The notes under the pieces were generated by a model. The model did no database searches, was not told the origin of the DNA, and saw only the letters and a program-made list of their open reading frames with translations. Positions 1 through 64,000 of a DNA stretch of 64,000 nt are shown here, in pieces. Each line of letters starts with the position of its first letter. The first letter of the stretch is position 1. The translations under genes and the position numbers were made by a program. Origin of the DNA: Leptolyngbyaceae cyanobacterium JSC-12 (GTDB lineage: Bacteria; Cyanobacteriota; Cyanobacteriia; Leptolyngbyales; Leptolyngbyaceae); contig CM001633.1 of assembly GCA_000309945.1 (NCBI GenBank), positions 2,142,292 through 2,206,291 on the forward strand, in the 5' to 3' direction.

Positions 1-1312
1 AGGCGCAGGCTTTGAGCAGGTGAGTCGCTATGTGACCGGATTGCTGTTGAGTGAGAACAAAACCTTGCAAGGGATTGCCGGACAATGGGTAGCAGGTGGG
101 GAGGTCGGCGGACGAAGAGCGATGCACGCAGCGGTGTTTGAGGCGGGCTGGAGGAGTTCAGAGTTAATGTCCCATCATCGTGCTGTGATAGCCAAAGAGC
201 ATCAGGGGCGAGGGCGAGAAGTCATCAGTCTGGATTGGACGCTCAGCCATCACGATTGGGGCAAGCAGATCTTTGGGGTGAAGCGATCCTATGATTATGT
301 GGAACATCGGATGAGTTGCTTTCAAACGGTGGTGACGGCGACGATTGCGAACCGCCACCTAATTGATGGGATTGACGTGGTGGTGCAGTTTCCAGATTTT
401 TCAGTGGCAGAACGGGAGTATCTGAAGGTGACGGCAAAATCCCACTATGACGATTTAGACCAAGTGCGAGAACGACTGATTGAGATGTTGCATTATCACA
501 AGAATCGATTGGAGTATCGCAAACGCACCGAGATTGCCGTCGAGATTGTGCGCCAAGTGGAAGCGGAAGGACAATTTCCCACCGCCGATTATGCGTTTGA
601 CAATGGGGTGTTGACTGTTGAGTTAACCACCATGATTGAGTCCGCAGGAAAACACTGGGTGAGTGAAGTTGAAAGTTCTCGCAACATCTTGTGGAATGAC
701 CAATGGCAACGGGTAGATGCGATTGGTTTAGAACTCAGAATCCATCACCCAGAGAGCTTTCGCCCGATTCAAGTCACTTGCCGCAACGGCGAAACGAAAC
801 CGATTTGGGCATTTACCAAAGTCGTGCGCCTCAAGAAGTTTGGACGCAAGCGATTGGTCATCGTCCACGAGCAAGCAGATTTACAAGACCCACCTCGCTT
901 CCTGCTCACCGATGCGTTGCATTGGGAAAGTGGGCGAGTCATGCAGACTTGGAGTTATCGATGGTCCTGCGAGGTCTTTCATGAGGTGAGCAAACAGCAC
1001 ACCGGGCTAGAGTCGGCTCAGGTGCGGAACGAGGAAGCGGTCAACCGTCACTTCCGTCTTAGTTGCGTGGCGCAGTCGATTCTGCAACGGACTGCCTGTT
1101 CTGGCGCACAATCTGAACGATTTGAGTTTGCTCAAGGCAAGCAAACGGTGGGACAGAAGCTCTATACCCTCACTCGTCAAGCCTTTGATGATTTGCTGCA
1201 ATTCATTGTGACGCGATGTTCTCACGGACATACAAATGAACAGATTTTACAAGCTCTCCTCCCCAGTTGATTGGCGATCGTTTTTTCTACTTCGGTAACT
1301 TGCCAAGTTGTG
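1..1312 (+). mobile_element. Insertion sequence copy 1 (left end outside window)
   Basis: This is the 3' part of an insertion sequence whose complete second copy lies at 23523-25014 in the opposite orientation. The right end is set at the last base shared with copy 2, where both copies finish in TTGCCAAGTTGTG; beyond it the sequences diverge. The encoded transposase matches copy 2 residue for residue. Overlapping non-coding frames also translate identically in both copies, so the DNA itself is nearly or fully identical and the duplication is recent. The family is probably IS4/IS701-like (DDE). The left end and any target-site duplication lie outside the window. Confidence 0.9.
2..1270 (+). 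CDS. DDE transposase, IS4/IS701-like (5' partial)
   Basis: The reading frame is open from the first base of the window. It corresponds to residue 25 onward of the 446-residue transposase of copy 2, so the first internal GTG is not the true start. Visible features are a first acidic motif SLDWTLSHHD, a second region AFDNGVLTVEL, and the C-terminal catalytic signature YRWSCEVFHEVSKQ, with R-x3-E and E-x6-K spacing typical of IS4-superfamily DDE transposases. It would cut and paste the element by binding the terminal inverted repeats. The ORF has no frameshift or internal stop, so the copy is probably active if its left end is intact. Assignment to IS701 within the superfamily is from memory of the family and is moderately sure. 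Confidence 0.85.
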   Translation, partial: GAGFEQVSRYVTGLLLSENKTLQGIAGQWVAGGEVGGRRAMHAAVFEAGWRSSELMSHHRAVIAKEHQGRGREVISLDWTLSHHDWGKQIFGVKRSYDYVEHRMSCFQTVVTATIANRHLIDGIDVVVQFPDFSVAEREYLKVTAKSHYDDLDQVRERLIEMLHYHKNRLEYRKRTEIAVEIVRQVEAEGQFPTADYAFDNGVLTVELTTMIESAGKHWVSEVESSRNILWNDQWQRVDAIGLELRIHHPESFRPIQVTCRNGETKPIWAFTKVVRLKKFGRKRLVIVHEQADLQDPPRFLLTDALHWESGRVMQTWSYRWSCEVFHEVSKQHTGLESAQVRNEEAVNRHFRLSCVAQSILQRTACSGAQSERFEFAQGKQTVGQKLYTLTRQAFDDLLQFIVTRCSHGHTNEQILQALLPS

Positions 1313-1508
1313 TATAGATTCGACAAAGCCTTGCATAAAAAATCAGTGTTGTCTGGAGTCCTGTTTAGGATGTAGGCAAATGTTTGGTACAGCGATCGCT
1401 GGGTAAATATTTTTGTCGTAGCTGTTTCTAAACCGAGGCGCTTAGTCATACTTATTTGGAAACGCTGCCAACTCTTCTAAAGAGTTTGTACCAAGGCAAG
1501 AAAGGCAA

Positions 1509-2117
1509 GTGAAAAACCTCTTAGCTGAAAGTTTGATCTGGGATTCTACGAAAAAAGCCTTTGCATCAAGGCATTTGTTTGCTGTGGGAGAACACAAGCG
1601 AAGTGGTCTTATCCTGTGTAAAACCCACTACGCAGAGTTTGCAGGACCTGGTGCTGCTATTTGCAACCCATCTGGGTATGAGTACGCAAAAATTATTGCA
1701 ATTGGGTCGCCTGAGATCATAGAAATGGCAACTTATGATGCGCGACAGAAAGCCTACAGCCGAAGAATTCAGTGGGTACGATGGTTGAATAAGATTGTCT
1801 CTGAGGGAGACGCGAGTCATCGAACAGAGAGTCTTTTTGCAGGGTTTGCAGAGTTTTTTGGCGGAGATATCCTGGCAAGTATTCCTACAGATGCGTTGGC
1901 GCTTTTGGCAGGAGTTCTACCACAAACCATCGAAAAGGCGCGATCGCAACATCCAGCCTTTAGCAGAAACGACGATTCAACCACTGCTGCCTGTGTAGAC
2001 GTGTACTTAATTACATCTAACGGTAAAGCTGCTTCTGAGACAGAGCTTTGTGTATCAAAGTCCCCGCTCTACTCAAACTTCACAGAAACTCGCATCGTTT
2101 TACCCTGTTTTGCCTGA
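1509..2117 (+). CDS. Unrecognised protein, possibly 5'-truncated
   Basis: The 202-residue ORF begins at a GTG and ends 21 bases before rnc, on the same strand. I do not recognise the family. It is a soluble mixed alpha/beta-type sequence with no membrane segment, containing an IEMATYDARQKAYSRRIQWV stretch and a C-terminal region that looks less ordered. The frame stays open upstream of the GTG to a TAG at about 1447-1449, and the extra residues (…NAANSSKEFVPRQERQ) look protein-like. The gene may therefore have lost its start, perhaps when the nearby IS (ending at 1312) arrived, or it may use a non-standard start. Whether it is expressed is uncertain. Confidence 0.45.
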   Translation: MKNLLAESLIWDSTKKAFASRHLFAVGEHKRSGLILCKTHYAEFAGPGAAICNPSGYEYAKIIAIGSPEIIEMATYDARQKAYSRRIQWVRWLNKIVSEGDASHRTESLFAGFAEFFGGDILASIPTDALALLAGVLPQTIEKARSQHPAFSRNDDSTTAACVDVYLITSNGKAASETELCVSKSPLYSNFTETRIVLPCFA

Positions 2118-2789
2118 GGAATTGCTAGGCTAGCTTTCATGCCTTTACAGTATCCTCGTCGTCAAAAGCAATTAGAGCACCTGGTACAGAAGCTAGGACT
2201 CACAAATAACGCTCCAGTTCGGTGGGAATTGCTGGATCGTGCCCTGACTCATCCCACTGCCGACTCTACTAATCATTATGAGCAATTGGAATTTTTAGGA
2301 GATGCCGTTCTTCGTCTGGTAGCGGCTGAACTGTTGTGGGAGCAGTATGCCCAGTTGTCTGTTGGGGAATTTACTGCTATCCGGTCTATTCTAGTTAGCG
2401 ATCGCACTTTGGCTCGTTTAGCCTCCTATTACAATCTTGAACATTATTTAGCCGCAGCAAACAACATTTTCCGAGACAAGCTAGGAGAGGAAACCCGCCT
2501 CGCAGAAGCCTTTGAAGCCATTTTGGGAGCACTTTATCTCAGCACCCATGACTTAACATTGATTCGCCCCTGGCTTGATCCACACTTTCAGCAGCTTGTT
2601 GAAGAAATCCGTTCCGACCCTGCTCGGCAAAATTACAAAGCAGCGCTCCAAGAATGGACTCAAGCTAGCTACAAAATCCTTCCAGAATATCGTGTCAGCG
2701 AAATCGAGACCACCGACTTGGCTCACCGCTTTATTGCCGAAGTTTGGTTACACGGTCAGTGTCTGGGGCGCGGTTGTGGGCGTTCTAAT

Positions 2790-3310
2790 GAACTACCCCG
2801 CTGCAAGCAGACGGGGTATCAGAATCAAAAAAGAGTAAGCTGCTCATCTCGGTGTAGCTTGAGATATTCGTTACCCTGATTTTTGACGTAGTTCGCAATC
2901 ATCCCTTCATCCCCGTGTTTCCCAACTGTACTTGCAAAATAGCCATCACTCCAAAACTCTCCACCCCATAGCTTTTGCTTCACCTGAGGACAACGCCGAA
3001 ACACTTCCCTTGCGGTCAAACTCTTGATCATTTTGACCAATTTGGTCACGCTGTATGTCGGCACCGATTGGACTAAAAAGTGCACATGGTCTTTGTCTAC
3101 ACCGATTTCTATAAATTTAATCTCGTAGCGTTTCTCAATCTCCAGGCAAACTTCTCGCAAAACTTCATCGACCTGTTCATCAAACACAGCCCGCCGATAC
3201 TTTGCTGGAAACACAAGGTGGTATAGCAAAACCGTAACGTTATGACTTTTGTGGATGTACTCGCTCATCCCTGCATTTTACGCTGCAGAGCAGCGGGGAA
3301 TTGACCCATA
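2790..3310 (-). mobile_element. IS200/IS605-type element inside rnc
   Basis: The 521-base insertion carries a single tnpA on the minus strand and has no terminal inverted repeats. Instead it has subterminal hairpins: CCCCGCTG-CAAG-CAGaCGGGG at 2796-2815 and CGCTGC-AGA-GCAGCG near 3281-3295. That is the expected end structure of elements moved by single-strand HUH transposition. Boundaries are inferred because removing exactly these bases rejoins the rnc reading frame (AAT|GAG). One or two bases of ambiguity remain at each end. No target duplication is seen, as expected for this family. There is no accessory tnpB. Confidence 0.88.
2825..3268 (-). CDS. tnpA: IS200/IS605 family transposase TnpA (Y1 HUH)
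   Basis: This is a 147-residue REP-like single-strand transposase. The HUH metal-binding pair is H61-V-H63 in DKDHVHFLVQ, and the nucleophilic tyrosine is probably Y127 in MIANYVKNQGNEY. Length and motifs fit the family (about 130-155 residues). It acts as a dimer, nicking and rejoining single-stranded DNA at the subterminal hairpins. The gene is antisense to rnc, so transcription of the transposase would oppose the host gene. The ORF is intact and the element may still be mobile. Confidence 0.95.
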   Translation of the reverse strand: MSEYIHKSHNVTVLLYHLVFPAKYRRAVFDEQVDEVLREVCLEIEKRYEIKFIEIGVDKDHVHFLVQSVPTYSVTKLVKMIKSLTAREVFRRCPQVKQKLWGGEFWSDGYFASTVGKHGDEGMIANYVKNQGNEYLKLHRDEQLTLF

Positions 3311-3399
3311 GAGATTAAAGCAGCAGAACAAGCGGCTGCCCAAGAAGCCTTTTTTATCGTTAATCAACAGATTCAAGAAGCCAAGTAAACGAACAATTA

Positions 3400-5316
3400 C
3401 TATTGCACGTCTGGTGCAGGTAGCCAAATCCGAAAAATGCTACCTTGAGCAGGCACAGAGTTGAAAGAGAGAGTTCCGCCGTGCAGTTCTGCTAACCGCT
3501 TCGTGAGTGCTAGCCCTAATCCAGTGCCCTCATAATTCCGTGTTGAGGACGCATCAATTTGCTTAAAGGGACGAAACAATAAGTGCCACCGCTCTGGAGC
3601 AATGCCAATGCCAGAATCTATCACTTCTAAACACAGATATGGGGTTGTGGAATTGATGGGACTGCGATCCGGACGATTTTCCTGTTCCAATTGATGACCA
3701 TACCCTTGCCACGCCCGAAGCTCAACTTTTCCGCCTTCAGGCGTAAATTTCACTGCATTGGATAGTAGATTGATCACCATCTGGCGCACCCGTCTCTCAT
3801 CCAGAGGAACTTTTTGCAGGTTGGGCGCAACATCAATCAGTAAAGTGATTCGTTTCTTCGCAGCACTGAACTGCATCATTCTCAAGCATTGTTGACACAA
3901 GTCTGGAATATCAACAAGTTGCAAGTTTAATTCGACTTCGCCCGCCTCAATTCTGGAAATATCCAGTAAATCGTTAATGATTTTAAGCAAATGAATGGCG
4001 GCATCATCTGCTTGTTGCAAAAATTCCTGTGCTTCTTCCCAATCATCGCAGCATCCATCTTTAACTAACCGCACACTGCCAATGATGGCATTCAGAGGAG
4101 TTCTTAGTTCGTGGGACGTGGTCGCCAAAAATTCGCTTTGCAGTTGATTGGCAGCTTGCGCTTCTTGCCAAGCGATTTCTAATTCATCTGCGCGTTCATC
4201 GAGTTGTTTAACCATGGTATCGAGTGCTTCTGCCAGTTGGTTTAGTTCTCGAATTTTGAAGTTTTTGGGTGCACTGGCAGAAGGGAGGCGATCGCAAATT
4301 TGGAGAGCGTAATTTCCCAATTTTTCTAGCGGCGCTGCCAAGTCTCTAGTGACAAACAACGTCGCTAGCACACTGGCACCAATTAAGCCAAGTGTTAATA
4401 GCACCAACACATCTCGAATTCCCTGGAGGCTGTGAAGGGCATTACCAATGGGGGCAAGCGCCAAAATAACCCATGTCTGTTTTTTGCCAGCGATCGCAGG
4501 AATTTGCACGGCTGTATATCCTGCCAACCATTCGGCTCCATTCTCTTGGAAAAGCTGCAAGGTGTCCTGTTCACCTGCGATTGCACTGTTGACCAAATCC
4601 TGAAGAACTGGCGCATTAGGTTGTTGCGCAATAGTCTGCCCAACTCGATCCGGGGCGGGATGTGCCAGGATCACACCATCCTGATTGATGACCACGGTGT
4701 ACCCTTGCAGAGACGCTTGCTGTCCAAATTCTCGTCGTTGTAGAACTGCCTGCGCACTTAAAAGATAATCCAACGTGCCATCTGGTTGATAAATTGGGGC
4801 AGTTAAGACCAGGGTGAAATGAGTCTGGTTTAAGGGAGACAATGGCAGACTGGACGGTGAATGACCTGGAGAAATTAAAACATCTGATGGCTTAACATCC
4901 TGTTCGTTGCGGGGCTGCATCCACTGTTGTTTTGAAACATCAGCGATCGCAGCCGAACCACAGGTACTACCAGCAACCGTTCTTGTTTTGGGATTTGCCA
5001 GTTGTACACACCGCACCTGTTCGGGAAACCACTGCTGCACTTGCTCAACAAAAGGCTGGGGCGATGGCGGGGATGCTGCATCCACAAACAGTTTACTAGA
5101 CGCCAACAAATTTGCCCGTAACATCGCTGTCACTGTTTGGATATCCTCTGCCTTGCGAACAGCGCTTTCCATGAGATTTTGCCGCGCCGTCGCAATCACA
5201 CCTGAGCGGGCTTTGCGATAGACTACATATTCTCCCACCAATAAAATTGGGATGCTTAGCAACAAAATTCTGGACAGCAGGATACGGCGAAAAGAGGAGG
5301 AATCCGATTTACCCAT
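3400..5316 (-). CDS. Membrane sensor histidine kinase with Cache domain
   Basis: The order is: transmembrane helix (about 13-33), extracytoplasmic Cache-type sensor (about 40-295), second helix (about 303-323), HAMP linker (about 324-378), HisKA with the phospho-acceptor H402 in ATTSHELRTPL, and a HATPase domain with N box RQMVINLLSNAVKF, DSGIGI and GTGLGLAL. At 638 residues it is a complete non-hybrid kinase, with no receiver. It would sense a small extracellular ligand or stress and pass phosphate to a response regulator encoded elsewhere, since none is adjacent. It stops 12 bases from the rnc remnant, convergent to it. The start ATG is followed by a basic, Ser-rich N-terminus and then the first helix, as expected for this topology. 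The ligand is unknown. Confidence 0.9.
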   Translation of the reverse strand: MGKSDSSSFRRILLSRILLLSIPILLVGEYVVYRKARSGVIATARQNLMESAVRKAEDIQTVTAMLRANLLASSKLFVDAASPPSPQPFVEQVQQWFPEQVRCVQLANPKTRTVAGSTCGSAAIADVSKQQWMQPRNEQDVKPSDVLISPGHSPSSLPLSPLNQTHFTLVLTAPIYQPDGTLDYLLSAQAVLQRREFGQQASLQGYTVVINQDGVILAHPAPDRVGQTIAQQPNAPVLQDLVNSAIAGEQDTLQLFQENGAEWLAGYTAVQIPAIAGKKQTWVILALAPIGNALHSLQGIRDVLVLLTLGLIGASVLATLFVTRDLAAPLEKLGNYALQICDRLPSASAPKNFKIRELNQLAEALDTMVKQLDERADELEIAWQEAQAANQLQSEFLATTSHELRTPLNAIIGSVRLVKDGCCDDWEEAQEFLQQADDAAIHLLKIINDLLDISRIEAGEVELNLQLVDIPDLCQQCLRMMQFSAAKKRITLLIDVAPNLQKVPLDERRVRQMVINLLSNAVKFTPEGGKVELRAWQGYGHQLEQENRPDRSPINSTTPYLCLEVIDSGIGIAPERWHLLFRPFKQIDASSTRNYEGTGLGLALTKRLAELHGGTLSFNSVPAQGSIFRIWLPAPDVQ

Positions 5317-5680
5317 AAAAATGTGTGTGAGCGGCAGTATGGAAGACCCTGTAAACCGTACACCTCAACCAACAATCCTAAACAGGATAAAAATTTTCCT
5401 TGCTGAAATGCTTTCTAATTCTCTGTAACTTTAACACAGCTAGTTTAGTTTTTGTGGGTAATTCCCCTGTTAGGTGAACCGACTTGAAACCTAGCTCAAG
5501 AGCCTCCCCTTGTCCTTAAAAACCTAACGCTTCAGACTCAAGAACGAGTCACGCATTAGTAACGTCAGTAAAATCCGAAGGTCTTATAACAATTATTACA
5601 ATGCTATGGAGGAGAAGAGAGACTGCCAATTGCGTCAGTCTACTGTTGGAGTTGGAAGATCTAAAGCCTGACTAAAGTAT
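5317..5680. other. Intergenic region between divergent genes
   Basis: This 364-base gap must hold the promoters of the kinase (leftward) and of the RibD-like gene (rightward). I see AT-rich stretches near 5330-5460 and 5580-5605 but no confident promoter, hairpin or small ORF. Confidence 0.4.
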
Positions 5681-6361
5681 ATGGTTCGACCGTTTACCAC
5701 TGTTGTATTGGCGATGAGTGTGGATGGCAAAATTGCAGATAAGCTGCGATCGCCAGCTCGTTTTGGTTCTCCAGCCGACAAACGTCACCTGGAAGAGCAA
5801 GTTGCGAAAGCAGATGCTGTGTTATTTGGCGCAGGAACGTTGAGAGCCTATGGCACCACAATCCGGATCACTTCTTCTGATCTGCTATGCCAACGGCAGA
5901 CACTAGGAAAACCCCCCCAACCTGTGCACATCGTCTGCTCTCCATCTGGAGACCTCGATTCCCAACTGCACTTTTTTCAACAGTCAGTTCCCCGCTGGCT
6001 TATTACAACGAGCGCAGGAGCGCATCTTTGGCAGGAAAGGGAGGGATTTGAGCGACTATTAATAGCAGACCCAGCCAGTCACGAGTTAAATTGGTCGCAG
6101 CTTCTGGAAACGTTGTTTGATGCCAACATTCAGCGGTTAGCAATCCTTGGAGGCGGGGAACTGGTGGCTTCCTTACTGGCAGTAGATGCAATCGATGAAT
6201 TGTGTTTAACAATCTGTCCGCTGATATTAGGAGGACGAGCGGCTCCCACCTTAGTCGAAGGAATAGGATTTACTGAGGCGATTGCGCCCCATCTAGAGTT
6301 AGTTCAAGTGCGATCGCTCGACCAGGAAGTTTTCTTACGCTATCGAGTGCATCGAGTTTGA
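5681..6361 (+). CDS. Stand-alone RibD C-terminal (DHFR-like) domain protein
   Basis: The 226 residues match only the NADPH-dependent reductase half of RibD: N-terminal VVLAMSVDGKIA, the nucleotide-binding loop ILGGGELVASLL, and a C-terminal CPLILGGRAAPT. There is no cytidine-deaminase-like domain. In riboflavin synthesis this fold reduces the ribosyl side chain of the pyrimidine intermediate. A full bifunctional RibD lies at 42688-43779, so this paralogue may be a second reductase or act on another pteridine- or folate-like substrate. It starts at ATG after a short AT-rich leader and is followed 99 bases later by the COG3146 gene on the same strand. Confidence 0.85.
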   Translation: MVRPFTTVVLAMSVDGKIADKLRSPARFGSPADKRHLEEQVAKADAVLFGAGTLRAYGTTIRITSSDLLCQRQTLGKPPQPVHIVCSPSGDLDSQLHFFQQSVPRWLITTSAGAHLWQEREGFERLLIADPASHELNWSQLLETLFDANIQRLAILGGGELVASLLAVDAIDELCLTICPLILGGRAAPTLVEGIGFTEAIAPHLELVQVRSLDQEVFLRYRVHRV

Positions 6362-6460
6362 TTCGCAGTCAATCACACTCGCAGCAGAGTACATTCGCAA
6401 CGGATCACAACCGAGAATGAAGTGCCTGTATTACGCTATATGAAGTTCTGAACGCTAGTT

Positions 6461-7648
6461 ATGGTAGAACAACTTCAGCCCTCTTATTCGGTTGCCTGGA
6501 TTAACCGTATTTCCGAAATTCCCAAGGCAGAGTGGGATGCACTGGCAATGCCACTCAACACTCCATTTTTTGAGTGGGAATGGCTGCATAACATGGAATC
6601 CTCTGGGAGCGCCACTGCTCATTCTGGCTGGATGCCCTACCATCTGACTGTATGGCGCGATCGCTCTTTAATCGCTGCAGCCCCTCTCTATGTCAAGGGA
6701 CACAGCTACGGCGAATTTGTATTTGATCATCAATGGGCAGATCTCGCGGCTCGTCTGGGTATTGAATACTATCCAAAGCTGCTGGGAATGTCACCGTTCA
6801 CTCCGGCTGAGGGATATCGTTTTTTGATTGCACCAGGCGAAGATGAAGACGAACTAACGGAACTCATGGTGGCGGCGATTGACCATTTTTGCGATCGCAA
6901 CCGTATCTCAGGCTGCAATTTCCTCTATGTGGATCCTGCCTGGAAACCCGTCATGGAACGTCATGGCTTTACCTCCTGGCTACACCACAGCTACATCTGG
7001 CAAAATCAGGGATATCAAACCTTTGATGATTATCTAGCTGCCTTTAATGCCAACCAACGACGGAATATCAAACGGGAACGAAAAGCCGTTGGCATAGCTG
7101 GACTCACACTCAAAACCCTCACCGGAGAAGCCATTCCAAAATCGTTGTTTCCTTTGATGTACCACTTCTATAGCGATACCTGCGACAAATTTGGCTGGTG
7201 GGGTAGCAAATACCTGACCCGTAAGTTTTTTGAACAGCTTTATCCAACCTATGCCCATCGGGTATTGTTTGTCGCAGCGTATAGTGAACAAGACCCACGG
7301 CAACCTGTTGGGATGTCCTTCTGCCTGACAAAAGGGCAAAACCTTTATGGACGCTATTGGGGATCGTCTCAAGAAATTGACTGCCTGCACTTTGATGCCT
7401 GCTACTATACCCCCATTGAATGGGCAATTTCTCAAGGGATTCAGATTTTTGATCCCGGTGCAGGTGGACGACATAAAAAACGGCGAGGCTTTCCAGCAAC
7501 CCCCAATTACAGCCTACATCGGTTTTATCACCCGCGATTAACCCAAATTTTGCGCTCTTACATCCACGAAGTAAATGAATTGGAACAACAAGAAATGGAT
7601 GCCATTAATCAGGGACTACCGTTTAAGCAAATTGATACAGACAGTTAG
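6461..7648 (+). CDS. COG3146 family (FemAB/GNAT-fold) acyltransferase-like protein
   Basis: At 395 residues it matches the length of the 'peptidogalycan biosynthesis' (DUF482/COG3146) family, which has two GNAT-like folds. Recognisable stretches are NTPFFEWEWLHNME near the N-terminus, FNANQRRNIKRERKAV at about 200-215, FDACYYTPIEWAI and the glycine-rich FDPGAGGRHKKRRGF near the C-terminus. Family members are thought to transfer acyl or aminoacyl groups. The substrate is not established. No signal peptide or membrane segment is visible, so it is probably cytoplasmic. ATG start. Confidence 0.85.
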   Translation: MVEQLQPSYSVAWINRISEIPKAEWDALAMPLNTPFFEWEWLHNMESSGSATAHSGWMPYHLTVWRDRSLIAAAPLYVKGHSYGEFVFDHQWADLAARLGIEYYPKLLGMSPFTPAEGYRFLIAPGEDEDELTELMVAAIDHFCDRNRISGCNFLYVDPAWKPVMERHGFTSWLHHSYIWQNQGYQTFDDYLAAFNANQRRNIKRERKAVGIAGLTLKTLTGEAIPKSLFPLMYHFYSDTCDKFGWWGSKYLTRKFFEQLYPTYAHRVLFVAAYSEQDPRQPVGMSFCLTKGQNLYGRYWGSSQEIDCLHFDACYYTPIEWAISQGIQIFDPGAGGRHKKRRGFPATPNYSLHRFYHPRLTQILRSYIHEVNELEQQEMDAINQGLPFKQIDTDS

Positions 7649-7956
7649 TTCCTGAATCAGGCGTGCAGGAGTAGGTCTGTCCTATCCCTAACTGCGGATA
7701 AGAGCAAGCGGATTGGATTTTTTCGATCAGTTTCAAGGGGTTGCTCGCGATCGCGTTCTACCAGAGTTTAAGAACTTATTAAAAGATACGAGATGTGGAA
7801 TTTCTCTAGGTAGCTTAAAGAGCGAGATACCTCCTAACTGCGTCTCTAGCCCCATTGGTTTTGCCTGGTTTGGTAATCCGTGGGGTTTCTGTTTTTATAT
7901 AGCTCTTTGAAGTATCGAGGCATCCACACAGCGTGTTTGGTGATGTTGAATCCTAT
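7649..7956. other. Intergenic region, convergent genes
   Basis: This is a 308-base gap between the COG3146 gene and the 3' end of folB. A weak inverted repeat (CCTGAATCAGG-like) follows the first stop codon. A 65-codon TTG-started frame here has no convincing start or family resemblance, and I do not call it. Confidence 0.35.
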
Positions 7957-8349
7957 TCATTCACCCCCTGATATTCGAGTTAACTCGATCGTGATTCTGC
8001 CATCAAAACCTGGAATAGGGGCAGCCAACTTAGTCAGGCAAATATGAACTTGTTGGATTGGCAGGGGGCTGGGTTCGGCAGGCTTCAAAATCGCATCTGC
8101 AATCGCCGTAGCTAACCGTTCCAACAACGCAAATTTGGACGTTGCCACAAGATGCTGCACCGTTTGAATAATAAAGCGGTAATCGAGGGTGTCGGAGAGG
8201 CGATCGCTGTTTCCTGGTCGAGATAAATCCAACCATAGCGTAATATCCACCTCAAACCATTGCCCCAACACTTGTTCTTCTGGTAAAGCACCTGTATAGC
8301 CGTAGCTACGAATTCCCGTTAAACGAATCATATCCATAACACTTGACAA
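7957..8349 (-). CDS. folB: Dihydroneopterin aldolase
   Basis: FolB converts 7,8-dihydroneopterin to 6-hydroxymethyl-dihydropterin in folate synthesis. The 130-residue protein shows the family pattern: start IRLTGIRSYGYTGALPEEQ (the usual G-x-HG is GYTG here), FEVDITLWLDL, SDTLDYRFI, FALLERLATAIADAIL with the conserved Glu, and a C-terminal AAPIPGFDGRITIEL. The active enzyme is a homo-octamer in characterised relatives. A second in-frame ATG at residue 5 is an equally good start. tRNA-Gly lies divergently about 40 bases upstream. Confidence 0.93.
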   Translation of the reverse strand: MSSVMDMIRLTGIRSYGYTGALPEEQVLGQWFEVDITLWLDLSRPGNSDRLSDTLDYRFIIQTVQHLVATSKFALLERLATAIADAILKPAEPSPLPIQQVHICLTKLAAPIPGFDGRITIELTRISGGE

Positions 8350-8389
8350 CCAGCGGACAGTTTTGCCATATTAATGATTGCTGATTTTT

Positions 8390-8461
8390 GCGGGTATAGC
8401 TCAGTGGTAGAGCGTCACCTTGCCAAGGTGAATGTCGCGCGTTCGAATCGCGTTACCCGCT
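8390..8461 (+). tRNA. tRNA-Gly (GCC)
   Basis: The cloverleaf is complete: acceptor GCGGGTA pairs with TACCCGC, the D arm is GCTC-AGTGGTA-GAGC, the anticodon arm is TCACC-TTGCCAA-GGTGA with anticodon GCC, and the T arm is GCGCG-TTCGAAT-CGCG(T). The discriminator base is T and no CCA is encoded. It reads the glycine codons GGC and GGT. Confidence 0.97.
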
Positions 8462-8702
8462 TTGTTATTACAGATAAAATGGTTTTGGAGAGAAAGCTTG
8501 CACTCAGGTTTAGGGTGATAAGATTCCAGTACAGGCAAGGCTAGGGAATCAGCGAGCGTTTACCTGGGGCATTTTGTTTGGAGAACATGATTAACGAAAC
8601 ATAACGTTTCGGTTCGTAACTGACAGAAACACTTGCTGAACTGGCGCAATACTTGCTTGAATCTAATGAATGGCAAATTAAAACAAAGAGATTAGTCAAT
8701 TT

Positions 8703-9122
8703 TTGGTGCCGCCTGTGCATTCCCAAAAATCTCAAAAAATTGATTTAACACAAGACTATCCTTGCCCATGTCGGCGAAAAGGGCGGTTGACCCCAATCGC
8801 GTTGACTGAAGCATTCGGTTGTAGTCGGTGTCAGCAAATCTTTGTCGTAGAAGAGAATGGACACGTTCTAGAACAGCTTTCGGGGAGCTATCCATATAAA
8901 AAGGCTTGGCGTTGGAATGGTCACCAGTGGAATGCCGCAAGCCCTGGACTGGGAGATAGCTACTTGCCAGTTGCGCTTGGCATCACGTTGATTATGCTGA
9001 TTATCTGGTTGCCATTAGCGCTGAATTCAAAATCGAACTCTTCACTAATTGTTTTGATTGCTGGAGTCCTGCTTTTAGCAGTGCTACCTGCGCTTATGGT
9101 GTTGCTGGCATATCGGCGGTAA
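8703..9122 (+). CDS. Small zinc-ribbon membrane protein, unknown function
   Basis: This protein of up to 139 residues has a putative zinc ribbon (YPCPCRRKGRLTPI…GCSRCQQIFVVEENG, a C-x-C plus C-x-x-C pattern) in the first 50 residues. Two hydrophobic helices follow at about 88-105 and 115-136, separated by NSKSNSS. The listed start is TTG; a GTG one codon later is equally possible, and the strict start is uncertain. It ends 3 bases before the ProA-like gene, so the two are probably co-transcribed. I recognise it only as a cyanobacterial hypothetical type. Confidence 0.7.
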   Translation: MVPPVHSQKSQKIDLTQDYPCPCRRKGRLTPIALTEAFGCSRCQQIFVVEENGHVLEQLSGSYPYKKAWRWNGHQWNAASPGLGDSYLPVALGITLIMLIIWLPLALNSKSNSSLIVLIAGVLLLAVLPALMVLLAYRR

Positions 9123-9125
9123 TCG

Positions 9126-10391
9126 ATGACAACGGAGTTTCCTGGTTCGACTTCTGATGCGATCGCAGCCGTTCAAGCCGCGCACCGTTCATCCATTCCA
9201 TTGGCAACAATCAAAGGTGTGCTTCGTAGCCAAGCGGTAGCTGCGATGGCAGATGCACTCAAGCGCCACCAGAACGACATTTTGGAGGCAAACACGTTAG
9301 ATCTGGAAGCGAGCCGCGAAATGGCAGTTCCAAACCTGATTCTGGAATGGTTGAAGCTTACACCAGAGCGGATTCAAACAGTGGCTCAGTTGCTAAAGCG
9401 GTTAAGTGAATTACCTGATCCAATTGGGCGAGTTATGGATGCGTCGTACCAACTGGAGCATTGTCAAACATATTCCCAGTTAATGCCTCTGGGTGTAATT
9501 GCGTTGGTGTATGAAGCGTTTCCTGAACTAGCTGCTCTGGCAGCAGGGTTATGCATTAAGACAGCTAATAGCCTGGTACTTAAGGGGGGAAGTGAGGCGA
9601 GCCATTCGAATGTGGCGATCGCGCAGGCATTGCAAACCGCGATTGAGGAAACCGGGTTGCCAGATGGGTGCCTCCAGATGCTGTCGTCCGATCAAGGTGC
9701 CTCAATTCGGGACTTGATTGTGCAAGATCAATTTGTCAATTTGATCATTCCCTATGGTCGCCCCAGCCTAGTGCAGCAAGTTGTACGTCAGGCAACAGCA
9801 CCAGTTTTAAGGTCTGCAATGGGAAACTGCTACCTGTATTGGTCTCCTTCGGGCAGTTTAGAGGCGGTACGCTGGATGATTTTAGATAGTCATCAGAGCG
9901 AACCTGATCCAGTCAACGCGATCGAAAAAGTACTAATTCATCGCAGTCAAAATCCGTCTTCCCTTGTAATGTTGTGGAACAGTTTGAAAGAGAAGGGCTT
10001 TGATTTGAGAGGCGATGCATTACTAGTGGCAAAGTTTCCAGAACTCAAACTGGTAGATGAGACAGAATGGCAGCAAGCATATCTGGATAAAATTGTTGCC
10101 TTCAAAATTGTAGATAACTTAGAAGCAGCGATCGCCTGGATCAACTTACATAGCAGTGGTCACGCCGACTGTCTTGTCACTGAGTCCTATCAGGAAAGTC
10201 GGCAATTTGCCTTGGGAATCAACAGTGCCTCAACCTATATCAACGCCTCACCCCGATTCTCTCGGAACCCGAAGCGAGGCGATTCTATCTTTTTAGGAAT
10301 GTCTAACCAGAAGGGACAGCGCCGTGGACCAATTAGCCTTCAAAGTTTAACAACCATGAAACACATCATCCAGGGCGCAGGGCAGTTTTGA
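9126..10391 (+). CDS. ProA homologue (glutamyl-phosphate reductase family) lacking catalytic Cys
   Basis: The 421-residue protein aligns over its whole length with glutamate-5-semialdehyde dehydrogenase, which makes the proline precursor: PLGVIALVYEAFPE, LVLKGGSEASHSN, VNLIIPYGRPSLV, ATAPVLRSAMGNC and GHADCLVTE. The active-site segment, usually PSVCNAAETLLVH, reads DPVNAIEKVLIH here, so the nucleophilic cysteine is Val263 (codon at 9912-9914). The usually conserved Arg of YEARP is Phe, and the normal C-terminal EVGIST segment is GMSNQKG. It is therefore probably not a standard reductase. A second, canonical proA is expected elsewhere in the genome. It follows the small membrane protein by 3 bases. 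Confidence 0.85.
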   Translation: MTTEFPGSTSDAIAAVQAAHRSSIPLATIKGVLRSQAVAAMADALKRHQNDILEANTLDLEASREMAVPNLILEWLKLTPERIQTVAQLLKRLSELPDPIGRVMDASYQLEHCQTYSQLMPLGVIALVYEAFPELAALAAGLCIKTANSLVLKGGSEASHSNVAIAQALQTAIEETGLPDGCLQMLSSDQGASIRDLIVQDQFVNLIIPYGRPSLVQQVVRQATAPVLRSAMGNCYLYWSPSGSLEAVRWMILDSHQSEPDPVNAIEKVLIHRSQNPSSLVMLWNSLKEKGFDLRGDALLVAKFPELKLVDETEWQQAYLDKIVAFKIVDNLEAAIAWINLHSSGHADCLVTESYQESRQFALGINSASTYINASPRFSRNPKRGDSIFLGMSNQKGQRRGPISLQSLTTMKHIIQGAGQF

Positions 10392-10398
10392 ACACGTT

Positions 10399-11226
10399 TT
10401 AGCTTACTTCAGTTTCTTCCACTAGCTTCACTTTGGTCGCCAATCCTAGCATTTGCAAGAGTTGAATGGTCATCCAAGTAAGATCAATTTCCCACCACTG
10501 CATGCCATGACGGGCAGAGTATTGAAATGCATGATGATTATTGTGCCAGCCTTCACCATAGGTTAGGAGAGCAACCCACCAGCAGTTTGTAGAACGGTCA
10601 TCTGCCTCATAGGTGCGGTATCCAAACTTGTGGGTTGCACTGTTCACCAACCAAGTGCAATGGAACACAACCACTAATCGAACAAAAATTCCCCAAACGA
10701 CGAAGGACCATCCCCCAATCAAATACAGCAATGCAGCAAATGCGACTTGAATCGGGAAAAAATATTGGTCGAGGAATTGATAAAACCGATCATCTGCAAT
10801 ATCTTTAGTAAACCGTTCCGCTTCCTGCTCAGCAGGAACGTCATACAACATCCAACCCATATGGCTCCACCAAAATCCTTTATTAGAATCGTGGTGGTCG
10901 TTATTTTGGTCTGAATAGAGGTGATGATGGCGATGTAATCCAACCCACCAAATTGGACCTCCCTGCATTGACAGCGTGCCGCAGAAGACGAGAAAGTACT
11001 CTAACCACTTGGGTGCTTGAAAGCTACGATGAGTCAACATTCGGTGCCAGCCCAGTGTAATTCCCAAGCCTCCGGTTACCCAATGCAGAAATACCGCCAA
11101 GCCAACGGCCACCCAACTAAAGTTAGCAGGTAAAAACGCGAGCAGTGCTGCTACATGGATAAAGACCATGAACAGGATAACCGCCCAATCGTGTTTTAGT
11201 TTGTTGTTTGAAGTCGCAACAGTCAT
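10399..11226 (-). CDS. desC: Acyl-lipid delta-9-type fatty acid desaturase
   Basis: Three histidine clusters that bind the di-iron centre are present: HRMLTHRSF, HRHHH and HNNHH, with four to five membrane segments between them (for example VILFMVFIHVAALLAFL). It fits DesC-type enzymes, which insert the first double bond into membrane-lipid acyl chains using ferredoxin as donor. I chose the ATG at 11226 (275 residues, MTVATSNNKLKHDW). The longer frame to 11274 adds 16 residues unlike the family. Convergent with the ProA-like gene, with 7 bases between stops. Cold regulation is common for desaturases but not visible here. Confidence 0.9.
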   Translation of the reverse strand: MTVATSNNKLKHDWAVILFMVFIHVAALLAFLPANFSWVAVGLAVFLHWVTGGLGITLGWHRMLTHRSFQAPKWLEYFLVFCGTLSMQGGPIWWVGLHRHHHLYSDQNNDHHDSNKGFWWSHMGWMLYDVPAEQEAERFTKDIADDRFYQFLDQYFFPIQVAFAALLYLIGGWSFVVWGIFVRLVVVFHCTWLVNSATHKFGYRTYEADDRSTNCWWVALLTYGEGWHNNHHAFQYSARHGMQWWEIDLTWMTIQLLQMLGLATKVKLVEETEVS

Positions 11227-11398
11227 GCATTCATCCCAACGAGATTTACAGTGCCAGATCGGCACAATGGTCAAAGCGCAGTTTGAAATTGCGCATAAAT
11301 TACACCTCGCTCTCCTTAAGATTCTCCTAGTGTCTACAAACAGATGGAATGACCATCGTTCAGGACATGTGGAGCTTGTGTAGTAGAAGCGAGGAGTA

Positions 11399-12631
11399 AT
11401 GAATAGTTCTAAGCTGATCCAAGAAGCAGAACAGGCACTATCCCTGATTTTTTCCCGGATTGACTCTCAGGTCAAGGAAAACCTGAAGCGAGTGTTGACT
11501 GCTTTCCGGCAGCATCGAGTCGGAGCACACCATTTCGCCAGTGTGAGTGGATATGGGCATAGCGACCTGGGTCGAGAGGTTCTGGATCGGGTGTTTGCGG
11601 AGGTGATGGGGGCAGAAGCGGCGGCAGTACGAGTGCAATTTGTTTCTGGAACGCACGCGATCGCCTGTGCGCTCTACGGGGTTCTGCGTCCAGGCGATGA
11701 ATTACTGGCAGTAGCAGGTGCTCCTTACGACACATTAGAAGAAGTCATCGGTTTGCGAGGAAAGCATCAGGGCGCTTTAGCAGAATTTGGCATTCGTTAT
11801 CGGCAACTTGAGCTTTCTGACGATGGCTCAATTGATTGGGCTGTTCTGGAACATGCCATCAAGTCAGAAACTCGCATGGTACTAATTCAGCGTTCCTGTG
11901 GTTATTCCTGGCGTGCTAGTTTGGCGATTGCTGATATTGAGAAAATTGTTCACCTGGTCAAACAACAAAACCCAGATACCATTTGCTTTGTAGACAATTG
12001 CTACGGCGAGTTTATTGAAACCTGCGAACCAACAGCCGTTGGGGCAGATTTGATGGCAGGTTCCTTGATCAAAAACCCAGGAGGAACAATTGTCACAGCG
12101 GGCGGATATGTTGCCGGACGGGCAGACTTAGTAGAAATGGCAACCTGTCGTTTAACGGCTCCGGGCATTGGCAGTTCTGGCGGAGCAACTTTTGACCAAA
12201 ACCGTTTACTATTTCAGGGGTTGTTTCTTGCGCCACAAATGGTGGGTGAAGCAATGAAAGGAAATCATCTCACAGCGTTTGTGTTTGACCAGTTAGGGTA
12301 TCCAGTCAATCCACCACCGCTCGCTCCCCGACGAGACGTAATTCAAGCTGTGAAGTTAGGATCGGCTCAGAAATTGATCGCGTTTTGTCGCGCTATTCAG
12401 CAACATTCACCTATTGGCTCCTATCTCGACCCAGTTCCAGCAGAAATGCCCGGCTACGAAAGCAAACTGGTGATGGCAGGGGGCACCTTCATTGATGGCA
12501 GCACCTCCGAATTTTCGGCAGATGGACCGATGCGAGAACCTTATGTCGTGTTTTGCCAGGGTGGTACCCACTGGACTCATGTTGCGATCGCGCTAGAAGC
12601 AGCTATTGCAATGATTCAACAGTTTGATTAG
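11399..12631 (+). CDS. PLP-dependent C-S lyase family (COG4100, aluminium-resistance type)
   Basis: The 410-residue protein belongs to the methionine gamma-lyase-like family PF06838. Visible are the N-terminal HHFASVSGYGHSDLGRE, RVQFVSGTHAIA, VDNCYGEF (the PLP-ring aspartate region) and the probable Schiff-base lysine K225 in AGSLIKNPGG. Family members are related to cystathionine beta/gamma lyases. The 'aluminium resistance' name comes from one early report, and the physiological substrate is unknown. ATG start 7 bases after a GAGGAG-like ribosome-binding site (AAGCGAGGAG). Confidence 0.88.
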   Translation: MNSSKLIQEAEQALSLIFSRIDSQVKENLKRVLTAFRQHRVGAHHFASVSGYGHSDLGREVLDRVFAEVMGAEAAAVRVQFVSGTHAIACALYGVLRPGDELLAVAGAPYDTLEEVIGLRGKHQGALAEFGIRYRQLELSDDGSIDWAVLEHAIKSETRMVLIQRSCGYSWRASLAIADIEKIVHLVKQQNPDTICFVDNCYGEFIETCEPTAVGADLMAGSLIKNPGGTIVTAGGYVAGRADLVEMATCRLTAPGIGSSGGATFDQNRLLFQGLFLAPQMVGEAMKGNHLTAFVFDQLGYPVNPPPLAPRRDVIQAVKLGSAQKLIAFCRAIQQHSPIGSYLDPVPAEMPGYESKLVMAGGTFIDGSTSEFSADGPMREPYVVFCQGGTHWTHVAIALEAAIAMIQQFD

Positions 12632-12666
12632 GGTAAGCACACGGCTCGAAGCCCTAATTGCATGAC

Positions 12667-13323
12667 TTACACGCTTTCAACCACCACTTCTTCCACAGTG
12701 CTTTCAGGTGTTGTCTGCGAAACAAGGTTTCCAGACTCGACTTGTGGTTCATTGACTGAAAGTTCTGTGGTTGGCGCTTCTGGCGTCACTTCGGTAGGAA
12801 CTTCTGCCACTGCCTCTGGCAGAACAGCTTCAGGTGCTGATGGTTCCTGAGTTTCAGCCGCAACCTGAGCAGGAATCGCTTCAACTGCTGGGGCTTCTGC
12901 TACAGAGGCTTCTGGTGTTTCTGTTGGAGTTTCAACCACTGGCGCTTTCACCACTACGTTGGCAGATACTTCTGATGCCACTTCTGGCGTTTCGGTTGAA
13001 GCTTCAGCCACAGATGCTTCTGATGCTACTTCTGGCGTTTCAGTTGTTTCAACGAGTGCTTCAATGGCTTCTGGTGAAGCTTCTTCTTCCAGGAGTTCCT
13101 TGGCTTTGGGAGGCTTGGGACCCCGCATCAAGGCTGGGTTGATTGGAGGTCTGGAGTCTGCTTTGCGATCGCCCTTGCCTTTTCCACCTTTGCCCTTACC
13201 TTTACGATCCTTTCCACGACTGGAACGCTCTTGACGTTGCTCAGACGGCTGAGCAACTGGTTTTTCTGCCTCTGATGCGGCACGTGCCAACCGCTCAGAT
13301 TTTTTAATTGGACGCTCTACCAT
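12667..13323 (-). CDS. Basic-N, acidic-C low-complexity protein with P/A/E repeats
   Basis: The 218-residue protein has two halves. Residues 1-75 are highly basic (RGKDRKGKGKGGKGKGDRK) and end in a motif PPINPALMRGPKPPKAKE. Residues 80-218 are acidic and built of imperfect repeats of the type TETPEVASE and VAEAPAVEA. No enzyme motif, membrane segment or signal is present. The N-terminal part resembles a short conserved cyanobacterial protein; the long acidic tail looks like a lineage-specific repeat expansion. It may bind nucleic acid through the basic part, but that is inference. The following 36 bases to the lyase gene contain a weak TTAGGG/CCCTAA stem. Confidence 0.7.
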   Translation of the reverse strand: MVERPIKKSERLARAASEAEKPVAQPSEQRQERSSRGKDRKGKGKGGKGKGDRKADSRPPINPALMRGPKPPKAKELLEEEASPEAIEALVETTETPEVASEASVAEASTETPEVASEVSANVVVKAPVVETPTETPEASVAEAPAVEAIPAQVAAETQEPSAPEAVLPEAVAEVPTEVTPEAPTTELSVNEPQVESGNLVSQTTPESTVEEVVVESV

Positions 13324-13407
13324 TGTTAAATTCTGTTAACTGCTTCTATCGTACCTTTTAAGGGAGTTTCTTCACATTTCCAGTGAGTTTGATCCAGATG
13401 TGGATGA

Positions 13408-14703
13408 CTATCGCCCTTCTAACCGTTGTTGCCACTCAGCATCAATTTTGTCAGACTGCTCAATTTCCTGTTCAATCAAATCTCGCTCCGTGGTGTATGC
13501 TAAGTCCCCCTCCTTGATATAAGTTTCTGCAGCAAATTGCTGAGCATAGGCGAGCTTTTCCTGCAATGCTTCGCTGGCTTCATTCAAAGCAACAGCTCGA
13601 TCCTGACGATCACGATTACGCTGGTTAATTTTCTGGTTTTGCCACTGCACCCAGAAATACCGAATCAGCGGAATCACCAAAAAGCCCGTGCCATAGGCCA
13701 GTAATAGCCAATAAATCGATTGCACAAAGGCAACAAGACCCCCCATTTGAGCAGCGATCGCGCCTCCGGCTAAAAGTCTGCCTAGTGCCAATGCCCCAAT
13801 TAAATTCAGCGATCCCAGCCCAACCGCCATCAAAATTTGTCCAGCAGTGGCGTTGCTGAACTTGCGGGGAAATTCTTTGAGATAGGCGCTAACAGGTTGA
13901 AAGCGGTTTTCAACCGCTGTGGTTTGCAAATCAGCAAAGTGATAAACTAAACCCCCTTCAGGACTGACTTCAGGGCGTCCATTGAAGCGAGTTAGGACAG
14001 GCAGCATATACTCTTCATACTCACGTGCGTAACCCTGTCCCACGTTGTCTAGATAAGGCGCTATTTGTTCTGCAATTACGGCTCCTCGATTGTTCCGAAT
14101 CACCGTACCAATTGCCCGCCAGCGCCGTTCTTCCAAATCTGCATTGGGGTCGCCATCGCCAAATAAAAAGGAGAAGATGGCTTCCAAGAAATTCATGGAA
14201 GAGTCTTGACCAGTAGAACGACGACGATAAGCTGTTGGGCGCTCGTTATAACTAGGGTAAAAAATCCAGAATAAGTCTGGACCAAACCAGATATTAGGCA
14301 TAGAAACCGAGCCGCCTGAATCGCTATCTCCATCTCTAGATGCAGTGCTGGCAATTATGATGGCAAAAATCGCCAGAAAAATTAGGATGATTGATACGAT
14401 TAAAATAATTCCAAAAGAAATTCTGATGATATAAAACAGAATTCGCCAAACTTTTTCCCACCATTCTTGAAGTTGAAGTCGGAGATATTTGTTGCGCAGG
14501 ATAGAGCGAAACTGCTGAGGAAACAGGTATACAATATCGCCCGACTCTGAAACCTGGAGGTGTCCGCCTGCTTCGGATGCGAGAGCCAATAGTCCACTTT
14601 CAGCTAAGTTAATATCTAAGCCTGCCTGCATTGCCACATCTCCAACGGTGACGCGGTAGTTCAGGTGCTCAACTGCCTTCATAATTTGTGGGTCTGGGGT
14701 CAT
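13408..14703 (-). CDS. Conserved membrane protein with relative in plastids
   Basis: The 431 residues comprise an N-terminal helix-turn-helix-like segment (HLNYRVTVGDVAMQAGLDI), a strongly hydrophobic helix pair at about 90-120, a Ser/Gly/Asp linker, a soluble middle part (RWRAIGTVIRNNRGAVIAEQIAPYL), two more membrane helices at about 295-355, and a charged C-terminal coiled-coil-like tail. The domain order resembles a cyanobacterial family with chloroplast homologues in plants (At5g03900 type). The function is not established. The start ATG fits; it is divergent from the DppB gene 160 bases away. Confidence 0.75.
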   Translation of the reverse strand: MTPDPQIMKAVEHLNYRVTVGDVAMQAGLDINLAESGLLALASEAGGHLQVSESGDIVYLFPQQFRSILRNKYLRLQLQEWWEKVWRILFYIIRISFGIILIVSIILIFLAIFAIIIASTASRDGDSDSGGSVSMPNIWFGPDLFWIFYPSYNERPTAYRRRSTGQDSSMNFLEAIFSFLFGDGDPNADLEERRWRAIGTVIRNNRGAVIAEQIAPYLDNVGQGYAREYEEYMLPVLTRFNGRPEVSPEGGLVYHFADLQTTAVENRFQPVSAYLKEFPRKFSNATAGQILMAVGLGSLNLIGALALGRLLAGGAIAAQMGGLVAFVQSIYWLLLAYGTGFLVIPLIRYFWVQWQNQKINQRNRDRQDRAVALNEASEALQEKLAYAQQFAAETYIKEGDLAYTTERDLIEQEIEQSDKIDAEWQQRLEGR

Positions 14704-14863
14704 GGCAGTGTCGTCTCCAGCGATCGCATGCTTACAGTGTTTTGGATGCTCACTTCCTCCAGTATAGAAATCCTCTATAGCAGCGTGGGGAGAGGAAACC
14801 GAGCCATAGCCAACTTACACCCCCCAAACTCCGAATTACTAACATCTAAAATCCAGTTCAGCC

Positions 14864-15889
14864 ATGTCTCGCTCCCGTTCTCTTCGGTATTACATTGTTG
14901 CTCGGCTGCTGTTATCGCCGTTGCTATTGTGGTTAATTACAACACTGGTCTTTTTGCTGCTGCGGGCGACTCCTGGCGATCCAGTGGATGCCCTCCTGGG
15001 TCCGCGTGCGCCTCAAGCTGCTAAAGATGCCCTGCGTAGCCAGTTAGGGCTTGATAAACCCCTGTTTCTGCAATACCTGGATTACCTTGGTTCGCTTCTA
15101 CGGTTTGACCTGGGTACATCTCTGCTTAGCAAAGAAACGTCTGTATGGGAAATTATCTGGAAGTTTTTTCCTGCAACGGTGGAACTAGCGGTATACAGCA
15201 TGGCGATCGCCCTGCTGGTTGGGATTACAGTTGGAATCCTCACAGCTTCTCGCCCAAACACGCCACTGGATGCTGCAGGCAGGCTATTTGGCATCCTGAC
15301 CTACTCGGTACCCATGTTTTGGTTTGGGATGCTGCTCCAACTGGTGTTTTCGGTGCAACTAGGTTGGTTTCCATTAGGAACGCGCTTTCCAGTTACAATT
15401 CCTGCCCCCGCTGGGCCTACAGGCTTATACACCCTGGATAGTTTACTAACAGGGAACTTGGCTCAGTTTTTCACGGCACTGTATTACCTGGCACTACCAG
15501 GTTTAACGTTAGGAATTTTGATTAGTGGCATCTTTGAGCGGATTGTACGGGTGAATTTGAAACAAACCCTCAAAGCAGATTATGTTGAAGCTGCGCGCGC
15601 ACGAGGAATTCCAGAATTTCGTATTCTGCTGGCTCACGCGCTCAAGAATGCCTTGATCCCAGTGATCACGATTCTCGGTCTGACATTTGCTGCCTTACTG
15701 GGAGGGGCGATTTTAACCGAGGTGACCTTCTCATGGCCTGGATTAGCAAATCGTTTGTATCGAGCGATCGCTCAACGCGATTATCCAACTGTGCAGGGTG
15801 TAGTGGTGTTTTTTGCTGCCATTGTCGCGATCGCCAGCATTTTAATTGACCTTCTCAATGCTTATATTGATCCTCGAATTCGCTACTAA
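14864..15889 (+). CDS. DppB-type ABC transporter permease
   Basis: This is an inner-membrane permease subunit of an oligopeptide/dipeptide/nickel-type importer. It is 341 residues with six predicted helices, an N-terminal segment LLRATPGDPVDALLGPRAP and the ATPase-coupling EAA loop EAARARGIPEFRILLAHALK at about 240-260. No substrate-binding protein, DppC or ATPase gene is adjacent; a DppC-type gene lies at 35332-36177 and a second DppB at 51148-52158. Scattered subunits are common in cyanobacteria, so partnership cannot be read from position. The ATG start follows a short AT-rich leader. Confidence 0.9.
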   Translation: MSRSRSLRYYIVARLLLSPLLLWLITTLVFLLLRATPGDPVDALLGPRAPQAAKDALRSQLGLDKPLFLQYLDYLGSLLRFDLGTSLLSKETSVWEIIWKFFPATVELAVYSMAIALLVGITVGILTASRPNTPLDAAGRLFGILTYSVPMFWFGMLLQLVFSVQLGWFPLGTRFPVTIPAPAGPTGLYTLDSLLTGNLAQFFTALYYLALPGLTLGILISGIFERIVRVNLKQTLKADYVEAARARGIPEFRILLAHALKNALIPVITILGLTFAALLGGAILTEVTFSWPGLANRLYRAIAQRDYPTVQGVVVFFAAIVAIASILIDLLNAYIDPRIRY

Positions 15890-16007
15890 ATAACCTTGTA
15901 GATAGGAACTGAGAGAACTGAGCGAATCCTTCCTTCTGCAAAGCTCATGTGCAATCTGTCTACAGACGGCGTTATGATGCAATAATATGCTTCGGGACTG
16001 AGTCAAC

Positions 16008-17303
16008 TTGTCAAGTACTTTAATCGAAACTGCTACCTCCCCAGCAAGCCTAACCACTCTTCATAATGGGCTGACTGTTATTCATCAACAAACATCTGCA
16101 ACCCCGGTTGCCTCAGTCGATGTTTGGGTCAAAGCAGGAGCAGCCTCTGAACCAGATGAATGGGTCGGCATGGCACACTTCTTAGAACACATGATCTTTA
16201 AAGGAACGGATAAAATACTGCCTGGTGTGTTCGATCAAGAAGTGGAATTTCGGGGTGGGGTTACGAATGCAGCGACCAGCTACGATTACGCTCACTACTT
16301 TGTGACTACGGCCGTTCAGTATCTGGACGAAACATTGCCGTACTTAGCCGAGATTTTGTTAAATGCAGCAATCCCCGATGACGAATTTGATCGGGAGCGG
16401 GGCGTTGTTCTGGAAGAAATTCGGCAATCCTACGACAACCCGGATTGTGTGGCATTTCAAATCTTGAGCGAGACCGTGTATCAGCGGCATCCTTACGGTA
16501 GACCAATTTTGGGTACGGAAGAAACATTATTAAAACAAACGCCAGAGCAGATGCGGATGTTTCATCGTGCTCGCTATCAGCCAGAGAACATGACTGTGGT
16601 GATAGTGGGTGATTTGTCGAAAGAGGACGCCCTTCAATTAGTTGAACGAACCTTTCATCCATTTCCTCAGCGTATAGCCTGGCAACAATACCAGCCTGAA
16701 GCAGAGCCACCAATTACTTATATTCGCCGTCAAGAACTCTGCCTGCCCCGGTTGGAGCAAGCTCGTTTAATGATGGCTTGGCTTGGTCCAGGGGTGGATT
16801 CGCCACTGCAAAGCCTGGATGAACAGTTGCATAACGCTTATGGATTAGATTTGCTGTCGGTGTTGCTGGCAGAAGGACGAACGTCCCGATTAGTGTGGGA
16901 ATTGCGAGAAGAACGGAATCTAGTGCAGGCAATTAACAGTGGGTTTTCGCTCCAGCGGGATTCTGGTATGTTCACTATTTCTGCCTGGTTAGATGCCGAT
17001 AATCTGGAACGGGTCGAGGCGATTATTTGCGATCGCCTATCTGAACTAGCAGCAACTCCTGCAACACAGGCAGAATTAGACCGCTGCAAACGGTTACTGT
17101 GTAATGACTATGCCTTTTCCACCGAAACCCCTGGTCAACTGGCAGGTTTATACGGCTACTACAGTATTTTTGCTTGTCCCAACATGGTAACTGCCTATCC
17201 GCAAAGAATTCGAGCCATCCAAGCTGAAGACATCCAACGCCTGGCAACTCAATATCTTTCTCCCTACCATTACGCGGCAACTATTGTTCGACCGTTGGAG
17301 TAA
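16008..17303 (+). CDS. M16 family zinc metallopeptidase, catalytic subunit type
   Basis: The inverted zinc motif H57-F-L-E60-H61 (HFLEHMIFKGT) and the downstream Glu in GVVLEEIRQSYDNP mark an active M16 (pitrilysin/mitochondrial-processing-peptidase-like) peptidase of 431 residues with two M16 domains. The start is TTG at 16008, chosen because translation from it gives the usual N-terminus before TTLHNGLTVIHQQ; no ATG is available in frame before the motif. The next gene encodes an M16 protein without the zinc motif, 14 bases downstream, so the two probably form a heterodimer that degrades small peptides. Confidence 0.92.
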   Translation: MSSTLIETATSPASLTTLHNGLTVIHQQTSATPVASVDVWVKAGAASEPDEWVGMAHFLEHMIFKGTDKILPGVFDQEVEFRGGVTNAATSYDYAHYFVTTAVQYLDETLPYLAEILLNAAIPDDEFDRERGVVLEEIRQSYDNPDCVAFQILSETVYQRHPYGRPILGTEETLLKQTPEQMRMFHRARYQPENMTVVIVGDLSKEDALQLVERTFHPFPQRIAWQQYQPEAEPPITYIRRQELCLPRLEQARLMMAWLGPGVDSPLQSLDEQLHNAYGLDLLSVLLAEGRTSRLVWELREERNLVQAINSGFSLQRDSGMFTISAWLDADNLERVEAIICDRLSELAATPATQAELDRCKRLLCNDYAFSTETPGQLAGLYGYYSIFACPNMVTAYPQRIRAIQAEDIQRLATQYLSPYHYAATIVRPLE

Positions 17304-17317
17304 TGTTGAAGTAATGG

Positions 17318-18643
17318 ATGACTCTTAGAATGACTGATTCTGCCCCCATTCAACCCATTCATCGCATGATGCTTAGTAACGGCATCATTGTGCTTGTAGC
17401 TGAAAATCCTACAGCTGATATTATTGCTGCCCGTCTGTTTATTCGAGCTGGCAGTCGTTGGGAAAAGCCTCATCAAGCAGGACTGACCCATCTTCTCTCT
17501 GCGGTTTTGACGAAAGGAACTGAAACCCTCTCATCGCTTGAAATTGCGGAGCAAGTGGAGTCGGTAGGCGCGAGCTTAAGCACAGACTCTACAACCGATT
17601 ATTTCTTAGTGAGTTTGAAGTCAGTATCCAGTGATTTCGAAGAAATGTTGGCGCTGGCAGCCGAACTGCTGCGATCGCCCACCTTTCCGCTACAAGAACT
17701 GGAACTAGAACGCCGTCTTACCCTACAAGCTATCCGCTCTCAGCAAGAACAGCCCTTCACTGTTGCATTCGATCAACTCCGTCACATTATGTATGGAGAG
17801 CATCCCTATGCCCTCTCTGGACTCGGCACAGAATACTCCGTTTCCCAACTTACTCAGGAAGACTTGCTGGACTATCACCGTACCCACTTTCGTCCTGATA
17901 ACCTCGTGGTCAGTATATCCGGGCGTATTCAGCCTAACGCAGCGATCGCTCTGATTGAAAAAACGTTTGGGGATTGGCAGCCGCCCAATGTCCCGTTACC
18001 AACCCTGCAACTGCCTGTGATTGCATCTAACCCAATCCGCAAAGCAACCGCCCAAGAGACACAGCAATCAATTGTTATGTTGGGATATCTTGCTCCCGCT
18101 GTAGTAGACACTTCCATAAGTGCCACGGATGATGTTCCAACTGCACACGATTATGCCGTCCTGAAGCTTATCAATACCCATCTGGGCAATGGCTTGTCCA
18201 GTCGGCTGTTTGTAGAACTGCGAGAAAAGCGAGGACTGGCGTACGAAGTTTCTGCTTTTTACACCACTCGTTTGGATACAGCCCAATTTGTCGCTTATAT
18301 GGGAACCGCCCCAGAAAACACCGCGATCGCCCTAGAGGGACTGCACTATGAAATTGAGCGGTTAAGTACTGTTCTGCTTACAAAAGACGAACTCCAGGCA
18401 GCAAAAAATAAACTCCTGGGACAATATGCGCTGGGTAAACAAACGAATGCCCAGATCGCTCAGACTTACGGCTGGTACGAAGCATTAGGCTTAGGAATTG
18501 AGTTTGATCGCACCTTTCAGTCACAAGTTTCTGCCATGACGCCTGCTCATATTCAAGCAACTGCTCAAAAATACTTAGTGGCTCCCTATGTATCGTTAGT
18601 TGGACCGGCTAGTGCAGTTCAAGAACTGGCTGATAAGGTTTGA
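17318..18643 (+). CDS. M16 family peptidase-like protein, non-catalytic subunit type
   Basis: At 441 residues it has the same two-domain fold as its upstream neighbour, but the zinc motif is replaced by THLLSAVLTKGT, so it cannot bind zinc there. It keeps the C-domain R/Y-type substrate motif (FVELREKRGLAYEVSAFY). This pairing mirrors bacterial two-subunit M16B peptidases, in which one partner supplies catalysis and the other the Arg-Tyr substrate-binding residues. An in-frame ATG four codons later (17330) is an alternative start. Likely one operon with the preceding gene. Confidence 0.9.
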   Translation: MTLRMTDSAPIQPIHRMMLSNGIIVLVAENPTADIIAARLFIRAGSRWEKPHQAGLTHLLSAVLTKGTETLSSLEIAEQVESVGASLSTDSTTDYFLVSLKSVSSDFEEMLALAAELLRSPTFPLQELELERRLTLQAIRSQQEQPFTVAFDQLRHIMYGEHPYALSGLGTEYSVSQLTQEDLLDYHRTHFRPDNLVVSISGRIQPNAAIALIEKTFGDWQPPNVPLPTLQLPVIASNPIRKATAQETQQSIVMLGYLAPAVVDTSISATDDVPTAHDYAVLKLINTHLGNGLSSRLFVELREKRGLAYEVSAFYTTRLDTAQFVAYMGTAPENTAIALEGLHYEIERLSTVLLTKDELQAAKNKLLGQYALGKQTNAQIAQTYGWYEALGLGIEFDRTFQSQVSAMTPAHIQATAQKYLVAPYVSLVGPASAVQELADKV

Positions 18644-18809
18644 AAACAGAAATTTGTCGATAAATATACTGGTTCCAGTGTGTAAACACGCCTCATAAAA
18701 CAGGGTGATTACTGAGTACTTTTAATACTTGTGAAGGCTAGCTTTGATAAGTAGAAACAGAAGTCTTGACTAAGACAACCTGATCCACATTGGAAGAAGA
18801 GGCACCGAC

Positions 18810-19925
18810 ATGGATAGCGGATCTAAATTCTTTGATTCGGATAATAATCACGTGCAGAATCCTCCCGCTGTCGATCCAACCGACCCTATCCTTTCCCGCG
18901 AAACAGTATTTCCTGGGGATCAGCGATCACTAACCCTTGAACTCGCAGCAGATGCGATTGGTAAAGAAACCTTACAAACAGTGGCTGAACGATCGCTTGC
19001 CAGGGGGCTAGAGCACTATCAAGCGAATTCATTTGAAACTGCCCTTGAGTTTTTGAACGAAGCGTATACCCTTTATCTGGAACTACAGGATGCTCAGGGG
19101 CAAAGCCGAGTATTAACCCATTTAGGGCTAACATTTTACAGCCTCAAGCATTACACCAAGTCTATTGAATATTCACAGACAGCGCTTGTGTTTGCGAACC
19201 AGGCTCAAGACCGTCGTAGCGCGGTGAAGATTCTCAGTACGCTTGGGAATGCTTATCGCCACTTAAAGGAATTAGATCGAGCAATTGAATATCAACTTCA
19301 AAGTTTAACTCTGGCAAAGGAAGTCGGCGATCGCCACGGGGAAATGGCCGCCCTGAATAACCTGGGATTGGCTTACAAAGCCGTTGGAGAATATCAACAG
19401 GCGATTGTTTACGAAGAGCAAAGTTTGCAAATTGCTCATGAACTCAATGATCGACTGGTTGAAGAGCAAATTCTCAAAAATTTGGGAAATGCCTGCTATG
19501 CGTTGGGCAATTATTCTAAAGCGATCGCCTACTACGAGCAGCGTTTAACACTAATGCGCAAGCTAAATAACCCTCGCATGGAAGCGCAAATTCTTCGGAA
19601 TCTAGCGAATGCCTACTATGCCCTTAACGATTATCAACGCTCAATTGAGTGCAGCGAGCAACGGCTGCAAGTGTCTCGCAAAATTCATGACCTGCGAGGT
19701 GAAGAACAAGCACTTGGCAGTTTGGGAATTGCCTACGATGCTCTCGGCAATTATTCCAAGGCAACCGCATATTATGAACAACGATTAGTAATTGCTCGAG
19801 TGCTGGATGATCGGCGGGTTGAAGAGCAGGTGTTGGGAAGCTTGAAAGTCACTTGTTATGCCCTAGGAGATTACATCAAAGCCGCAAAATATGCGAGTCA
19901 ACATCAAGCGATCGCGCAACGCTAG
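18810..19925 (+). CDS. Tetratricopeptide repeat protein (kinesin-light-chain-like)
   Basis: The 371 residues contain about seven tandem 40-residue TPR units, from about residue 60 to the end. They carry the repeated pattern of LGNAYxALGxYxKAIxYxEQxLxxA and glycine at the helix turn. A roughly 60-residue leader is rich in Asp, Asn and Pro. The protein has no enzymatic domain, so it is probably a protein-protein scaffold. The nucleotide repeats are diverged and not identical. The ATG lies 9 bases after GGAAGAAGAGG, a good ribosome-binding site. It stands alone and is convergent with the CPBP gene, with 13 bases between stops. Confidence 0.88.
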   Translation: MDSGSKFFDSDNNHVQNPPAVDPTDPILSRETVFPGDQRSLTLELAADAIGKETLQTVAERSLARGLEHYQANSFETALEFLNEAYTLYLELQDAQGQSRVLTHLGLTFYSLKHYTKSIEYSQTALVFANQAQDRRSAVKILSTLGNAYRHLKELDRAIEYQLQSLTLAKEVGDRHGEMAALNNLGLAYKAVGEYQQAIVYEEQSLQIAHELNDRLVEEQILKNLGNACYALGNYSKAIAYYEQRLTLMRKLNNPRMEAQILRNLANAYYALNDYQRSIECSEQRLQVSRKIHDLRGEEQALGSLGIAYDALGNYSKATAYYEQRLVIARVLDDRRVEEQVLGSLKVTCYALGDYIKAAKYASQHQAIAQR

Positions 19926-19938
19926 GATTGCTACAACA

Positions 19939-20622
19939 TTACCGCTTTAGTTCGCTCTTGCGATATTCCCCCCATTTCCACAGACAGCTAGAAACAAAAT
20001 TAGTGACCACATGAGCAGTCATTGGGACTAGCAAGTTGTTGGTATACAAAGCGCTAGTTCCCAATGCAGCCCCAACAATAGTTGCCCAGATTACATAGGG
20101 CCATTGTTTTAAACTGCTTAGGTGTAACACACCGAAACACAAGCTAGAAAAAACAATAGCCATTGCATCATAGCCAAAAGCAGGCAACATCACTCCCCGA
20201 AACAACAGTTCTTCGCTAAGACCAGGCAACAACCCCAACCAAATCAAATCAGGTATCACTAATGGTCTGAGAACAAGTTCCAAGTAGTAGTCTGCGCTTC
20301 GACGATAGGCTTCCCACAAAGTATAAATCACAGAACTAGCCAGGGTGATGGCAAGCCCTAACCCAACCCCAATCAACATGGCAGAACTTGTCCAGCGAAC
20401 AGGTAACAGGATCGCTGAACCAAATTGCAGCCAAAGTTTGCTAATTATGAGCAATACCAGAGCAGTAACTCCCATTGCAATTAGCACTTGGGTGCGTGTC
20501 AGGGGTGAAAATTCGGGATCATCGGGTAAGGGATCTGACACAGGTATAGAGAGGGAAAATTGAACGGATACAGAAAAAGGGAAACGGATATAGAAAAGGG
20601 GAATTGAACAAACCTGGCTCAA
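19939..20622 (-). CDS. CPBP family intramembrane metalloprotease
   Basis: The 227-residue membrane protein has about six helices. The family's motifs are the glutamate pair in LSEELLFRGVMLP, the histidine in FGVLHLSS and a third His in MTAHVVTNF, which together form the active site of Rce1/CPBP (Abi) proteases. The role in cyanobacteria is unknown; relatives process peptides or act in self-immunity. The start is uncertain because the first 40 residues, coded by an imperfect purine-rich DNA repeat (20530-20610), are not conserved-looking. It begins 9 bases after the DUF3326 stop and is the last gene of a five-gene minus-strand run. Confidence 0.82.
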   Translation of the reverse strand: MSQVCSIPLFYIRFPFSVSVQFSLSIPVSDPLPDDPEFSPLTRTQVLIAMGVTALVLLIISKLWLQFGSAILLPVRWTSSAMLIGVGLGLAITLASSVIYTLWEAYRRSADYYLELVLRPLVIPDLIWLGLLPGLSEELLFRGVMLPAFGYDAMAIVFSSLCFGVLHLSSLKQWPYVIWATIVGAALGTSALYTNNLLVPMTAHVVTNFVSSCLWKWGEYRKSELKR

Positions 20623-20631
20623 ATAATCAGC

Positions 20632-21705
20632 CTAATTTACATCATCCAACCATTGTAGAGGGGCGATCGCCGCATTGAGTGCTGCTGGGTTAACTCCGGC
20701 TCGATGAGCAGCAATCATACCCACAGCTTCCAGATAAGAATTTACCCGAACAGAGGCAATTCCCAATCGCTCGGGCGGCACCTGCATTGTGGTGTAGTTC
20801 TCACGAACAGCAATGATTAGAGGTCTCCCTACCCGCGAGTTCCCCAGATGCATAATGGCACTTCCGCCACATGCCGTGGCTGGGATCACAACAGCATCCA
20901 CCTGATCTGCCCAAATTTGGTCTTGAGTCAGGTTGTTTGCGGATTGGACAAATTGCGGAGCACGGCTAAGTCCTACTAAAACGCAGGGCAAAAAGGTATA
21001 ACCCAACTCTTCTGCAGCAGAACGCGGCGAAATAGTGGGATCAAGCGGCAGGGGGGCAAGGGCTGGGGCATGGGCACAGGGAATCCGAAATTCTCGAACA
21101 ATGAGGTGGCTGATTACAGCTTCGGCTCCTGCCAATGGATCGACTCCCTTTCCCTGCCGATAGTTTTGCAGAGCACACGTGCCGGGATCGTCTGGGAAGC
21201 GAGTGACCACCGCGATCGCAGTGGCTCCTGCTGCCTGGATGGCTCGTTCTGCTGCCCGGAGTAAGCTGTCTGGATTGGCGATCGTGCCCCAGGTTGCACC
21301 AGATGCTGCGGTTTTTAATGCCACCCCCAGAGGCGCGTCAGTCACCACATAATCAGTTAAATTAAGGCCCAGTGTAGCACGAGCTGCATCTGCCACTTGC
21401 AAGTGACGCACTCGCAGATCGGCTTCAATGCCCTGGTCTAAAATCAATCCAACTCGGTTCTGATGCACAAGAGCCAAGCCCCAATTCCCAGCAGCAAATT
21501 GATCAAGTCCAAAGCCCTCAACGTACAGAGCATTGGGCAGATTCCAGTAAAGTTGTGCTCCGTTCAGCACATTGGGATGAGTGATTAACCAGTCGGAAAC
21601 CTGAGCCAGCGATCGCGCCACAGGTAGTGCATCCCCCGCATAGCCACCAATCGCTGCCCCGATCCCCGTCGGCACAATCAAAACAGTTGTATAAGGACGC
21701 CTCAC
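20632..21705 (-). CDS. DUF3326 domain protein
   Basis: The 357 residues match the cyanobacterial/plant DUF3326 family: N-terminal TTVLIVPTGIGAAIGGYAGDA, a central YVVTDAPLGVALK, the cysteine in FPDDPGTCALQ, and VVIPATACGGSAIMHLGNSR. The pattern of conserved Gly, Asp and Cys suggests an enzyme, but no reaction is known to me. It overlaps the upstream 62-residue gene by 4 bases, so the two are translationally coupled, and it sits in the ferredoxin-cyclase operon. Confidence 0.82.
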   Translation of the reverse strand: MRRPYTTVLIVPTGIGAAIGGYAGDALPVARSLAQVSDWLITHPNVLNGAQLYWNLPNALYVEGFGLDQFAAGNWGLALVHQNRVGLILDQGIEADLRVRHLQVADAARATLGLNLTDYVVTDAPLGVALKTAASGATWGTIANPDSLLRAAERAIQAAGATAIAVVTRFPDDPGTCALQNYRQGKGVDPLAGAEAVISHLIVREFRIPCAHAPALAPLPLDPTISPRSAAEELGYTFLPCVLVGLSRAPQFVQSANNLTQDQIWADQVDAVVIPATACGGSAIMHLGNSRVGRPLIIAVRENYTTMQVPPERLGIASVRVNSYLEAVGMIAAHRAGVNPAALNAAIAPLQWLDDVN

Positions 21706-21890
21706 GCCTCTTGCCGTTCGCCAACCGTTACAATTGCCTCAACTACCGCTTTTTGCCGCTCCACGTTCACCTCAGTGACTGCCCAACGCAGCGGTTTCCC
21801 TTGCTTTGCCAGCTCTGCCTCAATTGCTTGCTGCATCTCAACCAGCGATGCTTCCAGGTTAATTTCTGCTGTAATGAAATGAGTCGTCAT
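21702..21890 (-). CDS. Small conserved protein, coupled to DUF3326 gene
   Basis: The 62-residue protein MTTHFITAEINLEAS… is a soluble alpha/beta sequence (EMQQAIEAELAKQGKPLRW; VERQKAVVEAIVT). Its stop overlaps the start of the DUF3326 gene by 4 bases. Tight coupling and an ATG start support a real gene. I do not know a function; co-translation suggests it works with the DUF3326 protein. Confidence 0.72.
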   Translation of the reverse strand: MTTHFITAEINLEASLVEMQQAIEAELAKQGKPLRWAVTEVNVERQKAVVEAIVTVGERQEA

Positions 21891-21987
21891 AGAGAATTAT
21901 CCAATCAATAAGCAAATGTGATCGTTTGGGAAATCAGGTACCTGTAAATTATGTCCAAAATTATGTCCAAAACTTTATGTCTGAGAC

Positions 21988-22311
21988 TTATTTCTGGGAT
22001 TGTCCAAACTGAAGTTGATAAACGGTATCTTCCTTTTCTGTCTCAACCTTCAAATCTGAACGTGGGTAAGACACACACAAAAGGGCATACCCCTGTGCCT
22101 GCAACTCAGGGCTGATACCCATCCCATCTGCTTGGTCAACTGTTCCTTCTAACAGTTGAGCAGCACAGGTCGTACAAACTCCAGCATGACAAGAGCTAGG
22201 CAAATCTAAGCCAGTTGCATCTGCGACTTCCAAGACCGTTTTATCTTCAGGAACTTGGAGCGTGTGAACGGTACCTTGATGATGAATTTCGACTGTGTAT
22301 GTCTGTGCCAT
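21988..22311 (-). CDS. Plant-type [2Fe-2S] ferredoxin
   Basis: The 107-residue ferredoxin has the cluster ligands C41, C46, C49 and C79 (SSCHAGVCTTCA … LLCVSYP), the C-x4-C-x2-C…C spacing of photosynthetic-type ferredoxins. It is slightly longer than PetF (about 97 residues), with an extended C-terminus (VYQLQFGQSQK). It is therefore likely a specialised isoform rather than the main photosynthetic carrier. It is 84 bases downstream of a cyclase whose N-terminus is also a ferredoxin domain, and the two probably share a transcript. Confidence 0.93.
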   Translation of the reverse strand: MAQTYTVEIHHQGTVHTLQVPEDKTVLEVADATGLDLPSSCHAGVCTTCAAQLLEGTVDQADGMGISPELQAQGYALLCVSYPRSDLKVETEKEDTVYQLQFGQSQK

Positions 22312-22395
22312 TGTTACTTTGGTTCGCCAAGCCTAACGATGTGAATCCAATTAAGTTCTGAGTTCTCAGCTTTCAGAATACCAATTTCAGGTGAA

Positions 22396-23442
22396 CTACT
22401 CATGGTGCCTGAAACATTTTTGAATCGAATTCCACAGAGCAGCCCACCAACGAGGAAACCGGGAAGGTTGCCCCAACCCAGATGTCGCAGTTTTGGGTAT
22501 AAGGGTAGCATCGTAAGCAGGCGAGGAAACCACATCGCTTACTTCGTAGAGACAATATTCTCCACTTTTGCCCGGTAGCTGCACCTTGAATTGACGGTTT
22601 ACGATAACGTGTGCTTTGGTTTCTTGAAACGCTTCTTCTGAGATTAGCAGGTTTGTGCCTAGCTTTTTGTTGGCAGTTTCGATCCGGCTTGCTAGGTTAA
22701 CAGCATCGCCAATCGCAGTCATTTGGGGGCTTTCCGGATCTCCAATCGTGCCAATCACAGTGTCACCATAATGAATCCCAATGCCAATTTTTAAGCGGCG
22801 CTGATAGAGCATTTCCAGCGAAGGATTGAGATCCTCGACAGCCGCTAGCATTTCGACTCCAGCACGAACAGCCCTTTCAACCGCCCGGTCTGGGTTTTCC
22901 ACACCAAATAGCGCCATGAACCCATCCCCCATGTAAATGTTAATCGTACCGCTATGCCGATTGATCACTTGTGCCATGCGTTGGAAATAGCGATTAAGGA
23001 CGTAAATTACGTCGTAGGGGGGGAGCGCTTCGGCAAACGCCGTAAAACCACGAATATCGGCGAACAAAATCGCGACGGATTTTTCCTGCCCCAATAGCCG
23101 AGAGACAATTTTCCCTGATGCCTGGTCAAAAAACAATGCCATATCTTCTGCATCCAGGGAGAGCCGTCTTAATGCAATTTTACCCTGTTGGGCGATCGCA
23201 GTCTGGCACGCTAATCTCACGCGCGGTTCAAACCCCATTTGTGTTGCCAGTTCTTGCTCTGCTGGGGTACGAGGAGCACAATATTCCTGTCCTTCCAAAA
23301 TCACGACGCGACAGGTAGAACAACGAGCATTCCCACCGCATACATGAGTATGGGGGATTCCAGCTTCTAGAGATACTTCTAGTAGGGTTGAAACGAGATC
23401 TACCTCAACCAAGCGATGGTCGGGTAAGTAATAAATTTGCAT
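22396..23442 (-). CDS. Ferredoxin domain - class III nucleotidyl cyclase fusion
   Basis: Residues 1-95 form a [2Fe-2S] domain (C35, C41, C44, C79), and residues about 120-310 form a class III adenylate/guanylate cyclase domain. Metal-binding aspartates are D129 (LFADIRGFTA) and D173 (MGDGFMALFG). The transition-state Asn and Arg are in GDAVNLASRIE (N249, R253), and the adenine-selecting Thr is at 242. The Lys usually found in the NKxxGD motif is Ile169 (NIYMGD), which may alter nucleotide choice. The tail of about 35 residues is unconserved-looking. The fusion suggests that cyclic-nucleotide output is coupled to redox state (inference). The complete IS begins 81 bases upstream and may separate the gene from its original promoter. 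Confidence 0.9.
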   Translation of the reverse strand: MQIYYLPDHRLVEVDLVSTLLEVSLEAGIPHTHVCGGNARCSTCRVVILEGQEYCAPRTPAEQELATQMGFEPRVRLACQTAIAQQGKIALRRLSLDAEDMALFFDQASGKIVSRLLGQEKSVAILFADIRGFTAFAEALPPYDVIYVLNRYFQRMAQVINRHSGTINIYMGDGFMALFGVENPDRAVERAVRAGVEMLAAVEDLNPSLEMLYQRRLKIGIGIHYGDTVIGTIGDPESPQMTAIGDAVNLASRIETANKKLGTNLLISEEAFQETKAHVIVNRQFKVQLPGKSGEYCLYEVSDVVSSPAYDATLIPKTATSGLGQPSRFPRWWAALWNSIQKCFRHHE

Positions 23443-23516
23443 AAAATGTGCTCGACATCTAAAGCACCTCCAACTCGAAAACTGGAGGTTTCTCTAAGGA
23501 AAAACTGCGAATTTGG

Positions 23517-23522
23517 ACGTGA
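23517..23522. repeat. Left target-site duplication ACGTGA
   Basis: The hexamer ACGTGA immediately precedes the IS left end (CACAACTTGG). The same hexamer follows the outer right end at 25015-25020. The match supports the element boundaries. Confidence 0.75.
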
Positions 23523-23564
23523 CACAACTTGGCAAGTTACCGAAGTAGAAAAAACGATCGCCAA

Positions 23565-24905
23565 TCAACTGGGGAGGAGAGCTTGTAAAATCTGTTCATT
23601 TGTATGTCCGTGAGAACATCGCGTCACAATGAATTGCAGCAAATCATCAAAGGCTTGACGAGTGAGGGTATAGAGCTTCTGTCCCACCGTTTGCTTGCCT
23701 TGAGCAAACTCAAATCGTTCAGATTGTGCGCCAGAACAGGCAGTCCGTTGCAGAATCGACTGCGCCACGCAACTAAGACGGAAGTGACGGTTGACCGCTT
23801 CCTCGTTCCGCACCTGAGCCGACTCTAGCCCGGTGTGCTGTTTGCTCACCTCATGAAAGACCTCGCAGGACCATCGATAACTCCAAGTCTGCATGACTCG
23901 CCCACTTTCCCAATGCAACGCATCGGTGAGCAGGAAGCGAGGTGGGTCTTGTAAATCTGCTTGCTCGTGGACGATGACCAATCGCTTGCGTCCAAACTTC
24001 TTGAGGCGCACGACTTTGGTAAATGCCCAAATCGGTTTCGTTTCGCCGTTGCGGCAAGTGACTTGAATCGGGCGAAAGCTCTCTGGGTGATGGATTCTGA
24101 GTTCTAAACCAATCGCATCTACCCGTTGCCATTGGTCATTCCACAAGATGTTGCGAGAACTTTCAACTTCACTCACCCAGTGTTTTCCTGCGGACTCAAT
24201 CATGGTGGTTAACTCAACAGTCAACACCCCATTGTCAAACGCATAATCGGCGGTGGGAAATTGTCCTTCCGCTTCCACTTGGCGCACAATCTCGACGGCA
24301 ATCTCGGTGCGTTTGCGATACTCCAATCGATTCTTGTGATAATGCAACATCTCAATCAGTCGTTCTCGCACTTGGTCTAAATCGTCATAGTGGGATTTTG
24401 CCGTCACCTTCAGATACTCCCGTTCTGCCACTGAAAAATCTGGAAACTGCACCACCACGTCAATCCCATCAATTAGGTGGCGGTTCGCAATCGTCGCCGT
24501 CACCACCGTTTGAAAGCAACTCATCCGATGTTCCACATAATCATAGGATCGCTTCACCCCAAAGATCTGCTTGCCCCAATCGTGATGGCTGAGCGTCCAA
24601 TCCAGACTGATGACTTCTCGCCCTCGCCCCTGATGCTCTTTGGCTATCACAGCACGATGATGGGACATTAACTCTGAACTCCTCCAGCCCGCCTCAAACA
24701 CCGCTGCGTGCATCGCTCTTCGTCCGCCGACCTCCCCACCTGCTACCCATTGTCCGGCAATCCCTTGCAAGGTTTTGTTCTCACTCAACAGCAATCCGGT
24801 CACATAGCGACTCACCTGCTCAAAGCCTGCGCCTCGGCAGAACAGGTCTCGATATTTCCCAAACTCTTGAGCAATCGTCGATGGCACAGCGACAAAGGGC
24901 AGCAT
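23565..24905 (-). CDS. DDE transposase, IS4/IS701-like (complete)
   Basis: This full-length 446-residue transposase starts at ATG (MLPFVAVPSTIAQEF). Its first acidic motif is in SLDWTLSHHD, the second region is AFDNGVLTVEL, and the C-terminal R-x3-E-x6-K signature is in YRWSCEVFHEVSKQ. It is residue-identical to the visible 416 and more residues of copy 1, with no stop or frameshift, so it is presumed functional. The stop lies 42 bases inside the left inverted repeat. The gene points toward the ferredoxin-cyclase operon. Confidence 0.92.
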   Translation of the reverse strand: MLPFVAVPSTIAQEFGKYRDLFCRGAGFEQVSRYVTGLLLSENKTLQGIAGQWVAGGEVGGRRAMHAAVFEAGWRSSELMSHHRAVIAKEHQGRGREVISLDWTLSHHDWGKQIFGVKRSYDYVEHRMSCFQTVVTATIANRHLIDGIDVVVQFPDFSVAEREYLKVTAKSHYDDLDQVRERLIEMLHYHKNRLEYRKRTEIAVEIVRQVEAEGQFPTADYAFDNGVLTVELTTMIESAGKHWVSEVESSRNILWNDQWQRVDAIGLELRIHHPESFRPIQVTCRNGETKPIWAFTKVVRLKKFGRKRLVIVHEQADLQDPPRFLLTDALHWESGRVMQTWSYRWSCEVFHEVSKQHTGLESAQVRNEEAVNRHFRLSCVAQSILQRTACSGAQSERFEFAQGKQTVGQKLYTLTRQAFDDLLQFIVTRCSHGHTNEQILQALLPS

Positions 24906-24942
24906 GATACGGCTACGGCTAACGTCTCCTACATTTTCTGCT

Positions 24943-25014
24943 TATCTTTTTCCTTTCTGGGTAACTTGCCAAGTCGTGTATCTTTTTCCTTTCTGGGTAA
25001 CTTGCCAAGTCGTG
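24943..25014. repeat. Tandem 36-bp duplication of the IS right end
   Basis: Two perfect 36-base units, each ending in GGTAACTTGCCAAGTCGTG (the terminal inverted repeat), stand head to tail. The ACGTGA target repeat lies only beyond the outer unit. Insertion therefore used the outer end, or the unit was duplicated after insertion. Confidence 0.95.
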
Positions 25015-25103
25015 ACGTGAACAGGGTTCTGTTTAGATCTACACCAAGTCAAGCTTTCAGCCCGGATTCAACTCTTCCTGCTTTACCCCATTGCCATTCG
25101 GCT

Positions 25104-26384
25104 TTAGCGCTGCCGAAAGATTCCAAAGACAGAAGTAAAGCCATGGAGAAAAGTATTCCCTCCGACAGGACCAATTTCTCCATTACAGAAAAAACCACTG
25201 AGAGGAACGCCTGGGAAGTAGTTCGTGAATAGCTGCGAGTCAAAATCGGACTGTCCATACAGCCCCTCCCCTCGTCCTGTGCAAGAAAACATTAAGGCAC
25301 CGATCGCCGTGCTACTACTGTTGGGGTTGTTGACTTGGTAGCGTCGCAACATTGCTTCCAAATCTTCGGCTGAAGTTTTGGCATCCCGTAGGTGAAACTG
25401 GATACGTTGTCCTGGACGAATGCGATCGCCAATTGCGATCGCCCCCACGCGAGGATCAACCCCAATTAACTGACGAATCAGAAAATCGCCCTGTTCTAAC
25501 GTCTGCTTAAATTCACTTTGAGCCACCCCCACAAATAGGGAATGTTGTGCAAGCAATCGGTCTTCCTCGCTTAAATTTTGAATCAGGTCTTGCAGCATTT
25601 CCAATGGGGTTCCCTTCTGAGACACCGCGGCTCCGCCAGCAAACGAGTTAGAGGTCACTTCACCCTGAGCTTCTAGTGCCAGCATAATATTCCGCTCACC
25701 CTCTGAAACCAGGAACGGCTGACCAATAGGACGACAACCCTGCGCCACAATCGCATCCAGCACAATATTCCCCATCAGCGCCACCCCAACGGTGCCCTCC
25801 CGATGCAGTTGGTAATTGCAGAATAACGCCCCTGCATTACTACCAAACCCCCCGCTGGATAAACCTCCCACTTTCGCCGAACCAGGATAGGCAAAATCTA
25901 ACCCTTGGAGCAGATCATTAATCCGACCAAATGCAGGCTCTGCGAGAAGCACAAATTGGGGCTGTTGTGTTGGAGCAACCCCAACTAAATCAACCCAGGT
26001 ATCAGGAGAACTGTCTAAGTCCGGGAGTGATTCCGGTGGAAGATGAAATGGATGCACCAAAACCCCAGGTAAGTGTGCCAGTGTTAGTGAAAGGGCAGGC
26101 TCCCCTTCAATTTCACGAGCACGACTGTAATTTCCCATACCAATAACGCCAGCCCCTCCACAACCAATCATTGGCACGTTGGGCAATTTCTCCTGGAGCA
26201 ATGGCATGAGTCGGGGATATTCACTGGTAAACGCAGAGGAAATGAAGATCAGCCCTAGATCTGCTGAATGCTGAAGTACTGCCAGAGTCCGCTCAACAAC
26301 CTCAGCGATCGCCGACTCTAGGGATGGACGAGTTGACAATGCGCTAACCCAACGCATTGAGCTATCTATTGGTGCAGCCATCAA
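25104..26384 (-). CDS. FIST domain sensory protein (FIST_N + FIST_C)
   Basis: The 426 residues match the F-box-and-intracellular-signal-transduction (FIST) family. The N-terminal part has LGLIFISSAFTSEYP and MIGCGGAGVIGMGN; the middle has GSAKVGGLSSGGF; the FIST_C part ends in ALMFSCTGRGEGLYG and GVPLSGFFCNGEIGPVGG. It is proposed to bind small ligands such as amino acids in signalling proteins; here it stands alone without an output domain. The IS ends 90 bases downstream of its stop, so the gene itself is not damaged. Start ATG at 26384; an ATG one codon later is equivalent. Confidence 0.9.
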   Translation of the reverse strand: MMAAPIDSSMRWVSALSTRPSLESAIAEVVERTLAVLQHSADLGLIFISSAFTSEYPRLMPLLQEKLPNVPMIGCGGAGVIGMGNYSRAREIEGEPALSLTLAHLPGVLVHPFHLPPESLPDLDSSPDTWVDLVGVAPTQQPQFVLLAEPAFGRINDLLQGLDFAYPGSAKVGGLSSGGFGSNAGALFCNYQLHREGTVGVALMGNIVLDAIVAQGCRPIGQPFLVSEGERNIMLALEAQGEVTSNSFAGGAAVSQKGTPLEMLQDLIQNLSEEDRLLAQHSLFVGVAQSEFKQTLEQGDFLIRQLIGVDPRVGAIAIGDRIRPGQRIQFHLRDAKTSAEDLEAMLRRYQVNNPNSSSTAIGALMFSCTGRGEGLYGQSDFDSQLFTNYFPGVPLSGFFCNGEIGPVGGNTFLHGFTSVFGIFRQR

Positions 26385-26950
26385 TGTCTCTCCCTGTCAA
26401 GCAATTTCACATCAAGTACTGAATTAGGTAGAGGTAACTTAGACAACTCTTTAACACTCTGCGCCGTTAAAGAGAGTGTACGTCATAGAGCAGACCATAT
26501 TCACCACTCAGTCATGACAAATGTTGCTCCGGCATGTTTCACTCAAACCGCAGCAAGCAAAAATTCACAATATGTTACAAAAGTAGGACTGCACACCTTG
26601 GAAGTAAGTATTTAAGCCTATTTGAAGGCAATGAGTAGGCTGCCTCTTTAGTGCTGAACGACATTAGAAGGGAGCTTCAGCCTGTGCCTTAGCTTCCTCA
26701 AAGGCGTGACTTCGCGACAGACTGGTATTAAAATATGTAACATAAGTTGCGACACAGGCTTGTGCTATCGAACTAGCAGCAAACCTTAAATCATTTGGCT
26801 TGAGCAACTCTTCTAGCGATGACCTCCTGTATCAAGTTATTGATACCCTATGGCACTTGTCTGTTCCGCCGGAGAAGCGCCACAAAGTGCTAGAGGCTTG
26901 TTCCGAAGCCCCTTGATATTCACGAACACGTTGACTGGGACGAAAAATAC
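26385..26950. other. Long intergenic region upstream of cp12
   Basis: The 566 bases lie between the FIST gene (leftward) and cp12 (rightward). Promoters for both must be here. Around 26820-26920 the sequence reads for a while like a coding remnant (SVPPEKRHKVLEA in one plus frame) but has no start and soon hits a stop. I see no confident riboswitch or hairpin. Confidence 0.4.
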
Positions 26951-27172
26951 ATGAGTGATATTAAGCAGAAAATTGAAGAAGAACTGCAGGAAGCACGTGC
27001 AGTTTGTGACATTAAAGGCAGCGACTCTCCTGAGTGTGCTGCGGCCTGGGATGCAGTAGAAGAGTTGCAGGCTGAAGCTTCTCATCAACGTCAGGTTAAG
27101 CCCAAAAACTCATTTGAACAGTACTGTGACGATAATCCAGAAGCGGCTGAATGCCGTATTTACGATGATTGA
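26951..27172 (+). CDS. cp12: Calvin cycle regulatory protein CP12
   Basis: The 73-residue, largely disordered protein carries both redox cysteine pairs: C19/C29 (AVCDIKGSDSPEC) and C59/C68 (YCDDNPEAAEC), plus the core AAWDAVEELQAE. In the dark, oxidised CP12 bridges glyceraldehyde-3-phosphate dehydrogenase and phosphoribulokinase and switches both off. The C-terminal IYDD resembles the GAPDH-docking tail. The partner prk is at 56341-57345. Monocistronic, with a strong terminator 64 bases downstream. Confidence 0.97.
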   Translation: MSDIKQKIEEELQEARAVCDIKGSDSPECAAAWDAVEELQAEASHQRQVKPKNSFEQYCDDNPEAAECRIYDD

Positions 27173-27235
27173 GGCAGCCCAACGTTTTAGCTTTTAGGTT
27201 TCTAGTTCATTAGGTACTTACAGGTTCTTGATTAA

Positions 27236-27278
27236 TAAGTAGCTTGAATGCTAAACGGCTTCAGCTACTTAATTTTTT
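27236..27278 (+). terminator. Rho-independent-type terminator after cp12
   Basis: A 9-base perfect stem, TAAGTAGCT (27236-27244) with AGCTACTTA (27263-27271), is followed by a run of six T at 27273-27278. It closes the cp12 transcript and separates it from the DUF3177 gene. Confidence 0.85.
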
Positions 27279-27306
27279 GCGATAATGTATCGCTGTTGTT
27301 TGCGTC

Positions 27307-27915
27307 ATGTTTATGCCAAGCCTACCCTGGTTGCCGTCCTTTGTTTGGACTGACTACCGCCTTGCTGTACTGTTGATGGTACTTTCTCCGCTGGCGTTGC
27401 TGATCCAGGCTTTTGTTCAGAAAAACAACGCGATCCAGCATCTGCTGGCAATTTATTGGCGGGTTGCCAGTTTACTGCTTATCACAGTGTATTTGTTTGT
27501 AGGTGCTTATCCCATTGGTTTTATCTCTGGTTGGTTTGCTCGCATCTTGATTCCACTGTCCCTTTGGTTCTGGGTGGATTTGAATGAAGAGATCACCGAG
27601 CAGCCAACTAATCAGCTAAAGCTGATGTTTACGTCATGGCGGTGGGCAGTCTCTGTGTATTCTGTGCTCGGAGCGATCGCTCAAACTCCCTGGCTACAGT
27701 GTGCTTTCTTGCCATCTCAGCAGATGGTTGCAAATCAAGTGTGCCGTCTTTGGTTAGAACCTCCATGGGCGTTTCGCGAGGTGTTTAATGCAGGGATGAA
27801 ACCCTATACACTAGGGTTGCTTGCGATGTTGGCATTAGGTGCATACGTACTGTGTTTAGGATATTTTGTTTTTTTCCGCTTAGGTAAACAGGGACGTTCT
27901 GCGATCGGGCCGTGA
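27307..27915 (+). CDS. DUF3177 family membrane protein
   Basis: The 202-residue integral membrane protein has about five helices. Segments such as TDYRLAVLLMVLSPLALLIQ, ISGWFARILIPLSLWFWVDL and FREVFNAGMKPYTLGLLAML match a cyanobacteria-specific family (DUF3177). The function is unknown. Its stop overlaps the GTG start of the next gene by 4 bases (GTGA), so the two are translationally coupled. An alternative ATG lies two codons downstream. Confidence 0.8.
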   Translation: MFMPSLPWLPSFVWTDYRLAVLLMVLSPLALLIQAFVQKNNAIQHLLAIYWRVASLLLITVYLFVGAYPIGFISGWFARILIPLSLWFWVDLNEEITEQPTNQLKLMFTSWRWAVSVYSVLGAIAQTPWLQCAFLPSQQMVANQVCRLWLEPPWAFREVFNAGMKPYTLGLLAMLALGAYVLCLGYFVFFRLGKQGRSAIGP

Positions 27916-28205
27916 ATCAACTTTTTCGATTAGAACGATACACATTGAAACGCCTTGAAGAAGTGTTGCTTGTGACGGCTGAAGTGAACGGAGAGATTGA
28001 TCAAGTCCTGATCTTTAAAGGGTTTTCTAGTTCGCTCATGCACCCAACGGCATTCGATCCGGATATCCCTGTGTTACCTGAGAATGCAGTCATCATTCAG
28101 ATTGATCGCCTGGAAAGTCCTTATACACCTGACTCTCCACGCTATATTCAGCAAAAATTGACCTGGGAAACCATGGAACCCCTACTTACTCAGGTTGGAG
28201 TTTAG
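27912..28205 (+). CDS. Small conserved protein coupled to DUF3177 gene
   Basis: The 97-residue soluble protein (LERYTLKRLEEVLLVTAEVNGEIDQVLIFKG…) starts at GTG inside the stop of the DUF3177 gene. I recognise it as a cyanobacterial/plastid hypothetical type (possibly DUF7734), without a known role. Coupling implies a linked function with the membrane protein. A stable hairpin follows about 20 bases after its stop. Confidence 0.75.
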   Translation: MNQLFRLERYTLKRLEEVLLVTAEVNGEIDQVLIFKGFSSSLMHPTAFDPDIPVLPENAVIIQIDRLESPYTPDSPRYIQQKLTWETMEPLLTQVGV

Positions 28206-28585
28206 TCGAAGTTGAAAAAGTATCTCTTTCGCCAGACAAAGACAATAATCTGGCGAAAGGTAGCTTCTCCAACTTTATCTATGTTCGTAGAACATAAAGA
28301 TTCGAACAAGGACGAGAAAGAATTGACAACCTGATCAGAAATCTTGCTCTAATTTTTGTTGAATTGATTTTCCTTGAGTGTAAGCAGGAACAGTGTTCTA
28401 TGTAACAGATGCGTTAATAGCCGCCATACAACTCAATCGCTATTGGTTGAGGAATTGGCTCGTAGGTTTTCAACGGATGGACACGTAAAAAGTAAAGAAG
28501 CAGATTTTCAGGTCTTTTTGCAAAAAAGACATCTTTTTTTATAGAAAGTGCTATCTTCCTGTGTGTGAGATGTGTGGAGTGAGAT
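28206..28585. other. Intergenic region upstream of glmM
   Basis: The 380 bases contain the hairpin at 28226-28259 and a T-rich hairpin at 28512-28538 (GTCTTTTT-GC-AAAAAAGAC then a T-run). On the minus strand there is a stop-free stretch ending at 28414 that reads like protein (see findings) but has no start codon. The promoter of glmM must lie here. Confidence 0.4.
28226..28259 (+). terminator. Stable hairpin at the end of the DUF3177 operon
   Basis: A perfect 11-base stem, CTTTCGCCAGA (28226-28236) with TCTGGCGAAAG (28249-28259), encloses a 12-base loop. No T-run follows, so it is more likely a 3'-end stabiliser or weak terminator than a classical Rho-independent one. Confidence 0.6.
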
Positions 28586-30139
28586 ATGGTTTCATCCCCA
28601 GTGAGAACCCAGGAGCTTAGTAACCTGGAGTCTACCAGCGTCGTTCAGGCAAAGTTCGGCGATCGCATTGAGGCACGGTATAGTCAAAGTTCATCTTCCC
28701 AATCTGGAACATTTGTTGGAGATGCGCTGAAGTCAGCTCCCAAGTGGGGAGCACTATCCCTACCAGACAGCCGCTTGTTTGGCACTGATGGAATTCGGGG
28801 AAGGGCAGGTGAGTTGTTGACAGCTCCCCTGGCAATGCAGGTTGGTTTTTGGGCGGGTAAAGTTTTGCAATCTGATTCTCAGCGATCAGGCTCTATTGTG
28901 ATTGGGCAAGACTCTCGCAATTCCAGCAGTATGCTGGCAATGGCTTTATCAGCTGGGTTGACGGCATCAGGCTTGGAAGTCTGGGATTTGGGTTTATGCC
29001 CAACTCCGAGCGTAGCCCATCTCACCAACACTACAGAAGCGATTGGTGGAGTGATGATCTCAGCAAGCCATAACCCACCTGAAGACAATGGGATCAAATT
29101 CTTTGGTGCAGATGGCAGCAAGTTAGCGTTAGCACTCCAGGAGCAAATCGAAGCTGCTTTGCGAGGGCAATGGCATTTACCCGATCCGTTTGTTATGACA
29201 GCTTGGGGACAGCACTACTATCGTCCTGAGTTGTTGAGAGATTATCAAGCATCATTACAAGAGTCGTTGGTATGCCCTCAAACGGGTGAGCAGCCTCTAG
29301 CAGGCTTACGAGTTGTGTTGGATTTAGCCTGGGGAGCGGCTGTGGAGTTGGCTCCTCTCATGTTCAAATCATTGGGTGCAGAGGTTATTTGCTTAAACGA
29401 TCGCGCGGATGGCGATCGCATCAACGTGAACTGTGGCTCTACTCATCTGGGACAACTTCAAGCTGCCGTGCAGGCGCATCAAGCAGATCTTGGGTTTGCC
29501 TTTGACGGGGATGCTGATCGTGTATTAGCAGTCGATGCTTGGGGGCGCTCTGTGGATGGAGATTATATTCTGTATCTCTGGGGAAATGCACTGCGCCAAC
29601 AAAACAAACTGCCTAGAAATGCGATCGTTGCAACAGTCATGTCCAACCTTGGCTTTGAACGGGCGTGGAAACGGCAGGGTGGGATCTTCATCCGAGCAGC
29701 CGTCGGCGATCAATACGTCCACGCCGAGATGTTGCGGAATGGGGCAATGCTGGGCGGCGAACAATCGGGGCACGTCCTCTGCCGTCACTACGGAGTCAGT
29801 GGAGACGGATTGTTAACAGCACTGCATCTAGCAGCTTTAACTCGTCAATCGGGCGGTTCTCTGGCAGACCTGATAGACGGTAGCTTTCAAACCTATCCTC
29901 AACTTCTGAGAAATGTTCGTGTGGAAGATCGAACCCGACGATTGAATTGGCAAGAATGTGAACCATTGCAAGCTGCGATCGCAATGGCAGAAGCCGCAAT
30001 GGGAGATCAGGGACGAATCTTGGTTCGTGCTTCTGGGACTGAGCCTGTGATTCGGGTTATGGTAGAAGCCATCAACCATGAACTTGTGACTCATTGGACC
30101 GAGACCCTAGTTGCAACGGTGCAAACCCATCTGGCCTAG
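28586..30139 (+). CDS. glmM: Phosphoglucosamine mutase
   Basis: GlmM interconverts glucosamine-6-phosphate and glucosamine-1-phosphate for UDP-GlcNAc synthesis (peptidoglycan, lipopolysaccharide). Diagnostic motifs are LFGTDGIRG, the phosphoserine loop [12 protein letters not shown], the metal-binding FDGDADR, and the C-terminal phosphate-binding [12 protein letters not shown]. At 517 residues it is longer than the usual 450, because about 62 residues precede LFGTDGIRG. That N-terminal part is Ser-rich and may be an extension, or the true start may be internal; I see no better ATG near the domain. A palindromic terminator follows 30 bases downstream. Confidence 0.95.
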
Positions 30140-30497
30140 TTCTAATTGAATTTCGGTTAATCCATTGATAGGGACATTACGTAATGTCCCTATTTTAGTT
30201 TGGGACTATTTCAAGGTGGTTTCGATAGATTGTGAAGCAGCTAACTTGTTTCCACCTGTCAAACCACTGGTTTTAGAAAAATTGCGATTTGTTTAAATTC
30301 CATCTGTAAGCAATGAGCTTTGTAAGATTAGGAAGTGAGACTTTGGTGTGCTCCCTGGGTACTCTAAGCACAGAGTAAGCTGAGTGACAATAGACTATCT
30401 CCGGCGAATGGTATTAACCATGTCACAACTCCAAACTATTCCTGATACCATTCAAAAAACTTAGTGCATCGCACTCAACACGAGTGGAGAAACCGCT
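30140..30497. other. Intergenic region between glmM and HD gene
   Basis: Apart from the terminator at 30169-30196, I see no RNA gene or small ORF in these 358 bases. The promoter of the following gene is presumably in the last 150 bases. Confidence 0.35.
30169..30196 (+). terminator. Palindromic terminator after glmM
   Basis: A perfect 24-base palindrome at 30169-30192 (half-site TAGGGACATTAC) is followed by TTTTAGTTT. It can fold into a 10-11-base stem and ends the glmM transcript. Confidence 0.75.
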
Positions 30498-31898
30498 ATG
30501 CGGCAAGGATCGGAACAGGGTTTTGGACAAGATTATGAGCGTTGTTTCGACGAACTCAACCGAGCGATTGAGCAACTTGGTGGAAAAGCTGACCCTGCTC
30601 AAATCTCAATGACGGCGGAGCTGATCATCCAAACGATGTCAGGTCCCTGGCGATATTTTCATACACCAGAACACATTTTTGAGGTGGGTGAGTCAGGAGA
30701 CGCGATTGAGGTGCTTTCAGCCCTCTTCCACGATCTGGTGTATGTCCAGGTGGATCAGGTCGTTAGTGTCAACACTAGCCGCTACATTGCTCCATTCGTC
30801 AAGGAAATTGGCGGACAATTGGTGATTTTGGAGCGCTGGCAATTACCGAATGATCCCCTGTTTGAGATGGTGTCTCAGATTTTCGGGTTCACGCCTGGGC
30901 AAACTCTCCTTCCCACGGCTGGGCAAAATGAGTTTTTAAGTGCAGTCATCGCCGCTAAGAGTTTAGAACACGCACTTTCGCCCGCGGTTATTGCGCAAAT
31001 CACTGCCTGTATTGAAGCAACGATTCCTTTCCGTCCTATTTCACCAACTGGTCAAACAGTGGGCGATCGCTTGTTTGACCGGTTGTCTCAGGTCAATGCC
31101 AACTTTGACCTGGGGTGGACTGAGGCAGATATTCATGCCATTGTGAAACGGGCAATTCGCCTAGCCAATCGAGATATTGAAAATTTTGCATACGAAGCTT
31201 CGGCTGAATTTCTGGATAATACCTGGAACCTAATGCCTGAAACAAATCATGATCTGACCAGTGCCAATGCCTACACGGTGTCCGGTTATCGGTTATCTCT
31301 GCAAAAGATGGAAGGCTTCATGAACTTCCTCAAGCCAGAACTTGTGTTTCAACGGTATCAGGATGAACCTGATCCAGAGCTTTACCAAATACTGATTTGC
31401 CGCACGCAAAAGAATCTGGAAGTAGCGCGGCTGTACTTAGGCAGTAAGCTGTTATCAATTGCTGTCATCGAGGCTTTGTCTCAGCGGATTGGGCAAGATA
31501 TCCCCCTGGCAACCATGATGGGAGAATTACCAGGGCGCGGCTTAGCAGTGGCGCAGCTTGAAAATTTCTTGCCCAACATGGAAGTTTCCATTCCGCCTGC
31601 GAATGCGATCGAGCAAGAAGTCCTGGAACTCTTGGAAAAAGGTCGCACCAAGTCCTCTACGTATGATGTAAAAAATTCTCCAGTAGCAACCTTCATCATT
31701 AAATCCATTGGTTTTCCAGAAGCACGACGATTGCTCCTACAAGCCAAGGAGTTTTTCAAACGGAGCATCTCTGCAGAAGAGTTTTTAGCGCTATGCGATC
31801 GCGAAGTAGTAGACACAATTGTTCGCGCTGTGTTGCAGGTGTTTGAATACCGCAAAAATGCAATGGCAGGCCGCATAAATGCGGAAGTTAAGGTTTGA
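30498..31898 (+). CDS. HD-superfamily metal-dependent phosphohydrolase-like protein
   Basis: The N-terminal half contains an HD-type motif, YFHTPEHIFEV … SALFHDLVYVQ, similar to COG4339-type predicted phosphohydrolases. The remaining 250 residues (RAIRLANRDIENFAYEASAEF, KMEGFMNFLKPELVFQRYQD) are typical of a longer cyanobacterial form. At 466 residues it has no membrane segments. The substrate is unknown. It ends 21 bases before the barnase-like gene on the same strand, but that gene has its own GTG start and signal peptide, so co-transcription is possible rather than certain. Confidence 0.78.
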   Translation: MRQGSEQGFGQDYERCFDELNRAIEQLGGKADPAQISMTAELIIQTMSGPWRYFHTPEHIFEVGESGDAIEVLSALFHDLVYVQVDQVVSVNTSRYIAPFVKEIGGQLVILERWQLPNDPLFEMVSQIFGFTPGQTLLPTAGQNEFLSAVIAAKSLEHALSPAVIAQITACIEATIPFRPISPTGQTVGDRLFDRLSQVNANFDLGWTEADIHAIVKRAIRLANRDIENFAYEASAEFLDNTWNLMPETNHDLTSANAYTVSGYRLSLQKMEGFMNFLKPELVFQRYQDEPDPELYQILICRTQKNLEVARLYLGSKLLSIAVIEALSQRIGQDIPLATMMGELPGRGLAVAQLENFLPNMEVSIPPANAIEQEVLELLEKGRTKSSTYDVKNSPVATFIIKSIGFPEARRLLLQAKEFFKRSISAEEFLALCDREVVDTIVRAVLQVFEYRKNAMAGRINAEVKV

Positions 31899-31919
31899 AA
31901 TTGCTAGGGTTCTGTTCGA

Positions 31920-32336
31920 GTGAAGCAACTTTTGAGACAAGCGCTAGTTTTGGCTACAACAAATCTAGCGTTACTTGGCAACATCCCAGGCTTGAGTAGC
32001 GCGATCGCTCAATCATTGCCCCAGCCTACCAAAATCGAAATTGCTCGTCAAAGCCCAATTCGTACTGTTTCAATTACCCAACTGCCACCCGAAGTTTTGA
32101 AAACGGTGCGATTAATTCAACAAGGTGGTCCATTTCCTTACCGCAAGGATGGCACCGTGTTTGGCAATCGCGAACGCCGACTGCCCACTGCCCCGCGAGG
32201 CTACTACCGGGAATACACAGTGCCAACACCAGGAGCTTTCAACCGGGGAGCACGTCGTCTAGTGGTTGGTGGAGCGAATGAAATCTACTACTACACGAGC
32301 GATCATTACGGTAGTTTTGTCAGGGTTAAACTTTAG
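31920..32336 (+). CDS. Secreted barnase-type ribonuclease
   Basis: The 138-residue precursor has a signal peptide of about 30 residues (basic start, then VLATTNLALLGNIPGLSSAIA) and a mature guanyl-specific RNase domain. Catalytic residues by alignment to barnase are E98 (YYREYTV, general base), R109 and R113 (FNRGARRLV) and H129 (SDHYGSF, general acid). All are present, so it should be active. The start codon is GTG at 31920. A barstar-family inhibitor gene follows 15 bases later, which would protect the cytoplasm before export. Such RNases may serve nutrient scavenging or attack on neighbours. Confidence 0.92.
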   Translation: MKQLLRQALVLATTNLALLGNIPGLSSAIAQSLPQPTKIEIARQSPIRTVSITQLPPEVLKTVRLIQQGGPFPYRKDGTVFGNRERRLPTAPRGYYREYTVPTPGAFNRGARRLVVGGANEIYYYTSDHYGSFVRVKL

Positions 32337-32351
32337 TTCTCCAGCACCAGC

Positions 32352-32789
32352 ATGAACAACATTCTTGCTACGCTTCAAGGCGATCGCGAACCCGGAATTT
32401 ACACCATCACGGGCGACTTAGCACTGGATGAACTCATAGCCGCATGTGAAGAACGCCATTTCAAACTATTTGTGATTGAGGGCGATCGCATTGCCAGCAA
32501 ATCCGATTTTCTTCGGGAAAGCTCCCAGGTAATGAACTTTCCCGATTATTTTGGGGCAAATTGGGATGGGTTTGAAGAGTGCCTCACAGATCTGGAATGG
32601 CTACCCGCCAATGGATACGTGGTGCTATATCTCCATCCAGAGCACTTTGCAACAGCACAGCCAGATGATTGGGCAGTTCTAATTAGCATTCTGAGATCAG
32701 CAGTGGAACAGTGGAAAGACACCGAAAGTCCACTTTTTGTCTTCCTCCAACCACATCCCTCAAGCTCAATTGAATTTGAGAAGCTTTAA
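32352..32789 (+). CDS. Barstar-family ribonuclease inhibitor
   Basis: The 145-residue cytoplasmic protein matches barstar. The recognition helix is DYFGANWDGFEECLTDL: Asp at the barstar D35 position is kept and D39 is Glu here. LPANGYVVLYLHPEHF follows in place of barstar's later strand. An N-terminal extension of about 30 residues precedes the domain. Barstar plugs the barnase active site with these acidic residues. It forms an enzyme-inhibitor operon with the preceding gene. Confidence 0.92.
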   Translation: MNNILATLQGDREPGIYTITGDLALDELIAACEERHFKLFVIEGDRIASKSDFLRESSQVMNFPDYFGANWDGFEECLTDLEWLPANGYVVLYLHPEHFATAQPDDWAVLISILRSAVEQWKDTESPLFVFLQPHPSSSIEFEKL

Positions 32790-32972
32790 GCAACGTTAAG
32801 CTGCAATTCGGTGACCAGCAGTCACAATTCAGTGCTTAGCCATCTTCTTTAAAGCTTTTGCCTGAATCATCACAGTCTTCGTATCTACATCCATATCAAC
32901 CCCAACTTCGGGCTGAGAAGTCAAAATGCTTTCTTAAAAAAGCGCTCCAGTCAAATCAATGCAACCTAGAGA

Positions 32973-33182
32973 ATGCTATCGATAAAAATCTTATTGGTTC
33001 GGCACGATAATAACTGGTCTCAATTACGGGATGGCGGCTGGGTTCCATCTCAAGACATTGAAGTCTTACACTATGCAACACGCCAAGGTCTCCTGACGAA
33101 TATGGGATGGTTGATTCGGTCAGGCGATCCTCAAGCACCCCTTAAAATGGAGATTAGAACCTTTGTGTCATTGCAGCTATGA
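32973..33182 (+). CDS. Possible small protein coupled to mnmG
   Basis: The 69-codon ORF starts at ATG ([19 protein letters not shown]). Its TGA stop overlaps the mnmG ATG as ATGA at 33179-33182, the classical translational-coupling arrangement. The sequence ([35 protein letters not shown]) looks protein-like and lacks low-complexity bias. I know no family. A leader or artefact is possible. Confidence 0.5.
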
Positions 33183-35086
33183 CCATGCCTGTTGAATTTT
33201 TGGATGCCTACGACGTTGTTGTTGTCGGAGCCGGACACTCCGGTTGTGAAGCGGCGTTAGCAACGGCACGGCTCGGTTGTCGCACGTTGCTATTAACGCT
33301 GAATTTAGACAAAATTGCGTGGCAACCGTGCAACCCAGCCGTAGGTGGACCAGCGAAGTCTCAACTGGTGCATGAAGTCGATGCATTGGGTGGTGAGATT
33401 GGCAAAATGGCAGACCGCACCTATCTGCAAAAGCGCATTCTCAACTCGTCACGCGGTCCGGCAGTGTGGGCATTGCGAGCACAGACCGACAAGCGTGAGT
33501 ACGCCGCCGTGATGAAAGGGATTGTGGAGAATCAGGAAAATCTCACGGTACGGGAAGGCATGGTGACTGACTTGGTGCTGGGTAAGAATGACGAGGTGAC
33601 TGGCGTTGAAACCTACTTCGGAGTAGCGTTTCAGTGCAAAGCGGTGATTCTCACCACCGGAACCTTTTTGGGGGGGCGAATCTGGGTCGGCAACAAATCA
33701 ATGGCAGCAGGACGGGCAGGCGAATTTGCAGCCGAAGGGCTAACCGATACCTTGAAACGACTGGGATTTGAAACGGGACGGCTGAAAACCGGAACTCCAG
33801 CACGGGTCGATCGCCGCTCCATCCACTTGGATGGACTGGAACCCCAACCCAGTGATCCAGATGTGCGCTGGTTCAGCTTTGATCCTGATGTTTGGATTGA
33901 ACGGGAACCGATGAACTGTTATCTTACCCGCACCACTGCTGAAACTCATCGTATTATTCGAGAAAACCTGCATTTGTCGCCCGTGTATGGCGGTTGGGTG
34001 GATGCTAAAGGTCCCCGTTACTGCCCCAGTATTGAAGACAAAATTGTGCGCTTTGCTGATAAAGAAAGCCACCAGATTTTCCTGGAACCAGAAGGACGTG
34101 ACATTCCCGAAATTTATGTGCAGGGCTTTTCCACTGGGTTGCCGGAACCAGTTCAGCTTGCTATGTTGCGATCGCTTCCTGGCTTGGAACAGTGTGTGAT
34201 GCTGCGTCCTGCCTATGCAGTTGAGTATGACTATCTACCCGCAACTCAATGTTTTCCCACTTTAATGACCAAGAAAATTGAGGGACTGTTTTGCGCTGGT
34301 CAGGTAAATGGCACCACGGGATACGAAGAGGCGGCGGCGCAGGGCATCGTTGCCGGAATTAATGCGGCACGATTTTGCCAGAGACAGGAGATGATCACCT
34401 TTCCACGTGAGGGCAGCTACATTGGCACTTTGATTGATGACCTATGTACCAAAGATCTGCGCGAACCTTACCGGATGCTAACCAGTCGGTCTGAGTATCG
34501 CTTGATTTTGCGATCGGACAACGCGGATCAACGCCTCACCCCTTTAGGACGCGAGATTGGGCTGATTGACGATCGCCGCTGGCAACTATTTCAACGCAAA
34601 CAGACAACCATCGCCGCCGAAAAAGAACGCCTGCACGAAACTCGTATAAAAGAACACGATGAGGTTGGCAAAGCAATCGCTGCTCATACCCAACAAGCCA
34701 TCAAAGGCTCGATTACATTGGCAGATTTGCTCCGAAAACCTGGGTTTCATTATGCTGACTTAGAACAGTTTGGGTTAGGCAATTCCCAATGCGATCGCGC
34801 CGAAAAAGAAGCGGCTGAAATTGATATTAAATATGCTGGATATATCCACAGGCAACAAACCCAAATTGAACAAGTTGCCCGTCAGGAACATCGTAAACTC
34901 AGCGCCAATTTGGATTATCACGCGATCGAAACCTTATCCAAAGAAGCCCGTGAAAAACTTTCCAAAGTCCGCCCGCTTACAATTGGTCAAGCTTCTCGAA
35001 TTGGGGGAGTAAATCCGGCCGACATTAATGCTTTATTGATTTATTTAGAGGTTCAAGCTCGGCAAACTTTGGAGTTCACGGTATGA
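33179..35086 (+). CDS. mnmG: tRNA uridine 5-carboxymethylaminomethyl modification enzyme MnmG (GidA)
   Basis: MnmG (with MnmE) modifies the wobble uridine of several tRNAs using FAD and methylene-tetrahydrofolate. At 635 residues it is full length. Seen are the FAD dinucleotide fold [58 protein letters not shown] and the C-terminal [21 protein letters not shown]. The start ATG overlaps the stop of a 69-codon ORF; an alternative ATG lies two codons on. Cytoplasmic. mnmE is not in this window. Confidence 0.97.
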
Positions 35087-35331
35087 CAACCATTCTCGTG
35101 CGACCAAAGCGATCAAGATTAGAATGCAATGAACAATGCAATCCATGCAGCATTTGTTCATTCTCTTTTGAGCAACAATACTGAATTTCTAACACGAACC
35201 ATAGCTGATGAAACCTAATGGCTCCAGAGCCACAGCCTAAGGGCACGCAGAAAAGGCGAATCTGACTTTTGTCCAAGATGGCTGATATTCGGTCAGAATG
35301 TCTTCAAGAAGTCGGTATTCTGATTCGGATG

Positions 35332-36177
35332 GATATTTTCACTCAACGAGCCTGGAAACGCTTTTGGCAATCTACGCCCGGAAGGGTAGGGTTTGTGTTG
35401 GCGATCGCACTCCTTCTTTTAGCATTGCTGGCTCCTGTATTGAACCCTTATGATCCTGCAACTGATCGAGATTATCTGGCTCGTTTAGTTGCTCCCAGTC
35501 CCGAGCATTGGTTTGGGACCGATGCATTGGGACGAGATATTTTTACCCTAGTCTGGTATGGCATTCGCACATCTCTGCTGATTAGCCTGGTTTCGGTCAG
35601 CTTAGGTTCAGTCATCGGGCTAACGTTGGGACTCGTTGCTGGGTATGCTAGAGGGCAAGTTGAAAGTGTGATTAATTGGCTAACAGATATTTTGCTAGCA
35701 TTCCCTTCGATTTTGCTAGCGATCGCTATTGTTACCGTTGCGGGACCCAGCATTCAGGGAGCAATGATTGCGATCTCGATTGTGCAAGTTCCGATTTATA
35801 TTCGGTTAATGCGAGCGATGGTGCTATCCCTGCGAGAACAAGAATTTGTTCAGGCGGCACGAGCACTAGGGGCAACCCCTGTGCATATTCTCTGGCAGCA
35901 CATCCTTCCCGCCGGACTGGCACCCGTAATTGTGCAGGCAAGTCTTTCCATTGGGACTGCAACCTTAGAAGCGGCTGGTTTAGGCTTTTTAGGGCTGGGT
36001 GCCCAACCTCCCACACCCGAATTGGGCACCATGCTGGCCGATGCCTTTAAGGGCGGTTACTCCCTCACCTCTCCGTGGACAACCATTTTTCCCGGATTGT
36101 TTATCACCCTGATAGTTCTATCATTTAACCTCTTAGGAGATGGATTACGAGATAGCTTTGACCCGCGATCAGGCTAA
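35332..36177 (+). CDS. DppC-type ABC transporter permease
   Basis: This is the second permease type of oligopeptide-family importers. Features are an N-terminal MDIFTQRAWKRFWQSTPGR, the conserved WFGTDALGRDIFTLVWYG, five to six helices and the coupling loop QAARALGATPVHILWQHILP. I prefer the ATG at 35332 (282 residues), because the 21 residues of the longer frame from 35269 are not typical of the family. No binding protein or ATPase is adjacent. It could pair with the DppB-type permease at 14864 or 51148, but this cannot be told from position. Confidence 0.9.
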   Translation, partial: DIFTQRAWKRFWQSTPGRVGFVLAIALLLLALLAPVLNPYDPATDRDYLARLVAPSPEHWFGTDALGRDIFTLVWYGIRTSLLISLVSVSLGSVIGLTLGLVAGYARGQVESVINWLTDILLAFPSILLAIAIVTVAGPSIQGAMIAISIVQVPIYIRLMRAMVLSLREQEFVQAARALGATPVHILWQHILPAGLAPVIVQASLSIGTATLEAAGLGFLGLGAQPPTPELGTMLADAFKGGYSLTSPWTTIFPGLFITLIVLSFNLLGDGLRDSFDPRSG

Positions 36178-36339
36178 GTAAATGGGTACAAATGGGTATC
36201 GAATATCGGAGATCGGGCGTGTTTCATCCAGGTGCAATTGCGATGGTTCAAAACGCTCCCGAACCTCCATAATCCCCACCCCCACTTCCCTTCGTTTTAC
36301 GATATTCTGATTCATGACCATTCAATGAGAGTGACGAGT

Positions 36340-36624
36340 ATGGCAGATCCCATTACCCCTGAAGTGAGTCAGCGTATTTGCAAGCACATGAACGAGGATC
36401 ATGCAGACGCGATCGCCCTCTATGCCAAAGTCTACGGCAACACTCCCAATGCTACTGCTGCTGAGATGGCATCTATTGACCCGGAAGGCATGGACTTAAT
36501 TACCCAGGTAAATGGAGAAGCCGTTTCAATCCGCGTTGCCTTTGACCATGTGTTGCAAGATTCAGAAGATGCTCACCAGACCTTAATTGCAATGGTACGG
36601 CAGGCACGGCAACCTCAACCCTAA
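36340..36624 (+). CDS. DUF2470 domain protein (HugZ C-terminal-like)
   Basis: The 94-residue protein carries the motif ICKHMNEDHADAIALYAKVY, which is typical of the small domain at the C-terminus of HugZ-type haem-utilisation proteins and of chloroplast relatives. It stands alone here. I use the ATG at 36340 (MADPITPEVSQRI); ATG 36325 is an alternative, and the frame to 36232 adds unlikely residues. Its stop overlaps that of the convergent DUF6391-like gene by 4 bases. Possible role in haem or tetrapyrrole binding (inference). Confidence 0.85.
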   Translation: MADPITPEVSQRICKHMNEDHADAIALYAKVYGNTPNATAAEMASIDPEGMDLITQVNGEAVSIRVAFDHVLQDSEDAHQTLIAMVRQARQPQP

Positions 36625-37328
36625 TCAACCCAGCAGACTTCAACAAAATGAGCAGGGCGTCCCAAAGCATCTCGCAATGCAACCACATTAGAAATTGCCA
36701 GATTAAATGGAATGGCAGTCGTGATGTAACGCTGTGCCCAGGCACCCATTTCGGGAGCTAAATGAGCCGCGGTCATGGCAGCTACGCCCACCCCTAATAA
36801 CTGTTCGATCGGACCACGGGGCAATAAAACAGAGGCTCCTAACGTCAAGCCTGCTGTTAATAACATCCCGACTGAAAGGTTTGTGCCGCATCGAGGATGC
36901 ACTGCGAGATCCCACTCTCCAGTTGTAATGCGTTGCAATGCTGTTTGAGCAGCGCGACTAAGATCCTCTGTTGCCACTGCCCCATATAGGTAGAATCCAC
37001 GATCTGTTGATAGCCCACCTAATGACTCGACATTGATGGCATTAAGGTGCGATCGCGGCTGAGTTGCCATGTTGCTTAACACCCAGACAGTTGCATGTTC
37101 CAGCGCATGGACTTGCCGCGTCATCAATAGTTCTCTTAACCCTGGAATAAAGGGCAACTGCCGTAATAAATCTGCATCCTGGCTGAACTGTATTGCCGGA
37201 TCAGGCGATCGCGGAAACAGCATATCCAGAATTTCATTTTCCCAAAATCCAGGCTCGGTGTGACTGGGTGCCGAGTAGATCATAGAGGGAGTGCTCCAAC
37301 ATTCACTCAAGGATAGAATGCTAATCAC
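36621..37328 (-). CDS. Conserved cyanobacterial membrane protein (DUF6391-like)
   Basis: The 235-residue protein has a conserved region LLMTRQVHALEHATVWVLS, then GLSTDRGFYLYGAVATEDL, CGTNLSVGMLLTAGLTLGASVLL and a C-terminal hydrophobic pair. The first 30 residues are poorly conserved-looking, so the true start may be the Met at residue 16 or 36. DUF6391 assignment is tentative. The HALEHAT histidines could bind metal. Function unknown. Convergent with the DUF2470 gene, with a 4-base overlap. Confidence 0.7.
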   Translation of the reverse strand: MISILSLSECWSTPSMIYSAPSHTEPGFWENEILDMLFPRSPDPAIQFSQDADLLRQLPFIPGLRELLMTRQVHALEHATVWVLSNMATQPRSHLNAINVESLGGLSTDRGFYLYGAVATEDLSRAAQTALQRITTGEWDLAVHPRCGTNLSVGMLLTAGLTLGASVLLPRGPIEQLLGVGVAAMTAAHLAPEMGAWAQRYITTAIPFNLAISNVVALRDALGRPAHFVEVCWVD

Positions 37329-37508
37329 TCTAGCGTTTGCCCGCCCTTGTCGGCTGCATTCGTTGCAATTTGTTGTTAAAAATACACTTCAAGAATCTGC
37401 TCACTTAGTCCTTAGCACTCTGCACTTTGCCCTATCAGCATCAGCTTCTTGAACTATCAGGCAACCGGCAACTGGCTAGAGCTAAACTTTGCTTCCATCT
37501 ATTACTTT

Positions 37509-38249
37509 TCAGTTTTGTGGCGGAGCGATTTGCGGGCAGGTTTTGTTCACAAAGTCACACTGATAGATGTAGGGTTCTTGCCAACTGAGGGGAATTTCCA
37601 GCAAGTCGCGAGTCCCCGTAATTCCCTGACCAACAAACAACAACACTGCAACAGAATTGAGAACAGTATGAACGATCCGCCAACGGTGCGTGCGGTCTTG
37701 ATAGATATCTTGAATTATTGCCAGGGAAAAAATCATTAATAGGGTAGCGGCAACCCCAGAGTACCAGTGGGAAACATACCATTCCCCTTGAAAGAGCTGA
37801 CCATTATCACGACGAAAAATCCCTGGTTGGAGTGATAAAACCACGACTGCAGCTCCACACAACGTTGCAAACACTCCTCGCCAAACCTTAGGACGGGCGC
37901 GAAACAGACAAATTAGTGACCCAATCGCGACAACATACATCAACAGCACCAGGATAAATTGAGTCGGGGCTTTGCTCCAGAGTTGATCTTTGTTGATTTG
38001 GTTGAACAAGGGGCGTGTAATGCCTAACAGTTCAATCCCAACCACTGCTCCAGCCAGCCATCGTCCCAGTTTGAGATGTTCTTGCCCAACTCCAGGGGGA
38101 ATTTTGCTTTTTCCACCTTCAGCCGTTTGTAGCCGACGTTGGCGAGTTTGCACAGCCATGTAAACCACAATGCCAATACTAGGGAAAACAACTGTGACAG
38201 CAAGTATCGGATGCAAAAGCCGCAGAATGTCGGGTAAGGGGAGATCCAT
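37509..38249 (-). CDS. DUF4079 family membrane protein
   Basis: The 246-residue protein has about six transmembrane helices. The conserved start is LPDILRLLHPILAVTVVFPSIGI, and histidines are spaced as in cytochrome b561-like folds (LLHPILAV, SHWYSGVAA, IVHTVLNS). That suggests possible haem binding, which is inference. It ends with a short tail containing two cysteines (QCDFVNKTCPQ). The family is known mainly from cyanobacteria and its function is unknown. ATG start, monocistronic. Confidence 0.82.
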   Translation of the reverse strand: MDLPLPDILRLLHPILAVTVVFPSIGIVVYMAVQTRQRRLQTAEGGKSKIPPGVGQEHLKLGRWLAGAVVGIELLGITRPLFNQINKDQLWSKAPTQFILVLLMYVVAIGSLICLFRARPKVWRGVFATLCGAAVVVLSLQPGIFRRDNGQLFQGEWYVSHWYSGVAATLLMIFSLAIIQDIYQDRTHRWRIVHTVLNSVAVLLFVGQGITGTRDLLEIPLSWQEPYIYQCDFVNKTCPQIAPPQN

Positions 38250-38489
38250 ACCAATCCTCTCTATAAGGCAAACACTTTGTAGTGTCCAAGTTCTGTTCGT
38301 TAAGCTAGCAGGTTCGCAGGCTGATTAGATTAATTTTGCTGAGATTTATGGGAATAGGAGGCGGAGGGGAAGTGTAAATCAGCGGATGAGCACTGCTGAA
38401 CCAACCAATAACGGGATCAACTTGGCATCTGCCAAAGATACGCTTGGTGGAACAGATTAGATGTTCTGTGATTAACCAACGGGGCAGAG

Positions 38490-38957
38490 TTAGGCCAGGG
38501 TTGTTTGCCCGTTGAAGTAATCTTGAAGCTGGCGATCGTGATCATGAGAAAGTGTACCGATAGGAATGGAAGCTGGCTCAAACGCTTTTACATCCAAGAC
38601 TTCAATAGTGTCTTCTGCTTTGAGATGCCCAGTTGCATCTACTTCTACTACAACGCAAATTGAGTGTACTCTTCCATCCCGTTCAGGTGCAGAATACACC
38701 CCAACCAGGCGACGCACATTCGTAATATCTAAGCCTGTTTCTTCTTTCAGTTCTCGCCGAATTGCGGTTTCAATATCTTCACCCCAGTTCACCATGCCAC
38801 CTGGTAAAGCCCATTTGCCGTTATCGCTGCGCCGGATCAGCACAATCCGACCGTCTGGCAGAATTGGGATAACACTGGTCCCTGTAACTGGATGCCGAAA
38901 TATGATGCCCAGCACACCTTGGGTAAAATGCCATAACCGACGTATAGGTTGAACCAT
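38490..38957 (-). CDS. Nudix hydrolase
   Basis: The Nudix box is complete: GGMVNWGEDIETAIRRELKE followed by ETGLDI, fitting G-x5-E-x7-REUxEExGU. Such enzymes hydrolyse nucleoside diphosphates linked to another group; the substrate cannot be told. I prefer the ATG at 38957 (155 residues, MVQPIRRLWHFTQG), since the six extra residues from 38975 look spurious. The rest (VTGTSVIPILPDGRIVLIRR, GVYSAPERDGRVHSI) resembles ADP-ribose- or NADH-type Nudix proteins. Cytoplasmic. Confidence 0.92.
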   Translation of the reverse strand: MVQPIRRLWHFTQGVLGIIFRHPVTGTSVIPILPDGRIVLIRRSDNGKWALPGGMVNWGEDIETAIRRELKEETGLDITNVRRLVGVYSAPERDGRVHSICVVVEVDATGHLKAEDTIEVLDVKAFEPASIPIGTLSHDHDRQLQDYFNGQTTLA

Positions 38958-39183
38958 GACTGAATAGTTAAGCAAGTTAGAGCAAATACCACGGGAGCAC
39001 TTTGGGCATTAGTATGCCTTAGCAAACGTTTAACAGTAAATTCAAATCTCTTTTACCAGGAAAATGGTGCACCCTAAAAGTCTTCCAAATGCTAGATTTG
39101 CGATCGCTCTCAGTAAGTTTGTGCGATTGAGATCTTAACCTGTCATAGACAAATCAGATAAAAATCCCAATTCAATGCGTAGC

Positions 39184-39642
39184 TCAAGCAAGATCTGCCA
39201 AAACTTGCTCGACATGAGTTTCAGGTTTTACTTTTTTGTAGATTTTTTCGATCGTACCATCTGTCCCAATCACAAACGTATTGCGAGTGATCCCCATATA
39301 CTCCTTTCCCATAAACTTTTTGAGACCGTAGCTTTCATAGGCCTCAGCCACTTTGCCACCTTCGTCAATCAGCAGAGGAAAGGGTAAATTATGTTTCGTT
39401 GCAAATTTCTCATGGGATTTGGCATCATCTGTGCTAACTCCCAAAACCACCACCTCTTTTTCCTGAAATGCATCGTAGGAGTCACGAAAGGCGCAGGCTT
39501 CCTTTGTGCAACCAGGAGTGTTGTCGCGGGGGTAGAAGTACAGCACCACTCGTTTCCCTTTTAAGTCAGCCAGACTGACAACGTTACCGTTGGCATCAGG
39601 CAGGCTAAAGTCTGGGGCAGAATCACCGATTTTAAGAGCCAT
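39184..39642 (-). CDS. prxQ: Thiol peroxidase PrxQ/Bcp
   Basis: The 152-residue peroxiredoxin has the peroxidatic and resolving cysteines in DNTPGCTKEACAFRD, five residues apart, diagnostic of the PrxQ/Bcp class. FSLPDANGNVVSL and FYPRDNTPGC complete the fold. It reduces hydrogen peroxide and organic peroxides using thioredoxin. The last residues (HVEQVLADLA) match the usual C-terminus. ATG start. It lies 81 bases downstream of hisB on the opposite side of a short AT-rich gap, same strand. Confidence 0.95.
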   Translation of the reverse strand: MALKIGDSAPDFSLPDANGNVVSLADLKGKRVVLYFYPRDNTPGCTKEACAFRDSYDAFQEKEVVVLGVSTDDAKSHEKFATKHNLPFPLLIDEGGKVAEAYESYGLKKFMGKEYMGITRNTFVIGTDGTIEKIYKKVKPETHVEQVLADLA

Positions 39643-39723
39643 AGGGGGAATTTGAATTGGAGATTGTTGGTTGCTGATTGTAAATTAAGCTGATCGCAGA
39701 TTGTAAATTGAAGTGTTTAGTTT

Positions 39724-40386
39724 CTAGAGTACGCCTTTGGAACTGGGGATGGTGTGGGCACGACGCGGATCAATTTCCACTGCCATGCGGAGCGATCGCG
39801 CAAAGGCTTTGAAGGTGGCTTCGATAATGTGATGAGAGTTGATGCCATCTAGCTGGCGAATGTGGAGCGTTAGTTGAGCATGATTAACAATCGCAACAAA
39901 AAATTCGCGCACCAACTGAGTGTCATAGGTGCCCACTCGCTCTGTGGGGATTTGCAGCCCATAACTGAGATAGGGACGACCAGAAAAATCCAGCGCAACC
40001 TGGATCAGGGCTTCATCCAACGGAGCAATAAAATGACCAAAGCGCACAATCCCTTTGCGATCGCCTAACGCTTTGTGTAATGCCATTCCCAGCGTAATCC
40101 CCACATCTTCATTCGTGTGATGATCATCAATTTCATAATCGCCCGTTGCCCTAATATCCAAATCAAACAATCCATGAGAGGCAATCTGGTGCAGCATATG
40201 ATCCAAAAATGGCACCCCTGTCTTGGCAGAACACTGCCCTGTCCCATCTAAATTCACCATGACTCGCACATCAGTTTCTCCGGTAGTGCGGTTAAGGGTT
40301 GCGGTGCGGTTTGGTTGTGCACAATCAGGAGCCAACTCTAGGGGGTACTCACGGATTGGCTCAGATAGAGCTTCGCTGGTCTGCAT
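39724..40386 (-). CDS. hisB: Imidazoleglycerol-phosphate dehydratase
   Basis: HisB catalyses the dehydration step of histidine synthesis. The 220-residue protein has the metal-binding motifs [15 protein letters not shown] and [11 protein letters not shown], then [25 protein letters not shown] and the C-terminal [15 protein letters not shown]. It is a stand-alone dehydratase, as is usual in cyanobacteria. An N-terminal extension of about 28 residues precedes [14 protein letters not shown], so the true start could be a little further in. No other his genes are nearby. Confidence 0.96.
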
Positions 40387-40663
40387 AACAGTTGTTGAAT
40401 ACGAACTCCTCTATTATCTAAGTAATTGCAAGGCATCTTGCAGACATTTATGGCGATTATTGCGATCGCCTTGAGAAGGCTGGTAAAGACAAGCCAAATC
40501 GCTTATCCAGCCTGGGCATTTTAGCCAATTTACCCAACGCTACACATCCAATTCGGTAAGCTAAGATAAAAGCAGATGATCCCCAGTCTTCCTTATTATC
40601 TAGCAAGCAGTATTCATGAGTTTCCCTACCCAGCAGCCAGACAATCGTTAGGAGCCTTCCGCA

Positions 40664-41386
40664 TTGATGCGTGAATCCTTAAGACCCTTGGATTCGAATT
40701 TTGCGAATGATGCTAAGCATCAACAACCTCCATGCGAACCTGGAAATCGTATTGAAACCTTGAAGACAAAGGTAGGTTTGTTGGTAAATCACCAACCTTA
40801 CCGGCGGGAAAAAGTTTTAGATTGGTTAAATCAAAATGTTCCAGAAAAGCGCCTCCAGCACATTTTGAGAGTGGAGGAAATGGCAGTCAAGTTAGCTCAA
40901 CATCATCAGTTAGATGCTGAACGGGCTGCCCAAGCTGGTTTAATGCACGACCTGGCAAAGTGCTTTAAGCCGAAACAATTGCTGAGGCTGGCATCTGAAA
41001 ATGGATTGGAGATTGATTCAGTGTTGGCTGCCAATCCCCATTTGCTTCACGCCGATGTAGGGGCAATTGTTGCGCGAGATGAATTTGGAATTGATGATGT
41101 AACTGTGTTAGAAGCAATTTCTAACCACACACTGGGTTCTCCTGGTATGAGCGATCTGAGTTGTGTGGTGTTCCTGGCAGATACGCTAGAACCCGGACGA
41201 GGAGACACTCACGATCTACAAACTCTCCGAGAAGTGTGCTGGCACGATCTACATCGGGCTGTTTGGTTAACCAGTGAGTACACTCTGAAACATCTGTTTG
41301 AAAGTCATAGTTTGATTCATCCACGAGCATTGATGACGCGAAACTGGGCAATGCAGAGGGCGATCGCTTCCCCTAAGCAGCCATAA
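40664..41386 (+). CDS. yqeK: HD-domain nucleotide hydrolase YqeK
   Basis: The HD motif is seen as RLQHILRVEEMAVKLA … AGLMHDLAKCFKPKQLL, with HADVGAIVARDEFG and ISNHTLGSPGMSDLSC downstream. This fits YqeK, which splits diadenosine tetraphosphate symmetrically. The first 50 residues are not part of the domain, so an internal start near residue 48 is possible. It lies 136 bases upstream of rsfS, the usual bacterial neighbour. nadD, often found before it, is absent here. Confidence 0.9.
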   Translation: MMRESLRPLDSNFANDAKHQQPPCEPGNRIETLKTKVGLLVNHQPYRREKVLDWLNQNVPEKRLQHILRVEEMAVKLAQHHQLDAERAAQAGLMHDLAKCFKPKQLLRLASENGLEIDSVLAANPHLLHADVGAIVARDEFGIDDVTVLEAISNHTLGSPGMSDLSCVVFLADTLEPGRGDTHDLQTLREVCWHDLHRAVWLTSEYTLKHLFESHSLIHPRALMTRNWAMQRAIASPKQP

Positions 41387-41522
41387 AATCCCCATTCTTT
41401 TGACCACGGACGTTTGAAGTTCAACTTTGGAGTGATGACAATGTACCTTCTATCTCTAACCTGTTTCACCTTTTGTTTCAGATCGGACTCTCTGTAACAT
41501 TCGCAAAGGAATTACTAACTGA

Positions 41523-41951
41523 ATGCAAAATCTCTCAACGATACGTTCATCCTCTTCGGTAGCGGTTTCTGCTTCCCCCGATTTCCAAAATGACGCAAGC
41601 CTAGCTTTGGCGATGACGGCGATTCGAGCAGCCGACGATCGCAAAGGTGGCGATATTGTGTTGTTGCGGGTGACGGAAGTATCGCTACTGGCAGATTACT
41701 TTGTGCTAGTGACAGGCTACTCAAAAACGCAAGTACGGGCGATCGCAGGTGCTGTTGCCGACAAAGTACAGGACGAACAACTCCGCGCCCCTCTTCATAC
41801 AGAAGGGATGGCAGAATCAACCTGGGTATTGCAAGATTACGGTGATGTGATTGTTCATGTCTTAATGCCGCACGAGCGCGAGTTCTACAATCTAGAAGCC
41901 TTTTGGGGACACGCTGAACGGGTAGACTATCGCTCTCTACTGGAATCATAA
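41523..41951 (+). CDS. rsfS: Ribosome silencing factor RsfS
   Basis: The 142-residue protein shows the RsfS core: [55 protein letters not shown] and [17 protein letters not shown]. It binds ribosomal protein uL14 and blocks subunit joining in starvation. About 25 N-terminal residues precede the domain. It follows yqeK in the same direction, a conserved pairing. Confidence 0.96.
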
Positions 41952-41995
41952 GCCAGCGCCAGTCAGCAACTTAAAAAGTTAAAGGGTGTGGGAGG

Positions 41996-42712
41996 ATGAA
42001 AGACGAAAAAAAGTCATTCCTTCCACCCTTTAATTATTTTTGGACGATGTTCATGCCGGATCCATCCTCCATTGCTACCGCAAGCCTGATTTCACCCATC
42101 CCTGTCCCTTCTCTTGCTCAAAATACACCGCCACTGAAGCTAGGGGTCATGGCATCGGGTAGTGGAACAAATTTTGCAGCGATCACTCAGGCAATTGCCG
42201 ATGGACATTTGCACGCCCAAATTCAAGTCTTGATTTACAACAACCCGGATGCGAAGGTGGCAGCAAGGGCAGCACAATGGCGCATTCCTGCAGTGCTGTT
42301 GAACCATCGTGAGTTTGCCAGCCGCGAAGCATTAGATATGGCAATTGTGCAAACCCTGCAAGAATATGGAGTGGATTGGGTGATTATGGCGGGCTGGATG
42401 CGAATTGTTACCTCTGTGTTGATTGATGCTTTTCCTGACCGCGTGATTAACATTCACCCCAGTTTGTTACCCAGCTTCAAAGGCGCACACGCGATTGAGC
42501 AAGCCTTCAACGCAGGTGTCAAGATTACGGGTTGTACTGTTCACTTGGTTCGGCTAGAAGTCGATAGTGGACCGATTTTGATGCAGGCAGCGGTGCCCGT
42601 TTTGCCCGATGATACTTTGGAGACGTTGCAAGCCCGGATTCAAGTCCAGGAACACCGCATTTTTCCCCTAGCGATCGCCCTAGCAGCTCAAGTGGCTGGA
42701 TATCCCAAATAA
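41996..42712 (+). CDS. purN: Phosphoribosylglycinamide formyltransferase
   Basis: PurN transfers a formyl group from 10-formyl-tetrahydrofolate in purine synthesis. Motifs seen are VMASGSGTNFAAITQAI, IMAGWMRIVTSVLID, and the active-site NIHPSLLPSFKGAHAIEQA with GCTVHLVRLEVDSGPIL. The domain begins about 48 residues in. The ATG at 42047 (221 residues) is an equally likely start. The gene is convergent with ribD, and their 3' ends overlap by 25 bases, so there is no room for a terminator between them. Confidence 0.95.
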   Translation: MKDEKKSFLPPFNYFWTMFMPDPSSIATASLISPIPVPSLAQNTPPLKLGVMASGSGTNFAAITQAIADGHLHAQIQVLIYNNPDAKVAARAAQWRIPAVLLNHREFASREALDMAIVQTLQEYGVDWVIMAGWMRIVTSVLIDAFPDRVINIHPSLLPSFKGAHAIEQAFNAGVKITGCTVHLVRLEVDSGPILMQAAVPVLPDDTLETLQARIQVQEHRIFPLAIALAAQVAGYPK

Positions 42713-43779
42713 CCTTCTACGAGTAAGTCAGGTCCAACAGTACGCCAACGGACACGCTCCAACACATACGCATCAGTCATTTTGGTGAGTCCCAGGTTCC
42801 CGATTGGGGAAGGTGCATCAGCACCGCCAATAATTTTGGGTGCGATGAAGGCAAAAATCTTTTGCACAGTTCCCTCAGCGATCGCGCGGGCTGCCAAGGT
42901 GCCACCACATTCCCATAACACACTCAGGAAGCCGCGATCATAAAGATGGCTCATGACAATTGTCGGAGTCAGGGGTTTAACTTCGATAATTTCGACTCCC
43001 TGCGATCGCAACTTGGACTGCAAGTCTGGATTGGCATCAGGCTGGGTAAAGACGAGAGTAGGGGCAATCGTAGTATTCCAGAGGTTAGCATCATAGGGCA
43101 GTTCCAGCGATCGCGTCATTACAACTCGGAGTGGAGTCTGGTCTGGACGGCGACTGGTCAACAGAGGATTATCTTGACGGACAGTATTGCCTCCCACAAT
43201 GATCGCATCACACCTGGCTCGCAGTTTATGAACTTCTGCCCGTGCAGCATCGCTGGAAACCCAGGCACTATGACCTGTTCGTGCAGCAATCTTGCCATCC
43301 AAGGTCATTGCATATTTGAGAATACCAAACGGTTGCCGCTGCACAATGCGATGTACGAAGGCTTCGTTCAAGTCCTGACAGTCCGTTTCTTCGACCCCCA
43401 CAGTCACCTCAATCCCCGCTTTTTGTAGTTTGGCAATACCGTTACCTGCCACTTTAGGATTAGGATCGATCATTCCCACGACCACCCGTTTTACTCCTGC
43501 CGCAATCACCGCATCAGCGCAGGGAGGAGTGCGTCCATAGTGGCTGCACGGTTCCAAGTTGACATAGAGGGTGGCTCCCTTGGCGCGATCGCCCGCTTCT
43601 CGCAGCGCAAACACTTCCGCATGAGGTTCTCCAGCCCTGGGATGAAACCCTTGACCCACAATCGTTTCACCCTGCACAACGACACACCCTACTAACGGAT
43701 TAGGAGCGGTTTTACCAGTAGCCCGTTTTGCCAATTCCAGACATCGCTGCATCATGGCACGGTCAAGATCAGAGGTCAT
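42688..43779 (-). CDS. ribD: Bifunctional riboflavin deaminase/reductase RibD
   Basis: At 363 residues it has both domains. The N-terminal zinc deaminase has HAEVFAL and EPCSHYGRTPPCADAVI. The C-terminal NADPH reductase has PFGILKYAMTLDGKIAARTG, CDAIIVGGNTVRQDNPLL and VLWECGGTLAARAIAEG. It carries out two consecutive steps of riboflavin synthesis. It lies 34 bases downstream of the hybrid kinase gene on the same strand, so read-through is possible, and it overlaps purN at the 3' ends. A second reductase-only paralogue lies at 5681-6361. Confidence 0.97.
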   Translation of the reverse strand: MTSDLDRAMMQRCLELAKRATGKTAPNPLVGCVVVQGETIVGQGFHPRAGEPHAEVFALREAGDRAKGATLYVNLEPCSHYGRTPPCADAVIAAGVKRVVVGMIDPNPKVAGNGIAKLQKAGIEVTVGVEETDCQDLNEAFVHRIVQRQPFGILKYAMTLDGKIAARTGHSAWVSSDAARAEVHKLRARCDAIIVGGNTVRQDNPLLTSRRPDQTPLRVVMTRSLELPYDANLWNTTIAPTLVFTQPDANPDLQSKLRSQGVEIIEVKPLTPTIVMSHLYDRGFLSVLWECGGTLAARAIAEGTVQKIFAFIAPKIIGGADAPSPIGNLGLTKMTDAYVLERVRWRTVGPDLLVEGYLGYPAT

Positions 43780-43813
43780 TCACATCAGACATAGAAGATG
43801 AGCTAAAAGAAGC

Positions 43814-45856
43814 TTACTGCCGTTTTTGTAAAATTTGCAGCAGTTCTAATGTTGTGAAGGGTTTGGATAAAAAACTCTGAAAGCCAATTTTTTGAGCCTG
43901 GGTAATTGCTTCTGTTGAGTTAATGCCGCTCATGGCGATCGCCACCAGGTTGGGATATAAACGTTGTATTACGGGCATAACCGCAAGTCCATCCGTTGAG
44001 GGCATCATCATATCCATCAACACAACCTGAATATCAGTATTATGCTCAGCCAGGAGAGCGATCGCTTCCGCCCCATTCTTCGCGGTCAATACCCGATAGT
44101 TGTAGGTCTCCAGCGTGATTTTCACTGCATCGCAAATCATCGCTTCATCGTCTACAACCAAAATCAGTTCTCCACGCCCTGCTAGCAACTCCATCCCCTC
44201 GTCCACAACCATTGTCTTTGTTTGAATCGCTGGAAGATAAACCTGAAACTGGCTACCCCTGCCAACTTCGCTGTGCACATCCACAAACCCACCGTGACTT
44301 CTAACAATCCCCAATACGGCCGAGAGTCCCAGCCCCGTACCCTTACCAACTTCTTTTGTTGTGAAAAATGGGTCAAAGATTCGCTCCAAAAGATTTTCTG
44401 GAATGCCTGTTCCAGTGTCAGAAATTGTTACTACAACATACGGACCAGGAATTGCTTCCAGATGTAGCCGTGCTTGACTCGCATCTAATTGCTGGTTATC
44501 TGCAGTAATTTCTAAGATTCCCCCATGAGGCATTGCATCTCGTGCGTTCACACACAGATTGACAAAAACCTGATGCAACTGGGTCACATCTCCCAAAATC
44601 GTCCACAAATCAGCAGGAAAGTGCAATCGAATTTCGATCGATTTGGGCATCGTTTGCTCTAGAATTTGCCGAATTTCGGTTAATAGATAATCCACCTGGA
44701 GGGATACCCGTTTGCCTTCTACACCTCGAGCAAATGAGAGGATTTGTTTCACCAGTTCGGCTCCCCGTTTGGCACTGGTTTCTAAGGTTTTGAGCAATTG
44801 CGTATTTTGCTCGCTCATAGTAGGAAATTTTAGTGGCAAGAGCTGCACGACTGCCAAAATGGGTGTGAGAATGTTGTTGAGGTCGTGAGCAATGCCGCTG
44901 GCAAGGGTTCCCAGGCTTTCCATACGCTGAGCACGCAAGAATTGGGCTTCCAACTGTTTTTTCTCTGTAATATCCATGTGGATGCCGATCATCCGTTGCG
45001 GTTTTCCGGTTGCATCTCGAAACAGGCTACTTTTGACGGCAATCCAATGGGTTTCTGCATCGGGATGCAAGATACGAAATTCGGTATCGAGTCCTTGCTG
45101 TTGCTCGATCGCGCACCACAATTCTCGTTCGATGCGGTTCCGATCATCTGGATGAATCGTCTGTACCCAGCGATCGTGGTGTCCGGCAAAACTGCCTGGA
45201 ACCAGCCCATACAAAGCCTCTAACTCGGCTGACCAAGTGACTTGATTTGATTGAATATTCCACTCAAAGGTACCAATTTTTCCCGCTTGTTGCGCCAGTT
45301 CCAGGCGTTCTTGTATTTGCTGGCGTCGCTCCACTTCCTGTTTCAGGCGTTTGTTAGCAGTTTCCAGTTCATGAGTCCGGTCTTGCACACGCAATTCCAA
45401 AATTTCGTTAGCTTCCCGTAAAGCTTCCTGGCTTTGCTTGCGCTGAATAGCATAGCGCAGCGATCGCACCAGCAAATCCTGGTTGATGTTGCGTTTCACC
45501 AGATAATCCTGGGCACCATGCCGCACCGCTTCCACTGCCAGTTCTTCATCGTTCGTGTTGGTGAGGACAACAATGGGTAGACTAGGTGCTTGTTCAATTA
45601 GAGAATCCAGCGATTCAATCCCCTGGCTATCAGGTAGGGTCAAATCCAGCAAAATCAAATCAAAGGATTCTTTATTAAGGTAGGCGATCGCATCCCACAA
45701 GCGCTGAGTGTGAACGAGATCAAACCTTCCAAACAGGGTGCCTTTGAGCAATTCTTGCAGAAAGCGAGCTTCTGCTGGGTTATCTTCCACCAGCAACATA
45801 TGCACGTAGGGATTGCCTACCGATTTGCTGGCGGCAATGTGGCGGTTTCTAACCAA
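43814..45856 (-). CDS. Hybrid histidine kinase: receiver-PAS-HisKA-HATPase-receiver
   Basis: The 680 residues contain an N-terminal receiver (phospho-Asp D71 in LILLDLTLPDSQG), a coiled linker, a PAS/PAC domain (about 185-295, EWNIQSNQVTWSAELEALYG), a HisKA of the HDLNN type (ASGIAHDLNNILTPIL), a HATPase (DTGTGIPENLLERIFDPFF, GKGTGLGLSAV) and a C-terminal receiver (VVLMDMMMPSTDG). Its start overlaps the preceding response regulator by 40 bases; an internal ATG at 45799 (MLLVEDNPAEARF) would remove the overlap and still keep the receiver. It is the last step of the phytochrome cluster and may relay its signal. Soluble. Confidence 0.9.
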   Translation of the reverse strand: MVRNRHIAASKSVGNPYVHMLLVEDNPAEARFLQELLKGTLFGRFDLVHTQRLWDAIAYLNKESFDLILLDLTLPDSQGIESLDSLIEQAPSLPIVVLTNTNDEELAVEAVRHGAQDYLVKRNINQDLLVRSLRYAIQRKQSQEALREANEILELRVQDRTHELETANKRLKQEVERRQQIQERLELAQQAGKIGTFEWNIQSNQVTWSAELEALYGLVPGSFAGHHDRWVQTIHPDDRNRIERELWCAIEQQQGLDTEFRILHPDAETHWIAVKSSLFRDATGKPQRMIGIHMDITEKKQLEAQFLRAQRMESLGTLASGIAHDLNNILTPILAVVQLLPLKFPTMSEQNTQLLKTLETSAKRGAELVKQILSFARGVEGKRVSLQVDYLLTEIRQILEQTMPKSIEIRLHFPADLWTILGDVTQLHQVFVNLCVNARDAMPHGGILEITADNQQLDASQARLHLEAIPGPYVVVTISDTGTGIPENLLERIFDPFFTTKEVGKGTGLGLSAVLGIVRSHGGFVDVHSEVGRGSQFQVYLPAIQTKTMVVDEGMELLAGRGELILVVDDEAMICDAVKITLETYNYRVLTAKNGAEAIALLAEHNTDIQVVLMDMMMPSTDGLAVMPVIQRLYPNLVAIAMSGINSTEAITQAQKIGFQSFLSKPFTTLELLQILQKRQ

Positions 45857-46266
45857 AATTCTTCAATCCCCCGAACAATTTTGAATAACTGAGCTAAATT
45901 TCGTGATTTGGAAATGTAGCAGTTGACGTGTAAATCGTAGCTTTTGAAGATGTCTTCCTCGTTACGTGAGGTCGTCAACACAATAATTGGGATATGCTTG
46001 AGGCGCTCATCTGCTTTGATTTCTGCCAACACTTCCCGTCCATCTTTTTTAGGCAGGTTGAGATCCAGCAGAATCAGGTCTGGATGAAATGCTGTCTCCT
46101 GATCTCTATTCTGCTGTAGATATTCCATGGCTTCCATGCCGTCCCGTGCTACCACCACCTCACACTGAGCCGTTGTGGAGGCTTTGAGCGCTTCCTGGAT
46201 CAGCCGGATATCGCCCCGGTTATCCTCGATCAAAAAGATTGTTTTGTTTCTTCCATCCAGTTGCAT
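45817..46266 (-). CDS. rcp1: Rcp1-type response regulator of the phytochrome
   Basis: The 149-residue single-domain receiver has the acidic pocket FLIEDNRGDIRLIQEAL, phospho-Asp in LILLDLNLPKKDG, Thr/Ser in IVLTTSRNEEDIF and Lys in CYISKSRNL. It resembles Rcp1, the partner of Cph1. There is no output domain. The start ATG lies inside the phytochrome gene (47-base overlap). No later Met is usable, so the overlap is probably real and implies translational coupling. Confidence 0.93.
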   Translation of the reverse strand: MQLDGRNKTIFLIEDNRGDIRLIQEALKASTTAQCEVVVARDGMEAMEYLQQNRDQETAFHPDLILLDLNLPKKDGREVLAEIKADERLKHIPIIVLTTSRNEEDIFKSYDLHVNCYISKSRNLAQLFKIVRGIEEFWLETATLPPANR

Positions 46267-48532
46267 GGCTGCGATCGCGTCCTCCTACAGGAATGGTGAA
46301 ATAGAAGGTTGCGCCATTGCCCGGTTCAGATTCAACCCAGATGCGTCCCCGATGGCATTCAGCAATTTTCTTGCAAATAGCAAGCCCCATACCGGAACCG
46401 GGATATTCGTCGCGGGTGTGTAGGCGCTGGAAGATGACAAAGATACGATCGTGATACTGCGGCGCAATGCCAATGCCGTTGTCTTGAACAGAGAATAGCC
46501 AGGCATCATCCTGCCGTTGTACACCGATATGAATCCGGGGTGGCTCATCTTTTTTCTGGAATTTGATGGCATTGCCAATCAAGTTCTGGAACAACTGCAT
46601 CAGTTGTGTCCCATCCGCCACGATTGTGGGCATTGGGTCGTAGGTAATCACCGCTTCTGTTTCGGCAATGCGTCCGCGGAGATTATTGAGTGCCTGGTTG
46701 AGCGCCCTCTCCACCTCTGTTAATTCCCACTCAATCCCTTTCAGGTCTACCTTCGAGTAGGCCAACACATCATCTATCAGGGTTTGCATCAGGCTGACCC
46801 CTTCCACAGCAAAGTCTATAAATTCGCTGGCATCCTGATCGAGGCGATCGTGATAGCGCATTTCTAGCAATTGCACATAATTCGCTACCTGGTTCAAAGG
46901 TTCTTGCAGGTCATGAGAAGCAACATAGGCAAACTTCTTCAACTCTGCGTTCGATCGCTCCAGATCTTGAGCCAGCAATGCCAATTCTTCTGCCTGACGC
47001 AACACAATATTGACAATTGCTTTCCGCAACTCCAACGAAGCCTGAACTTCCACAGGCTTCCACGGCAACGACTTCAACCGCACCGTCTCCTTCCATGAAC
47101 TGAACGATTTGCGGGGGCAGAGCCGCGCCTGATTGTCAGATTTTTTCAACTCATAGGCATGGTTTGGGTCGCCCCCCCAATTTACCGTTTGGATTACTTC
47201 TGGACGGAACCACAGCACATAACTACGTTTGGAAATGGGAATCGCCAACAGTCCACTGGCAACTTCCGTATAACGCTGAGCATCGGAGTAGATTAACGGC
47301 AGCGAGTCAGTGTAAAACACCTCGTCTTTCACGGTTTTCGCCAGCCATTGCAGCAGATAGTTCAATTCCTCCTCAGACGGGGTGCGTCCAATCGTCGTCC
47401 ATTTGCCATTGAGACACACAGCCGCGCCTGTCGCTTCGGTTAAATCCAGCAAGTTTGGCTCATACTGAGTTAACCCATCCACAAAGTTGTCTGCTTCAGA
47501 CATTTGCCCAATTAATGCGGATTGTACTCGCGCCAGCATGGTGCGATAGCTATAATCGGCAGCTTCTTCCCGTGTGGAAATTTCAGCAAAAATCACCCGT
47601 CCTAAAAATTCGCAGGCTTTCCGCAATTCGTAGGGGACATACTTGGGGGTGCGATGGTGACAGGCAATCAACCCCCACAGCTTTTGATCTTTCATTAACG
47701 AAATGGTGAGAGACGCACTCACACCCATGTTGTGCAAATACTCTAGATGGCAGGAGAAGGGACTGCGGAGAATTGAGAGGGTGAGGTCAACAGGTTGATG
47801 TGTTAGGGGGTTTGTGGCTGGAAACAACTCTACGGGTTCGGCATAAGCGTCCGGAATTACACGAATCCAGTTGGAGACGAACATTTTGCGAGCGGGTTGA
47901 GGAATGTCAGATTCTGGGAAGTGCAGCCCCAGGTAAGATTCCATCTCATCTAGCTTTTCCTCAGCAAGGACTTCGCCGTGTCCGTCGTTATCAAATTTGT
48001 AAAGCATGACGCGATCAAACCCGGTGACATTGCGAACTTCTTGCACAATAATTTGACAAAAATCTCTCAGGCTTGAGGTCGCTTCAAGCTGGTTAATTGA
48101 CGCTTTAGCAAGATGATAAAAACTCAGAAATGGAATATTTTCTTGAGTCAGAGCAGGCTCAAGTTCCAATACTAAAAAACCATCAGCACTGCGATGAAAA
48201 ACCGCATCAAATACCTGATAATCATCACCTTTGCGCCGCACCCAAATTTTGGTAGGGTTGATTAAATCTAAGTTGTTGTAAGCTAACCCTGCCTGCAGGC
48301 GATCAAACTGGAAGGGGTCCAGAATACTATCGAGCGATCGCCCCAAAAGCTGCTCAGCCACAATACCGAGAGCAGTCGAGGAATTACGGCTAACTTGGAG
48401 AATCGTCAAATCAGATTCTTGCAAGATCAGTACCACTCCATGCGGCTGAATTTGGGTCAGCACATGAATAGACGGCTGCTTCAGACTCGTTAAATTAATT
48501 TCCTGCATCCCCAGATTTATCTCTACCATCAT
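46220..48532 (-). CDS. cph1: Cph1-type cyanobacterial phytochrome histidine kinase
   Basis: The 770-residue photoreceptor has the order PAS (about 20-125), GAF (about 150-320), PHY (about 335-510), HisKA and HATPase. The bilin-binding cysteine is C261 in SPFSCHLEYLHNMG, aligned with the Cph1 GAF cysteine. No Cys precedes the PAS domain, which argues against a bacteriophytochrome. The DIP motif is at 209-211 (ESDIPQPAR), the PHY-tongue PRxSF at 473-477, the phospho-acceptor H540 in ASHDLQEPL, and the ATP-binding DNGIGI and GSGMGLAI follow. It should be a red/far-red switch using phycocyanobilin. Two further genes follow with overlapping ends, and another regulator lies upstream at 48978. Confidence 0.95.
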   Translation of the reverse strand: MMVEINLGMQEINLTSLKQPSIHVLTQIQPHGVVLILQESDLTILQVSRNSSTALGIVAEQLLGRSLDSILDPFQFDRLQAGLAYNNLDLINPTKIWVRRKGDDYQVFDAVFHRSADGFLVLELEPALTQENIPFLSFYHLAKASINQLEATSSLRDFCQIIVQEVRNVTGFDRVMLYKFDNDGHGEVLAEEKLDEMESYLGLHFPESDIPQPARKMFVSNWIRVIPDAYAEPVELFPATNPLTHQPVDLTLSILRSPFSCHLEYLHNMGVSASLTISLMKDQKLWGLIACHHRTPKYVPYELRKACEFLGRVIFAEISTREEAADYSYRTMLARVQSALIGQMSEADNFVDGLTQYEPNLLDLTEATGAAVCLNGKWTTIGRTPSEEELNYLLQWLAKTVKDEVFYTDSLPLIYSDAQRYTEVASGLLAIPISKRSYVLWFRPEVIQTVNWGGDPNHAYELKKSDNQARLCPRKSFSSWKETVRLKSLPWKPVEVQASLELRKAIVNIVLRQAEELALLAQDLERSNAELKKFAYVASHDLQEPLNQVANYVQLLEMRYHDRLDQDASEFIDFAVEGVSLMQTLIDDVLAYSKVDLKGIEWELTEVERALNQALNNLRGRIAETEAVITYDPMPTIVADGTQLMQLFQNLIGNAIKFQKKDEPPRIHIGVQRQDDAWLFSVQDNGIGIAPQYHDRIFVIFQRLHTRDEYPGSGMGLAICKKIAECHRGRIWVESEPGNGATFYFTIPVGGRDRSHATGWKKQNNLFDRG

Positions 48533-48977
48533 CTCCCTCCAGACTTAGACAATATTCAACCTTTATTCCGCCAACCGCTTATTTTTATCCTCGTGAATTA
48601 ATTCAAAGAACAAAACTCTTATGAAATCAACAAAGTCATCAATCTGATGAACTAGAATCCCTATCTGTTGCTTATGGAAGAGACAGCAACCTGACCCAAT
48701 TAAATTTAGGACTCCATTGAATTCAGAATCTTTAGCACGCTAAATAAGTAGAATTATCTTGCTGATTTTTAGCGCTTATTTTAAGCTTCCGATTTTAGCC
48801 CTCAGTCAGCAGGATAACGCAGAAAAAGATGGCAAGTGGAAGAAGAATTCTTAAATAAACCAGAAGGTTTTCTAACAAAAGGAAATTCGACTTATTTAGA
48901 CATAAAAAGTACTTAAACAACCTATTTAAAGACAAATTATTGAATTTGTTTATTAAAGTTTTTGCGTTGATGAGTAT
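48533..48977. other. Intergenic region upstream of the phytochrome gene
   Basis: These 445 AT-rich bases lie between the phytochrome start and the stop of the upstream response regulator, both on the minus strand. They are long enough for an independent promoter. I see no hairpin with a T-run and no small ORF. Confidence 0.4.
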
Positions 48978-49445
48978 CTACTCTGTTGGCAACGTTACAA
49001 TCCCTAACCAAAACTCTTGAATGCGTTTAACAATTTGAACTAATGGTTCTATTTCATGGGATTTGATGACATAGCAATTTCCTTGCAGAGTATAGCTTTT
49101 AACTACATCATCTTCATTGGTTGAACTCGTGAGCACTACCACAGGAATTCGCCGCAAATTAGCATCTGCTTTTATTTCCGCTAGCACTTCTCTGCCATCT
49201 TTCCCTGGCAAGTTTAAGTCCAGTAGTACTAAATCAGGGCGATCAGCATTCTCATATTTGCCATCACGGCGCAAAAAGAGCATTGCCTCATTGCCATCTG
49301 CGATCGCAATCACCCGATGATTGCCTGTGCTTTCACTTAACACTGTTTGGATCAGCCGAAGATGGGCAGGATTATTTTCAACTACCAAAATCAATCGTTC
49401 TACTGCAAGTTCTTCCATGCCCATTCCCCAAAATGAACTATTCAA
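48978..49445 (-). CDS. Single-domain response regulator (Rcp-like)
   Basis: The 155-residue receiver resembles the Rcp1-type regulator at 45817 over its whole length: LVLLDLNLPGKDGREVLAEI with the phospho-Asp, VVVLTSSTNEDDVVKSY and CYVIKSHEI. The acidic pair at the first pocket reads VVENNPAHLRL, so the second acidic residue is Asn, which may weaken metal binding. A start at the Met at residue 10 (49418) is also plausible. It is probably a second output partner of the downstream phytochrome. Confidence 0.9.
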   Translation of the reverse strand: MNSSFWGMGMEELAVERLILVVENNPAHLRLIQTVLSESTGNHRVIAIADGNEAMLFLRRDGKYENADRPDLVLLDLNLPGKDGREVLAEIKADANLRRIPVVVLTSSTNEDDVVKSYTLQGNCYVIKSHEIEPLVQIVKRIQEFWLGIVTLPTE

Positions 49446-49755
49446 ATCCTACAGAACATTCCTGGCAGAAGCGGCGCGATCGCGATACTCCCGTATGACT
49501 CTGCCAAACCTGTCTGCTTTAGAAATAAACCTGTGAATTTTTGAAGAAGAAGTACGCTATTCGTTGCAAATTCGCTCAAATTCCTTGTGGAAAGGCACTA
49601 CAGGCGTTAGCATTGATTCAGCACTTTTCCCAACTGGGAAGAGTGATGTTGAATTCTGCCATTTCCATGGACACAAGTCCATTACCAGACAGTAGAAGCC
49701 TCCCGTAGCCTAGCGAACTTCGTCTCCCAGCGCGCGGGAGATTGAGGAGAACGCA
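49446..49755. other. Intergenic region upstream of mgtE
   Basis: The 310 bases hold the divergent promoters of the response regulator and mgtE. A GC-rich palindrome CTCCCAGCGCGCGGGAG lies at 49724-49740, just before a good ribosome-binding site (GAGGAG) 7 bases from the mgtE ATG. It could mask the start or act as an operator; I do not recognise a magnesium riboswitch. Confidence 0.5.
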
Positions 49756-51102
49756 ATGCTAACCCAGGAAGGACGTGCCTCTCTGTCGGAAATTTCCGAC
49801 TGGAATCGGCTAAAGCTTGAGTTGAATGATTTGCCTGCAATCGATGTGGGCGATTTTATTGTGGACTTGCCGCCAGAGCGACGGGCAATCGCATTCCGTC
49901 TGCTTAACAAAGATCAAGCCACAGATGTCTTTGAATATTTACCACTAGAAGTGCGAGAAGAACTGATTGGTTCTCTGCACGCGGCACAGGTGCGTCATCT
50001 GATTGAAGATATGCGCCCGGACGATCGCGCCGAGCTATTTGATGAATTGCCCGCAGGTGTGGTGCGGCGCTTGATTCAAAACCTCAGCCCAGAGGAGCGG
50101 CAGGCAACTGCGACGATTCTTGGCTATCCCGAAGGCACCGCTGGACGGATTATGACCACTGAGTATGTGCGGTTGCGGCAGGGGTTAACTGTAGCAGAAG
50201 CCCTGAGCAAAATTCGCCTGGATGACCAAGACAAGGAAACGATCTACTATGCCTACGTTACTGACAATAACCGCAAGCTGGTGCAGGTGGTTTCGTTGCG
50301 GCAACTGTTATTCTCTTTGCCAAATGCGTTGATTGGCGATATTGCCAGCGATCGCGTGATCAAGGTTTATACGGAAACACCCCAGGAAGAAACAGCGCAA
50401 CTCCTAAAGCGTTATGACCTGTTGGCAGTGCCCGTTGTTGATAGAGAAGAGCGTCTTGTTGGCATCGTTACAATTGATGATGTCGTGGATGTTCTAGAAG
50501 AAGCGGCTACCGAAGATATCCAAAAGCTGGCGGGCGGTGGAGGAGATGAATCTTCGCTATCCCCTCCGATTGCCAAGCTGCGAAATCGCTTACCCTGGCT
50601 GTTAGCAATCATGGCATTGTACATTGGAGCCTCCAGTGCGATCGCTCCCTTCCAAAATGTGATTGCGACGGTACCCGTATTAGCGGTGATTATGCCCATT
50701 TTCTCCAACACAGGTGGGACAGTCGGAATTCAAGCTCTGACGGTTACGATTCGCTCCTTGGGGATAGGGGAAGTTACCTCAGAAGATACGGTGAGGATTC
50801 TGCGTAAAGAATTGATGGCAGGGGTGGGCACCGCTATCGCCCTGGGCGTGACGATGGTGCTCCTGTCGCTGATTTGGACTTCGCCGCATGAACGCTGGGT
50901 GTGTTTATTGGCAGGAGGGGTAATGGCCACCAACACAATAGTTGCTGTGACATTGGGCACTATTTTGCCAATGGCGCTCAAGCACTTAAAACTTGATCCA
51001 GCCTTGATTAGTGGACCATTGCTCACCACGACTCTGGATACCGTTGGGTTTCTGACGTTCCTATCCCTCACCTCCCTGATGCTCAACTTTGTAGGAGCGT
51101 GA
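49756..51102 (+). CDS. mgtE: Magnesium transporter MgtE
   Basis: The 448 residues give the classic order: MgtE N-terminal helical domain (about 10-130, DRAELFDELPAGVVRRLIQNL), two CBS domains (about 135-260, GRIMTTEYVRLRQGLTVAEAL and VPVVDREERLVGIVTIDDVV) and five C-terminal transmembrane helices with the pore region PIFSNTGGTVGIQALTVTIR. The cytoplasmic domains sense magnesium and gate the channel. Ribosome-binding site GAGGAG before the ATG. Monocistronic. Confidence 0.96.
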   Translation: MLTQEGRASLSEISDWNRLKLELNDLPAIDVGDFIVDLPPERRAIAFRLLNKDQATDVFEYLPLEVREELIGSLHAAQVRHLIEDMRPDDRAELFDELPAGVVRRLIQNLSPEERQATATILGYPEGTAGRIMTTEYVRLRQGLTVAEALSKIRLDDQDKETIYYAYVTDNNRKLVQVVSLRQLLFSLPNALIGDIASDRVIKVYTETPQEETAQLLKRYDLLAVPVVDREERLVGIVTIDDVVDVLEEAATEDIQKLAGGGGDESSLSPPIAKLRNRLPWLLAIMALYIGASSAIAPFQNVIATVPVLAVIMPIFSNTGGTVGIQALTVTIRSLGIGEVTSEDTVRILRKELMAGVGTAIALGVTMVLLSLIWTSPHERWVCLLAGGVMATNTIVAVTLGTILPMALKHLKLDPALISGPLLTTTLDTVGFLTFLSLTSLMLNFVGA

Positions 51103-51147
51103 TTTGTAGGGGCGTGAATGAGCGTGCAAGAACTATCACCTTACTTG

Positions 51148-52158
51148 TTACTTGTATTGCACTCGTGGATCGATGGCGGCGTAGGAAAGATCAACTAGAA
51201 GATTAATTAGGACAAATGCGATCGCCACAAACACTACACCGCCCTGTACCACGGGATAGTCTCGCTCTAAGATGCCTTGATAGATCCAGGAGCCAATTCC
51301 GGGCCATGCAAAAATCGTTTCAGTCAAAATTGCCCCACCCAAGAGTGTGCCAAATTGCAGCCCAGTCATTGTACTAACAGGCAACAAGGCATTTTTGAAG
51401 GCGTGTCGGCAAATCACCCAAAACTCTGGCAAGCCCTTAGCTCTTGCTGTTCGCACGTAGTCTTGCGACAGAACCTCTAGCATTGAACTGCGGGTAATTC
51501 GGGCAAGAATCGCAAGGGGAATGGTACCCAAAGTGAAGGCTGGCAAAATCAGATGAGAAAGCACATCCAGTAAGGCAGTCCCATTTAGCCGCAGGATGGC
51601 ATCCAATATGTAAAACCCCGTGATTGGCTGAAACGATAAACCAGCATCCACACTGATACGTCCGCTGGGAGGTAACCATTGCAGATTTACGGCAAAGCAG
51701 TAAATCAATAACAAGCCCAACCAATACACGGGTAAGGAGACCCCCAGCAATGAGCCTGTCATAGTCAGATTATCCAGCCAGCTATTTTTGCAAGTAGCAG
51801 CGATGATTCCTGCTGGAATTCCCAGGATTAGAGCAACTAGCATGGCTGCTATCGCTAACTCAAATGTTGCCGGATACCGAATTCTCAGTTCATCCAGCAC
51901 TGGAATACCGCTAATAATGCTATTTCCGAAATTCAACTGCACCAAGTTACTGAGAAAGACCAGATATTGAATGACAAGCGGTTGATCAAGTCCTAACTGA
52001 GTCCGTAATGCCATGACTTGCTCTGGAGTTGCCCGCTCTCCCAGCAACACTACAACTGGGTCACCAGGAATCAAGTGCAGAAACCCAAAAACCAGGAAGG
52101 TAATTCCCAACAAGACTGGTAACAGACTTAGCGATCGCCGAACAATGTAAGAACCCAT
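51148..52158 (-). CDS. DppB-type ABC transporter permease (second copy)
   Basis: This inner-membrane permease has about six helices. Family features are LHLIPGDPVVVLLGERATPE near the N-terminus and the coupling loop YVRTARAKGLPEFWVICRHA, ending in DLSYAAIDPRVQY. I use the ATG at 52158 (MGSYIVRRSLSLLPVLLG, 336 residues), because the 21 residues of the longer frame to 52221 do not fit. It is homologous to the DppB at 14864 but clearly diverged, so it is not a recent duplication. No partner subunits are nearby. Confidence 0.92.
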   Translation of the reverse strand: MGSYIVRRSLSLLPVLLGITFLVFGFLHLIPGDPVVVLLGERATPEQVMALRTQLGLDQPLVIQYLVFLSNLVQLNFGNSIISGIPVLDELRIRYPATFELAIAAMLVALILGIPAGIIAATCKNSWLDNLTMTGSLLGVSLPVYWLGLLLIYCFAVNLQWLPPSGRISVDAGLSFQPITGFYILDAILRLNGTALLDVLSHLILPAFTLGTIPLAILARITRSSMLEVLSQDYVRTARAKGLPEFWVICRHAFKNALLPVSTMTGLQFGTLLGGAILTETIFAWPGIGSWIYQGILERDYPVVQGGVVFVAIAFVLINLLVDLSYAAIDPRVQYK

Positions 52159-52242
52159 GCAAGAAAGTGAACACCAATTAGAGAAACATCGGATTCGGTT
52201 GCAACGACCTTCTCCAGACAAGCTAAACTAATACAATGACCA

Positions 52243-52327
52243 GGAGAGGTGGCAGAGTGGTCGAATGCACTCGACTTGAAATCGAGAGATTGGAGACAAT
52301 CCGAGGGTTCGAATCCCTCCCTCTCCG
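52243..52327 (+). tRNA. tRNA-Ser (UGA)
   Basis: The acceptor GGAGAGG pairs with CCTCTCC. The anticodon arm CTCGA-CTTGAAA-TCGAG gives anticodon TGA. A long variable arm (GATTGGAGACAATC) and T arm GAGGG-TTCGAAT-CCCTC follow, with discriminator G; class II as expected for serine. No CCA is encoded. It reads UCA and related serine codons. Confidence 0.97.
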
Positions 52328-52385
52328 TCCCCCGCAAAAAATCTTAGAGCAAAAAAATAAAAGGACATCCTGGCGCTCAATTGCA

Positions 52386-53330
52386 CTATTGATAAGCTTG
52401 AGTTGCTTTGAGCATATGATAAGTGGTCAAAAGTTGAGTAATGGCTAGCGGAAAGCTTTGTAACGTCTCACCTGTTGTCCCTGTGACTTTCCCTAACTCT
52501 GGGTTCATTTCCCGATTGCACATTGCCATCAAGTTAGGAATATCGCCACAGATAAAATGTTCCAATTCCATAACTTGTTGTTCTGTCGCGTGCCCGTCTA
52601 CCTCCAACACATCTACCGGCTTGCCCATATCCCGCCCTAGCCCCAAGCGAATTGCTGCTTTTGAATAGGAGTTTGTATCACAGGTGACTACTTGCGTTAG
52701 ATCGGGATGGGGAATATTGGGTCGCAGAATAAGCCGCACATTCAAGTGATTACTTCCTTCATCCGGCTGATCCGGAGGCGGATAAAACGTTACCACCATA
52801 TCTGCCCACTGCCGTTGCGGACGAATGAATTGTTCAGAATCAGGTTCGCGCTTCTGCATTTCAGCCAACACCTGCTCCTCAGTATACCCCCGCTTTTGAG
52901 TATCTCGCTTGATCTTCCATTGAGCGCGAAGATCTTCAGGGGGTGCCAGATACACCTTAACGTCGTAACAATCGCGCGCCCCTCGGGTTGAATACCCCAA
53001 CAACCCTTCCACCACTACAAACTTGTTGGGTTTGATATATTCCGGCGCTTCAAATGTACCCGTTTTGTGGCTGTAAATTGGCTTGAGAATTGGTTGCCCA
53101 GTTCTCAATAGCGAAAGATGCTGCTGCATAATGTCCAGATAGTTACAGTCAGGATGCAAGGCAGTAATGCCAAGCTCTGCCCGCTGCTTGCGATCGTAGC
53201 GGTGATAGTCATCTGTGCAAATCACCGTCACGTTTTCTGGACCTAAGATTTGAGCAATTCCCCGCGTTAGTGTTGTCTTCCCAGCAGCACTATCTCCGAC
53301 AATACCTAGAATAATCGGGCGATAAGACAT
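52386..53330 (-). CDS. Phosphoribulokinase/uridine kinase family paralogue
   Basis: The 314-residue P-loop kinase (GIVGDSAAGKTTLTRGIA) is clearly related to the PRK at 56341: both have VICxDDYHxxDRKQR, HETG/HKTG and VVEGLL/VIEGLH blocks. It differs in key places. The first regulatory Cys (C19 of PRK) is Ala15, while the second, C38, is kept. The C-terminal half diverges. It may be a second PRK-type enzyme or phosphorylate another sugar or nucleoside. Cyanobacterial genomes often annotate such paralogues as PRK. Confidence 0.85.
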   Translation of the reverse strand: MSYRPIILGIVGDSAAGKTTLTRGIAQILGPENVTVICTDDYHRYDRKQRAELGITALHPDCNYLDIMQQHLSLLRTGQPILKPIYSHKTGTFEAPEYIKPNKFVVVEGLLGYSTRGARDCYDVKVYLAPPEDLRAQWKIKRDTQKRGYTEEQVLAEMQKREPDSEQFIRPQRQWADMVVTFYPPPDQPDEGSNHLNVRLILRPNIPHPDLTQVVTCDTNSYSKAAIRLGLGRDMGKPVDVLEVDGHATEQQVMELEHFICGDIPNLMAMCNREMNPELGKVTGTTGETLQSFPLAITQLLTTYHMLKATQAYQ

Positions 53331-53796
53331 GAATCCTCCGATGCGGGAAATACGTCTTTATTGGTTCAAGATTGGTTTATTGTAGGAAGGAATGGGAAGG
53401 GAAGCAATCTTGAAACATGAGTTATCAGGAAAAACTTATAAAGATTCACATAAATCCTTATAGGTTGCGATTAGAGCTTATCGACCAATGTGTGTCTCCT
53501 GTAACTCAGATTTCATAACCTGAAGAAGTTGGTAAGAACCAGTGTAGATCTGCACTCGCGGGACTCCATCTACACAACTTCACTGGTTTTTTACCTGATT
53601 TTTTCTCCAAGTTATTTGGAGGCAATGAAGTGATTAACAGTTTAGACTCTGAAACAAAAGTTAAAAACTAGTTGCTTTCATCTATTATCGGTAATGTTGC
53701 CTGTTTAGGGTGAGGTAATGTCGTGCCCCTCCAAAACCGCACATTCCGGCATTGTCAACGTTGACCATAAACAGCGTATTGCAATTCTCCGAACCT
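53331..53796. other. Intergenic region upstream of comB
   Basis: The region between the divergent PRK paralogue and comB (466 bases to the preferred comB start) contains a structured terminator-like element at 53537-53592. Otherwise it is AT-rich, and no gene of 60 codons or more is convincing. Confidence 0.4.
53537..53592 (+). terminator. Structured terminator-like element, possible small RNA end
   Basis: The inner stem is GTGTAGAT with ATCTACAC around the loop CTGCACTCGCGGGACTCC. The outer AACCA pairs with TGGTT, and six T follow. No plus-strand gene precedes it (the neighbour upstream is divergent), so it may end a small non-coding transcript that starts in this gap. Confidence 0.5.
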
Positions 53797-54552
53797 ATGA
53801 AGCTATCCATTTTTCACACCCCTGAACTTACACCTGGCAACACTACCGCCGATTGTGCGATCGCAGTCGATGTCCTTAGAGCAACCAGCACAATGGTTAC
53901 TGCTCTAGCAGCAGGAGCAGAAGCAGTCCAGGTTTTTAGTGACCTGAATCAACTGGTAAAAGAGAGTGAAAACTGGTCACCCGATAAGCGAATTCGTGCC
54001 GGAGAGCGAGGCGGTTCTCAGGTTGAGGGGTTTGATTTTGGCAACTCGCCCCTTGCCTGCACACCCGAGCGCGTGAGAGGACGTCGATTGTTTATCAGCA
54101 CCACGAATGGCACTCGCGCTCTGCAATGTGTACAGGCAGCTCCCATTGTTCTGGCAGCTGCGTTAATCAATCGTCAAGCAGTCGTGGAGTACGTGCTGAA
54201 ACACCAACCGGCAACTGTCTGGATTGTGGGTTCTGGTTGGGAAGGCAGTTTTGCACTGGAAGACACGGTATGTGCTGGCGCGATCGCAGACAGTTTGTTA
54301 ACCCAGATAGGGGCTTCCCTGGAGGAGTTTGCTGGCAACGACGAAGTCGTTGGAGCTATTAGCCTTTACCATCAATGGAAACACCAGTTACTAGACTTAT
54401 TTCATCAAGCCAGTCATGGCAAACGCCTGCTGCGGCTAGAATGCCATGATGATCTGAAATATTGCTCTCAGTTGGATATTCTTAGCATTGTGCCAGTGCA
54501 ACGAGAGCCAGGTGTTTTGGTCAATGAAAAGCATCTAGCTGCCGTTGCATGA
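53797..54552 (+). CDS. comB: ComB-like 2-phosphosulfolactate phosphatase family protein
   Basis: The 251-residue protein from the ATG at 53797 ([14 protein letters not shown]) matches the ComB family: [53 protein letters not shown] and [14 protein letters not shown]. ComB removes phosphate from 2-phosphosulfolactate in coenzyme M synthesis in methanogens. The role in cyanobacteria, which lack that pathway, is unclear. The longer frame from a TTG at 53752 is less likely. Convergent with petH; a terminator lies between them. Confidence 0.9.
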
Positions 54553-54583
54553 CACGAGTAGCATACAGTATACAAGATGCCAT

Positions 54584-54612
54584 AAAAAAGAGACGTGGGA
54601 ATCCACGTCTCT
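54584..54612 (-). terminator. Rho-independent terminator of petH
   Basis: The perfect 10-base stem AGAGACGTGG (54589-54598) with CCACGTCTCT (54603-54612) has a GAAT loop. On the minus strand it is followed by six T (plus-strand A-run 54584-54589). It also stands between the convergent comB and petH. Confidence 0.88.
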
Positions 54613-54629
54613 CTAGGGAAAGCAAGAAC

Positions 54630-56340
<1,711 letters not shown>

Positions 56341-57345
56341 ATGACCAATAAGCCAGACCGTGTGGTTCTAATTGGCGTTGCCGGGGACTCCGGATGCGGC
56401 AAATCTACCTTTCTGCGCCGATTAGAAGATTTGTTTGGAAAAGATCTCATCACAGTCATTTGTCTGGATGATTACCATAGTCTCGATCGCAAGCAGCGTA
56501 AAGAAGCTGGGGTTACTGCGTTGAACCCCAAAGCCAACAACTTTGATCTAATGTATGAGCAGATCAAGGCTCTGAAGGCTGGTGAAACAATCAACAAACC
56601 CATCTACAACCATGAGACAGGTACGATTGACCCACCAGAGCTGGTAGAACCAAATCACATCGTTGTTATAGAGGGACTTCACCCCCTCTATGACGAGCGG
56701 GTTCGTGCACTGCTTGATTTTAGCGTTTATCTAGACATCAGTGACGAAGTTAAGATTGCGTGGAAGATCCAGCGAGACATGGCAGAACGTGGTCATACCT
56801 ACGAAGATGTTTTGGCAGCAATCAACTCGCGTCGCCCTGACTTTGCAGCTTACATTGATCCCCAGAAAGAATTCGCGGACGTTGTTATCCAGGTGCTGCC
56901 CACACAACTGATCAAGAATGACACCGAACGCAAAGTTCTGCGTGTCCAGATGATCCAGCGTGACGGAGTGGAAGGCTTTGAGCCTGCCTATTTGTTTGAT
57001 GAAGGGTCTACAATCGACTGGATTCCTTGCGGACGGAAACTGACCTGCTCATATCCTGGCATCCGGATGCATTACGGTCCAGACACTTACTATGGTCATA
57101 ACGTTTCTGTATTAGAAGTGGATGGTCAGTTTGACAAACTGGAAGAAGTTATCTATATCGAACAACATCTGAGCAACCTTTCAACCAAGTACAACGGTGA
57201 GTTGACAGAATTACTATTGCAGCACCGCGATTACCCTGGTTCTAACAATGGAACAGGTTTGTTCCAGGTGTTGACTGGCTTAAAGATGCGGGCAACCTAT
57301 GAACGGTTGACGGCTAAAGGGGCAAAGGTTGCAGCTAGCGTTTGA
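56341..57345 (+). CDS. prk: Phosphoribulokinase
   Basis: PRK makes ribulose-1,5-bisphosphate, the CO2 acceptor of the Calvin cycle. The 334-residue enzyme has the P-loop GVAGDSGCGKSTF and both regulatory cysteines C19 and C41 (VICLDDYHSLDRKQR), which form the thioredoxin-controlled disulfide and allow CP12 binding. Further motifs are YNHETGTIDPPE, VIEGLHPLYDERV and ADVVIQVLPTQL. Length and motifs are canonical. Strong terminator downstream. cp12 lies about 29 kb away in this window. Confidence 0.98.
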   Translation: MTNKPDRVVLIGVAGDSGCGKSTFLRRLEDLFGKDLITVICLDDYHSLDRKQRKEAGVTALNPKANNFDLMYEQIKALKAGETINKPIYNHETGTIDPPELVEPNHIVVIEGLHPLYDERVRALLDFSVYLDISDEVKIAWKIQRDMAERGHTYEDVLAAINSRRPDFAAYIDPQKEFADVVIQVLPTQLIKNDTERKVLRVQMIQRDGVEGFEPAYLFDEGSTIDWIPCGRKLTCSYPGIRMHYGPDTYYGHNVSVLEVDGQFDKLEEVIYIEQHLSNLSTKYNGELTELLLQHRDYPGSNNGTGLFQVLTGLKMRATYERLTAKGAKVAASV

Positions 57346-57356
57346 TCTGGAGTTTG

Positions 57357-57395
57357 CCAAAAGGGAGATAGTTTCTGACTGTTTCCCTTTTTGGG
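57357..57395 (+). terminator. Terminator after prk
   Basis: CCAAAAGGGA (57357-57366) pairs with TCCCTTTTTGG (57384-57394), with one extra T, and an internal AGT/ACT pairing. The T-run is part of the 3' arm. It lies 11 bases after the prk stop. Confidence 0.75.
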
Positions 57396-57590
57396 TAGTA
57401 GTTGTAGGCAAGTTATTAGTAAATTGAATCAGGGCAAGAAGTTTTACTGTTTGGTTTCCTTGTAAGGCTAGCGATTCGTTTCCGCTTATAATATTTACTT
57501 AAGATTAGCAAGTAAATCCTAAGCTTTTTGAATAAGCTTGTCGATTTGCTTTTGGACTGTTAATGAAATGCTCTTTGGGAGTTATCCGTC

Positions 57591-58217
57591 ATGACTGCTG
57601 ACAGCACAGCTAAGTCGAATGGTCGCGCAAATAAGGCAACTGGTTCGAGGTCTCGGACTTCTCGCGCTGCTAAAGCTGAAGTTTCAGAGGCGTTGCCAAA
57701 CGGCTCAGTACAAGAAGTTACGACGGATAATGCTGCGGCAAAAGCTGAAGAAGTGACTGGTGAAGACGCTATGAGTAACGACAACGTTGTGCAAATTACT
57801 GCGCGCCCTGCGCAAGTGGATGAGACACAAAAGCAAAGTGCGATTGAGTTAAGTCAACCTAGCTTAATGGTTTGGAACCGTCCTGTTATGCCAAGTGATA
57901 TTGAGGTTGCTGAAACGATGTCGGTAGCGGGGATTCGTCCCATTGCTGCGAGCCATTTAGCACTTGCTGGCTCATTTTTGAACGGTCGCCCAATTGAAGC
58001 CAGTACCTTAACAGTTCGTGAAATGTTGCCTGGCGATCGCCCTATTTTCGACAGCGAATTCAAAATGGTGGAAGGAGCCATTCTTCCTGGGAATCGCCCG
58101 ATTATGGCAAGTGACCCTGGTTTGCTGGCGGCGTCTGTGTTGCCTGGCAACCGCCCGATCGCATCCAATGAAATCATTGATCCAGAACCTGCAGTTTTGA
58201 TGGGCTATCTTGACTAG
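57591..58217 (+). CDS. NRPI-repeat protein with disordered N-terminus
   Basis: The 208-residue protein has a disordered, Ala/Ser/Thr- and charge-rich N-terminal half (1-90). Its C-terminal half is built of six short repeats, each with the core x-R-P-I/V-x-x-S: WNRPVMPSD, GIRPIAASH, NGRPIEAST, GDRPIFDSE, GNRPIMASD and GNRPIASNE. Spacing is about 16-23 residues. No catalytic motif, membrane segment or signal is present. I recognise it only as a cyanobacterial hypothetical type. It is downstream of prk but separated by that gene's terminator. Good ATG start and a strong terminator hairpin. Confidence 0.8.
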   Translation: MTADSTAKSNGRANKATGSRSRTSRAAKAEVSEALPNGSVQEVTTDNAAAKAEEVTGEDAMSNDNVVQITARPAQVDETQKQSAIELSQPSLMVWNRPVMPSDIEVAETMSVAGIRPIAASHLALAGSFLNGRPIEASTLTVREMLPGDRPIFDSEFKMVEGAILPGNRPIMASDPGLLAASVLPGNRPIASNEIIDPEPAVLMGYLD

Positions 58218-58253
58218 CAATCATGGATTCACAATAAGAGGAATAAGAAGAAG

Positions 58254-58288
58254 GATGCCTCCGTTCTGCAGTTTTGAGCGGAGGCATC
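58254..58288 (+). terminator. Terminator hairpin between convergent genes
   Basis: The perfect 10-base stem GATGCCTCCG (58254-58263) with CGGAGGCATC (58279-58288) is followed by TTGT. It closes the NRPI-repeat gene and could also serve the convergent gene at 58306. Confidence 0.75.
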
Positions 58289-58305
58289 TTGTCGTATGGG
58301 TTGCT

Positions 58306-58506
58306 TTATTTCAACAGCTTCGTAACTCTAGGATCGTACTCAACCCCTCTGGGATAATCCTTTCGGGCCTGAGTACAGGCGATGTCATCCGCTTGCCCTA
58401 TCGATTCAGCATCCACTTCGTAGCGTGCGGTTCCACTTTGATAGGAATTTGTGGGATACCCAATAAATTCCCGAATATCTACAAACACTTCGTAGGTATG
58501 AACCAT
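58306..58506 (-). CDS. Small hypothetical protein
   Basis: The 66-residue protein (MVHTYEVFVDIREFIGYPTNSY…) is soluble and well-proportioned (DIACTQARKDYPRGVEYDPR). It starts at ATG shortly after a GAGGAGGC-like ribosome-binding site (on the minus strand), which supports translation. I do not recognise the family. It is convergent with the NRPI-repeat gene. Confidence 0.6.
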   Translation of the reverse strand: MVHTYEVFVDIREFIGYPTNSYQSGTARYEVDAESIGQADDIACTQARKDYPRGVEYDPRVTKLLK

Positions 58507-58634
58507 TATTTGAGCCTCCTCGTTTTCAGTACAAACGATAGGAACAGGCTTAGTATAGAAAATTAAGGATAGTTACTTGATCAACAGCATACAAATCTTG
58601 AGTTCTTGTTATCAATCGTTTAAGTCTTCGTTAA

Positions 58635-59165
58635 CTACTTTAAATCAAGGAATCCTTCTTCCTTCATTTTGGGATTAAAGCGCAGTTCTTCTTGTACCCC
58701 ACGCGCTTTCAATTGTTCCAGCACCTCTGCTTCAACCCGCCGTGCTACTTGTTTGAGAATTTTGATGCAAGCAGATTCATCGAGTGTGTCACTGTAGTGA
58801 AGACGTTCTTCGGGAGTCATTTGCTTTCTCAGATCAATCGCGTTTGCCCAGCTATTGTCATCGGTTTCATTTCCAGGTGGCAGCAACCCATTTTCTGCTA
58901 TCCATTCCTGCCGAATAGTATCTAACAATGTGCGGTTGGGGCGGTCAATCGTTTGCACTTTCAGCCAGTGGCACTGTTTGGGCTGACGCACCAGATGTTG
59001 CTTTAAGCTTTGGTAAATATCTCGGGAATAGCCAATATACTGCAATATTTTGTCCTGATTAAAAATTGCATACACGCCTACTTGATGATGAAATTGCTGT
59101 GGTAGAAGTCCGCGATCGCTAATGTAGGGGACAAACTCTAAGCTTGCGAGGGTTGGCACATCCAT
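58635..59165 (-). CDS. GIY-YIG domain protein
   Basis: From the ATG at 59165 (MDVPTLASLEFVPYIS) it is 176 residues. The GIY-YIG nuclease motif reads VGVYAIF … LQYIGYSRDIYQSLKQHL, and the usual downstream Glu lies in IRQEWIAENGLLPPGN. The C-terminal half is helical and charged (PEERLHYSDTLDESACIKIL). Such stand-alone domains in cyanobacteria and plants are of uncertain function, possibly DNA- or cluster-related. The longer frame to 59273 overlaps the preceding gene and is not preferred; the chosen start lies 16 bases after that gene's stop. Confidence 0.82.
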   Translation of the reverse strand: MDVPTLASLEFVPYISDRGLLPQQFHHQVGVYAIFNQDKILQYIGYSRDIYQSLKQHLVRQPKQCHWLKVQTIDRPNRTLLDTIRQEWIAENGLLPPGNETDDNSWANAIDLRKQMTPEERLHYSDTLDESACIKILKQVARRVEAEVLEQLKARGVQEELRFNPKMKEEGFLDLK

Positions 59166-59181
59166 TGGGAAAGACCTGGGC

Positions 59182-59634
59182 TTAACGCACCTTACGGTAA
59201 ACTGCGCATAGACGACTGGGTTGAAAGATTTTAGCTTTGAACATGAAGTTAGGGGGCACATTGATGATGACATGCTCTAGGGAAGAGTAGTACTTTTCAA
59301 ACTCAGCAGGCATTCCCTTGGGAGTTGCTGTGCTGTAAGGAACTGGTTGAAACAGAAGTTCCGTAAATTCAACCTGAGAACATTCAGCGTTTTGTGCCAC
59401 TTGCTCAAGGAAGCTGTCATTGCTTAAGAATTTAAACAATGCAAGTTTTGCAGTTGGGTTTAGCGTGAAGTTGCCGTCAAAGTCCTCAACAATCTTTAGT
59501 CCCATTAGAAAATCTAGATCTTGTTTGAAGGTTGTTTTGAGTTTGAAGGTTGTTTTGATCCTAACTTGTTCCAAATAATGGCAAAATTCCTCAGGATTGG
59601 GAGGAAGAGACAGGTTCAGGGAATTTTTGCCCAA
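59182..59634 (-). CDS. Hypothetical protein with an internal 6-residue tandem duplication
   Basis: The 150 codons from a TTG at 59634 encode a soluble protein of no family known to me (CSQVEFTELLFQPVP, LEHVIINVPPNFMFKAKIF). It overlaps the end of plsY by 44 bases; the true start is uncertain. DNA at 59523-59558 is a perfect 18-base tandem duplication that gives KTTFKLKTTFKQ. The frame is kept because the unit is a multiple of three. It sits between plsY and the GIY-YIG gene on the same strand, so it is probably in one operon. Confidence 0.6.
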   Translation of the reverse strand: MGKNSLNLSLPPNPEEFCHYLEQVRIKTTFKLKTTFKQDLDFLMGLKIVEDFDGNFTLNPTAKLALFKFLSNDSFLEQVAQNAECSQVEFTELLFQPVPYSTATPKGMPAEFEKYYSSLEHVIINVPPNFMFKAKIFQPSRLCAVYRKVR

Positions 59635-60304
59635 GCCGAGGTTCGGTACCTGCTAGCAAGCGCTGGATATTGGAACGGTGCCGGAAGATAACATAAAGCC
59701 CACCAGCAATGCCAAATAGCACATATGATAAAGGTTGCTTTGTGGCAACCATCAGACCAGAAACGGCGATCGCACCGCTGATAGAGCTGATTGACACGAT
59801 TCGAGTCAGAGCCAGCACAAGCAGAAACACACCCAGCGTCCCTAATCCAACAACCCAGTTCATTGCCAGCAACACCCCTAAACTGGTTGCCACAGATTTT
59901 CCTCCTGTAAAGTTTAGAAAGACAGATTTACTGTGTCCTAACAAGGCGGCGGCACCTGCCAGAGTGACCATCCAGGGCAACCACTGACTTGGTTCAATCG
60001 TGGGTGGAATGTAGGGTTTAATCCATATAACCGAGTAGGTCGCGGTGACAAGGGCGATCGCGGCAACTCCTTTCAGGATATCGATTGCCAGTACGGCGAT
60101 CGCAGGAGCCACCCCCAATGTTCTCAATACATTAGTCGCTCCAGTAGACCCTGAACCGTGTTCCCGAATATCAATGCCTTTTAGTAAGCGCCCTGCCCAG
60201 TAGCCACAGGGAAGTGAGCCGAAGATATAGGCAAGCAGCAAGAGCAGACCGTTGAGTGTTAACCAGAGAACCATAGCAATTGGAACCAGGAGATTTAAAT
60301 CCAT
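59591..60304 (-). CDS. plsY: Acyl-phosphate:glycerol-3-phosphate acyltransferase PlsY
   Basis: PlsY makes lysophosphatidic acid from acyl-phosphate, the first step of membrane glycerolipid synthesis. It is an integral membrane protein with motifs YIFGSLPCGYWAGRL, GSGSTGATNVLRTLG and HSKSVFLNFTGGKSVATSLG, all typical. From the ATG at 60304 it is 237 residues with five to seven helices; the frame to 60370 adds a doubtful leader. The C-terminus runs past the helices by about 25 residues. Confidence 0.95.
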   Translation of the reverse strand: MDLNLLVPIAMVLWLTLNGLLLLLAYIFGSLPCGYWAGRLLKGIDIREHGSGSTGATNVLRTLGVAPAIAVLAIDILKGVAAIALVTATYSVIWIKPYIPPTIEPSQWLPWMVTLAGAAALLGHSKSVFLNFTGGKSVATSLGVLLAMNWVVGLGTLGVFLLVLALTRIVSISSISGAIAVSGLMVATKQPLSYVLFGIAGGLYVIFRHRSNIQRLLAGTEPRLGQKFPEPVSSSQS

Positions 60305-60456
60305 TGGTGAACTCTCTAGTATTATCCAGCGGATGGCTACGGGTTGCTTTACAAAATTAAAAAAAAACAAGAAAGTCTCAATAATTGATTCAGCCTCAGA
60401 AACAGTCCCTATTTTATTGGGCTGTGTTGGAGCAGTTGCCAGATGTCAATGAGAGC

Positions 60457-61536
60457 CTAAATCCAATCGCGAGTATAGCTGTCGCGAGTATAGCTGGAAA
60501 CTTGGGGGCTGGCGGCAAACGCTAGCCAGAGGGGAAATTGCAGGATGGCTAAGTCGATTTGAGATTCAGTTTCATCGATGATGATGAGGGGCATGGAACC
60601 GTCTTTTTGAAGGCGTTCAGCTTTTTGGATCAAAATAATCGGGTCTTCAAACAAAGCAGCACCCCGATCAACGCCAAAATCGGCTCGTGTGATGCCCAGG
60701 CAATCTTGCAAACCTCTGCGCCACTCGCCCAAACGTTCCGGTGAATCAGCAAGTACTAGTATCACCAGACGATCGCCATAAAGCGATCGCAAAATCGATA
60801 CAGCGGCAGATGCAATTAAAATATTTTGCAAACGGCTTCCCATTGAGCGAATTGCTCCACGTCCACCCTGCGTAAAAAACCAGTTGGAAATCCGTTCTGC
60901 GTGGATGGGTTCAAAGGTGCGCCGCAATTGCCAAGGGGGTCCATAATAATCTGGATGGTTGCGGTATTGATCCAACAAACTGCGGATTTTCTTGGTTTGC
61001 TCTTGAAATGCTTGCTCCCCAAACTTCGGAGTAGCAGGTTCTTCCGGCACCTCATCTGGTGCGATCGCGGCCGGTCTGGGCGGTTCGGCAACTGGTTGCG
61101 GAAACTCTAGTTGATCCGCTGCCATTGCCAGATCTTGCAAGCTCCCGACCAGATATTCCTTAAAGCTCTGTACCCGAATGGCAAGGTCTTGAGACACACC
61201 AGCAAAGGTAGTTCGCATTTCTTCTCGAACCCGTTCCTGCCGTCGCTCAAGTTGCTCAACACTAATTTGCAAATCCCGCTTGCGTTTTTCTAACTCCTTC
61301 AACCCTTCCTGCACAACCTGCCCCATTGCTGCCTGGGCTTCAGCAATCTGTTGTTGCAATTGGGTTTTAGCCGTTTGCAAATCATGAATCTCTTGCTTTA
61401 ACACCTGTACCTGATGACGCAACTGTTCGACATCAGGCTGTAGAGGGTTTTCATCGTGCGGGGTAGGGAAGGAATTGCTCACGGCGGAAAGTCGATTCGA
61501 GACAGTCTCAACAGTAGATAAATATTCGTTGTCCAT
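60457..61536 (-). CDS. DUF3086 family protein (coiled coil)
   Basis: The ATG at 61536 (MDNEYLSTVETVSN) gives 359 residues and leaves 16 bases to the DUF3119 gene; the frame to 61608 overlaps it. A long coiled coil (about 30-130, LKQEIHDLQTAKTQLQQQIAE, LEKRKRDLQISVEQLERRQE) is followed by a Pro-rich linker and a globular C-domain (RISNWFFTQGGRGAIRSMGSR, LVILVLADSPERLGEWR). The very end carries YTRDSYTRDW, coded by a perfect 15-base tandem duplication (60467-60496). The family is cyanobacterial with unknown function, commonly next to DUF3119 and MlaE genes. Confidence 0.85.
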   Translation of the reverse strand: MDNEYLSTVETVSNRLSAVSNSFPTPHDENPLQPDVEQLRHQVQVLKQEIHDLQTAKTQLQQQIAEAQAAMGQVVQEGLKELEKRKRDLQISVEQLERRQERVREEMRTTFAGVSQDLAIRVQSFKEYLVGSLQDLAMAADQLEFPQPVAEPPRPAAIAPDEVPEEPATPKFGEQAFQEQTKKIRSLLDQYRNHPDYYGPPWQLRRTFEPIHAERISNWFFTQGGRGAIRSMGSRLQNILIASAAVSILRSLYGDRLVILVLADSPERLGEWRRGLQDCLGITRADFGVDRGAALFEDPIILIQKAERLQKDGSMPLIIIDETESQIDLAILQFPLWLAFAASPQVSSYTRDSYTRDWI

Positions 61537-61552
61537 GAACGGTTTCGAGTGG

Positions 61553-61945
61553 TCACGAACGGCAGGGGCAGCGCTCTGCCAGACAAGCCTGTAAAGTTTT
61601 AGCGTCAAACAAAATTGGCAAAAAGTGAATGCTTTTCACTTCTTTGAAATAGAAAAGAATCGGTAATGGTTGCCAAAAAATTCGCCAATTTTGCCACTCG
61701 CTGTAGGGAAAGTGCCGAATCAAGGAGTCTCCCCGGTACACATCCATTGCCATCTCCGTAAAGCGCAGTCGAATGGTGACTGTTTGCAGCAGTAAGAACA
61801 TTCCCAGCAGGGCGATCGCCAAACCAACCCACACTTGCACAAAAAACAGCGGCAGCGCAGCCATCACAAAAGCCACTGGTAGCCAATAGCTAGGAGCTAG
61901 CTCAACAGTTGGCGGTAATTGAGATGAGGAAACAGCAGTAGTCAC
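61553..61945 (-). CDS. DUF3119 family membrane protein
   Basis: The 130-residue protein has a hydrophobic hairpin (SYWLPVAFVMAALPLFFVQV and GLAIALLGMFLLLQTVTIRL) followed by a soluble part with FPYSEWQNWRIFWQPLPILF. It matches the cyanobacterial DUF3119 family, with plastid relatives. It stands between the MlaE-type permease and DUF3086 in a conserved order and probably helps the same lipid-transport or envelope function (inference). Confidence 0.85.
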   Translation of the reverse strand: MTTAVSSSQLPPTVELAPSYWLPVAFVMAALPLFFVQVWVGLAIALLGMFLLLQTVTIRLRFTEMAMDVYRGDSLIRHFPYSEWQNWRIFWQPLPILFYFKEVKSIHFLPILFDAKTLQACLAERCPCRS

Positions 61946-62016
61946 AGGAATCTGGTTCAGCGTCTTTCAGCAACGATTTACCCCTTTATTCTAAAGGGGG
62001 AAGGGGGAAGGTAGAA

Positions 62017-62814
62017 CTACCCTCCTGGCAATACTGCGCTGCCGGTACCCTGAAACATCATCCACGACAAGAAGAAATTGCTAATGAAGATTGCTAGCAA
62101 CGAGGTAACGACAGCGGTTGTGGTAGATTGCCCCACGCCTTTAGCACCGCCAGTGGTGGTTAATCCCCAACTTGAGCCAATTACTGCAATCAAGGCACCA
62201 AACACAAAACCTTTAATTGGGGCACTAAATAGATCCCACAAGCCGAGAAAATTTTGCACCGAGTCCAGAAAAACAGATTGAGAAATACCATACAGACTAG
62301 TAGCAATCATCAACCCACCCAGTAATCCGGTGATCAAAGAAAGCACCGTCAAAATTGGCAACATCAAGCAGCAGGCAATGACTCTCGGAATCACCAGGTA
62401 ATTAATGGGGTCTGTCTTGAGGACATAGAGTGCATCAATTTGCTCGGTAACTTGCATTGTGCCAAGTTCAGCAGCGAAGGCAGAACCAACCCGTCCAGCC
62501 AACACAACGGCTGTTAACACAGGTGCTAACTCCCGACACAAAGCCAAGGCCAATACTCCTCCAACCGCGCTGCCTGCCCCCAATGTGATAAATTCTCTAG
62601 CAACTTGAATGGTAAATACCATGCCTACAAAGGCAGCAGTAATCAAGGCAATGAGCAAGGATGCAGGACCAACTAATCCCATCTGCTCCAGTGTGTTGCG
62701 GCGATGAATTTTACCTGCCAGGATGTGTACCATTACTTGCCCACCCAGCAAGATGGCTGCAAGCAATCGTTCTGTCCATCGACCTAAACCAGAAAGGGTG
62801 GGTGTTTCGCTCAC
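62017..62814 (-). CDS. MlaE/TGD1-type lipid ABC transporter permease
   Basis: The 265-residue membrane protein has five to six helices and the family motif ELAPVLTAVVLAGRVGSAFAAELGTM, DALYVLKTDPINYLVIPR and the C-terminal GGAKGVGQSTTTAVVTS. MlaE-type permeases move phospholipid between membranes; the plastid homologue is TGD1. The partner ATPase and MCE-domain subunits are not in the window. It is the first of three same-strand genes (then DUF3119, DUF3086), with a CCCCTTTA/TAAAGGGG hairpin at 61981-61999 in the gap. Confidence 0.93.
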   Translation of the reverse strand: MSETPTLSGLGRWTERLLAAILLGGQVMVHILAGKIHRRNTLEQMGLVGPASLLIALITAAFVGMVFTIQVAREFITLGAGSAVGGVLALALCRELAPVLTAVVLAGRVGSAFAAELGTMQVTEQIDALYVLKTDPINYLVIPRVIACCLMLPILTVLSLITGLLGGLMIATSLYGISQSVFLDSVQNFLGLWDLFSAPIKGFVFGALIAVIGSSWGLTTTGGAKGVGQSTTTAVVTSLLAIFISNFFLSWMMFQGTGSAVLPGG

Positions 62815-62937
62815 TGGAAAAACCTGGATGAATGAATTCTTAGTCAGAATAGCTGAAGTTCGGGCACAAGCGATAAGAAAGCCAAAATTGGTATAGACAG
62901 CTTCACCAAGATTCTTAAGGCTATTTTAAGATTTGCG

Positions 62938-63327
62938 ATGAATTGGAAAATTTGGAGCGATCGCTCCTTATGGTGTAAGCAGGTAGAAAAAATACTACCG
63001 AAGTGCAGTAGCTATTCTATGACGGTACAGGCCATGTCTACACGCTCAAAGAGGCTTTTGCGTTCTCTAATAGTGACGAGCTTTTTAAGTTTCGTTGCAC
63101 CACTGCTGTTGATTGGTTCTGTCATCACAGCACTAACCCTCGCCTCGCAACTTCCCCTTCTGGGTACAGTGAGTCAGGTGATTTCCAGTCAAATTCTGCA
63201 ATTTCTCCAGGTGTTTGGCAATGGAGATGCACTTGAAGGGGCTATCGTCATTGCATTTGCCTGTATGTTGGTAGGTGCTTTATTTGATGCCTACAGTTTT
63301 TATTACAGTTCGCTGCGGAACGGATGA
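62938..63327 (+). CDS. Small membrane protein, unknown
   Basis: The frame gives up to 129 residues with two transmembrane helices (LLRSLIVTSFLSFVAPLLLIG and ALEGAIVIAFACMLVGALFD). The most credible starts are M28 (63019) or M33 (63034, MSTRSKRLLRSL), since the first 27 residues look unlike a protein N-terminus. A cyanobacterial hypothetical; function unknown. Convergent with the glycosidase gene, with 14 bases between ends. Confidence 0.65.
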   Translation: MNWKIWSDRSLWCKQVEKILPKCSSYSMTVQAMSTRSKRLLRSLIVTSFLSFVAPLLLIGSVITALTLASQLPLLGTVSQVISSQILQFLQVFGNGDALEGAIVIAFACMLVGALFDAYSFYYSSLRNG

Positions 63328-63341
63328 CGATCTATGAGGGG

Positions 63342-64000
63342 CTAGGGTCTCGGTAGGGCGTAGAAGCCTAAATGGTTAGCAACGGGACGTTCTCGCATGG
63401 GCATTTTGGTGTGAACGGGAGAGTTGAGAATTTGAAACCCATTAGGGGTTGCGGTGACAAGGGTCGTTGAGCCGCCTCCGTCTAAATTTAAGGCGGCATC
63501 GGCTCCCAATGCGATCGCGATTTCTGCCAGTTCTCTCAAAGTTACACCTTCGCTGTAGAGCCATTGTTTATCGTCAACAGCAATTAACCACAGCTTTTTA
63601 CCTGTTTTATCCACAGCAACCGCAGTACGGGAATAGTTGTCATCGCTATCAGCAGATCCCTGCCTGGCAGGAATCGCCTGCCCATGCACGACAATGGTGC
63701 TACTTCCGGCAACCGCCTGAGTGGTTCCAGCAGGACATTTACCAGATGCCACAATACGGGCACGGTGATCAGCAGTGATACAGAAAACTGCCCAGTCTTC
63801 CTGGGAGGGGGAATACTCATGCCCATTTGAAATTGCTTGCCCCAAGACACCGACGCGATCGCCACTGTTGGGATAAGAACTCCACGGCGTATTTTCATCA
63901 AACGGGTAGAAGAAATTGGCATTCACTGCCAGTTGCAACTTGAATTCTTCTAAAAACTCAGAGGTAGTGCGGGCATTGGTTTCCCATTCAGGAGCACGTG
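63342..64000 (-). CDS. Phosphodiester glycosidase family protein (5' partial)
   Basis: The C-terminal part of a NAGPA-type (PF09992) protein shows LAVNANFFYP, TAVAVDKTGKKLWLIAVDDK, GADAALNLDGGGSTTLVT and PVANHLGFYAL; the LDGGGSTT loop is diagnostic. The frame remains open to the window edge (…RAPEWETNARTTSEFLEE upstream of the TTG at 63938), so the protein begins outside the window. Family members remove N-acetylglucosamine from phosphodiester links or act on exopolysaccharide and are usually exported. Any signal peptide lies beyond the window. Confidence 0.88.
   Translation of the reverse strand, partial: RAPEWETNARTTSEFLEEFKLQLAVNANFFYPFDENTPWSSYPNSGDRVGVLGQAISNGHEYSPSQEDWAVFCITADHRARIVASGKCPAGTTQAVAGSSTIVVHGQAIPARQGSADSDDNYSRTAVAVDKTGKKLWLIAVDDKQWLYSEGVTLRELAEIAIALGADAALNLDGGGSTTLVTATPNGFQILNSPVHTKMPMRERPVANHLGFYALPRP

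Follow-up and report, generated by a model that had tools for sequence, protein, structure and literature searches.

The closest described parallels to the protein considered here are cyclases preceded by a ferredoxin. CyaC of S. meliloti is reported (PMC10463352) as a redox-regulated protein comprising a heme-binding six-helix (diheme) anchor, a [2Fe-2S] cluster, and a cyclase, the activity of which is altered by quinone oxidation. In PMC4821796, cluster 1 comprises 30 alpha- and betaproteobacterial class IIIb adenylate cyclases in which a ferredoxin is interposed between a 6TM anchor and the catalytic domain. On the cyanobacterial side, the word ferredoxin has zero occurrences in both a review of second messengers in these organisms (PMC4284465) and a signaling census (PMC1183210). 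A further point of comparison is the guanylyl cyclase Cya2 of Synechocystis, which reportedly has Gly at the second base-contacting position and a Tyr within its pocket.

The window that we analyzed is a stretch of 64,000 nucleotides from the Leptolyngbyaceae cyanobacterium JSC-12, whose genome is a single contig of 5.53 Mb. Positions 22396..23442 of this window hold a gene for which the initial annotation gave no strand; its open reading frame lies on the minus strand, as do all the features placed by coordinates below, begins with ATG, and encodes 348 amino acids (stop codon included in the coordinates), the plus strand of the same interval being interrupted by stops. That annotation had proposed a fusion of a [2Fe-2S] domain to a class III cyclase, which is borne out by Pfam matches above the curated cut-offs for both Fer2 (PF00111; residues 12-83, E 7e-10, 39 bits against 21) and Guanylate_cyc (PF00211; residues 120-292, E 3e-24, 86 bits against 21.9). 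A match across the two domains recurs in a sister species, at 82% identity, and in another ten genomes, at 57-75%, so the fusion is not a product of chance.

The N-terminal ferredoxin domain (residues 3-92; 23167..23436) carries four Cys residues that motif and alignment identify as cluster ligands, namely Cys35 (23338..23340), Cys41 (23320-23322), Cys44 (23311-23313), and Cys79 (23206-23208), in the arrangement C-x5-C-x2-C-x34-C. The C-x5-C-x2-C spacing, which we take to be that of adrenodoxin/ISC-type ferredoxins, is common to this domain and TIGR02007 (fdx_isc), the top NCBIfam match of the fusion protein. Because that match reaches 42 bits against a cut-off of 132, the domain is a fused, divergent relative rather than the ISC ferredoxin itself. 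A linker (residues 93-118; 23089..23166) separates it from a class III cyclase homology domain spanning residues 119-305 (22528..23088), the closest solved structure to which is 2w01, Synechocystis Cya2 (E 1e-31); the matched 2w01 chain contains nothing that corresponds to the ferredoxin. As in the 6TM-ferredoxin class, and in CyaC as far as its description allows the two to be likened, the ferredoxin immediately precedes a class IIIb cyclase domain.

The cyclase domain retains both metal-binding residues, Asp129 (23056..23058) and Asp173 (22924..22926), and the transition-state residues Asn249 (22696..22698) and Arg253 (22684-22686), all of which the initial annotation had correctly reported as intact. 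It further has Lys259 (22666-22668), presumably the phosphate-binding Lys; for Asn249, Arg253, and Lys259 we assume the customary catalytic roles. Equally accurate was the earlier observation that the usual Lys is replaced by Ile169 (codon ATT; 22936..22938), within the motif TINIYMGD, while Thr242 (22717..22719) is kept at the second base-contacting position. A Thr at this position we take to be a mark of class IIIb adenylyl cyclases, and T242 conforms to it; the adenine-selecting Lys that likewise defines the class is absent from the JSC-12 protein. The same genome has 17 Guanylate_cyc matches, and among the 13 other class III domains that were read at the base site (three more lie outside the comparison), 11 have Lys, two have Glu, and none has Ile, Val, or Asn.

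A search of 388 evenly drawn Cyanobacteriia genomes recovered relatives in 52 of them, at 54 places (E<=1e-45); here and in a second cyanobacterial search considered below, the five best candidates per genome were scored, making the counts lower bounds. In the class to which an alphaproteobacterial match belongs, 47 of 190 genomes had a match, at 49 places, mostly as long open frames (E<=1e-40). The 54 cyanobacterial proteins were aligned with 32 alphaproteobacterial ones (29 of the 49 places read directly, L080 by way of its twin L038, and L039 and L040; 19 of the 49 places are outside the counts), and four plasmid-borne relatives were added later. L034-L037 and L080-L083, being second copies, were excluded, as was L041, the match of which stops short of the ferredoxin; some open frames, such as that of L077, extend upstream of the likely start. 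The four cluster Cys residues are present in all 86 aligned relatives and the cluster spacing is kept in 90 of 90, with C-x5-C-x2-C-x34-C in 89 and x35 in one. The long alphaproteobacterial forms, which by their architecture we assign to the 6TM class, are 33-43% identical to the JSC-12 fusion protein and share its Thr at the second base site, but they have a hydrophobic N-terminal part and, in 32 of 33, Lys at the first base site, whereas the cyanobacterial proteins lack both and often possess an amphipathic C-terminal tail.

Hydrophobic N-terminal segments number two to seven in the 33 long forms read and zero in all 54 cyanobacterial proteins, that of JSC-12 included, which is hence devoid of the six-helix heme-binding anchor of the CyaC type. 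The same is true of three relatives from outside the cyanobacteria, the alphaproteobacterial L084 and the plasmid-borne L113 (Hymenobacter volaticus) and L114 (Rhizobium etli 8C-3), which lack hydrophobic N-terminal segments as the cyanobacterial proteins do and are placed together with them at the deepest split of a quick tree (support 100, starred). In L114 (plasmid NZ_CP017244.1, L114:1483-2877), a single frame combines Fer2 and Guanylate_cyc with a Rieske [2Fe-2S] domain at its C terminus, such that the cyclase, with Asn at its base site, is flanked by two iron-sulfur domains.

At the opposite end of the protein, residues 325-348 (22399..22470) form an amphipathic, aromatic, and basic tail, a feature absent from the initial annotation. 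In a test comparing the best 18-residue hydrophobic moment within the C-terminal 30 residues with that of 1000 shuffled versions, 27 of the 54 cyanobacterial proteins reach p<=0.05 (15 of the 25 with an intact metal site and 12 of the 29 without one, a division to which we return below) versus one of 35 non-cyanobacterial ones; L114 was left out on account of its extra domain, and with related sequences being non-independent, we give these figures as counts with no joint probability. When 300 shuffles were used in a previous run, 30 of 54 tails passed, that of the JSC-12 protein among them. The tails have a median net charge of +5 in metal-intact members, +4 in those with a dead site, and +1 in non-cyanobacterial proteins, and a median of three, three, and zero W/F/Y residues, respectively, in the last 22 positions. 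Half of the cyanobacterial set has tails above 0.05, and four members of one dead subgroup (L033, L068, L073, and L074) have net acidic tails. An AlphaFold model from a seven-row alignment places a helix at residues 331-347, with a mean pLDDT of 46, too poor for the base pocket or the domain interface. The C-terminal amphipathic basic helix is probably a membrane tether, and the simplest reading is that it functionally replaces the N-terminal anchor of the long forms in the cyanobacterial proteins.

The base site sets the cyanobacterial proteins apart from their long relatives. Lys occurs at position 169 in none of the 54 cyanobacterial relatives, and the 25 metal-intact members have Asn (14), Val (10), or Ile (one), whereas Lys is present in all but one of the 33 long, membrane-anchored forms read from the alphaproteobacteria; the exception, L099, has Asn and occupies a long branch. 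A single clade with starred support unites the 11 Val/Ile members, all of which come from JSC-12's own family f1. Of the three soluble relatives from outside the cyanobacteria, L084 has Lys, L113 has Asp, and L114 has Asn. The fewest-changes count at the site is five, a figure that does not distinguish gain from loss. As read from the alignment, variability at the base site is a mark of the soluble branch, and the change from Val to Ile is a conservative one. Given the absence of Lys from all 54 cyanobacterial relatives read, Ile169 is, on the same alignment, part of a clade-wide change to Asn, Val, or Ile. D129, D173, T242, N249, R253, and K259 are invariant among the 25 cyanobacterial members with an intact metal site, in accord with the earlier expectation of a likely active enzyme. 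Since these six residues are kept while residue 169 varies, catalysis seems to be under selection in the metal-intact members, with base selection alone altered.

The remaining 29 of the 54 cyanobacterial members, which likewise escaped mention in the initial annotation, lack both metal-binding Asp residues; Asp129, for instance, is found in none of them, and the JSC-12 protein, with D129 and D173 in place, is not of their number. They constitute a single clade (support 100/100) in a tree built without columns 129, 169, 173, 242, 249, and 253; the clade is recovered in 100% of 200 bootstrap trees and in quick trees with starred supports of 100 and 99. The quick trees place it next to L053, a member with an intact metal site, at unstarred SH-aLRT values of 88 and 92. 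An origin of the dead clade as an alignment artifact was ruled out, as a second model built from six of its members recovers the identical 52 of 388 genomes and 54 places (E<=1e-40). Among six dead members scanned, five pass the Pfam Guanylate_cyc cut-off and L079 fails. The clade keeps N249 and R253 together in 12 of 29 members and K259 in six of 29, and this additional loss of K259 (23 of 29) and of the full N249/R253 pair (17 of 29) where the metal site is gone suggests active catalysis elsewhere in the family.

All 29 pseudo-cyclase members keep the four cluster Cys residues, and 29 of 29 have the clade-specific fixed residues D137, F141, and Y214. Mean column conservation in the linker is 0.68 in the pseudo-cyclase clade versus 0.55 in the metal-intact clade, and that of the cyclase domain is 0.57 versus 0.73. 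In one pseudo-cyclase genus, 21 pairs gave a median dN/dS of 0.071 for the cyclase domain and 0.033 for the ferredoxin (simple Nei-Gojobori estimates from seven of the eight members of the genus, with L067 left out); the cyclase domain of the dead clade is under purifying selection in the genus tested. Five other dead pairs had cyclase-domain values of 0.094-0.155 and five metal-intact pairs values of 0.023-0.112, with some dS estimates near or past saturation (L001/L019 and L042/L043). By their sequences, then, the pseudo-cyclase members look like proteins maintained without a metal site, unlike decaying genes. Should the metal-dead clade prove to be a true pseudo-enzyme, proteins scored as cyclases in databases would produce no second messenger and would merit study as redox proteins. 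The domain pair and its likely principle are known, while the architecture, the base-site states, and the pseudo-enzyme clade are apparently undescribed. We did not find the soluble cyanobacterial branch, its Lys-less sites, or the pseudo-cyclase clade in the open-licence literature; a subscription paper might describe them.

We regard it as somewhat probable, from the sequence comparisons, that the JSC-12 protein is a class IIIb-like nucleotidyl cyclase that is soluble, probably tethered to the membrane, and controlled by its own [2Fe-2S] domain, in a family that later gave rise to a pseudo-cyclase clade. The protein would form a homodimer, as is the case for class III cyclases generally. Photosynthetic or respiratory electrons, or oxidants, would shift the cluster between redox states, and the ferredoxin would relay this shift through the linker to the cyclase dimer, so that more or less cyclic nucleotide would be made close to the membrane. 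Such redox control is plausible by analogy with S. meliloti CyaC, which is reported as redox-regulated. In place of the missing Lys, for which the JSC-12 protein has Ile and its relatives have Val or Asn, Thr242 and the walls of the pocket would hold the base, and the product is expected to be mainly cAMP with weakened base discrimination. In a second course, one cyanobacterial clade would have lost its metal sites and kept the cyclase fold as a noncatalytic partner of the ferredoxin. If redox-controlled, these proteins would offer a possible redox-to-second-messenger switch in oxygenic phototrophs, in which a link between the state of electron transport and cAMP or cGMP is of standing interest.

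The expected product leans on a mutant of Ma1120, K101E/D157T, that has no Lys and a Thr at the second site. In PMC4215837, its kcat/Km for ATP is ~14-fold that for GTP (3.16 versus 0.227), and at pH 7.5 its adenylyl cyclase (AC) activity is 84% lower and its guanylyl cyclase (GC) activity 236% higher than in the wild type. As this mutant keeps its preference for ATP and gains GC activity, mainly cAMP with looser selectivity is predicted for the JSC-12 protein, whose hydrophobic residue falls outside the mutants compared. The drop in AC activity on loss of the Lys also means that the product could, by the same analogy, shift from cAMP. The initial annotation had suggested cAMP, cGMP, or another cyclic nucleotide; the altered site behind this suggestion is real, but the site alone does not indicate another product, given the ATP preference of K101E/D157T.

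Several other readings of the same residues have to be weighed. It is very improbable that we are dealing with an ordinary adenylyl cyclase bearing a neutral private mutation at residue 169: Val to Ile within the genus would indeed be a conservative step, but the orthologues, which such a mutation would require to carry Lys throughout, show it in 0 of 54, and Asn (14) and Val (10) dominate the metal-intact half, which refutes the private-mutation part of this account. A sequencing slip at the site is likewise ruled out by the Val or Asn of the 24 other metal-intact members. Rescue within a heterodimer by a partner from the family supplying the Lys was also rejected; two genomes (G207 and G321) each hold one metal-intact and one metal-dead member, and all four proteins lack it. 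A guanylyl or other-base cyclase, for which Ile, Val, or Asn in place of Lys would be a new specificity code, is an improbable candidate. Cya2 pairs a Glu at the base site (by alignment) with the Gly and Tyr reported for it, against Ile, Thr, and Ser252 here; Thr242 is retained as in the Lys-bearing long relatives; and Ma1120 K101E/D157T still favors ATP by kcat/Km. These points stand against the status of Cya2, a guanylyl cyclase, as the closest solved structure, the lack of Lys in 54 cyanobacterial members with Val/Ile fixed in 11 members of f1, and the GC activity gained by Lys-less Ma1120 mutants. Membership in the Cya2-type guanylyl cyclases themselves was rejected, with Ile169 and Thr242 present instead of Glu and Gly.

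Catalysis might also be marginal across the soluble cyanobacterial branch, the proteins serving mainly as iron-sulfur proteins, whether electron carriers or redox switches, in which the role of the cyclase fold is to dimerize or bind, as it must be in the pseudo-cyclase clade. We hold this to be unlikely, since a pure scaffold would have no need of D129, D173, N249, R253, and K259, which are kept in all 25 metal-intact members. It is nevertheless in keeping with the absence of the base-selecting Lys in 54 of 54, the loss of both metal Asp residues by 29 of 54 in a single clade that retains all four Cys residues, the purifying selection on the dead cyclase domain where it was tested (median dN/dS 0.071, 21 pairs), and the fixation of D137, F141, and Y214 in 29 of 29. 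With no Lys169 in the cyanobacterial set and a metal-dead sister clade beside the active-looking one, catalysis may be less important than assumed. Returning to the preferred reading of a redox-controlled cyclase with a later pseudo-cyclase clade, we tentatively envisage a series that would run from a redox-responsive membrane cyclase, through soluble, helix-tethered, and base-promiscuous forms in which the Lys was lost (to Asn and then Val/Ile), to a pseudo-cyclase of redox signaling or electron transfer, the fold of which might dimerize or bind a ligand with no cyclic nucleotide being made. The family could serve as a natural series for asking what role the base-selecting Lys plays and why enzyme domains are retained past catalysis.

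The gene neighborhoods show no family-wide shared neighbor or link to a cAMP pathway among the 54 loci, in flanks of 1.5-3 kb (less at contig ends); the most widespread neighbors, which belong to a broad dehydrogenase-like family and vary in position, are present at eight of 54. In the JSC-12 window, a gene for a plant-type [2Fe-2S] ferredoxin (21988-22311, minus) starts 84 bp past the cyclase stop on the same strand and has the motif C-x4-C-x2-C, unlike the C-x5-C-x2-C of the fused domain. Within flanks of 1.5-3 kb, this pairing is found among the 54 loci only in JSC-12 (L001) and the same-genus L019. Downstream of the plant-type ferredoxin and a 62-aa open reading frame lies a gene for a DUF3326 protein (20632-21705, minus; 572 bits). 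On the other side, ~80 bp upstream of the cyclase start, is an insertion sequence (23522 to about 25014; transposase open reading frame 23565-24905, minus), which occurs in at least 40 places in the JSC-12 genome at 100%, this one included (40 of 133 candidates scored), and is missing at the corresponding site of a same-genus genome. It may affect the cyclase promoter.

In one pseudo-cyclase genus, a same-strand DUF5996 gene ends 16-26 bp before the matched pseudo-cyclase stretch (L061:2007-2864, and in the same place in L032, L057, L059, L064, and L067, while in L062 it is farther off) and is preceded by a gene for a double glyoxalase-fold protein, both assignments coming from Pfam on one copy of each. 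Two other cyclases of the JSC-12 genome, L002 and L003 (G000:C1:1076674 and 944835), share with Cya2 a Glu at the base site, on account of which the JSC-12 host may make cGMP.
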